The notes beneath the pieces were generated by a model. The model searched no databases. It saw nothing but the letters and a program-made list of their open reading frames with translations, and had not been told where the DNA came from. A program made the position numbers and the translations under genes. Positions 1-36,545 of a DNA stretch of 36,545 nucleotides are shown in pieces. This stretch comes from Sideroxydans sp. (lineage in GTDB: Bacteria; Pseudomonadota; Gammaproteobacteria; Burkholderiales; Gallionellaceae), in NCBI GenBank assembly GCA_011620315.1, contig WOZO01000002.1, positions 1 to 36,545 on the forward strand, given 5' to 3'. Position 1 is the first letter of the stretch; the number at the start of each line of letters is the position of its first letter.

Positions 1-337
1 TGAGAGGATGCGGATTTACTGAATCGAATTTACAGCAGATTTTGGACTTGACCTCGTCATCCTCATTTTCAGCATGCTCCATTACAAATGTTTTCAGACG
101 ATATCCCTCTTCCTCCACAAGCCGAATGTGTTCAATCGCTTGCGGGTATCCGGGTTTAACACGACTTTTTTCAGATATACGCCAGTCTTCGCCGAGAATC
201 GTTTGAGCATCACCATTTACATGTTCTGTCCATACCCCAAAGACAACGAACTTACGTTTGTGATTAACGAAAGACCAACTCCACGACCAGTTATTACACG
301 TAGCACCGTGTGATTCGATAAAACTCTTACGTCTCAT
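1..337 (-). CDS. Partial gene, probable HNH-type restriction endonuclease (N-terminal 112 codons)
   Basis: This reading frame is open from an ATG at 337 to the window edge and is absent from the ORF track because it has no stop here. The protein begins MRRKSFIESHGATC and continues through NWSWSWSFVN, GYPQAIEHIRLVEEEGY and RLKTF. From memory, this pattern is typical of the N-terminal part of a family of HNH endonucleases annotated as 5-methylcytosine-specific or McrA-like. The HNH motif itself would lie outside the window, so the catalytic class is not seen. Seven bases upstream of the ATG, the minus strand carries a run of nine G after an A, which serves as or overlaps the ribosome binding site. 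The gene is codirectional with the integrase and lies on the island side of tRNA-Met, so it is probably island cargo. It could also be another defence protein sharing this N-terminal domain. Confidence 0.5.
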   Translation of the reverse strand, partial: MRRKSFIESHGATCNNWSWSWSFVNHKRKFVVFGVWTEHVNGDAQTILGEDWRISEKSRVKPGYPQAIEHIRLVEEEGYRLKTFVMEHAENEDDEVKSKICCKFDSVNPHPL

Positions 338-340
338 GCT

Positions 341-349
341 CCCCCCCCC
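341..349 (-). promoter_or_regulatory. G9 homopolymer at the ribosome binding site of the HNH-like gene
   Basis: The plus strand shows nine consecutive C, which read as nine G on the coding strand. They sit 3 bases upstream of the ATG at 337, in the Shine-Dalgarno position. The tract length sets or blurs the spacing between the ribosome binding site and the start codon. Such tracts can slip during replication and may also be miscounted in sequencing. Confidence 0.45.
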
Positions 350-478
350 TGATGCAGTAGATACCTTGCTACCTGATTGTCAGGAATGTATACCAATACG
401 GCCTTCAAATATTGCGATCATACTAGGCAGCTTCGGCCGATCATCCGACAGGTCTGTCCAACTCTGATCTACTACAAC

Positions 479-1744
479 TCACGCGACCTTGAACGGAATC
501 ACCTGCGCACTATTCTTTAAGGCATCAAGATAGTCAGACCATTCCTGCATCATCTTTTTTCGCTCGGGCATGTACATCAAATGAAGATCGCGCTTGTACG
601 CGGCCTTCACTTTGTTGTGTTCATCATGCGCCAACTGACGCTCGATCCACTCCTGCTTGTACCCCAGGTTATCCAAGATCGTGCTGGCCAAGGCACGAAA
701 GCCATGCGGAGTCATCTCATCGCCTGTCCAACCCATACGACGCATGGCAGACCTGACGCCGTTATCCGACATAGGGCGATTCTTGTCTCTCTCGCTCGGG
801 AAGAGGTACTTAATGTTTCCAGTGAGGGGCTGGATTTCTTTCAGGATCTGGATTGCCTGCTGGCTTAGAGGCACCAGATGTGGCGCTTGTGTTCGCTTCC
901 CTGTTTTGTGCGCGGAGGGAGGAATGGTGATCAGCGCCGAATCAAAATCGATCCATTCCCACTCGAGCTTTCGCAATTCACCTGGTCGCAGAAATACGCG
1001 TGGCGACAGGGCAAAGGCAGCTCGAACCACGTGAGTTCCACTATAGCCTTCAATATCGCGCAGGAGTTCACCAACTATTTTAGGATCTGTGATTGCCGCA
1101 AAATGGTTGTCTTTGCGATAGGGCGGGAGCGCTCCCTTCAGGTCGCCCGAAGGATCCCGTTCTGCCAAACCTGATGCAACGGCGTAGCGGAACACCCTAC
1201 CGCACTCAGAAAGAGCACGGTGAGCTGTTTCCAGTGCACCACGAGCTTCAATCTTTCGGATCACAGAAAGCAACTCTGGAGCGGCAATTTCAGCGATTGG
1301 GCGTTTCCCCAGCCAAGGGAAAATGTCTTTTTCAAGCCGACCAAGAATCTTGCTTGAGTGGTTGTCTTCCCACTTCAGGCTCGAACGATGTTTTTCAAAC
1401 CACTCGCGAGCGACAACCTCAAATACTGATCGGGCATCATGTTGCTTTTGTTCAGACTGCTTTGCTAGAACCGCCTTTGCCGCCTGTTTGGCTGCCGAAG
1501 GATCGACACCCTCGTGAATAGATTGCCGAGCCTTAAATGCATTCTCCCGGGCCGTAGCGAGCGGCACCAATGGGTACTCGCCAATAGAGAGCGTTTTTTC
1601 CTTGCCGGCGAATCGGTATCTCAACTGCCAGAGCTTGGCACCTGTTGTTCGTACCACCAGCATCAGACCATCCCCATCGCTTAGCTTGTACTGCTTTTCG
1701 GATGGCTTTGCGGCCCGGATTTCTTTATCGCTCAACTTGCCCAT
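479..1744 (-). CDS. P4-type tyrosine integrase (DUF4102 arm-binding plus phage integrase catalytic domain)
   Basis: This is a site-specific recombinase that inserts and excises a genomic island at a tRNA gene. Residues 1-90 form the DUF4102/Arm-DNA-bind_3 domain (KLSDGDGLMLVV, LSIGEYP). A SAM-like core-binding domain follows at about 105-200, and the catalytic domain at about 215-405. The active-site set is visible: Arg253 in RPGELR, a candidate Lys280, His347 and Arg350 in HGFR, His373 in QLAH, and the Tyr383 nucleophile in AAYKR. Length (421 aa) is normal for the family, and nothing looks broken. The ATG at 1744 is preceded by GAGGGTG on the coding strand. The gene points away from tRNA-Met, whose 3' end lies 211 bp upstream, the usual layout for an integrase beside its own attachment site. 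Confidence 0.93.
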   Translation of the reverse strand: MGKLSDKEIRAAKPSEKQYKLSDGDGLMLVVRTTGAKLWQLRYRFAGKEKTLSIGEYPLVPLATARENAFKARQSIHEGVDPSAAKQAAKAVLAKQSEQKQHDARSVFEVVAREWFEKHRSSLKWEDNHSSKILGRLEKDIFPWLGKRPIAEIAAPELLSVIRKIEARGALETAHRALSECGRVFRYAVASGLAERDPSGDLKGALPPYRKDNHFAAITDPKIVGELLRDIEGYSGTHVVRAAFALSPRVFLRPGELRKLEWEWIDFDSALITIPPSAHKTGKRTQAPHLVPLSQQAIQILKEIQPLTGNIKYLFPSERDKNRPMSDNGVRSAMRRMGWTGDEMTPHGFRALASTILDNLGYKQEWIERQLAHDEHNKVKAAYKRDLHLMYMPERKKMMQEWSDYLDALKNSAQVIPFKVA

Positions 1745-1764
1745 TTACACCCTCGCGAAGGTAG

Positions 1765-1815
1765 TTCGTTACCCACACTATACCAAAATCGAGGAAATTA
1801 CCCACTTCGTTACCC
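1765..1815. promoter_or_regulatory. Candidate integrase arm-type sites and int promoter
   Basis: The 10-mer TTCGTTACCC occurs at 1765-1774 and again at 1806-1815. A third TTACCC core lies at 1798-1803. These repeats sit just upstream of the integrase start and surround a TATAGT -10-like hexamer on the minus strand. P4-type integrases bind short direct repeats through their N-terminal arm domain, so these are plausible arm sites and could also allow autoregulation. This is inference from position and repetition. Confidence 0.4.
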
Positions 1816-1916
1816 GCAATAACGTGGGAAAGACTGAGAAACCGTGACACAACCTGACAACGCATGAAAATGACCAAAGGCTATATAGATAATGGCCCGC
1901 AAAGGATATGGGCAAG

Positions 1917-1945
1917 AAAAAGCCCCGACTGGCGGGGCTTGATTT
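1917..1945 (-). terminator. Rho-independent terminator after tRNA-Met
   Basis: On the minus strand an 8-bp stem (AAGCCCCG pairing with CGGGGCTT, arms 1920-1927 and 1933-1940) with a 5-nt loop is followed by a short T run. It begins about 15 nt downstream of the tRNA CCA end. It also lies inside the interval between the tRNA and the integrase, on the element side of the presumed crossover. Confidence 0.7.
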
Positions 1946-1954
1946 CAACTGTAC

Positions 1955-1985
1955 TGGTGGTGATAGGTGGACTTGAACCACCGAC
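1955..1985. other. Presumed attachment site at the 3' end of tRNA-Met (island boundary)
   Basis: Integrases of this family usually recombine in the T-arm/acceptor end of a tRNA gene and regenerate an intact tRNA. The tRNA is intact, its 3' end faces the integrase, and sequence beyond it contains the integrase and a restriction-like gene. The matching direct repeat at the other end of the element is outside the window, so exact crossover bases cannot be given. Confidence 0.5.
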
Positions 1986-2031
1986 CCCAGCATTATGAGT
2001 GCTGTGCTCTAACCAACTGAGCTATATCACC
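1955..2031 (-). tRNA. tRNA-Met (CAT), elongator type, CCA encoded
   Basis: The minus strand folds as a 77-nt tRNA. The acceptor stem is GGTGATA/TATCACC with discriminator A, and CCA is encoded at 1957-1955. The D-loop region is AGCTCAGTTGGTTAGAGC, the anticodon loop reads CTCATAA, and the T-loop reads GGTTCAAGTCC. The CAT anticodon in this scaffold matches the elongator tRNA-Met. A lysidine-modified tRNA-Ile2 shares the anticodon and cannot be fully excluded by eye. The 3' half is the likely attB/attL core for the adjacent integrase. Confidence 0.93.
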
Positions 2032-2103
2032 GTCAACTTTTTCGGCACAAATTGTTGCGCTACCAAAAAGAGGGCGGCATTTTGCTGATTTAGTCTCGCC
2101 CTG

Positions 2104-2850
2104 TCAATTACAGTCTGACATTTTTAACTCGCTGTCTGGAAATTCCTTCAGCAGGTTGCGTACTTTCGCCTCGATTTCAGTATCCGCATTCGCAATCACG
2201 AACTGTGTGAACCTGAGTTTGCTGTTGCGTTCGCTCACCTTTGCAGTGCGCACGCCCTGCTTGCGCAGGCTGGCGAGATAATTTTCTGCCGCGCGTTCGG
2301 TGCGGAACACGCCAAGCGAAATGGCTCGCTGCCATTCTCCCGCCTCCTGCACCACGAAATAGTCATTTACGCCGAGCGCCTTCAATTGAGCGATCTTGCG
2401 CTGCACTGCGGCCTGATTCTTCAGCGGCTGCATATAGACCCAGAATCCGGTCGGATGCTCAATCGTGCTTGTCTGCAACCGCGCGCCGAGATGCAGTTCA
2501 GACAACTTCTGCCGCGCATCTGCCAAGCCACTGCCGGAGAATTCGCCCCAGAACAAGCATTGTCTGATCTGCGGCGGGTTTGCCAGCTCGCCAATTAAAC
2601 GGGGCGCGGGAGCGGAAGCCGGCTCGGCCAGCGCAACCGCAGAAGCTGCTGCAGGGGCTGGAGCCGCAACTGGCGGCGCTGATTCAGCCTTCGTTGGCGG
2701 AACTTCTTTCAGCAGAATCACCTTGTCTGCGTGCAACTCAGCCTGTGCGGCCAATGCCTCCGGATCCGCTGTCAGCATCCCGCCCCAGCGCATCCATGAA
2801 AACAACAGTGCATTGGCCAACAACAGCCCCCATGCAAGTTTCTTGCTCAT
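2104..2850 (-). CDS. SPOR-domain protein with N-terminal membrane anchor
   Basis: This 248-aa protein starts with a single hydrophobic segment (about residues 5-20) suited to an inner-membrane anchor. A 50-60 residue Ala/Pro-rich linker follows, then a C-terminal globular part. Residues about 135-210 look like a SPOR domain (GFWVYMQPL, two repeats ending in SLGVFRTERAAENYL). SPOR domains bind denuded peptidoglycan strands at division sites, so a periplasmic envelope role is likely, but none is proven. It overlaps the end of coaX by 4 bp, making it the last gene of the birA-coaX series, a common betaproteobacterial arrangement. The cysteine at CLFWGEF is conserved-looking but unexplained. Confidence 0.75.
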   Translation of the reverse strand: MSKKLAWGLLLANALLFSWMRWGGMLTADPEALAAQAELHADKVILLKEVPPTKAESAPPVAAPAPAAASAVALAEPASAPAPRLIGELANPPQIRQCLFWGEFSGSGLADARQKLSELHLGARLQTSTIEHPTGFWVYMQPLKNQAAVQRKIAQLKALGVNDYFVVQEAGEWQRAISLGVFRTERAAENYLASLRKQGVRTAKVSERNSKLRFTQFVIANADTEIEAKVRNLLKEFPDSELKMSDCN

Positions 2851-3569
2851 TCTTCGATCTCTCCCAATATCTGCAGCCCGTGCAACACCAAATGCTCGTC
2901 ATGTTCACATGGCACGGGCAAACCATGTATCACCCTGTTCGATGCGCCACCACTCACTAAGCAACGCACGCTGCTCTCGCGCTGTTGCAGCAGGCCGAAC
3001 TGATGCAGGATCGCCCCCTGCGTCGCCCGCACTGCACCGCTCAGCATGGCATCTGCGGTTACCTGCGGGAAGTCCTGCAAAGCACCGGCCTCGTCCGCCA
3101 ACTGCGCTGTATTGGCACTGAGGCTGCTCAGCATCAGCGATATCCCCGGCAGGATCAAACCGCCCAGAAACTCTCCTTGCGCGGATAGCGCATCAATCGT
3201 AGTCGCGGTACCGCAATTGGCGACCAGACAGGCACCGGACGCACGATGGCGCGCGGCGATCAGCGCTGACCATCGATCACTGCCAAGCTGTTGCGGCGCA
3301 CGGTAACCGTTGCGAACACCGCAGCGTTCAGCCTCGGCCCGCATGAACGCGGGGACACACTGCAAAGCGGCGAGACGTTCACGCAACTTCGTTGCGATCG
3401 CATCGCCCGCCACATTGGATACTACAACGCGGGAATGCGGTGTTATCTCGCCGATCAAAGTCGGCAATAGTTCCAGTTCGCCATTTTCGAACACGCCTTG
3501 ACGCAGCCAGGCACCATTTTCCACCAGCGCCCATTTGCATCGACTGTTCCCGATATCCAGCAACAGCAT
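2847..3569 (-). CDS. coaX: Type III pantothenate kinase
   Basis: It phosphorylates pantothenate, the first step of coenzyme A synthesis, in the cytoplasm. The ASKHA-fold signatures are present: DIGNSR at residues 5-10 (phosphate-binding loop), GSDRW at 96-100 (pantothenate and dimer region), NCGTATTID at 118-126 and GGLILPG at 136-142. At 240 aa it has the family length. It follows birA with a gap of 1 nt between the birA stop and its ATG and overlaps the SPOR gene by 4 bp, so it is cotranscribed. CoaX-type kinases need a monovalent cation and are not feedback-inhibited by CoA; that is family knowledge, not seen here. Confidence 0.95.
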   Translation of the reverse strand: MLLLDIGNSRCKWALVENGAWLRQGVFENGELELLPTLIGEITPHSRVVVSNVAGDAIATKLRERLAALQCVPAFMRAEAERCGVRNGYRAPQQLGSDRWSALIAARHRASGACLVANCGTATTIDALSAQGEFLGGLILPGISLMLSSLSANTAQLADEAGALQDFPQVTADAMLSGAVRATQGAILHQFGLLQQRESSVRCLVSGGASNRVIHGLPVPCEHDEHLVLHGLQILGEIEE

Positions 3570-3570
3570 G

Positions 3571-4557
3571 CTATTTCCCCCTCAGGCTGACTTCTCCGGA
3601 ATGGAACTCGCGCAAACCTTCCGTCGTTTCCACACGCAATGCGCCCTCGTCCGTCACACCCAGCGCGACACCTTCGATACGTTTGCCATCCGGCATCAAC
3701 ATCTCGACAGGGCGATGATCATATATATGAGCGCTTTCCCATTCCTTGCGCAATGCGGCGAAACCGTTCACTGAGAATTCGCGCAGCATGGACTCCAGTT
3801 GTTTTAGCAAGATCGACAGCACCTTGTTGCGTTGATCGGGCGGCACGCCGCAGGCCGACAAATCGCCTACCGCCTGGCCGATCTTTGCACCATCCGCAGG
3901 CGCAGCCAGATTCAGCCCGATACCGATCACCACCGCGCTGGGCCCCAACATGTCGCCCTGAGCTTCGAGCAATATGCCGGCAAGTTTGCCCGATGGCAGC
4001 ATCACATCGTTAGGCCATTTCAAGCCGGCAGCTTGCACCCCCAGCTCGCGCAATGCGCGCATCATGGCAACCCCCACGGCCAGACTCAGCCCCGACAAGG
4101 CAGCCAAGCCGCATTCAAAACGCCACAACAACGAGAAGGTGAGCGCATCACCCAGACTGGCATGCCAGCTTCGTCCCAAGCGCCCGCGTCCGGCACTCTG
4201 CCACTCCACCGCGATCACTGTGCCGCTTGTTGCACCGCGCGATGCGGCCTGCAGCAGCAACGCGTTGCTGGAAGTCGCGTAGTCGAGTATCTCCAGATTC
4301 AGCGCGGCACCGGCTTCAGCAAGGATAGCCACTTTGTCCAGCCAGCATATAGGACGGGACAACCGGTAGCCGCGTCCGCGCACACTATGCAACTCCACGC
4401 CGTATCGCGCCACGTCTTGCAATGCGTTGTGCACGCTGGCACGGGACATATCCAGTTGTCGCGCCATATCCTCGCCGGAATGGAATTCGCCGTCCGCCAG
4501 CAAGCGCAGCAGGGCGAACGTCAGCGGCTTGGGGGCAACGTTGCAAGCGGTATTCAT
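3571..4557 (-). CDS. birA: Biotin-protein ligase / biotin operon repressor BirA
   Basis: BirA makes biotinyl-5'-AMP and transfers biotin to the carrier protein of acetyl-CoA carboxylase. With an N-terminal winged helix it can also repress biotin genes. The HTH spans about residues 14-60 (MSRASVHNALQDV), so this is the bifunctional form. The catalytic loop GRGRLGRSW is at 123-131 and KWPNDV at 180-185. The C-terminal SH3-like domain carries EGVALGVTDEGALRVET. The ORF track starts six codons earlier, but the ATG at 4557 gives an exact ATGA overlap with the patatin gene stop, so I prefer it (328 aa). No BirA operator was recognised in the window. Confidence 0.94.
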   Translation of the reverse strand: MNTACNVAPKPLTFALLRLLADGEFHSGEDMARQLDMSRASVHNALQDVARYGVELHSVRGRGYRLSRPICWLDKVAILAEAGAALNLEILDYATSSNALLLQAASRGATSGTVIAVEWQSAGRGRLGRSWHASLGDALTFSLLWRFECGLAALSGLSLAVGVAMMRALRELGVQAAGLKWPNDVMLPSGKLAGILLEAQGDMLGPSAVVIGIGLNLAAPADGAKIGQAVGDLSACGVPPDQRNKVLSILLKQLESMLREFSVNGFAALRKEWESAHIYDHRPVEMLMPDGKRIEGVALGVTDEGALRVETTEGLREFHSGEVSLRGK

Positions 4558-5726
4558 TGCGCCAGATCGACACAAGGAGACACTCCGCCTTGCTCCAGGA
4601 ACGCCATGATCTCTTCGCGTCGTTTAAACGCATCCTGATAACCCAGATCGATCAATGCACGGCAATAGTATTTGTCGAACAGCAGATAGCTCACCAGGTT
4701 CGCGCCGCTGCCGCGCATCACACCCGCTAGACGCAGCAGCAAGCGTATGGTCCATGGCAGGTTCCGGATATAGCGCTCGGCGATCTTCTCCAGCGGCTGG
4801 CTGGGCGATATGACCAGGGCTTCGACATGGCGCAGATCAAGACTCTTGTGCAACTCCACAGGGATGGCACTGAGTGTTCTGTTGATACTTTGCAAACGCT
4901 CCAGATCGACTTCCAGACCGTCGATGAAGATGCTGTCCAGCGCATGGCCGGCTATCTCGGCCAGCGACGGGTAGTGCTCGATCTTGGGGCGTTTCTCCTC
5001 GTCTTCCCCGGCACTGTGCCCCACTCCGACCACCAGCACGCGCTGCGCCCCCAGATGCAGCGCGGAACTGACAGGCGCGATCTGCCGCACCGAGCCGTCG
5101 CCGAAGAATTCCCGGTTCACATGCACTGCCGGAAAGATAAAAGGGATGGCGGAAGACGCCAGCAGATGTTGAATATCGATCTGGGTCGGCACACCGATGC
5201 GGCGTGTTCGCTTCCAGGGTTTGATGTCCGGTGCGCCCTGATAGAAAGTCACCGATTGGCCGGAGCTAAATCCGGAAGCCGTGATGCTCACCGCATGCAC
5301 CAGTCCGTCATCGATATGGCGCTGTATCAATTCGCAGGGCAGGGCCCGTTCCAGAAACGTGCGCAGCGGACTGTTATCCAGCAGCGAGACGCGGTTGAGC
5401 CAGTTGCTGCCCAGCACGCTCAGCAGCAGGCCGAATACCCAGCGCAGAGTGTTACTCAAGACACCGAGCGCATCCGCGCGGTAGATTTCGGTCACATGGG
5501 CATTGTTCCAGATGTTCAGCAGGTGGCGTACCCCCTTGCGGAAATGGCGCGCATTCACTGCCAGCGCAATCGAGTTCAGGGCACCGGCTGACGTACCCGA
5601 GATGACTTTGAAAGGAATTGGTGCCCGATAAGGCAGAAACTCGGCGACGGCTTTCAGCACGCCAACCTGATAGGCCGCACGCGCGCCGCCGCCGGTAAGG
5701 ATCAGTCCGATCGTCTCCTTTTGCAT
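4554..5726 (-). CDS. Patatin-like phospholipase
   Basis: This is a serine lipid acyl hydrolase of the patatin family. The oxyanion-hole glycines appear in GLILTGGGARAAYQ (about residues 7-20), the nucleophile elbow is GTSAG with Ser46, and the catalytic Asp is D210 in DGS, so the Ser-Asp dyad is complete. The C-terminal 120 residues (QSINRTLSAI onward) match no domain I recognise. The protein is 390 aa with no obvious signal peptide. A hydrophobic patch near residues 94-110 (WVFGLLLSVLG) could associate with membrane. It sits 3 nt after the 78-aa small gene and overlaps birA by 4 bp. Substrate is unknown; membrane lipid turnover is a guess. Confidence 0.88.
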   Translation of the reverse strand: MQKETIGLILTGGGARAAYQVGVLKAVAEFLPYRAPIPFKVISGTSAGALNSIALAVNARHFRKGVRHLLNIWNNAHVTEIYRADALGVLSNTLRWVFGLLLSVLGSNWLNRVSLLDNSPLRTFLERALPCELIQRHIDDGLVHAVSITASGFSSGQSVTFYQGAPDIKPWKRTRRIGVPTQIDIQHLLASSAIPFIFPAVHVNREFFGDGSVRQIAPVSSALHLGAQRVLVVGVGHSAGEDEEKRPKIEHYPSLAEIAGHALDSIFIDGLEVDLERLQSINRTLSAIPVELHKSLDLRHVEALVISPSQPLEKIAERYIRNLPWTIRLLLRLAGVMRGSGANLVSYLLFDKYYCRALIDLGYQDAFKRREEIMAFLEQGGVSPCVDLAQ

Positions 5727-5729
5727 GGC

Positions 5730-5966
5730 TCAAGCCGCCGAATGGGCCTTCACGGATTCGAGTGCATCCTGCAAGGTCTCCTCGGGGAGCGCGTTAATCA
5801 TCTCGGACAGCAACTCGGCGGCATCCACCGCCTGCGTCTGCAAGCACATGGCATCCGCATTCGCCACCAGCACCGCCGCCGCGCCCACCACTCTGAGCAG
5901 ACGATTGCGCTCGGCCATCAACATTTCAACTTCTTTGCTCAGCAGATCCACTTCCTGTTTATCCAT
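5730..5966 (-). CDS. Small coiled-coil hypothetical protein, 78 aa
   Basis: I do not recognise this family. The ATG overlaps the maeB stop by one base (TAATG), and the gene ends 3 nt before the patatin start, so it is translated within the same operon. The first 40 residues have a heptad-like pattern (LLSKEVEMLMAERNRLLRVV). An alanine/valine-rich stretch follows, then an acidic helix (LPEETLQDALESV). There is no signal peptide or metal site. The tight fit between two real genes and the matched codon style argue for a real gene. Confidence 0.65.
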   Translation of the reverse strand: MDKQEVDLLSKEVEMLMAERNRLLRVVGAAAVLVANADAMCLQTQAVDAAELLSEMINALPEETLQDALESVKAHSAA

Positions 5967-8242
5967 TACTCACTCCTGGTTTTTACGCCGGCCACCGCCA
6001 GCGCACTCATGTTCACGATACGACGCGTTGTCGCTGTCGCTGTCAGAATATGCGCGGACTTGTCCGCGCCCAACAGGATGCTGCCGATGGTGATGCCATC
6101 GCCCGCAGTCATCTTGAGCAGATTGTAGGCGATATTGGCCGCATCCAGATTGGGCATCACCAGCAGATTGGCCTGGCCTTTCAATTTCGCCTCGGGGAAC
6201 AGTTGCTCGCGGATCTTTTCTGACAAGGCCGTATCGCCGTGCATCTCGCCCTCCACCTCCAGCTCCGGTGCCATTTGCGACAGTAACGTTCTGGTATGCG
6301 CCATCTTGCGCGCCGAAGCATCGTCGTGGCTGCCGAAGTTGGAATGCGACAGCAGCGCGACTTTCGGCGTCAGCCCGAAGTAACGCACCTCTTCCGCCGC
6401 CAGCATGGTCAGCTCCGCCAGCTGCTCGGCAGTCGGATCGAGGTTCACATGCGTGTCGCAGATGAACAGCGTGTGCTTGGGCAACAGCAGGATGTTCATC
6501 GCGCCGTACACGCTGCTGCCGGGACGATGGCCGATCACTTCGTCGATATAACGCAGATGGTACAGCGGCTGGTCCACCGTGCCGCACAGCATGGCATCCG
6601 CCGCGCCCATGTGCACCAGCATCGCCGCGATCAGCGTGCTGCGCCGGTGCATCTCGCGCTTGGCCACCTCTGGGGTCACGCCGTCGCGCGCGCGCAGGCG
6701 GTGATATTCCATCCAGTATTCACGGTAACGCGGATCGTCGTTCGGATCGACCAGTTCGAAATCCTGACCGGGCCGGATGCGCAGCCCCAGCCGCTCGATG
6801 CGCGTGGCGATCACATCCGGCCGGCCGACCAGTATCGGCTGCGCCAAGCCTTCGTCCACCACCGTCTGCACCGCATGCAGCACGCGCTCGTCTTCGCCTT
6901 CCGCATACGCCAGGCGATGCCTAGTCTTCTTCGCCAGATCGAACACCGGCTTCATCAATAAAGTCGAGTGATAGACGAAGCCGGACAGATGTTCGATATA
7001 GGCGCGCATATCGGGTATGGGACGTGTCGCCACGCCGCTGTCCATGGCAGCCTGTGCCACGGCGGGGGCGACCTTGTAGATCAGGCGCGGATCGAAGGGT
7101 TTGGGGATCAGATACTGCTCGCCGAAGCTCAGGCTCTCGTCGCCGTAAACCGCCGCCACTTCATCCGATTGCTCGGCCCGCGCCAGTGCGGCGATGGCGC
7201 GCACGGCGGCCTGCTTCATCTCTTCATTGATAGCGGTCGCGCCCACATCCAGCGCACCGCGGAAGATGTAGGGAAAGCACAGCACGTTGTTCACCTGGTT
7301 CGGATAGTCCGAACGACCGGTCGCCAGAATGGCATCCGGTCGCACCTCCAGCGCCAGCGCAGGCAAAATCTCGGGATTGGGATTGGCCAGCGCGAAGATC
7401 AGCGGTCGCGCAGCCATCTGCTGCACCATCTCCGGCTTGAGCACGCCGCCCGCCGACAGGCCAAGGAACACATCCGCCCCGGCGATGACATCCGCCAGCT
7501 TGCGCTGCGGGATGTCGCGCGCATAGCGCGCCTTGTTGTCGTCCATCTCCTCGCTGCGTCCCTTGTACACCACACCTTTGATGTCGGTGACGACGATGTT
7601 CTCCATCCTCACGCCGAGGCTCACCAGCATATCCAGACAGGCCAATGCCGCCGCACCCGCACCGCTCGCCACCAGCTTGATGTCCTCGATGTTCTTGCCG
7701 ACCACCCGCAGACCATTCAGCAATGCCGCGCCGACGATGATGGCCGTACCGTGCTGGTCGTCGTGGAACACGGGGATTTTCATGCGCTCGCGCAGCTTGC
7801 GCTCGATGTAGAAACATTCGGGGGCTTTGATGTCTTCCAGATTGATGCCGCCGAAAGTGGGCTCCAGCGCGGCGATGATGTCGACCAGTTTTTCCGGGTC
7901 GTTCTCGGCGATCTCGATGTCGAACACATCGATACCGGCGAACTTCTTGAACAGCACGCCCTTGCCTTCCATCACCGGCTTGGACGCCAGCGGACCGATG
8001 TTGCCCAACCCCAGCACCGCCGTGCCGTTGCTGACGACGGCGACCAAATTGCCGCGCGCGGTGAGGCTGCGCACTTCGGCGGGGTCGCGCACGATCTCTT
8101 CGCATGCCGCCGCCACGCCCGGCGAATAGGCCAGCGCCAGATCGCGCGCCGTGTGCAACGGCTTGCTCGGCTGCACGGTGATCTTGCCCGCCGGGGATTG
8201 GCGATGGTATTTCAATGCGGCTTCACGTATCAGCTTGTCCAT
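5966..8242 (-). CDS. maeB: NADP-dependent malic enzyme with C-terminal phosphotransacetylase-like domain
   Basis: It decarboxylates malate to pyruvate, yielding NADPH. The malic N-terminal and NAD-binding domains fill about residues 1-410 ([31 protein letters not shown]). The C-terminal 330 residues are the PTA-like domain typical of large MaeB proteins, thought to bind acetyl-CoA as an allosteric effector rather than act as a transacetylase. The ORF track begins at 8284, but the ATG at 8242 has a GAGGA ribosome binding site 4 nt upstream and gives 758 aa, the usual MaeB length and the usual MDKL start. It lies downstream of mqo in the same direction, so the malate-to-oxaloacetate and malate-to-pruvate branches are encoded side by side. 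Confidence 0.94.
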
Positions 8243-8358
8243 ACTGTCCTCGCTATTCAGGTTCAGCTCATCCAGCTTTTGCATGGGTTAAAGACCAGAT
8301 TAGCCGGTAGTTCGAAAATCGTGTTTGCTCACCGAGTGCTCCCCCGCCGTACTTACCC

Positions 8359-9843
8359 CTAGCGCTCCAGCCGCAAGGTCTCCAGCGTGCGCTTGCGCAC
8401 CGCATGCAACAACGGCACATCATCATCCAGCGACGAACCGTAAGACGGGATCATCTCCCGCATCTTGTTCTGCCATGCTGCACTCTTCATGCGCGCTTTG
8501 AAGCAGCGCTCGATCACCTCGATCATGGCCTGCACCGAGGTCGAGGCACCGGGCGAAGCACCCAGCAATGTCGCCAGCGTGCCGTCCTGCGCGGTGACGA
8601 TCTCGGTGCCGAATTCCAGCTTGCCGCCTTTGGTATCGCAGTTCTTGATGATCTGCACGCGCTGCCCCGCCGAGGCCAGCTCCCAGCCGTTCTCGCGCGC
8701 ATTGCCGAAGAAATCGCGCAGCGCACCGACACGGTCCTTGTGCGACTTCAGCGCCTCGCCGATCAGGTAGCGCATCAGCGGCAGGTTGTCGCGCGCCACC
8801 GACAACATGGGTTTGAAGTTGCCCGACTTGAGCGAACCGAACAGGTCGAAGATCGAGCCTTCCTTGAGGAACTTGGTGGTGATGCTGGCGAACGGCCCGA
8901 ACAGCAGCACCGACTCGCCTCCCAGGATGCGCGCATCCAGATGCGGCACCGACATCGGCGGCGCACCCACCGCCGCCTTGCCGTACACCTTGGTCGTATG
9001 CTGGCGCACGATCTTCGGATCGTGGCAGATCAGCCACTGGCCGCTGACCGGGAAACCGCCGTAGCCCTTCGCCTCGGGGATGCCGGACTTCTGCAGCAGC
9101 GGCAGCGCGCCGCCGCCCGCGCCGAGGAACACGAAACCCGCCTCGACGGTGCGCGTCTTGTCGTCGTGCGTATCCTTCACGCGCACATGCCAGCGTCCGT
9201 CGTCGTGCTGCTTGAGGCCGGTGATGGTGTTGTTCAGCTTCAGTTCGAAATTGGGCAGCTTGAGCAGCGCCCGCACCAGCTTGCGCGTCAGGAAACCGAA
9301 ATCCACATCGGTGCCGTGCTGCACCTGCGTCGCCGCCACCGGCTCCTTGCCGTCGCGCCCCTGCATCACCAACGGCATCCACTCGCGCAGCAGCGCCGGA
9401 TCGTCGCTGAACTCCATCTCCTCGAACAGGTGGTGCGTATGCAGCGCCGCATAACGCTTGCGCAGGAATTCGACGTCCGCCTTGCCGCGCACGAAACTCT
9501 GGTGATACACAGGATTGATGAACTTCTCCGGCGTTGGCAACAGCCCCTGATCGACCAGATAGGACCAGAACTGCAACGACACCTCGTACGCCGCATTGAT
9601 CTCCAGCGCGCGCTTGATGTTCACGCTGCCGTCCGCCGCCTGCGGCGTGTAATTCAACTCGCAATAACCGGCATGCCCGGTGCCCGCGTTGTTCAGCCCG
9701 TGCGAACTCTCGTTCGCCACCTTGGACAGACGTTCCACCATCATGATCTTCAGAGAAGGATCGAGCTGCGCCAGCAACTTGCCCAGCGTCGCGCTCATCA
9801 CCCCCGCCCCGACCAGCAACACATCCACTTTCTTGTTCGACAT
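8359..9843 (-). CDS. mqo: Malate:quinone oxidoreductase
   Basis: This membrane-associated FAD enzyme oxidises malate to oxaloacetate and feeds electrons to quinone, replacing or assisting NAD-malate dehydrogenase. The N-terminal FAD-binding loop reads VDVLLVGAGVMSATLG. Family blocks NNAGTGHAGYCELNYTP and GGGALPLLQKSGIPE are intact, as is the C-terminal block SYGSSL. At 494 aa it is full length. The gap to maeB is about 116 bp to the preferred maeB start, and cotranscription is likely. Upstream, after a short hairpin region, lies the toxin-antitoxin pair that marks the start of the accessory islet, so mqo is the last core gene on this side. Confidence 0.96.
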   Translation of the reverse strand: MSNKKVDVLLVGAGVMSATLGKLLAQLDPSLKIMMVERLSKVANESSHGLNNAGTGHAGYCELNYTPQAADGSVNIKRALEINAAYEVSLQFWSYLVDQGLLPTPEKFINPVYHQSFVRGKADVEFLRKRYAALHTHHLFEEMEFSDDPALLREWMPLVMQGRDGKEPVAATQVQHGTDVDFGFLTRKLVRALLKLPNFELKLNNTITGLKQHDDGRWHVRVKDTHDDKTRTVEAGFVFLGAGGGALPLLQKSGIPEAKGYGGFPVSGQWLICHDPKIVRQHTTKVYGKAAVGAPPMSVPHLDARILGGESVLLFGPFASITTKFLKEGSIFDLFGSLKSGNFKPMLSVARDNLPLMRYLIGEALKSHKDRVGALRDFFGNARENGWELASAGQRVQIIKNCDTKGGKLEFGTEIVTAQDGTLATLLGASPGASTSVQAMIEVIERCFKARMKSAAWQNKMREMIPSYGSSLDDDVPLLHAVRKRTLETLRLER

Positions 9844-9897
9844 CTTCAGACTTTCTCCACGCGCATCACGGGCGCGCTTTCCCTTCGCATTATCCCT

Positions 9898-9914
9898 GCC
9901 GCAGAAACTGCGGC
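9898..9914. other. Small hairpin between the HigA-like gene and mqo
   Basis: A perfect 7-bp stem (GCCGCAG/CTGCGGC) with a 3-nt loop lies 8 nt after the antitoxin stop. There is no T run on either side, so it is a weak terminator candidate or RNA end-protecting hairpin at best. Confidence 0.3.
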
Positions 9915-9921
9915 ACCAACA

Positions 9922-10227
9922 TTATGAATGCAACGGCTGCGCCACCAGCTTCACACCCAGCGCAGTGCACACCCGGCTGATCGTCTCGAAGCGCGGCTGC
10001 GCATCCGGCCTGAGCGCCTTGTACAAAGCTTCGCGCGTCAAACCGGAAGCCGCGGCGATATCCGTCATGCCGCGAGCGCGGGCAATATCGCCCAGCGCGG
10101 CAGCCAGCAAAGGCGCATCGTTCTCCGACAGGACAACCGTCAGGTATTCGGCGATCGCCTGCTCGCTGTCGAGATATTCAGCCGCATCGAAATCGGGAAT
10201 ATCGGCAATGCGGATTTTCTTGGTCAT
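9922..10227 (-). CDS. HTH antitoxin of a HigBA-type module
   Basis: The 101-aa protein has a short N-terminal toxin-contact region (DFDAAEYLDSEQAIAEYL) and a C-terminal Xre-like helix-turn-helix (MTDIAAASGLTREALYKAL, then FETISRVCTALGVKL). This is the pattern of the 'probable addiction module antidote protein' family. It starts 3 nt after the toxin stop, so the order is toxin first, antitoxin second, as in HigBA. It would bind and neutralise the toxin and, with it, repress the promoter. The perfect inverted repeat just upstream of the toxin gene is the obvious operator candidate. Confidence 0.88.
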   Translation of the reverse strand: MTKKIRIADIPDFDAAEYLDSEQAIAEYLTVVLSENDAPLLAAALGDIARARGMTDIAAASGLTREALYKALRPDAQPRFETISRVCTALGVKLVAQPLHS

Positions 10228-10230
10228 GGC

Positions 10231-10527
10231 TCACTCCTCAATCTTGGCTGCAAGTTTCACAGCCTTGGCAATATCGGCGGATTGCGTGGACTTGTCGCCC
10301 CCGCCCAGCATCACAATCAACACCTCGCCGCGCTGGATGTAATACATGCGCCAGCCCGGCCCAAAATGTTCACGCATCTCAAACACCCCGTTACCGACCG
10401 CTTTAACGTCGCCCAGATTACCCAGCGTAGCTTTGCGCAAGCGCACCACCAGACGGCGCTGTGTCACACCGTCACGAATGCCAGCCAACCAATCGTTGAA
10501 TTCAGCAGTGCGTTTAATTGCGAACAT
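10231..10527 (-). CDS. RelE/HigB-like addiction module killer protein
   Basis: This 98-aa basic protein starts with FAIKRTAEFNDWLAGIRDG and contains RLRKATLGNLGDVKAVGNGVFEMREHFGPGWRMYY and LLGGGDKSTQ-like segments (VMLGGGDKSTQ). These are hallmarks of the small RelE-superfamily 'killer protein' group paired with HTH antidotes. Members generally act as ribosome-dependent or free mRNA endonucleases; the activity here is inferred. All blocks are intact, so the toxin is probably functional. It is the first gene of the pair. Confidence 0.88.
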   Translation of the reverse strand: MFAIKRTAEFNDWLAGIRDGVTQRRLVVRLRKATLGNLGDVKAVGNGVFEMREHFGPGWRMYYIQRGEVLIVMLGGGDKSTQSADIAKAVKLAAKIEE

Positions 10528-10536
10528 GCGGCGATT

Positions 10537-10552
10537 GTAATCGAACGATTAC
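10537..10552. promoter_or_regulatory. Candidate operator of the HigBA-type pair
   Basis: A perfect inverted repeat, GTAATCG-AA-CGATTAC, lies 9 nt upstream of the toxin start codon at 10527. Its size and position fit binding by the HTH antitoxin or the complex, blocking transcription or translation initiation. There is no other copy that I can see in the window. Confidence 0.5.
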
Positions 10553-10629
10553 GCCAATTCAACCTGCAGGCAGGCGATATGCCACATATTCCGGCAATCA
10601 CAACCGCCCTTTGTTGTCATGACTACCAT

Positions 10630-11466
10630 TTAGAAAGAAGCCGGACGCGCCAAATCACGCGACCTTGGTGGATCGAACTCGATATCGCCCGCGTCCATCG
10701 TATCTATCAGCACACGCCTGAAACAACGATCCATCTCCCCGATCATGTCTGCGGAAACAGGCCGCTTCGGCATCGCAGCGGCCACCGCCTCCAGCCGCGC
10801 GATCTCGCGCACCAGAAATTCATGGATAGCAGGCATGCGCGGCCCGCTCTCAAGTTCTGCAGCCGACCTTTTCAGTTCGATCAAATGCGCAATGGCAGCC
10901 TTCAACCCAGCTTCATCCACCACGCCTTCAACCAGCTCATCGAACACCATAGGCACCACACCCAAGCCGCGCTCGATCCACAAGCAAGCCAGCACCGGAC
11001 GCAGCACATAAAAATACTTCTTCAGCCACACCGTCTCGCCTTGCAGATATTCGCGGAAGTTCCCCTTCGCCATGTGCAGATAGTGATGCAGGCAGGCTGT
11101 CGGCTGATAGAGATCGCGAGCCAGTGCGCGCAACGCGGAAACTGATGCCTCATCCTCCCGATACACAATGGGCGAAGACAGCCACTCCAGCAGCACCGGG
11201 TTCGACTTCTTCATCAAACGCAGCGCCTTGCGCAAATCCCAGCCGTTCACATCCAGCAGATCATCGATAGGCAACTCGATCACATCGCGTCCCTCCTCCA
11301 CCGACAGATACCAGTCACGCGGATGGCAATAGATAAAGCGCACATCCCAATCGCTATCCTCCGAAGCGAAGCCCCAGCCACGACTGCCGGATTCGCAGGC
11401 ATAGAGGATGCGGACGTTATGATCGGATTCAATGCCGTCCAATGCGCGCTGTATCGCAGATTCCAT
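10630..11466 (-). CDS. PF10127-like predicted nucleotidyltransferase
   Basis: The protein belongs to the polymerase-beta superfamily of nucleotidyltransferases; the related group is called RlaP because some members sit in RNA repair operons. The nucleotidyltransferase core is visible near the N-terminus: ACESGSRGWGFASEDSDWDVRFIY, with GS and two Asp in DSDWDVR as metal ligands. A helical C-terminal half follows (HHYLHMAKGNFREYL, KKYFYVLRPVLACLW). The ORF track starts at 11592, but the ATG at 11466 has GGAGGGG three bases upstream and begins at the conserved domain, giving 278 aa. Substrate is unknown. It lies between two toxin-antitoxin pairs. A strong terminator-like hairpin lies directly before its ribosome binding site. 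Confidence 0.82.
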   Translation of the reverse strand: MESAIQRALDGIESDHNVRILYACESGSRGWGFASEDSDWDVRFIYCHPRDWYLSVEEGRDVIELPIDDLLDVNGWDLRKALRLMKKSNPVLLEWLSSPIVYREDEASVSALRALARDLYQPTACLHHYLHMAKGNFREYLQGETVWLKKYFYVLRPVLACLWIERGLGVVPMVFDELVEGVVDEAGLKAAIAHLIELKRSAAELESGPRMPAIHEFLVREIARLEAVAAAMPKRPVSADMIGEMDRCFRRVLIDTMDAGDIEFDPPRSRDLARPASF

Positions 11467-11476
11467 AACCCCTCCA

Positions 11477-11505
11477 AATAAAACGCGGCCCGCAATGGGG
11501 CCGCG
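11477..11505 (-). terminator. Terminator or attenuator hairpin directly before the nucleotidyltransferase
   Basis: On the minus strand CGCGGCCC and GGGCCGCG form an 8-bp GC-only stem (11484-11491 with 11498-11505), followed by TTTTATTT and then the GGAGGGG ribosome binding site. It could end transcripts from the ParE-type pair upstream. Because it lies inside the leader of the next gene, it could also act as an attenuator. Confidence 0.6.
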
Positions 11506-11635
11506 AGTGTGATGCGGATACTGTGCAGTAGAACCGAAGCTCATTCTGACCGCCTCACGACTCGCATCGTAGAGACATTCTCCTGTCACCACAAGAAACG
11601 CACCGTCATCGCAAGAAAAGTGCGAAGCATAGCGT

Positions 11636-11947
11636 TCACGACCGATCTTTTTGCACCGGGAATCTGGCGTGCCAGAAATTGGGGCGTCTTCTTTGATGGG
11701 CCACCGAAACGATCACAACCGCATCAGTTTCGACTGCATAGAAAAGACTGTATGGAAAATTGCGCATCACCTTGCGGTGGATATCCGAACGGATGACCGG
11801 CGCGGCAAGCGGCGCTTGCGCCACCTCGGAAGCCGCGCGATGCACGGCTGCAACAAACGCAATACCCACCCCGGCCGCCTCGCTCTCGTAATAACGCGCC
11901 GCCTCGCGGAACTCCTCATCCGCTTCGGGCAGGAATTCGATCTTCAC
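11636..11947 (-). CDS. ParE/RelE-type toxin
   Basis: The 103-aa protein shows the ParE/RelE toxin pattern: MKIEFLPEADEEFREAARYYE, FVAAVHRAASEVAQAP, RKVMRNFPYSLFYAVE and VIVSVAHQRRRPNFW. The C-terminal VAHxxRRP block is characteristic. ParE-like members poison DNA gyrase, while others cut mRNA; sequence alone does not decide which. It overlaps the preceding antitoxin by 4 bp (ATGA), so the two are translationally coupled. Nothing is missing. Confidence 0.88.
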   Translation of the reverse strand: MKIEFLPEADEEFREAARYYESEAAGVGIAFVAAVHRAASEVAQAPLAAPVIRSDIHRKVMRNFPYSLFYAVETDAVVIVSVAHQRRRPNFWHARFPVQKDRS

Positions 11948-12174
11948 GACAGCTCGGAAAGTGCGCGGCGGAACACCTCATCGGCAGGGATAGCTTGCGT
12001 ACGCCCGGCGCGATAGGCTTCAAGGCGGCGCTCCGACTCCTCCAGCCACATCCGCTCCAGCTCCGAAGGCTTGGGCTCATCCAGGCTCAAAATCAACTTG
12101 CCCGCCAGCGCCGCGCGTTCTTCGATATCCAGCGCCAGCGTCTCCTGGGTCAGCGTTTCGATGTTCGTTTGCAT
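11944..12174 (-). CDS. Addiction module antitoxin paired with the ParE-type toxin
   Basis: This small acidic protein (76 aa from the ATG) matches the 'addiction module component' family by its pattern: an N-terminal helical part (LALDIEERAALAGKLILSLDEP) and a tail WLEESERRLEAYRAG, IPADEVFRRAL that would wrap the toxin. The ORF track begins at a GTG at 12183, but that overlaps the AGGAG ribosome binding site. The ATG at 12174 has AGGAG 8 nt upstream and is preferred. Antitoxin first, toxin second, with an ATGA overlap. Confidence 0.83.
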   Translation of the reverse strand: MQTNIETLTQETLALDIEERAALAGKLILSLDEPKPSELERMWLEESERRLEAYRAGRTQAIPADEVFRRALSELS

Positions 12175-12238
12175 GATGCGCACTCCTGTTCACTACACGT
12201 TTTCATTCTAGCACCCGGCCCACGCCAGATTCGGCATT

Positions 12239-12324
12239 GTAGGGTGTCAATAAGCGAAGCGCATTGCGCCGTATGGAAACCAGAAACATCCGGCGCATTA
12301 CGGCTATCGCCTAATGCGCCCTAC
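12239..12324. repeat. Dispersed imperfect palindrome, copy 1
   Basis: The element begins GTAGGG and ends CCCTAC, with partly matching inner arms (GCGCATTGCGCCG against CGGCGCATTACG). Two other elements with the same ends lie at 12604 and 15975. It sits between the antitoxin gene and the small membrane protein. Confidence 0.65.
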
Positions 12325-12330
12325 ACGCGC

Positions 12331-12525
12331 TCATTTATCATCGTCCAGCCACATCCCCAACAAGATGCCTGCCACCAACGTCTTGCCCAAGCCACGTTTC
12401 GTTTGCCTGACCGGTTTGCTTTCCTCGCCGGGATCATCGAAGACAAGCGAGATGAACCCGAGCAGCATCACGATACCGATACCCAACACAAACAAACCAA
12501 TGGCCCACGTGATAAATGTATCCAT
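12331..12525 (-). CDS. Small single-span membrane protein, 64 aa
   Basis: The ORF track begins at 12618, but the ATG at 12525 has a strong GGGAGGTG ribosome binding site two bases upstream. The first 29 residues form one transmembrane helix (FITWAIGLFVLGIGIVMLLG), followed by a charged, lysine-rich cytosolic or periplasmic tail (EESKPVRQTKRGLG), a second weakly hydrophobic patch (KTLVAGILLGMWL) and a DDDK end. I do not recognise a family. It lies between palindrome copies 1 and 2, which suggests it may have moved or been preserved with them. A small membrane effector or toxin is possible but not supported by any motif. Confidence 0.55.
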   Translation of the reverse strand: MDTFITWAIGLFVLGIGIVMLLGFISLVFDDPGEESKPVRQTKRGLGKTLVAGILLGMWLDDDK

Positions 12526-12603
12526 TGCACCTCCCGAAAATACCGCCCAGACAGAACCACACTCACCATGACGCCACCCGCGCCAGATAAAACGCCTGCC
12601 ATC

Positions 12604-12677
12604 GTAGGGCGTCAGCATTGCGCCACATGAAAGCCTGCAATCATTCGGCGCAACGGCTATCGACTAATGCGCCCTAC
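12604..12677. repeat. Dispersed imperfect palindrome, copy 2
   Basis: It shares the GTAGGG...CCCTAC ends and the CGGCTATCG-CTAATGCGCC right half with copy 1. Its left end lies upstream of the small membrane protein, and its right end supplies the last codons and stop of the 57-aa ORF. Confidence 0.6.
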
Positions 12678-12837
12678 GCGCTCTCCCGAAGCTCTCTAGC
12701 TGGTAACTGAACAATATTGAGCCATTTATCCCCGCCTCGATTTTGACCGTCTTCCCAGGTTCGCTTATCGCTACGAGTCCGCCACTCAGCCATACCATTC
12801 GAACAACACTCGGCCATTTGTTATCGTTCTCACCCAT
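12664..12837 (-). CDS. Possible 57-aa small ORF downstream of the restriction-modification gene
   Basis: This ORF is too short for the track. It runs from an ATG at 12837, 24 nt after the restriction-modification stop, to a TAG inside palindrome copy 2. The product has a hydrophobic stretch (VVRMVWLSGGLVAI) and a beta-rich region (VKIEAGINGSILFSYQ). The C-terminal residues are encoded by the repeat, so an older reading frame may have been truncated by repeat insertion. GGGTGG upstream is a weak ribosome binding site. No family recognised. Confidence 0.35.
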   Translation of the reverse strand: MGENDNKWPSVVRMVWLSGGLVAISEPGKTVKIEAGINGSILFSYQLESFGRARRAH

Positions 12838-13896
12838 AGTCGATATACCACCCTGCCCGGTCAGATTGTCGAACGCGCCAGATTCAAAGCCAGCAACCGC
12901 CGCAATATCTCGTCATCACTCATCTCCGCCGTATAGTCCTCCCAGCCGTAAGCCTTGGCGACGGCGGCATCCAGCATTTTGTGGGCGTTGTCCAGCCAGG
13001 CTGGACGGGCGTTGTAGAGGTTGGTGAGGGTGCGCTTTTTCAGGTCGGCTTCATGGCCGAGTTTCGCGACGGGGCGTGCGGGGTAGCCTGATTTTTCTTC
13101 TTCGGGCGTGCGCACCCAGTCCGTCCATTCGGTCGGGTTGAGCCAGTTGTTGCGGAGTTCGTTCAGTTTCTGTGCGGCGGTAGCAATCTCTGCACTAACA
13201 GCAACGTTCGATAATTCCGGGAACGGGAAGGTCTCAAAAGTAGTGGTCGGCGTATAGCGCGGGTCATTGCCGACTCCATGCCAAGAACAAACAGCTAATG
13301 CCCATAGTTCATGGAAGCGAGAATGCAAGATTCCGAATGTCGTGTCATCGGATCGGGCAATGACGATCAACTTCTTGTCTGGCAACACGCTACCATCCAA
13401 CCAGACAAACACTCGGTGTTTGGAAACCTCAGGGGTCGCAATGTAGCGCGCCATGCCTTTGAGTGCTGCGCGCATTGCGATGCGAGGCTCTCCATGACGC
13501 CACCAATATTTGCGATAAGCCTCGCGATTGTTTTTCTCTCTTTCCGGCTTGACGTGTTGCACCACATACGCGAACGGCGTTTCGTACAACGCCGCATCGG
13601 CTTCGTTCATCGACGTGCCGTAATCGATGATCCAGCCATCGCGCGATCGGCGTGCCACATCCATCCCGTTCCATGAAGGCTTGAGCACTTCGCTGTTCGG
13701 CTTGCCGTTCGGGTTCGGCTGTTTGAGCCATTGCCGCGCAAGTTCGCCATCGATATCGAATGCACCTATCTTCTGCGAACCTTGAAAGCTAACTCCGGCA
13801 TTCTCTTTCAGTGGTTTTGCCTGAGTGAGATTCAGCCCTGCCCCTGCGGTAAGGTCGGCATGGATGGCGGCAACGGGCTGACCGTCAAGAACGCCA

Positions 13897-13979
13897 CCCT
13901 CACCCCCAGCCCCTCTCCCGGCGGGCGAGGGGAGTTGACCGCTTCCCTCTCCCGCCGGGAGAGGGATCGAGGGTGAGGG
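13897..13979. repeat. GC-rich palindromic repeat pair inside the restriction-modification gene
   Basis: Two adjacent hairpins built on CCCTCTCCC/GGGAGAGGG are enclosed by CCCTCACCC and GGGTGAGGG outer arms. It is a variant of the repeat family seen in hrpA. It is read in frame as about 29 Pro/Gly/Ser-rich residues between VSLVCFGKS and VLDGQPVAAI. Confidence 0.8.
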
Positions 13980-14348
13980 AGATTTGCCGAAACACACCAG
14001 CGACACACGCACCGCCGCGCCTTCGTTGATCCATTCTTCGTCGCTCCAGGCATTGAAGATCTTCGAGGTCTCGCAGATGCGAGAAAGCACATCCTGATTC
14101 GCACCACCGCGTATCGAATTGGTGGCGACCAAGCCCGCTCGCTGGCACTTGCCGGCTTCGATTTGCGCCCGCGCTTTCTCGAACCAGTAAGTGACAAGAT
14201 CTGCCCCGCCCGGCACGCGACCTTCATAGAGCTTGCGTAGCTTATCGGTGTATCGGTCGCCCAGTTCGCCTCGCATCTTGCTGCCACCAAGAAAAGGTGG
14301 ATTGCCGACGATGGCATCGACGGTGGGCCAAGCGGCTTCGCTTGTAAG

Positions 14349-14441
14349 CCCCTCTCCCGCCGGGGGAGGGGTTGGGGTGGGGGAACGCTCTTTCATTTCC
14401 GGCGCACCCCCTCCCTCAATCCCTCCCCCGAGGGGAGAGGG
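14349..14441. repeat. Inverted pair of GC-rich palindromic repeats inside the restriction-modification gene
   Basis: Two copies of the roughly 35-bp unit (CCCCTCTCCC...GGGGGAGGG...GGGGG) face each other at 14349-14383 and 14407-14441 with about 23 bp between. The whole is read in frame as about 35 residues (PSPLGGGIEGGG, SPTPTPPPAGEG) inserted 13 residues before the NPPF catalytic motif. Confidence 0.8.
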
Positions 14442-14570
14442 AAGCAACATCAGCGCATCGCGGTTCTCGATATGGTTGAGCGGTTGCAGGATGGGATCGC
14501 GGCGGATGGGGTAGCCGTTCTTGAGCATCCACTGTATCTCGCCGATCCACACGGTGACGCGCGCCAGTTC

Positions 14571-14577
14571 TGCTGGC
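14571..14577 (-). other. Frameshift site in the restriction-modification gene
   Basis: The coding strand reads TAT GCC A GCA GAA CTG. Removing one base joins ELNVYA to AELARV, the expected family sequence. Either a natural mutation or a sequencing error would look the same. Confidence 0.75.
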
Positions 14578-15932
14578 ATACACGTTGAGTTCGATGCCGT
14601 AGATGTTGGCGGGCGAGACTTCGATACTGACCTGGCGATGCAGGCCGAGCTGTTCGGCTTCGAGGTTGGCTTTGTGTTCCAGGTCTTTCAGTGCACGCAG
14701 GGCGAGGTATAGAAAGTTGCCGCTGCCGCAGGCGGGGTCTAGCACCTTGAAGTTCTTGAGCCGTTCCAGATAGGTGTAGAAAACAGCCTGTGCTTCGCGC
14801 TCTGCTTTATCGTTGTGCTTCTTGCTTTTGGCGAGATTCTTTTCGATCTGCACCTTCGCCGCTTGCCATTCCGCAGTCAGCGGCTCGACGATGACAGGAT
14901 CGATGATGCGCATGATGGAGAGTTGGTCGGTGTAGTGCGCACCGAGTTGTGAACGCTTCTTGGGATCAAGGCCCCGCTCGAACAGTGTGCCGAAGATGGA
15001 AGGTTCGATGCCGCTCCAGTCCAGCCGCGATGCCTCCAGCAGCGTCTGAATCTCTTGCGCTTCGAGCGGCAGCACTTCGGTCTTTTCAAACAGGCCGCCG
15101 TTAAAGTAGGCGATGTCTTCCAGCGCGAAGTCTCCGCCCTTGCGCATGGCGCGGAACAGTTCCTCGAAACGACTGCTGAGTTTGGCAGGATCGGTCTGGC
15201 TCTTATCGAGCAGGCGCTCGAACAATTTGCCGGGCAGCAGGCCCGCATCTTCCGCGAACAGGCAGAACAGACATTGGTTGAGGAAGTGCGCCACAGCCTG
15301 CGGCGCATGGCCGCGTGCATTCAGCGATTGCGCGAGGTCGGAGAACTTGCCTGCCGCTTCTTCGGTGATCTGCGAGATGGTGCGCTTGGGGTGGAACTTG
15401 TCCGGGTCGGTGAACAACCAGCGCAGCTTGTCTAGGTTGGCGGGTTCACTGATGTCCTGCAACGCGATGGTGTGCACTTCGCTGGGCGCGTTGGTGAAAT
15501 GAGTGTGTATCTGGATGATCTGCGTGTCGCACACCACCAGCAGCGGCGGATTGTCCAGCGCCAGCGCGTAAGTCATCAGTTGCTTGAGCGCGGCATCTAG
15601 ATTGCGGTCCGGCGCTTTGTATTCGATGGCGAAAAATCCGCGCTTCCAAACATCGGCCCAGCCATGCTTGCTACCGGTCTTGCTGACGCCGCGCTCGTAG
15701 CAATAGGTATCTACACTGGCAGGGCTGGGTATTTCGGCACCGACCAGCGCACACAGATCGGCGAAATGCGCCTGATAACTTTGTCGTTCGTTGAGTGTGC
15801 TGCCTTGCCACTTGGCTATGAATTCGCGCGGGGTCATTGTTTGCATCCGGTTAGAGTTGCCGAATCTTGCTGGAAAACATCGTGCGGAACAAGCACGCAG
15901 AATATATAGACATTCGTCTCCGGCTACGTTTC

Positions 15933-15954
15933 AGCCCTCCCCCGTTGTGAGAGG
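15933..15954. repeat. Partial copy of the GC-rich palindromic repeat, intergenic
   Basis: The segment CCCTCCCCCGTTGTGAGAGGG matches one end of the roughly 35-bp unit but lacks the rest. It lies between hrpA and the restriction-modification gene. Confidence 0.5.
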
Positions 15955-15974
15955 GAGCAAAACCCATCAGAGTC

Positions 15975-16024
15975 GTAGGGTGCGCTTGCGCACCAGAGCA
16001 AACTGGTGCGCAAGCGCACCCTAC
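15975..16024. repeat. Perfect 22-bp inverted repeat (dispersed palindrome, copy 3)
   Basis: The arms at 15975-15996 and 16003-16024 are exact reverse complements around a 6-nt AGCAAA loop. The ends GTAGGGTGCGC are shared with copies 1 and 2. It lies 31 bp downstream of the hrpA stop. There is no T run, so it may protect the mRNA 3' end or weakly terminate. Confidence 0.9.
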
Positions 16025-16054
16025 CTTTGACGACCCCGGACAAGCGCGGAGCGA

Positions 16055-19000
16055 TCAGAGGCTTTCCAGAATCTTCTGCAAGCGCTTCGCCGACACGATC
16101 ACCGGCGTCTTCAGTTCCTGTGCGAACAGCGATACGCGCAGCTCCTGCATCATCCAGCCGAAGTCTTCCAGCCGTTCGTCGCGAGAGCCTTGCTGGGCTT
16201 GCAGGCGGCGTTGCCATTGCTGCTGCAAAGGCTGCAACTGCGCCAGATTCGTCGCGTCGCGCGCGGGGTTGCCGCGCAGCTTCTCCAGCCGCACGTTGAT
16301 GGCCTTCAGGTAGCGCGGCATGTGCTGCATGCGTTCGTAAGGGGTGCGGGCGACCCAGCCTTTGCCGAGCAGACTTTCCAGCTGCTGGCGGATGTCCTGT
16401 TGCGCCTGTCCATGTGCTTTGAATCCGGGCAGTGCTTTTTGCAGCGCCTGATGTTCGGTCAGCACCGTGCCGACCAGCCGCGCGATCTCCTGCCCCACCA
16501 GATTGAGGCGCGACTTGGCGTCCTTGCAGCGCGCATTGAAGGTCTTTTCGCTGTCCGGCAGCGGGGCGTTCAGACAGCAGCGGTCGAAGGTGATGCTGAG
16601 TATCTGTTGTTGCATCTCTTGCTGGCTGCCGAAGGGCAGGAACAGCATGACCATCTTCTGCAGGTCGGGCAGGTTCTTCTCCAGGAATTTCACCTGCTCT
16701 TTCAAAGCCAGCATGAACAGGCGGCGCAGCCCGGCGCGATGCACGGCCTGCGCTTCGTCGGCGGTATCGAAAGCTTGCAGCGTCACCGCATCGCCCTCGT
16801 CGTGCAGCGCGTTGAACACTGTCACCTGTTGACCGGCACGCGGCACTTGGGTGGTCTCGGCGAAGTCGCCGAAGGTCCATGATGTGTAGCGCTCCTTGTT
16901 GCTTGCGACTGCGGCCTGCGCCTGCTTCACCGGCGTACTGGCGGCCAGCGTCGCCTTGGGTGCCCACTCGCCGCGAAGTTGCAGGAAGTTGCGCCCCATA
17001 CCGAGCTGCCGCCCATGTTCGTCGATGACGCGGAAGTTCATCAGCAGATGCGGCGGCAGTTGTTCCAGACGGAAAGCATCCAGCGGCACATCGACTTGTT
17101 TCTGTTCGCGCATGTAGCGTGCGATGGCTTGCAACAGCGAGAGGTCGCTTGGCTTCACTTCGCTACAGAAAGCGGCGGCGAACTCTGGTACCGGCACGCA
17201 ATGACGGCGCAGTTTCTGCGGCAGCGACTTCAGCAGTTGCGCCACCTTCTCCGCCAATATGCCCGGCACCAGCCATTCACAACGCGCGGACTGCACCTGG
17301 TTGATGAGCGCCTGCGGCACGGTCAGCGTGACGCCGTCGTCGTTCTTGCCCGGCGCGAAGTTGTAGGCCAGCGCGTAGCTCACGTTGTTCATCTGCAACT
17401 GCGGCGGGAAGTGCTCGGTGGTGATGCCGGCCGCCTCGTGGCGCATCAGATCGTCTTTTTTCAGATACAGCAGTTTCGGATTTTCGCGCTCGGCTTCCTT
17501 GCGCCACTTCTCGAAATCCGCGCCGTTGTGCATGCCCTTGGGGATACGCGCATCGTAGAAGGCGAAGATGAGTTCGTCGTCCACCAGCACGTCGGGACGG
17601 CGCGATTTGTGTTCCAGCGCTTCGATGTCTGCGATGAGTTTCTGGTTGTGCGCAAAGAACGGTGCCTGCGTGTTGAACTCGCCTTCCACCAGTGCGGTGC
17701 GGATGAACACCGCGCGCGACTCTTCCGGGTCCATCGGCCCGTAGTGCACGCGCTTCTTCGGATTGATGAGCAAGCCGAACAGGGTGCTGCGTTCCCACGC
17801 GGCGACCTGCGCCGCTTTCTTCTCCCAGTGCGGATCGAAGTAGCTGCGTTTCAGCAGATGCGCACCGACCTCTTCCAGCCATTGCGGTTCGATGCGTGCC
17901 ACGCAGCGTGCATACAAACGCGTGGTCTCCATCAACTCCGCCGCAAGCACCCACTTCGCACCCTTCTTCGCCAGCACCGAATTGGGCGCGATGAAGAACT
18001 TGGTCTCGCGCGCGCCCAGGTAGTGCGGTTCGTTCACCGCACGCGTACCGATGTTGCCGATCAGACCGGTGAGTAGCGCCTTATGGATCTGCTCATAGCT
18101 TGCAGGCTGTTCGTTGAAGCGCATGTTCATCTCGGACATCTGCGCGTGCAGTTGCTGATGCAGCTCGTGCCACTCGCGCAGACGCAGCGGTGACAGGAAA
18201 TGACTGCGGCACTCGTTCGCCCACAACTTGTTGTTCTTCTTGTGCTGCACGCCCTTCTTGAACCAATCCCATAATTTGAGATAAGCGAGAAAATCCGAAC
18301 GCTCGTCGTTGAAGCGCTGGTGCGCGGCATCGGCCGCTTCGCGCCGCTCCGCAGGCCGGTCGCGCGGGTCTTGCAGCGACAAGGCGCTGGCGATGATGAC
18401 GATCTCGGTCAGACACTGGTATTGCTTGCCGGCGAGCAACAGGCGCGCGATCTTGGGATCGAGCGGCAGCTTGGCCAGTTCGTGACCGATGGGTGTCAGC
18501 GCTCTGCCCCCTCTCCCTCCGGGGGAGGGCTGGGGAGGGGGAACACTCTCGGATATCGCACCCAACTCTGTCAGCAACTGATAGCCGTCCGCGATCGCGC
18601 GCGAACCCGGCGGTTCGATGAAGGGGAAATCGGCCACATCGCCCAGACCCAGTGCGCTCATGCGCAGGATGACGGTGGCCAGCGAGACGCGGAATATCTC
18701 CGGATCGGTGAACTCGGCGCGCTGCGCGAATTCCTCTTCGTCGTACAAACGGATGCATATACCGCTCATCACACGACCGCAACGACCGGCTCGCTGGTTG
18801 GCGGCCGAGCGCGCGATCTTCTCGATATGCAACTGCTCCACCTTCTGGCGGATGCTGTAGCGGTTGATGCGCGCCACGCCGGTGTCGATCACGTAACCGA
18901 TGTTGGGCACGGTCAGAGAGGTCTCCGCCACATTGGTGGCCAGCACCACGCGGCGCTGGTTGCCGACCTTGAACACGCGGTCCTGCTCGACCGTGGACAG

Positions 19001-20416
19001 GCGCGAGAACAGCGGCAAGATCTCGATGCCTTTGTGCCGATGCTTGCGCAAGGCCTCGGCCGCTTCGCGTATCTCGCGTTCGCCGGGCAGGAACACCAGC
19101 ACGTCGCCGCGCAGCCCGCCGATGGAGAGTTCATCCAGCGCGGAACAGATGGCCTGCGGCACATCCTGCATCTCGCCTTCTTCGTCTTTTTGCGGCGGGC
19201 GGTAGCGAATCTCGACGGGGTAGGTGCGGCCGGAGACTTGGATGATGGGAGCGTTGGAAGATACTGATGCTGACGCAGACATCCCCTCTCCCTCCGGGGG
19301 ATTACCAGCGACTTGTCCGCTTGCGGGCTTAGTCGATTGGTTAGTAGTTCCACCAGGGTTAGGGAGGGGGCTCGCTATTAGTGCCTCAAAGATCCTTTGC
19401 AGAACCCCTTCCGTATTCGTCAGTGCTTCGTTATTCCAGAAGCGCAGGACTGTGATGCCTTGCGCTTGCAACCACGCGCTACGCACTTCGTCATGATCAA
19501 GTTGCGCCCCCTCTGCATGCTGACCGCCATCCAATTCGATTGCCAGTTTTGCCTGATGACAATAGAAATCGAGAATATATGCACCCGATGAGTGCTGCCG
19601 ACGGAAGCCAAAGCCATGCATTTGATTCCTGCGTAGCAATTGCCAAAGCAGATTCTCGGCATCGGTTGCATTCTTGCGCAGGAGTCTGGCATGGGTGAGC
19701 AACGTTTCCGGAAGTGCGGCGTGAGGCTCAAGCCTCTCCCCCTCCCTATCCCTCCCCCGTTGGGAGAGGGGACTGGATCGCGAAGCATCATCATGCCCCT
19801 CTCCCACCGGGGGAGGGGTTGGGGAGGGGGAACCCGCCGCGAAGTGCTTCGCAAACCTGTCCGCATCCAGCGTAGCGGAAGTGATGATCAGCTTCAGGTC
19901 GGGCCGCTTGCGTAGCAACTGCTTGAAGTAGCCAAGTAGGAAGTCGATGTTCAGCGAACGCTCGTGCGCTTCGTCGATGATCAGCGTGTCGTATTGCTTC
20001 AACAGCGGATCGTGATGGATCTCGGCCAGCAAGATGCCGTCGGTCATCAGTTTGATGGCGGAATCGGGCGACACCTTGTCGTTGAAGCGCACCTTGTAGC
20101 CGACCAGTCCGCCCAGTTCGCTCTTCAGTTCCTGCGCGATGCGTGCGGCGACCGAACGTGCCGCCACGCGGCGCGGTTGCGTGTGACCGATGACGCCATG
20201 CACGCCGCGCCCGATGCTCAGACATATCTTGGGCAGTTGCGTGGTCTTGCCGGAGCCGGTCTCGCCGCAAACGATGATCACCTGATGTCTTTCGATCGCC
20301 TGCGCCAACTCGTCACGCCGTGCCACCACCGGCAAGTCGGCGGGATATTCGATCGCAGTGAGTTGCTGGATGCGCGCTAGACGGCGCTGGGCGATAGCGG
20401 ACAGTTGCTGCGTCAT
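16055..20416 (-). CDS. hrpA: ATP-dependent RNA helicase HrpA with in-frame DUF559 nuclease-like insertion
   Basis: HrpA is a DEAH-box RNA helicase linked to mRNA processing and ribosome rescue. The ATG at 20416 overlaps the upstream nuclease stop (ATGA) and gives 1453 aa; the track start is nine codons earlier. Walker A GETGSGKTT is at about residues 51-59, DEAH at 148-151 and SAT at 180-182. Later blocks include VLVFLPGEREI, ATNVAETSLT and QRAGRCGR, then the long HrpA C-terminal region, so the helicase core is complete. After KHFAAG the normal sequence resumes at NAPIIQVSGRTYPVEIRYRP only 193 residues later. The insert (about 196-388) carries Pro/Gly-rich repeat translations and a DUF559 domain. 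A second 12-15 residue repeat insertion (VPPPQPSPGGRG) sits further on. Without these the length matches ordinary HrpA. Confidence 0.93.
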   Translation of the reverse strand: MTQQLSAIAQRRLARIQQLTAIEYPADLPVVARRDELAQAIERHQVIIVCGETGSGKTTQLPKICLSIGRGVHGVIGHTQPRRVAARSVAARIAQELKSELGGLVGYKVRFNDKVSPDSAIKLMTDGILLAEIHHDPLLKQYDTLIIDEAHERSLNIDFLLGYFKQLLRKRPDLKLIITSATLDADRFAKHFAAGSPSPTPPPVGEGHDDASRSSPLSQRGRDREGERLEPHAALPETLLTHARLLRKNATDAENLLWQLLRRNQMHGFGFRRQHSSGAYILDFYCHQAKLAIELDGGQHAEGAQLDHDEVRSAWLQAQGITVLRFWNNEALTNTEGVLQRIFEALIASPLPNPGGTTNQSTKPASGQVAGNPPEGEGMSASASVSSNAPIIQVSGRTYPVEIRYRPPQKDEEGEMQDVPQAICSALDELSIGGLRGDVLVFLPGEREIREAAEALRKHRHKGIEILPLFSRLSTVEQDRVFKVGNQRRVVLATNVAETSLTVPNIGYVIDTGVARINRYSIRQKVEQLHIEKIARSAANQRAGRCGRVMSGICIRLYDEEEFAQRAEFTDPEIFRVSLATVILRMSALGLGDVADFPFIEPPGSRAIADGYQLLTELGAISESVPPPQPSPGGRGGRALTPIGHELAKLPLDPKIARLLLAGKQYQCLTEIVIIASALSLQDPRDRPAERREAADAAHQRFNDERSDFLAYLKLWDWFKKGVQHKKNNKLWANECRSHFLSPLRLREWHELHQQLHAQMSEMNMRFNEQPASYEQIHKALLTGLIGNIGTRAVNEPHYLGARETKFFIAPNSVLAKKGAKWVLAAELMETTRLYARCVARIEPQWLEEVGAHLLKRSYFDPHWEKKAAQVAAWERSTLFGLLINPKKRVHYGPMDPEESRAVFIRTALVEGEFNTQAPFFAHNQKLIADIEALEHKSRRPDVLVDDELIFAFYDARIPKGMHNGADFEKWRKEAERENPKLLYLKKDDLMRHEAAGITTEHFPPQLQMNNVSYALAYNFAPGKNDDGVTLTVPQALINQVQSARCEWLVPGILAEKVAQLLKSLPQKLRRHCVPVPEFAAAFCSEVKPSDLSLLQAIARYMREQKQVDVPLDAFRLEQLPPHLLMNFRVIDEHGRQLGMGRNFLQLRGEWAPKATLAASTPVKQAQAAVASNKERYTSWTFGDFAETTQVPRAGQQVTVFNALHDEGDAVTLQAFDTADEAQAVHRAGLRRLFMLALKEQVKFLEKNLPDLQKMVMLFLPFGSQQEMQQQILSITFDRCCLNAPLPDSEKTFNARCKDAKSRLNLVGQEIARLVGTVLTEHQALQKALPGFKAHGQAQQDIRQQLESLLGKGWVARTPYERMQHMPRYLKAINVRLEKLRGNPARDATNLAQLQPLQQQWQRRLQAQQGSRDERLEDFGWMMQELRVSLFAQELKTPVIVSAKRLQKILESL
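18507..18541. repeat. GC-rich palindromic repeat, single copy in hrpA
   Basis: One roughly 35-bp unit is read in frame as PPPQPSPGGRGG between the GAISES and ALTPIGHELAKLP segments of HrpA. Its sequence matches the units flanking the DUF559 insert. Confidence 0.8.
19283..19370. repeat. GC-rich palindromic repeat split by a 54-nt palindromic insert
   Basis: The outer parts CCCCTCTCCCTCCGGGGG (from 19283) and AGGGTTAGGGAGGGGG (to 19370) rejoin into a normal roughly 35-bp unit when 19301-19354 is removed. Confidence 0.75.
19304..19341. repeat. Nested 38-bp imperfect palindrome
   Basis: This segment starts ACCAGCGACT and ends AGTCGATTGGT, with CCGC/GCGG at its centre, so it folds on itself with few mismatches. 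It lies within the 54-nt insertion that splits a repeat unit. Confidence 0.7.
19367..19732 (-). other. DUF559 (Vsr/PD-(D/E)XK-like) domain within HrpA
   Basis: This domain covers about 120 residues of the hrpA frame. It reads ARLLRKNATDAENLLWQLLR, GFGFRRQHSSGAYILDFYC, KLAIELDGGQHAEG, DEVRSAWLQAQGITVLRFWNNE and ends VLQRIFEAL. These are the consecutive blocks of stand-alone DUF559 proteins, which resemble Vsr and other PD-(D/E)XK nucleases. Candidate catalytic residues are the Asp of LDFYC and the Glu/Asp of IELDG, both present. It has no start or ribosome binding site of its own, so it appears only as part of HrpA unless cleaved. Confidence 0.88.
19738..19830. repeat. Inverted pair of GC-rich palindromic repeats flanking the DUF559 segment
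   Basis: Two facing units at 19738-19771 and 19796-19830 are separated by 24 bp. The arrangement is the same as the pair at 14349-14441. They are read in frame as SPSPTPPPVGEG and SPLSQRGRDREGE. Confidence 0.8.
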
Positions 20417-21069
20417 GGCTGCTCCACACACAAGCTGGTGCAAGGGATGCCGTCACCATCGGTATCAAGCGTCTTCACACCGCAACGTGTCAGATAGAAA
20501 TGCGCTTCGTCGCACGACTGCATCTGTTCGCAACGCGACTTCTTGCCGCAGGCCAGATCATAGGGCTCGAAGACTGCGCGGGATTTTGCTGCCGTGTGTT
20601 GTTTGTAATATGAAGGATGTCGCTTGCGCCACTCCCATGGTGCTTGCGCACTGGTTTGTGCCCACAGTCCACGGTGCGCTTGCTGCGCCTCGAGTTGCAA
20701 TGTGATGAATGCCTTATTGCTGTGATGGAAAGAATATTCCCAAGCCATGCCCTGACGCACCAGCTCTTGATTCAGATCGCCACCATCCAACGTGATCGTG
20801 GCGACGGTGCGACCGTATTGATCGATGGCCCGACTCTCTACTTGCACCCTCTTCTTGTTCACGCGGGACTTTAGATATTCAGAAGATCGCTGGCCGAACG
20901 GCTGCGCCTTTTCCGGTGCATCGATATCGGCCAAGCGTAATTTGAGTCTTTGCTTATCGCGCAGCACCAGCACGGTGTCACCATCGATGACCGCGATCAC
21001 ATACGCTTCGAACGTCTCCGCCTGCGCCGCCCAACTCAGGCAACACAAAAGAACCCACCACCACTTCAT
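20413..21069 (-). CDS. Secreted thermonuclease (SNase family) with Excalibur-like C-terminus
   Basis: This is a staphylococcal-nuclease-like DNA/RNA hydrolase. The ATG at 21069 overlaps the pgpA stop (ATGA) and starts a signal peptide (MKWWWVLLCCLSWAAQA), so the 94 extra residues in the track ORF are spurious. The SNase core has LRLADIDAPE, containing the catalytic Arg, Asp and Glu, and QYGRTVA with the second Arg. The C-terminal 50 residues contain CDEAHFYLTRCG and LDTDGDGIPC, the DxDxDG loop of Excalibur calcium-binding domains. The mature protein is probably periplasmic or secreted. It overlaps hrpA by 4 bp. Confidence 0.88.
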   Translation of the reverse strand: MKWWWVLLCCLSWAAQAETFEAYVIAVIDGDTVLVLRDKQRLKLRLADIDAPEKAQPFGQRSSEYLKSRVNKKRVQVESRAIDQYGRTVATITLDGGDLNQELVRQGMAWEYSFHHSNKAFITLQLEAQQAHRGLWAQTSAQAPWEWRKRHPSYYKQHTAAKSRAVFEPYDLACGKKSRCEQMQSCDEAHFYLTRCGVKTLDTDGDGIPCTSLCVEQP

Positions 21070-21572
21070 ATCAGGATGCTTTTGATGATCGCCATGCAGA
21101 ACAGCGCGTAACCTGCCGCCAACAGATCGTCGAACATGACGCCGTGTCCGCCATGCCAGTGGGTATCGTAATAGCGGATGGGTTGCGGTTTGACGATGTC
21201 GAAGAAACGAAACAGGGAGAAAGCCAGCAATTGCCAGATCAAACCGTCCGGTGTGAAGAACAGCACCAGCAGGAAGGCCACCACTTCGTCCCAGACGATA
21301 CCGCCGAAATCGGCTTCGCCCAGCGCCTTGCCGGTGATGTCGCACACCCACACGCCGATGAAATACATCCAGATCAGCGCGAAGATGAACATGGCGTCGC
21401 TAAGGTGCGCAGACATGTACCAGAAAAGCGGGAACGCGAGCAAAGTGCCTGCGGTGCCGGGTGAGCGCGGCACCAGCCCAAGCCCAAGCCCGAAAGCGAG
21501 CATGTGCGCGGGATGGCTGAACAGAAAGCGCCAGTCCGGTTTGACCTTCAAGACTTCATGCGAAGTGATCAT
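21066..21572 (-). CDS. pgpA: Phosphatidylglycerophosphatase A
   Basis: PgpA removes phosphate from phosphatidylglycerophosphate in the inner membrane to give phosphatidylglycerol. The 168-aa protein shows family blocks GLGLVPRSPGTAGTLLAFP, DEVVAFLLVLFF and FRFFDIVKPQPIRY, followed by GVMFDDLLAAGYA. Several hydrophobic helices are evident. It overlaps the end of thiL by 17 bp and the nuclease by 4 bp. thiL-pgpA adjacency is common in proteobacteria. Confidence 0.94.
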   Translation of the reverse strand: MITSHEVLKVKPDWRFLFSHPAHMLAFGLGLGLVPRSPGTAGTLLAFPLFWYMSAHLSDAMFIFALIWMYFIGVWVCDITGKALGEADFGGIVWDEVVAFLLVLFFTPDGLIWQLLAFSLFRFFDIVKPQPIRYYDTHWHGGHGVMFDDLLAAGYALFCMAIIKSILI

Positions 21573-22515
21573 AACCCTCCTTCGCGATCTGCATCACGCT
21601 GCCGTTCGCGGCACGCAATTTACAGCCTTGCCCGGAAACGATCTGACCGACACGCGTCAACGGCAAGTGCAACAGATCGGCGATCACTGCTATCTCCTCG
21701 CGATGCGCGAGCGGCGCGGTGAAACACAACTCATAATCCTCGCCGCCGGAGAGCACGCAGTCCTGTGCCAACACGTCCATCTCTTCGCCTGATGAAGCGA
21801 AATAGGACGATTTAGGCAGTCGGTCATAGCGCACCTCGGCTGCGACACCGGAGCTGTCCAGGATGTGTTTCAGATCGGCCAACAGTCCGTCGGAGATGTC
21901 GATGGCGCTATGCGCGATGTCGCGCACTGCCAACCCCAAGGCCACGCGCGGTTGCGGTTGCTGCAAGGCGGCGATGCAAGTGTGACGCGCGCCCTCTGGC
22001 AGATGCACCTGGTCTTGCAGTTGCGCCAAGCCCAAGGCTGCCTCGCCCAACACACCGGACACCCAGATATCGTCACCGACCTGTGCGCCGCTGCGGCGCA
22101 GGGCTTTGCCTTGCGGCACCTCGCCCATGATGGTCACGCTCAGATTGAGTGGCCCGCGTGTCGTGTCGCCGCCTATCAGTTCCACTCCGTGCGCTTCAGC
22201 CAGCGCGAAGAAGCCCTCGCTGAACGCCTGCAACCAATCATCATGTGCCTGCGGCAATGCCAGTGACAAAGTCGCCCAGCGCGGTTGCGCGCCCATGGCC
22301 GCCAGATCGGACAGATTCACCGCCAGCGTCTTGTGGCCCAGCTGGCGCGCATCGGTGTCGAGATAGAAATGCGTGCCGCCCACCAGCATGTCGGTGGACA
22401 CTGCCAGTTCCATGCCGGGATTCACGCGCAGCAGCGCCGCATCGTCCCCCACACCCAGAATCGTGTTCGGGGTGGGGCGAGTGAAAAATTGCCGGATGAG
22501 ATCGAATTCAGACAT
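21556..22515 (-). CDS. thiL: Thiamine-monophosphate kinase
   Basis: ThiL phosphorylates thiamine phosphate to thiamine diphosphate, the last step of cofactor synthesis. The AIR-synthase-related fold shows GVGDDAALL near residue 22, STDMLVGGTHF, NLSDLAAMGAQP, GGDTTRGPL and DISDGLLADL, with SGGEDYELCF late in the protein. Length 319 aa is standard. It lies after nusB, separated by a roughly 100-bp inverted-repeat element. Confidence 0.95.
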   Translation of the reverse strand: MSEFDLIRQFFTRPTPNTILGVGDDAALLRVNPGMELAVSTDMLVGGTHFYLDTDARQLGHKTLAVNLSDLAAMGAQPRWATLSLALPQAHDDWLQAFSEGFFALAEAHGVELIGGDTTRGPLNLSVTIMGEVPQGKALRRSGAQVGDDIWVSGVLGEAALGLAQLQDQVHLPEGARHTCIAALQQPQPRVALGLAVRDIAHSAIDISDGLLADLKHILDSSGVAAEVRYDRLPKSSYFASSGEEMDVLAQDCVLSGGEDYELCFTAPLAHREEIAVIADLLHLPLTRVGQIVSGQGCKLRAANGSVMQIAKEGYDHFA

Positions 22516-22528
22516 ACAGCAAACCCTT

Positions 22529-22609
22529 CACCACAGAGACACGGAGACACAGAGAAAACCAAACCAAACCATAAGTCGGCTGCAAGGTTCTCTCTGTGTC
22601 TCTGTGGTG
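22529..22609. repeat. Inverted-repeat element between nusB and thiL
   Basis: The left arm (22529-22557) reads CACCACAGAGACACGGAGAC and onward. The right arm (22588-22609) is its near reverse complement, ending CTCTGTGGTG. The left arm has about 8 extra bases made of the same GAGACAC unit. The element would form a long hairpin in the operon mRNA. Such CTCTGTGTCTCTGTGGTG-type repeats occur in many unrelated bacteria as far as I recall. Confidence 0.8.
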
Positions 22610-22618
22610 CAATTGAAT

Positions 22619-23065
22619 CTACTTCGAATTGACTTCGACGGCACGCGCCAGCGCGGCCAGCTTGTCCAGCACGCCGTTGACGAACTTGTGTCCGTCGCTG
22701 CCGCCAAAGGTCTTGGCCAGCTCGACGGCTTCGTTGATCACCACGCGGTAAGGCACTTCCGGCTGATGGAACAGTTCGTATGCGCCGAGCAGCAGCACCG
22801 AGTATTCGACCGGACTCAACTCGTCCAGCGCGCGATCGAGCTGCGGCGCGATCTGCTCATCCAGCGCTTCGTGCTGGGCGATGGCACCGCGCAGCAGTTG
22901 CTGGTACAGCTCGCTGTCGTAGCGTCCCAGGCTCTTGTCGTCGCCCGTGCTGCGACCGATCTGCGTCGCGCTGCTGCCCGAGATCTTCCATTCGTAGATG
23001 CCCTGCAGCGCCAGTTCGCGCGCGCGGTGGCGCGGGCTGACGGCGACTTTCTTGGTATCGCTCAT
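22619..23065 (-). CDS. nusB: Transcription antitermination factor NusB
   Basis: NusB with NusE binds boxA RNA and supports rRNA antitermination. The 148-aa protein from the ATG at 23065 (ATGA overlap with ribH) is all helical and has [39 protein letters not shown]-like ([21 protein letters not shown]), [14 protein letters not shown] and [14 protein letters not shown], the family signatures. The 87 residues before this in the track ORF are shadow of ribH. ribH-nusB pairing is typical. Confidence 0.96.
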
Positions 23066-23514
23066 GCCAGTTCCCGCGCCAGATTGACCATCTCGATGGC
23101 GACCAGTGCGGCTTCCGCACCTTTCACGCTCATGCGTACTTCGGCCTGCTCGTCGGTGTCGGTGGTGAGGATGGCGTTGGCGATGGGCATGCCGGTCGCC
23201 AGTTGCACTTCGCCCACACCGCGCGCGGATTCGTTGGACACGATCTCGAAATGGTAAGTATCGCCGCGGATCACCGCACCCAGCGCGATCAGTGCATCGT
23301 AGTCGTGGCTCTCGGCCATCTGCCACAGTACCAGCGGGATCTCCAGCGCGCCAGGCACGGTGGCCAGCACGATGTCGTCGTCCGCCACACCGCTCTTCAG
23401 CAGTTGCGCATGACAGGCGGCCAGCAGACCGTCACATACGACATCATTGAAACGGCTCTGCACGATGCCGATACGCATGCCCGTGCCGTCCAGGTTCTTT
23501 TTTATCTCTCTCAT
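23062..23514 (-). CDS. ribH: 6,7-dimethyl-8-ribityllumazine synthase
   Basis: RibH condenses the dihydroxybutanone phosphate from RibB with the aminouracil to form lumazine, the penultimate step to riboflavin. Key segments are [35 protein letters not shown] and GIMTT-equivalent [10 protein letters not shown]; the His in DTYHFE is the catalytic one. The ATG at 23514 forms ATGA with the ribBA stop and gives 150 aa, preferred over the upstream start of the track ORF. Confidence 0.95.
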
Positions 23515-24614
23515 TTTGTATCCTTGGAAGAACAATAACCCACGATCTCAAGGCCGAAGCCCGCCATGCTCGGCATCTTGCGTGCCGTGCCGATCAAACA
23601 CATCTTGCCCACGCCGATGTCGCGCAGGATCTGCGCGCCGATGCCGTAACTCTTCGGATCCCATTTGCTCGCCGGATGTTCGGCATGGTCGTCGAACGCA
23701 CGGGCCAACAGCGTCTGCGATGTCTCGTCCTGATGCATCAGCACCAGCACGCCACTGGGTGCCTGAGCGATCTTCTTCAACACCTCATGCACACTGGTGC
23801 TCTTCTCGTAGCTGGCCTGTTCCATGAAGTCCATCACCGACAATGGCTCGTGCACGCGCACGATCGTTTCCACCTCGGGCTTGATGTCACCTTTGGCCAG
23901 TGCCAGATGGGTGCGCTGCGTGCTCTTGTCGGTATAGGCGTACAACTCGAACTCACCGTAAGCCGTCTGCACGCTACGCTTGCCAACGCGTTCGATCAGC
24001 GTCTCGTTGTGCGCACGGTATTCGATCAGGTCGGCGATGGTGCCGATCTTCAGTCCATGCTGTTTGGCGAACGGGATCAGATCGGGCAGACGCGCCATCT
24101 CGCCGTCTTCCTTCAGGATCTCGCAGATCACCGAAGCCGGTGTCAGACCGGCCAGTTGCGACAGATCACAACCTGCTTCGGTATGACCGGCACGCACCAG
24201 CACGCCACCGTTCTGCGCCATCAGCGGGAAGATGTGGCCGGGCTGCACGATGTCTTGCGGCTTGGCACCCTTGTTCGCCGCGGCAAGGATGGTGCGCGCG
24301 CGGTCGGCGGCGGAGATACCGGTGGTGACACCGGTCGCCGCTTCAATGCTGAGCGTGAAGTTGGTCGCCAGCGGCAGGCCGTTCTCGCGCACCATCAGCG
24401 GCAGGTCGAGCTGCTTGCAATGCGCCTGCGTCAGCGTCAGGCAGACCAGACCGCGCCCGTGTTTGGCCATGAAGTTGACCATCTCCGGCGTGGCGAACTC
24501 TGCGGCGAATACCAGATCGCCCTCGTTCTCGCGGTCTTCCTCATCCACCAGCACGACCATGCGGCCGGCGCGTATCTCTTCGATGATCTCGTGGATCGGT
24601 GCCACATCTGTCAT
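23511..24614 (-). CDS. ribBA: 3,4-dihydroxy-2-butanone-4-phosphate synthase fused to a degenerate GTP cyclohydrolase II-like domain
   Basis: Residues 1-205 are a complete RibB domain: [42 protein letters not shown] and [12 protein letters not shown]. The second half has the RibA fold region ([12 protein letters not shown] and onward) but lacks the Cys-x10-Cys-x-Cys zinc cluster and the RCDCG-type motif. It is therefore unlikely to open the GTP ring. Such RibB-X fusions are known in proteobacteria, which then carry a separate ribA. It overlaps ribE and ribH by 4 bp each. Confidence 0.9.
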
Positions 24615-25216
24615 GTGTTCTGTTCTTTCTCTGCCTGCAGCATGCGTTCTACATAGCGCGCGATCAGGTCGATCTCCAGATTCACGCGCTTACCTTTTTC
24701 CAATTCGTTCAATGTCGTCACTTCCAGTGTGTGCGGGATCAGGTTCACCTCGAACTCGTTGCCCGACACATGGTTCACCGTCAGGCTCACGCCATTGACG
24801 GTGATCGAACCCTTCGTGGCAATGTATTTGGACAACGCATCCGGCGCGCGCACCACCAGACGCCAGCTCTCGCCGATGTCGTTGAATGCCGCCACTTCGC
24901 CCACACCGTCCACATGACCGCTTACCAAGTGGCCGCCGATGCGGTCGGACAGACGCATCGCTTTTTCCAGATTGACGTGCGCGCCCTGCTGCGCCAGCCC
25001 CGTGGTGCAATCCAGCGTCTCGCGCGACACATCCACCGTGAAGTCGTTGCCGTCGATCTCGACCACGGTGAGACACACACCATTCACCGCGATGCTGTCG
25101 CCCAACGCCACATCGTCCATGCCCAACACTTCGGTCGCCACGGTCAGACGCAGGCCGCCTTCGCGGTCGGCGACCTTTTTGATCATGCCTGCGTCTGCGA
25201 TGATTCCACTAAACAC
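24611..25216 (-). CDS. ribE: Riboflavin synthase, alpha chain
   Basis: RibE dismutates two lumazines to riboflavin. It has the duplicated lumazine-binding barrel: MFSGIIADAG, SIAVNGVCLTVV, VSRETLDCTT in the first half, then HLVSGHVDGVGEV, GSITVNGVSLTVNHV and LIPHTLEVTTL in the second. The start is GTG (25216) with GGAGGTG seven bases upstream, and it overlaps the ribD stop by 8 bp. The 201-aa length is normal. Confidence 0.95.
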   Translation of the reverse strand: MFSGIIADAGMIKKVADREGGLRLTVATEVLGMDDVALGDSIAVNGVCLTVVEIDGNDFTVDVSRETLDCTTGLAQQGAHVNLEKAMRLSDRIGGHLVSGHVDGVGEVAAFNDIGESWRLVVRAPDALSKYIATKGSITVNGVSLTVNHVSGNEFEVNLIPHTLEVTTLNELEKGKRVNLEIDLIARYVERMLQAEKEQNT

Positions 25217-26294
25217 GTTTCACCTCCGCTGTGATTCGTAGATCGTCGCCCACCCGGCGTACATCGCGCCAAGCCAGCTCCACCTTCTGTTCCAATCTCA
25301 GCAACTCGCCCAGATTAGCCATGCCGCGTGCGGCATCGCCCAATATCTGCGGTGCCAGATACAACACCAGTTCATCCACCAGCCCCGCTTGCAGCAATGC
25401 ACCGTTCAGTTCGCGCCCCGCTTCCACCAGCACTTCATTGATGCCGCGCCGCGCCAGTTCACGCAGCACTTGCTGCAGATCGACCTGCCCGGTCGCATCG
25501 GCCAGCAGCAACACTTCCGCGCCTTGCTGCGCCAGTGCCGCGCGCTTTTCAACATCCTGCGATGCGGTGCAGACCAATACCTTTCCGCTTTGCAACATGC
25601 GCGCCGAAGGCGGCATGCGCAGCATGCTATCCAGCACCACGCGCAACGACTGCCGGTCGGTCGCGATACGCACATTCAACTGCGGATCGTCCGCCAGCAC
25701 CGTGCCGATGCCGGTCAGCACCGCACAGGAACGCGCCCGCAGATGCTGCACATCCTGCCGCGCGGCCGCGCCGGTGATCCACTGGCTGACACCGTTCGCC
25801 AGCGCAGTGCGCCCGTCCAGACTGGCGGCGATCTTGCTGCGCACCCAAGGCGTGCCGCGCGTCATGCGCGACACGAAACCGATATTCATCTCTTGCGCCG
25901 CCGCTTCCATCAATCCGCTTTCGACTGCGATGCCTGCCGCACGCAGCCGCGCGATGCCTTGCCCGGCCACTTGCGGATTGGGGTCCTGCATGGCGCACAC
26001 CACGCGCGCCACACCCGCTGTTATCAAAGCATCCGCACAAGGCGGCGTGCGCCCGTGATGGCTGCACGGTTCCAGCGTGACATAGGCTGTCGCGCCGCGC
26101 GAATTTTTTCCGGCAGCGCGCAGGGCATGCACTTCCGCATGCGGCTCGCCTGCCCGCACATGCCAACCTTCGCCGACAAGTTCATCGCCCTTGACCAGCA
26201 CGCAGCCGACACGCGGATTGGGCGAAGTCGTGTTCAGCCCCTGCGCCGCCAGTTGCAGCGCCCGTGCCATCCACTGACTGTCGGCCGCATGCAT
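25209..26294 (-). CDS. ribD: Bifunctional riboflavin deaminase/reductase
   Basis: RibD deaminates and reduces the pyrimidine product of GTP cyclohydrolase II. The N-terminal zinc deaminase domain shows HAEVHAL and PCSHHGRTPPCADAL, giving the His/Cys/Cys zinc ligands and catalytic Glu. The C-terminal reductase (about 150-361) contains RSKIAASLDGRTA, GIGTVLADDPQLNVR and LVEAGRELNGALL. It begins 2 nt after the nrdR stop. No FMN riboswitch is recognisable upstream of it or of nrdR. Confidence 0.95.
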   Translation of the reverse strand: MHAADSQWMARALQLAAQGLNTTSPNPRVGCVLVKGDELVGEGWHVRAGEPHAEVHALRAAGKNSRGATAYVTLEPCSHHGRTPPCADALITAGVARVVCAMQDPNPQVAGQGIARLRAAGIAVESGLMEAAAQEMNIGFVSRMTRGTPWVRSKIAASLDGRTALANGVSQWITGAAARQDVQHLRARSCAVLTGIGTVLADDPQLNVRIATDRQSLRVVLDSMLRMPPSARMLQSGKVLVCTASQDVEKRAALAQQGAEVLLLADATGQVDLQQVLRELARRGINEVLVEAGRELNGALLQAGLVDELVLYLAPQILGDAARGMANLGELLRLEQKVELAWRDVRRVGDDLRITAEVKRV

Positions 26295-26296
26295 GA

Positions 26297-26770
26297 TCAG
26301 TCCGTCTTGCGGCGGCGCACCGGTTTGCGCATGGCATCCACCTCGTCGGTGAAGTCGTCCACATCCTGAAAACTCTTGTACACCGAGGCGAAGCGGATGT
26401 AGGCCACCTTGTCCAGCTTCAGCAACTCCTTCATCACCAGCTCGCCGATTTGGCGCGAGGCGATCTCGCGTTCGCCGAAGGAGAATATCGTCTGGGTGAC
26501 ATGCCCGATCGCTGCATCCACCAACTCGGTCGGCACCGGTCGCTTGTGCAGCGCGCGCGTGAAACTGTTGCGCAGGCGCTCATCGTCGAACTCGCTGCGC
26601 GTGCCGTTATGCTTCACCACCTGCGGCATGCGCAGCTCCACCACTTCATGCGTGGTGAATCGTTTGTCGCACGACAGGCAACGACGGCGACGGCGGATGC
26701 TGTCGCCCTCCTCGCTCAATCGCGTATCCACCACCTGGGTGTCGTCGTGTTTACAGAACGGGCATTTCAT
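26297..26770 (-). CDS. nrdR: Transcriptional repressor NrdR
   Basis: NrdR represses ribonucleotide reductase genes in response to ATP/dATP. A zinc ribbon occupies the N-terminus ([15 protein letters not shown], then [10 protein letters not shown]), followed by the ATP-cone ([24 protein letters not shown]). At 157 aa it is complete. It is placed between glyA and ribD, as in many beta- and gammaproteobacteria. I did not find NrdR boxes, since no nrd genes lie in the window. Confidence 0.96.
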
Positions 26771-26780
26771 AAGTTAGTGA

Positions 26781-26854
26781 AATCTGGATTCTGGATTCAG
26801 GATTCGGGGAAACCGCTGCGCCCGCCGGATCCTGATTCCTTGCTCCCGAATCCC
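26781..26854. repeat. Short repeat with inverted ends between glyA and nrdR
   Basis: The left part repeats CTGGATT twice and then CAGGATTCGGGG. The right part contains GATTCCTTGCTCCCGAATCCC, whose reverse complement shares GGATTCGGG and ATCAGGAT with the left. A loose hairpin is possible in the mRNA. This occupies most of the 86-bp gap. Confidence 0.5.
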
Positions 26855-26856
26855 TA

Positions 26857-28104
26857 TCAGGCTCCGTACACCGGGAACGCGGTGGTCAGCTTCTTCACCT
26901 CGCCCACCACGCGTGCGATCACTGCGTCGTCGGTCGGCGCATCCAGCACGTCGGCGATCAGGTGTGCCAGCTTCTCGGCTTCCAGCTCCTTGAAGCCGCG
27001 TGTGGTCATCGCGGGTGAACCGATGCGGATACCGGAAGTCACGAACGGCTTCTCCGGGTCGTTGGGAATGGCGTTCTTGTTGACGGTGATGTGTGCTTTG
27101 CCCAGTGCTTCTTCGGCAGCTTTGCCGGTCAGCTTCTTGGCGCGCAGATCGACCAGGAACACATGGCTGTCGGTGCGACCGGAGACGATGCGCACGCCGC
27201 GCTCGGTTAGCACTTTGGCCATCACGCGCGCGTTGTCGATCACCTGCTTCTGGTATTCCTTGAATTCCTTGCTGGCCGCTTCCTTGAATGCCACCGCCTT
27301 GGCGGCGATGACGTGCATCAGCGGGCCGCCCTGCAACTGCGGGAAGATGGCGGAGTTCAGCGCCTTCTCATGCTCCGCCTTGGCCAGGATCAGGCCACCG
27401 CGCGGACCGCGCAGGGTCTTGTGAGTGGTGGTGGTGACGAAGTCGGCGATACCGACCGGACTGGGGTAGCAGCCGGCGGCGATCAGACCGGCGTAGTGCG
27501 CCATGTCCACGAACAGGTAGGCACCGACGCTGTCGGCGATGGCACGGAAGCGCTTCCAGTCGATCACCAGCGCGTAGGCGGAAGCACCGGCCACGATCAT
27601 CTTGGGCTTGTGCTCGTCAGCCAAGCGCTGCACTTCGTCGTAGTCGATCTCTTCCTTGTCGTTCAGGCCGTACTGCACAGCCTTGTACAGCTTGCCGCTG
27701 ATGTTCACGGTCGCGCCGTGGGTCAGGTGGCCACCGTGCGCCAGGCTCATACCGAGGATGGTGTCGCCCGGCTTCAGCACGGAGACGTACACGCCCTGAT
27801 TGGCCTGCGAACCGGAGTGCGGCTGCACGTTGGCGTACTCGGCACCGAACAATGCTTTGGCGCGGTCGATGGCCAATTGCTCGGCGACATCCACAAACTC
27901 GCAACCGCCGTAGTAACGCTTGCCGGGATAACCCTCGGCGTACTTGTTGGTCAGCTGGCTGCCCTGCGCCTCCATCACCGCCGGGCTGGTGTAGTTCTCC
28001 GAAGCGATCAGTTCGATGTGATCTTCCTGACGGGCGGTTTCTTTCTGGATCGCGTCCCACAGATCAGGGTCGACGACAGCGAGGGTGTTTTTGCGCGAGA
28101 ACAT
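26857..28104 (-). CDS. glyA: Serine hydroxymethyltransferase
   Basis: GlyA interconverts serine and glycine with tetrahydrofolate and supplies one-carbon units. This PLP enzyme shows [48 protein letters not shown] and the Schiff-base lysine in [14 protein letters not shown]. Near the end is the block [24 protein letters not shown] (folate and PLP region). The track start is a TTG; the ATG at 28104 with GGAG six bases upstream gives the usual 415 aa. A TAAAAT -10-like box (28144-28149) may mark its own promoter. Confidence 0.96.
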
Positions 28105-28164
28105 GGATAGCTCCAAAGTTAAAGGATAAAAAGAAAGGCGCGCATTTTATCACGCCCGGAAGCT

Positions 28165-28189
28165 AAAACGCCGCCCATCAGGGCGGCGT
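28165..28189 (-). terminator. Rho-independent terminator after pmbA
   Basis: A 9-bp GC-rich stem (ACGCCGCCC/GGGCGGCGT, 28168-28176 and 28181-28189) with an ATCA-side loop is followed by TTTTA on the minus strand, 20 nt after the pmbA stop. It separates pmbA from glyA. Confidence 0.8.
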
Positions 28190-28209
28190 CCGGCAGCGGG
28201 CCGAGAGCG

Positions 28210-29556
28210 CTATTGACCCGCTATCGACATGCGCCCCAGCAACACCGAACCGCACTGGCGCGAACCCTGCACCAGCACATCGTTGCCGATGGCAACGATG
28301 TCGCGGTACATGTCCTTCAGATTGCCGGCGATGGTAATCTCTTCCACCGCATACCGGATCTCGCCGTTCTCCACCCAAAATCCCGCCGCACCGCGCGAGT
28401 AGTCGCCCGTCACCGGATTGACGCCGTGGCCCAGCAACTCGGTCACCACCAGTCCGCGCCCCATGGTGCGCAGCAGTCCGGCAAAATCCTGCTCGCCCGG
28501 ACGGATGATCAGATTGTGCGTGCCGCCCGCATTGCCGGTGGTCTGCATGCCCAGCTTGCGCGCGCTGTACGTGCCGAGGAAATACCCTTTCAGCACGCCG
28601 TCTTCGACGATGGTGCGATGACGTGTGCGCACGCCTTCGTTGTCGAACGGACTGCTGGCCAGGCCGCGCTTGATGTCCGGCACATCGTCGACGCGCACGA
28701 TATCGGAGAACACTTGCTGGTCCAGCGAACCGGCCAGGAAGGAGGATTTACGGTACAGCGCACCGCCACTCACCGCCTGCACGAAGTGGCCGAACAAGCT
28801 GGCGGCCACCGGCGCTTCAAACAGCACCGGACATTGCATGGTGGACAGCTTGCGCGCTTTCAGGCGGCGCACGGTGCGCTCGGCGGCGATACGCCCGATC
28901 TCTTCCACTTTGAGTATCTCGGTCGCGTTGCGCGCCACGCTGTACCAGTAGTCGCGCTGCATGCCGTCGCCTTTGCCGGCGATCACCGAGCAACTCACGC
29001 TGTGACGCGACGACGCATAACCGCCGCTGAAACCGCGACTGTTGGCCTGCACGAAACAGCCCTGATTGGCATTGACGCTGGCACCCTCGGAATTGACGAC
29101 GCGCTTGTCTGCGGCAAAGGCGGCTTGCTCGCACTCGCGCGCCAGTGCCACCGCCTGATCGACACCGATGCCCCACGGATGGCACAGATCAAGGTCCAGA
29201 TATCCGAAGGCCAATTGATCGGCATCGGGCAGCCCCGCGCACTCGTCCTCGGCGGTGAAACGCGCGATGTTGAGCGCCGCATCCACCGTGTCGTGCACAG
29301 CACGCCGGGAAAAATCCGAGGTGCTGGCATTGCCGCGGCGCTGACCGAGATAGACGGTGACGCTCAATCCTTTGTCGCGGTTGTATTCGATGGTCTCGAT
29401 CTCGCCGTGACGCACGCTGACCGCATGTCCGTCGCCTTCGGACACTTCGGCCACACAGTCCGAAGCCCCCTTCTTGCGGGCGTAAGCGACGATGTCGGCG
29501 GCCAGTTGGCGCAGGGTATCCAGGCTCGATTGGGTGTGATTTACGGGAATGCGCAT
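28210..29556 (-). CDS. pmbA: Metalloprotease-related PmbA/TldE
   Basis: PmbA (TldE) works with TldD in processing of microcin-like peptides and degradation of unfolded antitoxin or leader peptides; TldE subunits usually lack the zinc site. Segments ADIVAYARKKGASDC, NSEGASVNANQGCFVQANSRGFSGGY and LIIRPGEQDFAGLLRTMGRGLVVTELLGHGVNPVTGDYSRGAAGFWVENGE are family-typical (quoted in parts). The track start is TTG at 29577; the ATG at 29556 gives 448 aa. It is divergent from darP with a 71-bp intergenic space, the standard pmbA-yjgA arrangement. Confidence 0.94.
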   Translation of the reverse strand: MRIPVNHTQSSLDTLRQLAADIVAYARKKGASDCVAEVSEGDGHAVSVRHGEIETIEYNRDKGLSVTVYLGQRRGNASTSDFSRRAVHDTVDAALNIARFTAEDECAGLPDADQLAFGYLDLDLCHPWGIGVDQAVALARECEQAAFAADKRVVNSEGASVNANQGCFVQANSRGFSGGYASSRHSVSCSVIAGKGDGMQRDYWYSVARNATEILKVEEIGRIAAERTVRRLKARKLSTMQCPVLFEAPVAASLFGHFVQAVSGGALYRKSSFLAGSLDQQVFSDIVRVDDVPDIKRGLASSPFDNEGVRTRHRTIVEDGVLKGYFLGTYSARKLGMQTTGNAGGTHNLIIRPGEQDFAGLLRTMGRGLVVTELLGHGVNPVTGDYSRGAAGFWVENGEIRYAVEEITIAGNLKDMYRDIVAIGNDVLVQGSRQCGSVLLGRMSIAGQ

Positions 29557-29627
29557 AAAATTTTCAGTCGGGAACAAGCGGCAGGGGCGCTATCATAACA
29601 ACATACCGACCTGGAACGACACCCACG

Positions 29628-30143
29628 ATGAAACCGCACAACACCACCGACGAGGAGCTGGAAGAGCTCCCGCCCAGCAAGACCAAGATCAAGAAACAGA
29701 TGCATGACCTGCGCGATCTGGGTAAAGAGCTGACCGAACTTTCCAAGGAGAAATGGCGCGAACTGGACCTGCCTGACAGCTTGTTCGAGGCGCTGGTGGA
29801 ATACAAGCGCATATCCAAATTCGGCGCACAGAAACGCCAGTTGCAATACATCGGCAAATTGATGCGCGACGTGGATACCGCGCCGATTTTGGCCAAGATG
29901 GATATCTGGAGCGGCAATTCGCGCCAGCACACCGCATGGCTGCATCAGGTGGAAGCCTGGCGCGACCGCATGCTGGAAGAGCCGGATGCGCTGACCGAAT
30001 TCCTGACCCAGCATCCCGAAGCGGATGTGCAAAGACTGCGCACGCTGATCCGCAATGCGCTCAAAGAAAAAGAACTGAACAAGCCGCCGAAGTCCTACCG
30101 CGAGATATTCCAGTTGCTGCGCGAGATCATTCCTCAACCATAA
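29628..30143 (+). CDS. darP: Ribosome biogenesis factor DarP (DUF615, YjgA)
   Basis: The family member in E. coli associates with late 50S precursors. The 171-aa highly charged helical protein has LPPSKTKIKKQMHDLRDLGKEL, SLFEALVEYKRISKFGAQKRQLQYIGKLMRDV and KSYREIFQLLREI, all characteristic. It is divergent from pmbA. No clear Shine-Dalgarno precedes the ATG, but the domain starts at once, so the start is likely right. Confidence 0.93.
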   Translation: MKPHNTTDEELEELPPSKTKIKKQMHDLRDLGKELTELSKEKWRELDLPDSLFEALVEYKRISKFGAQKRQLQYIGKLMRDVDTAPILAKMDIWSGNSRQHTAWLHQVEAWRDRMLEEPDALTEFLTQHPEADVQRLRTLIRNALKEKELNKPPKSYREIFQLLREIIPQP

Positions 30144-30150
30144 AACCTCA

Positions 30151-30282
30151 CGTCCACGAAAGACACCAAAAGCACGAACTAAACAGCCATCTTTAATTCA
30201 GGCGATGAGCCTGGTCGCGCATTCTTTCGTGACTTTCGTGACTTTCGTGACTTTCGTGTTTTTCGTGTTTTTCGTGGACAGA
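30151..30282. repeat. 9-bp tandem repeat bounded by inverted ends
   Basis: Six consecutive 9-mers of the form TTTCGTGNN run from 30225 to 30278 (three GAC, two GTT, one GGA variants). The reverse complement of the same motif, CCACGAAAGACACC, lies at 30153-30166, so GTCCACGAAA and TTTCGTGGAC form the ends of a 130-bp element between darP and the esterase. Confidence 0.8.
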
Positions 30283-30305
30283 CCCAACTCACCTAAATCC
30301 ATCTC

Positions 30306-31001
30306 ATGAACGATCTTCTACCCCACATCGCCTTCGACAGCGGACGCGAGCCGCGCTACAGCATGATCTGGCTGCACGGCCTGGGTGCCAGCGGCGATGA
30401 TTTCGTGCCGGTGGCGGAGGCTTTGCAAGTACCGCACTCGATACGCCATATCTTCCCGCATGCGCCGCAGATGCCGGTCACGCTCAACGGCGGATTCGTG
30501 ATGCCGGCCTGGTACGACATCCGCAACGCCGATGCTTCAAGCTGGAACCGCACCGACCACGCTTCCATGCAGGACGGCGCGGGCATTCGCGCTTCGCAGC
30601 AGGCGATCGACGCCTTCATCGAACGCGAGATCGCGCACGGCATTCCGGCTGCCAACATCTTTCTCGCGGGATTTTCCCAGGGCGGCGCCATCGCGCTGCA
30701 ATGCGGGTTGCGCAGGCAAGCGGGGCTGGGCGGAATACTGGCTTTATCCACCTATCTGCCGCTGGCGGATACGCTACAGGCCGAGGCATCTGCAGCCGGA
30801 TTGCACACACCGTTGTTCATGGCGCACGGGCGACAGGATCCGGTGGTACCTTATGCGCTGGGAACACACTCCTTAAAGTTGCTGCAGGTTGCGGGCTGCG
30901 AGGTGGATTGGCACGAGTACGACATGCCGCATTCGGTGTGCATGGAAGAGATCGACGACATCTCCGGCTGGCTCAGCCGGTACATGTCGCGCGCGGATTA
31001 G
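30306..31001 (+). CDS. Carboxylesterase/phospholipase (alpha/beta hydrolase)
   Basis: This is a cytoplasmic serine hydrolase of the carboxylesterase/acyl-protein thioesterase-like family (PF02230). The nucleophile motif GFSQGG has Ser124, with Asp178 in GRQDPVVP and His209 in MPHSV completing the triad. LHGLGASGDDF near residue 24 forms the oxyanion region. At 231 aa there is no signal peptide. Physiological substrate is unknown. Its stop overlaps the stop of the convergent PilZ-like gene. Confidence 0.9.
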   Translation: MNDLLPHIAFDSGREPRYSMIWLHGLGASGDDFVPVAEALQVPHSIRHIFPHAPQMPVTLNGGFVMPAWYDIRNADASSWNRTDHASMQDGAGIRASQQAIDAFIEREIAHGIPAANIFLAGFSQGGAIALQCGLRRQAGLGGILALSTYLPLADTLQAEASAAGLHTPLFMAHGRQDPVVPYALGTHSLKLLQVAGCEVDWHEYDMPHSVCMEEIDDISGWLSRYMSRAD

Positions 31002-32521
31002 GCTTCGCTGGCGAAGTCCTGCTCCATCATGCGGTAACGCGCGAGATCGTAATCGTCACCGCGCTCGACCAGCCCCAGCGGCAACAATAGATACGCCTTG
31101 TCTTCCAGTTCCATATTGAGGCTGCGCTGCGGCGTGTAGGTATCCTGCTTCATCAGCAGCCAAGCCTCGCCGCTGGTATCGGCCGGACGGTTCAGATACA
31201 GACCGAGTTGTCCGCCTTCCGGCCCCTTCACCGCTCGATCATGCAAAGGCACGCCCACCACGCGCGGACTCAACACCTCGACGCCTATATGCAAAGCGCC
31301 GTCGCGGTCGCGGCTAAGACGACGCACCACGCCCGCGCCCCAGTGGCTGACACTCTCCGGCTTGCTGCCGACCAGCGCGCCGATCTTGATACCGTCGACA
31401 CGCGCCGCTTGCACCACGCTGCGAAAACCGGTGGCGCTGATGTCTTCGATCTCCCAGGTTTCGCTCTCTTCCGCGCCGAAATTCAAACCGAAATCGCTGT
31501 GCTCCAGCATCTTGAGGAATCCGTTGGCAACCTTGAGATTGACCTTGATCTTGCGGCGCGGCGTGCGGCGCGTGGGCGGCGGCAGGGTCAGGCTCTGCAC
31601 CAACCTTGCCGCGATATCCTTCACCAGTTCCGCTTCGAAATTGGCGCCGTACAGATTCAAACCGTCCGGCAGGATGCCTTTGTCCAGCGTCTTGATCATG
31701 CTGTCCAGCATCTGCCGCATGTTGTCGGCCACGATGTAGCGCAAGGCGGGATGGATGGTGCCTTCCGCCGTGGCGCGCATGGGCGGCGTGGGCTGGGCCA
31801 TATCGAATACGTACAGCGCCGTGCCGTTGTAAGCGCCGAACACCTGCACGCCCTTGCCCAGTGCGGCGAACAGGCGCTCGGCGACATGTTCCTGCACCGG
31901 ATTGAGGTTGCCGGCACTGCAGCCGTACCACAGCATCAATACTGCAAAAGCCTCGTTGGTGCTGAGATTGCAGCCGGGATAGACCGCGACACTCTCGTTG
32001 CCGAATTCCTGCACCTCGGCCATTTGGTAATACACCGCCAAGCGTCGCCACAAGGTTGGATCGACCATCGCATAACGCGCGGCCGCCATCTTGAGCAGGC
32101 CGCCGATGGCGCCGATGCCGCGCGTACATAACAGGGCCAGATCCGGCTTGACCGCCGAGGCACCTTTGGCGTTTTCCCGGTAGCGTTGCAGCACGTCGAA
32201 ATGTGCGTAATCGCTCTGGGTGTAATAGGCATCCAGCAGCGTCCACAGACGATTCTCCTGGAATTGCGAGAGTGTTTGCAGCGTGAAGTAGTCGTGCAGC
32301 AGCTTGCGCACATGGCCCTGTGCTGCCTGATCGTAAAGCTTCAGCACGGCCCAATGATGGTCGAGTTTGAAATTTCCCGCCTGCTCGCTGATGGCCTCAA
32401 GCCAGTCGGTCAGTTCCTGCAGAGCATTGATCGAATCATGTTTTGGAACGTCGTCAAGCAACGACTGCGCGGACTTCATTTCCGCCAGCGGATGATCAGA
32501 TTTCTTGCCAAATAACCCCAT
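30998..32521 (-). CDS. Conserved hypothetical protein with C-terminal PilZ-like domain
   Basis: The ORF track begins at 32620; the ATG at 32521 with GGGAGA upstream and the MGLFGKK start give 507 aa. The N-terminal 310 residues are predicted helical with no recognised domain. The C-terminal part resembles a PilZ c-di-GMP receptor: an Arg-rich segment RRTPRRK (318-324), then EIEDISATGFRSV with DxSxxG at 360-365, then GVEVLSPRVVGV. The RxxxR motif is atypical in position, so binding is uncertain. A diguanylate cyclase lies 0.85 kb past its start, beyond aat. No transmembrane segment or signal peptide is visible. Confidence 0.7.
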   Translation of the reverse strand: MGLFGKKSDHPLAEMKSAQSLLDDVPKHDSINALQELTDWLEAISEQAGNFKLDHHWAVLKLYDQAAQGHVRKLLHDYFTLQTLSQFQENRLWTLLDAYYTQSDYAHFDVLQRYRENAKGASAVKPDLALLCTRGIGAIGGLLKMAAARYAMVDPTLWRRLAVYYQMAEVQEFGNESVAVYPGCNLSTNEAFAVLMLWYGCSAGNLNPVQEHVAERLFAALGKGVQVFGAYNGTALYVFDMAQPTPPMRATAEGTIHPALRYIVADNMRQMLDSMIKTLDKGILPDGLNLYGANFEAELVKDIAARLVQSLTLPPPTRRTPRRKIKVNLKVANGFLKMLEHSDFGLNFGAEESETWEIEDISATGFRSVVQAARVDGIKIGALVGSKPESVSHWGAGVVRRLSRDRDGALHIGVEVLSPRVVGVPLHDRAVKGPEGGQLGLYLNRPADTSGEAWLLMKQDTYTPQRSLNMELEDKAYLLLPLGLVERGDDYDLARYRMMEQDFASEA

Positions 32522-32668
32522 AACCACTGTTATCTCCCCTGCAGGTGCGCACCTTGTGGCCACAATATAAGCACATTTCGCAGGCGCTGCACATAGGGAG
32601 AACGGTCTATATATCGGCATATATCCGCATAAAGTGCCAAATCCGGTAAGTTGCTCTATGCTCTCCCC

Positions 32669-33364
32669 ATGATTTTGCTATTGCAAGAAGACACGCTCTT
32701 CCCTCCGGTCACACAAGCGCTCAGGCAACCGAACGGACTGCTCGCCGCCGGTGGCGTCCTGTCGCCCGCGCGATTGCTGGATGCCTACCGGCACGGCATC
32801 TTCCCCTGGTTCGGCGAAGGCGATCCCATCCTGTGGTGGAGCCCCGATCCGCGCATGGTTCTGTTCCCGCACGAATTCAAACTCTCGCATTCACTGCGCA
32901 AGACTTTGCGCCGTGGCGCATACCAACTGCGCACCGACACGGCCTTCGAACAAGTGATGCGCGCCTGCGCCGCGCCGCGCGAGGGGCAGGACGGCACCTG
33001 GATACAGGAAGAGATGGTACAGGCATATTGCGAATTGCATCGCTTGGGCTATGCACATTCTGTTGAGACCTGGATGGATGACGAACTGGTCGGCGGCCTG
33101 TACGGCATGAGTATCGGCAAGATGTTCTACGGCGAATCGATGTTCAGCCGTCGCACGGATGCTTCCAAGATCGCACTGGCGCATCTGTGCGCGCAATTGC
33201 GGCGCTGGGACTTCGGCATGATCGACTGCCAGATGAACACACCACACCTCGCGTCGCTCGGCGCGCGCGAGATACCACGCCAGCCTTTCATCACCGAGTT
33301 AACGCGGCTGGCCGCATCTCATGCACCGCCCGCCCGATGGCAATTCGAGGTTGCGAACTGGTAA
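32669..33364 (+). CDS. aat: Leucyl/phenylalanyl-tRNA--protein transferase
   Basis: Aat adds Leu or Phe to proteins with N-terminal Lys or Arg, marking them for ClpS/ClpAP degradation. Family blocks are [40 protein letters not shown] and [15 protein letters not shown], then [17 protein letters not shown]. The in-frame ATG at 32651 precedes the family start; [13 protein letters not shown] at 32669 fits better (231 aa), although neither has a clear ribosome binding site. It is divergent from the PilZ-like gene. Confidence 0.93.
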
Positions 33365-33365
33365 A

Positions 33366-34226
33366 TCAGACTGTGCTGGACACCACGCAGTTGCGGCCCT
33401 TGCGTTTGGCTTCATACATCGCGTCGTCGGCTCGGGCGTAGATGCTTTCCTGGGTGTCGCCTTCCCTGAAGTTGGCGATACCGACACTGACGGTAACATT
33501 CCCCACCACCGGAAAAGAGCGGTCCGCCACCACCTTGCGCAATTTCTCTGCCAGCGGTCCAATATCCTCGCCGCCCGCCACGTTCGCCAGCAGGCAGAAC
33601 TCCTCGCCGCCGACACGGAACAACTGATCTGCGCTGCGCACCGCGCCTCTTATACGTTCGCATACACTGCGCAACACCTCATCGCCCACCTGATGACCAT
33701 AGGTGTCGTTGATACTTTTGAAGTGATCGACATCGATCATCAGCAAGGCGAAACGATGATCATGGCGCGTGGCATTGGATACGGCGCGGTCCAGCACCTC
33801 GTGGAACTTGCGCCGGTTGTATGTGCCGGTCAAGGGATCGGCCACCACCAGATGCTCCAACTCCGACTTTAGCTTTTCCAGTTGCGCATTGCTCTCGCGT
33901 AACGCATGCCCAGCCCGCTCGGCACGATCCAGCATGACGGCGGCATACAGCCCGAACACGACAACCAGCACGGACACCAGTATCCGCATATACAGCTCGA
34001 CCGGCTCCATCTCGAACAGGCCGTGATGGAAGGCCTCACCCAGACCGAACAGGTAGACGTCTATGATCGTATCCAGCAGCCAGAACAGCGGCACTATCAG
34101 CACGCCGGCCCAAGCGACCCGTCGCGAGTCCCGGCTCAGATGGGTCAGCGCCCCGAACCACAGACACAGGATGCAGAACCTTCGCTGTCGCTGCCTTTGT
34201 GCAGGCTCATTACCATCCTGTCGCAT
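33366..34226 (-). CDS. Membrane diguanylate cyclase (GGDEF)
   Basis: This enzyme makes cyclic di-GMP from two GTP. Two transmembrane helices (about residues 37-60 and 78-99) form a small N-terminal sensor region, followed by a short coiled coil (ESNAQLEKLKSELEHL) and a GGDEF domain from 129. The active site is GGEEF at 206-210, and an RxxD I-site (RSAD, 197-200) sits five residues before it, so product inhibition is likely. DPLTGTYNRRKF and DVDHFKSINDTYGH are canonical. It is convergent with aat (stops 1 bp apart) and divergent from bpt. Confidence 0.94.
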   Translation of the reverse strand: MRQDGNEPAQRQRQRRFCILCLWFGALTHLSRDSRRVAWAGVLIVPLFWLLDTIIDVYLFGLGEAFHHGLFEMEPVELYMRILVSVLVVVFGLYAAVMLDRAERAGHALRESNAQLEKLKSELEHLVVADPLTGTYNRRKFHEVLDRAVSNATRHDHRFALLMIDVDHFKSINDTYGHQVGDEVLRSVCERIRGAVRSADQLFRVGGEEFCLLANVAGGEDIGPLAEKLRKVVADRSFPVVGNVTVSVGIANFREGDTQESIYARADDAMYEAKRKGRNCVVSSTV

Positions 34227-34364
34227 ACTTGTACTCGATATTGATATTTTTCAGAAACGTAACACGCCAGCCTGCGAGCTGCAAACCTCCGCAAAATCGG
34301 GCTTACCGTCGCAAGCGCGGAATTGGTACACTTGCACACCGCTCGCGCCAACACCGTATCCCGC

Positions 34365-35102
34365 ATGAGTCTGCTCAACGACATCCCGCTCTCTTCCATC
34401 CAGCTCTATCTGACTGCGCCCTATCCGTGCAGTTATCTGGACGGACTGGAAGCGCGCTCACAGGTCGCCACGCCGTCCTTTCTCATCAACGCGCAGGTCT
34501 ATTCCGAGCTGGTGCGGCAGGGCTTTCGCCGCAGCGGCACATTCACCTACCGGCCGCGTTGCGACATCTGTCGCCAGTGCGTGCCGGTGCGCGTCGCGAT
34601 GGATGCATTCGCAGCGACACGCTCGCAGCGCCGCAGCTGGAAGAAACACGGCGACCTGCATGTCGAGTTGCTGCCGCTGGAGGACAAGCCGGAATATTTC
34701 GAGTTGTACCGGCGCTACCAGCAGGCGCGCCATGCAGATGGCAGCATGGCGGATGACGATCCCGAGCAGTACCGCAACTTTCTGCTGCAAAGCCATGTAG
34801 ACAGTATGCTGGTGGCGTTCCGCGAAAACGGCGTGCTGCGCATGGTCAGCATCGTGGATGTACTGAAAGACGGTCTGTCCGCGGTGTACACCTTCTACGA
34901 TCCGGATGTGCCCGGTGCCAGCTTCGGCACTTACAACGTGCTGTGGCAGATCGAGCTGTGCCGCAAACTGGAACTGCCTTATCTCTATCTGGGCTACTGG
35001 ATCGCCGCCTCGCGCAAGATGGCATACAAAGCCTCCTTCCAACCCCTGCAAGGTCTGCGTGACGGACACTGGCATCTACTGGAAACTGAAAACCGCACAT
35101 GA
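34365..35102 (+). CDS. bpt: Aspartate/glutamate leucyltransferase (Bpt-type arginyltransferase homologue)
   Basis: Bpt transfers Leu to proteins with N-terminal Asp or Glu, feeding ClpS-dependent degradation. The track start (TTG at 34323) is unlikely; the ATG at 34365 begins [17 protein letters not shown] (245 aa). The N-terminal ATE domain has [17 protein letters not shown] and the Cys cluster RCDICRQC; the C-terminal ATE domain has [17 protein letters not shown] and YLYLGYWI and [13 protein letters not shown]. It overlaps the next membrane protein gene by 4 bp (ATGA). Confidence 0.93.
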
Positions 35103-35980
35103 TCATCCGACTGGCACTGTTCCCATTCCTGATACTGGCCCTGCCCTTTGCCGGGCATTGGCTGGCAGACAACGAGACCGCATGGGCTTACAACGAACTC
35201 AATACCCAATCCCTTACGCCGATACTGGCCGCGCTTGCTACGCTGCTAGCGCTATTGATCGCGGTCGAGTTCGGCGGCAACCGCCAGCGCTCTTTGCTCA
35301 AACTGCAGCGCAGCTATTTCCTGGCACTGAGTGGCGCGGGGGCCGTGTGCGGATGGCTGCTGCTTTACCTGAATCAATACGCCGAAAGCTGGCTGGTGCC
35401 CGGCGCGCTGGATGTCACCGGCATGCTGGCACTGACCCTGTTGTTCGCGCTCTTGCTGCCGACCGTGCTCGGCTTGCGCACCCTGCTCGCCGGCGTGCCC
35501 GGCATACTGCAACGGCTGGCGCGCTTGCCTGCACTGCCCGCTCTTGCCGGCAGCCATGCCGTCAACGTGCTGGTGCCGCTCGCCCTGCTGGGACTGCTAG
35601 GCGGCGCGGCATGGCCGGATACACTTTTCTGGCTGCTGTGGGCTTCCCCCTTGTTGCTGCTGGTCGGCTTGCAGCTGATGTGGCATGAGCGCAGCATCTT
35701 CGCCGAACTGGCGACCGGTGACTGGGGGCGTGTGCTGTGTGCCGCGCTGTCCGGCCTGCTGGTGTGCAACGTCGCCGTGCTGGCGTTCCGTCTCGGCGGC
35801 GGCACGCTAATCGTGCAACTGCCCAACGCCGCCTTCGCGCAACTCGGCTACGCCCTGTTCGGCCTGCTCAGCCTGCAACTGGGCGATGTGATCGCCGAAT
35901 TCTGGCGCGGCAAGACGCGCGGCGAAGTATTCAAACGCAAATCCTTTCCCATTCCAGTCGTTACCAAGAAAGAGCAGTGA
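35099..35980 (+). CDS. Hypothetical polytopic membrane protein
   Basis: I do not recognise the family. The 293-aa protein is very rich in Leu and Ala, with about seven or eight hydrophobic helices (for example [63 protein letters not shown]). It ends in a basic cytosolic tail ([14 protein letters not shown]). It is coupled to bpt by ATGA and to pyrD by TGATG, so the three genes form an operon. A transport or envelope role is possible but unsupported by motifs. Confidence 0.7.
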
Positions 35981-36545
35981 TGTCATTTTTCCAGTTGTTC
36001 CGCCCCGCCCTGTTCGCGCTCGATGCCGAGACCGCGCACCACGCCACCCTCGACGGCCTGAAGACCGCGCAATGCCTGGGCCTCACCTCGATGATGTTCA
36101 AGCGCCCGGCGGATGATCCGCGCACCGTGATGGGGCTGACCTTCCCCAATCCGGTCGGACTGGCCGCAGGTCTGGACAAGAACGGCGAAGTGATCGACGC
36201 GCTGGCCGCGTTCGGCTTCGGCTTCATCGAGATCGGCACCGTCACCCCGCGCGCCCAGCCCGGCAATCCCAAACCGCGCATGTTCCGCATCCCCGAAGCG
36301 CAGGGCGTGATCAACCGCATGGGCTTCAATAACGGCGGCGTGGATGCGCTGATCGAGAACGTGAAGCGCGCGAAATTCAAAGGCATCCTCGGCATCAACA
36401 TCGGCAAGAACGCCGACACCCCCATCGAAAAGGCAGCAGACGATTACCTGATCGGCCTGCGCAAGGTGTACCCAAACGCCAGCTACGTCGCGATCAACAT
36501 CTCCTCGCCCAACACCAAGAACCTGCGCCAGTTGCAGGGCAGCGA
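35980..36545 (+). CDS. pyrD: Dihydroorotate dehydrogenase (quinone), partial
   Basis: PyrD oxidises dihydroorotate to orotate in pyrimidine synthesis, passing electrons to quinone (class 2). The visible 188 codons include the N-terminal helical membrane-binding region ([19 protein letters not shown]), [39 protein letters not shown]-type FMN sites, RMGFNNGG and [15 protein letters not shown]. The gene continues past the window edge. Its ATG overlaps the preceding stop. Confidence 0.96.

Follow-up and report, generated by a model that had tools for sequence, protein, structure and literature searches.

The hrpA gene carried by the window (the whole 36,545 nt stretch of a Sideroxydans sp. contig that was analysed) raises the question of how a nuclease domain has come to lie, in frame, inside an RNA helicase. 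We propose that the insert is likely to represent a single copy of a homing-like, selfish element that is not spliced out, composed of a DUF559 gene between inverted triplex-motif (TM) repeats. The combination of nuclease and repeat is very probably a horizontally spreading element; that its own nuclease drives this spread is a reading we prefer only by a small margin; it is inferred, and neither cleavage nor transposition has been shown. The repeat has long been known and has remained unexplained, and the DUF559–TM repeat unit has the look of a mobile genetic element of a kind so far overlooked.

The hrpA frame contains no internal stops and matches the TIGR01967 HrpA profile on both sides of the insert (Table 1). 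The same HrpA anchors are 612 nt apart in this gene versus 30 nt in scarless empty homologues, and insertion in frame and without a scar is shown by these sequences. The PF04480 profile matches the embedded domain with an E-value of 1.4e-35 (121.9 bits, the curated cut-off being 20.6), and the active-site residues, D in ILDFYC and E and D in ELDGGQH, are all intact; membership of the DUF559 family is established by this score and the PD-(D/E)XK residues, and nuclease activity is inferred. It is the only DUF559 found genome-wide, in an assembly that is fragmented and MAG-like (233 contigs). Searches of Pfam and NCBIfam detected no intein family in HrpA at E<=0.01, and for want of a protein-splicing (Hint) domain in this search an intein was rejected; a group I or II intron was likewise rejected, there being no Rfam intron family and only sub-threshold hits to low-complexity hairpins. 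No target-site duplication was recognised at the hrpA site. Modelled on its own, the DUF559 domain is predicted to fold with a pLDDT of ~95 and disordered repeat-encoded flanks, and the prediction that the insert loops out of HrpA rests on this domain-only model alone; an AlphaFold model of the helicase core with the insert reached a pLDDT of 55, the alignment being too thin. The closest solved structures to the domain model are NGO0050 (target TM-score 0.86) and the homing endonuclease I-Bth0305I (0.81), the latter being the closest of known activity.

Table 1. Features of the hrpA region and neighbouring repeat copies (window coordinates)
Feature	Coordinates	Strand	Remarks
hrpA reading frame	16055..20443	-	1462 aa (longest start); ATP-dependent RNA helicase HrpA; contains the insert
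In-frame insert	19253..19834	-	~194 codons; consists of DUF559 and linkers encoded by the repeats; close relatives lack it and show no scar
DUF559 (PF04480) PD-(D/E)XK nuclease domain	19379..19699	-	aa 249-355; catalytic D/E/D intact
TM repeat, first copy of 5' (hrpA-sense) pair	19796..19830		
TM repeat, second copy of 5' pair	19738..19771		Inverted relative to first copy; tail towards DUF559
TM repeat, 3' side of DUF559	19283..19371		Hairpin 19283-19301, tail 19355-19371; split by nested dispersed repeat 19302-19354
Solo TM repeat in hrpA, without DUF559	18506..18541		In frame; ESVPPPQPSPGGRGG
Inverted TM pair without DUF559, neighbouring MmeI-like methyltransferase	14349..14441		Site where relatives L115 and L118 hold DUF559
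Second inverted TM pair without DUF559, same MmeI-like methyltransferase frame	13895..13981		

The repeats that flank DUF559 (e.g. left, AGCCCCTCGCCCTCTGGGAGAGGGGTTGGGGTGAGGG; right, its reverse complement) have the hairpin outside and the purine tail towards the nuclease, and this composite anatomy is seen directly. The window repeat satisfies the TM motif criterion of a CCCTCNCCC/GGGNGAGGG hairpin followed by a purine mirror tail, triplex folding being inferred; folding of the repeats as DNA secondary structure was uninformative against shuffles. This G/C-rich intrastrand-triplex motif, TM or TMECO, has been reported from over 260 genomes, among them E. coli, whose strain MG1655 has 23 listed copies, and the authors never found the activities that provide its mobility (Holder et al. 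2015; PMC4666352). There are 100 such palindromes in Enterobacter sp. 638 (PMC2869309). Five or six of the six reading frames of the repeat are stop-free, from which we infer that insertion in any frame tends to give a linker. The dispersed repeat nested in the loop of the 3' copy (core CGACTAAGCCCGCAAGCGG) is present in 0-10 copies per genome in the genus and is also nested within the HrpA inserts of L032 and L065. We note that the MmeI-like methyltransferase (12861-15846, minus strand) occupies two overlapping frames with an apparent frameshift at ~14416-14579 and two in-frame repeat pairs.

An earlier note on this locus, made without database searches, had claimed an in-frame DUF559 insert in HrpA with intact catalytic residues, and this held on the evidence of the open frame, the profiles and the residues; its estimate of ~193 codons is close to the 194 obtained by comparison with empty homologues. 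Its claim that palindromic repeats bracket the insert and recur elsewhere without DUF559 also held, with 20 strict palindromes genome-wide versus 0 for a reversed control pattern. The note requires correction in that one bracketing copy is split by the nested dispersed repeat, and the solo copy within HrpA is an addition to it. Fold modelling, which it had suggested as a check, gave a well-folded domain with disordered flanks, as far as the domain-only model goes.

In relatives the HrpA site is either empty (SKHFSGAPVL, with no scar), filled by DUF559 between repeats, or occupied by the repeat only (L040, L041). Ten genomes or species of the genus, nine besides the source, are filled at this same site, and filled alleles are present in the single-contig genomes G024 and G029. 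Five congeners whose HrpA C-terminal parts are 94-95% identical lack the insert, and the site is empty in the genomes examined from other families of the order; because close congeners and these families are empty, the insert was gained. Filled alleles are scattered among empty neighbours in the HrpA tree, some with good support (L052/L056, 100; L034/L051, 97), and the DUF559 tree is discordant with it; this patchy, tree-discordant distribution is shown. Over ~18 codons on each side of the site, alleles are more alike within the filled or the empty class than across classes, and the similarity is found at synonymous sites also (these two windows rank highest, with D=0.055 and 0.041; p=0.0002 by permutation of labels), although the permutation corrects only incompletely for phylogeny and relatedness. 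A distant window ~230 codons downstream, at the solo repeat, is also conspicuous if every site is included, though not at synonymous sites alone, and this signal is likely to come from gapped alignment. For the same genome pairs, where estimable, synonymous divergence is greater in DUF559 than in HrpA. With dN/dS values of 0.04-0.10, the nuclease domain is under purifying selection. Two criteria of homing are thus present, namely empty cognate alleles in relatives and spread between alleles independently of host phylogeny; cleavage of the empty allele is inferred. L053 has an unrelated in-frame palindrome pair (GTAGGAGCGAGCTTGCTCGCGA...) at the same position in HrpA, which we take to be similar to a Pseudomonas-type REP pair. 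It is possible that this first HrpA site is a hot spot or a permissive loop.

The occurrence of DUF559 within many hosts is likewise directly demonstrated. In-frame copies were found in HrpA (at two sites, the second in L116, L117 and L119), MetG, MetH, ValS, IleS, PriA (two lineages), TrpC and IspE, and further in an AsnB-type amidotransferase, HsdM and MmeI-type methylases, and DUF559 is fused to SdhE and to MeaB; the hosts were confirmed by curated models, except that HsdS (L138, L169) was assigned by eye. They belong to Proteobacteria, Chloroflexi, Cyanobacteria and others. A survey of MetG found five filled genomes, and in the best-matching unfilled genomes that were read out the linker is uninterrupted, except in L244, which has the repeat only. 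In the window's MmeI-like methyltransferase a repeat pair lies exactly at the position of DUF559 in L115. Catalytic residues are retained in 72/74 embedded and 82/83 standalone copies. In the nuclease tree the HrpA-site copies form one clade (0.994), within which those of the second HrpA site are nested, and the MetG copies form a separate clade (0.956). Relatives were found in only 2/50,697 phage records and 44/72,556 plasmid records, and a phage or plasmid vehicle was rejected on account of this scarcity. A Rickettsiales contig (L150) carries DUF559 in frame within ValS. At L281 (~1400-2000), ~60 bp of the 5' end of the downstream gene is present on both sides of the DUF559 unit, as if a long target had been duplicated on insertion.

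The association of nuclease and repeat extends across phyla, as is shown by the positions of repeat half-sites: these lie within 300 bp on both sides of DUF559 at 48/76 cross-phylum loci versus 0.3% of control positions, and on either side at 62/76 versus 9.5%. This association is specific to DUF559: Vsr nuclease loci of the same order have half-sites on both sides in 0/30 cases and on either side in 2/30. A phylum-wide DUF559 sample, ranked by Pfam score, gave 13/30 (controls 0%) and 21/30 (controls 11%) respectively. The sets of loci are weighted towards high scorers and most of the genomes are MAGs. Across 120 genomes of the family, the median number of repeat palindromes is 16 with DUF559 versus 1 without (p=3.6e-9), and nuclease similarity is correlated with hairpin similarity across loci (Mantel r=0.34, p=0.0002). 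In some genomes the repeat occurs but no DUF559 was detected (8 copies in G104 and 7 in G106, both 99% complete), others have DUF559 without a strict repeat (G094, G116, G143), and solo repeats are far more numerous than nucleases. In E. coli, TMECO no. 9 lies ~170 bp from the DUF559 gene ycjD, which is present in 3366/5426 genomes. In the MG1655 segment 1349000-1354000 (L210), ycjD adjoins TM repeats. A recent jump of ycjD within E. coli allowed no clean test, as its absence coincides with eefRABCD (PMC12817139). Neither the embedding of DUF559 in host proteins nor its link with the repeat was found in the literature searched (mainly titles and abstracts).

These comparisons bear on the remaining claims of the earlier note. 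Empty-site relatives of HrpA, which it proposed to seek, are common, and the repeat flanks DUF559 elsewhere far above controls, including inside unrelated proteins, where the Pro/Gly-rich linkers it predicted are indeed encoded. Its inference of homing-like mobility fits the patchy distribution, the discordant trees and the shared short flanks; that the nuclease is the driver was an inference then and remains one.

The element would enter host reading frames at loops or linkers and stay unspliced, the absence of splicing or processing being inferred. Translation would yield one fused protein in which the repeats supply disordered Pro/Gly-rich linkers, leaving nuclease and host to fold separately. 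Within one host gene it may spread between species in the manner of a homing endonuclease, an empty allele or a repeat being cut and repair by recombination then copying the element into place. Moves into a new host gene would be rare and spread within a host gene common, an inference drawn from the single clade of HrpA-site nucleases and the nesting of the second site. Solo repeats and repeat pairs may be remnants, non-autonomous copies or landing sites, and in needed genes only sense, in-frame DUF559 copies would be expected to survive. Against this, the empty hrpA site is unlike the repeat, and the first entry is unexplained.

The rival that must be taken most seriously makes DUF559 a passenger: other machinery (a RAYT-type enzyme, an IS transposase acting in trans, or ordinary homologous recombination) would move both it and the repeat, and its own role would lie elsewhere, e.g. 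in Vsr-like repair, restriction or methylase stabilisation. This is possible. In its support stands genome G101, where six related copies (L274, L275, L277-L280) of a ~530-bp MITE-like element with terminal inverted repeats GGYTCTATGTGA... contain TM repeats plus DUF559 as if it were cargo, and one copy (L277) has an apparent 8-bp target duplication, AAGATGTC, features that point to another transposase. The excess of solo repeats, the many methylases and restriction subunits among the hosts, and three Y1_Tnp matches in the source genome (one of them a fragment on C40, with a weak TM match ~150 bp away) also favour it. However, repeat copy number tracks the presence of DUF559, the repeat is associated with DUF559 and not Vsr, nearly all embedded copies retain the catalytic site, and nuclease and repeat types co-vary.

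A functional fusion, in which HrpA recruited the nuclease and kept it as a help to the helicase, is unlikely. Strong purifying selection on the domain and the ten species filled at one site speak for it, but the unit is present in many unrelated proteins, for which reason we rejected it as the main reading; moreover, most congeners lack the insert, a different second HrpA site is used, and in relatives the same site may hold the repeat alone or an unrelated palindrome. We consider even less likely a single ancient hrpA insertion that was inherited vertically and lost many times; the one clade of HrpA-site nucleases would agree with it, yet the other families of the order are empty, empty alleles have no scar, the nuclease and HrpA trees disagree, the nuclease has the higher synonymous divergence, and flanks are shared locally. 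An assembly artefact, for which the 233 MAG-like contigs might be cited, or a dead insertion can be all but dismissed: single-contig genomes are also filled, the frame is open, the active site is intact and dN/dS is low.

DUF559 is now a concrete candidate mobility enzyme for TM repeats, testable in laboratory E. coli. If the reading as a nuclease-bearing mobile element is correct, a homing-type nuclease can persist unspliced in essential proteins such as tRNA synthetases, because its terminal repeats also serve to encode linkers. We caution that in many annotated bacterial proteins unusual domain fusions and inserts rich in Pro/Gly may be scars of mobile elements and not functional architecture. 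A bolder reading, of a pan-bacterial class of mobile elements in which a PD-(D/E)XK nuclease recognises triplex-forming repeats and invades ORFs as unspliced fusions, is one on which we find the evidence evenly poised; it would answer what mobilises triplex repeats, including those of E. coli.

The insert resembles inteins with homing endonucleases in being an in-frame nuclease within conserved housekeeping proteins whose relatives have empty alleles, but it lacks a Hint domain, and its boundaries are repeat-encoded Pro/Gly linkers placed in linkers and loops. I-Bth0305I (PDB 3r3p), with its Vsr/PD-(D/E)XK-like catalytic domain, matches in fold (E=6e-5, target TM 0.81) and is likewise a nuclease encoded inside another gene with patchy alleles. 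It is encoded in a self-splicing intron, whereas the DUF559 unit has neither intron nor intein and is inferred to be made as a single fused protein with its host. Rickettsia palindromic elements (Ogata et al. 2000; PMC10969869) are also palindromic repeats translated in frame in unrelated genes, but are ~150 bp, of other sequence, with no nuclease reported, and were described in Rickettsia; the present insert does not fit that description, being 582 bp long, carrying DUF559 and coming from a betaproteobacterium related to Sideroxydans/Gallionella. REP/REPIN sequences with RAYT are similar in that the palindromes are short, frequently form inverted pairs and lie close to a single-domain nuclease. 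However, RAYT belongs to the Y1 HUH enzymes and REPs carry GTAG/CGTC tags, whereas DUF559 is a PD-(D/E)XK enzyme with a polypurine/polypyrimidine repeat, and the repeat is far more strongly associated with DUF559 than with Y1_Tnp. The DUF559/YcjD family (PF04480, PRK09767; Caulobacter VsrA) shares the domain and active site, although its known members are described as standalone Vsr-like proteins; VsrA triggers the SOS response in Caulobacter cells devoid of ScmA methylase (PMC12907096), which is indirect evidence on nuclease activity. The TM/TMECO repeats (PMC4666352) have the same hairpin and mirror tail, e.g. CCCTCTCCC..GGGAGAGGG..GGGGTGAGGG, but that study reported only intergenic copies in E. 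coli and no mobility gene, whereas in the present cases DUF559 is bracketed by the repeat, which occurs within ORFs.
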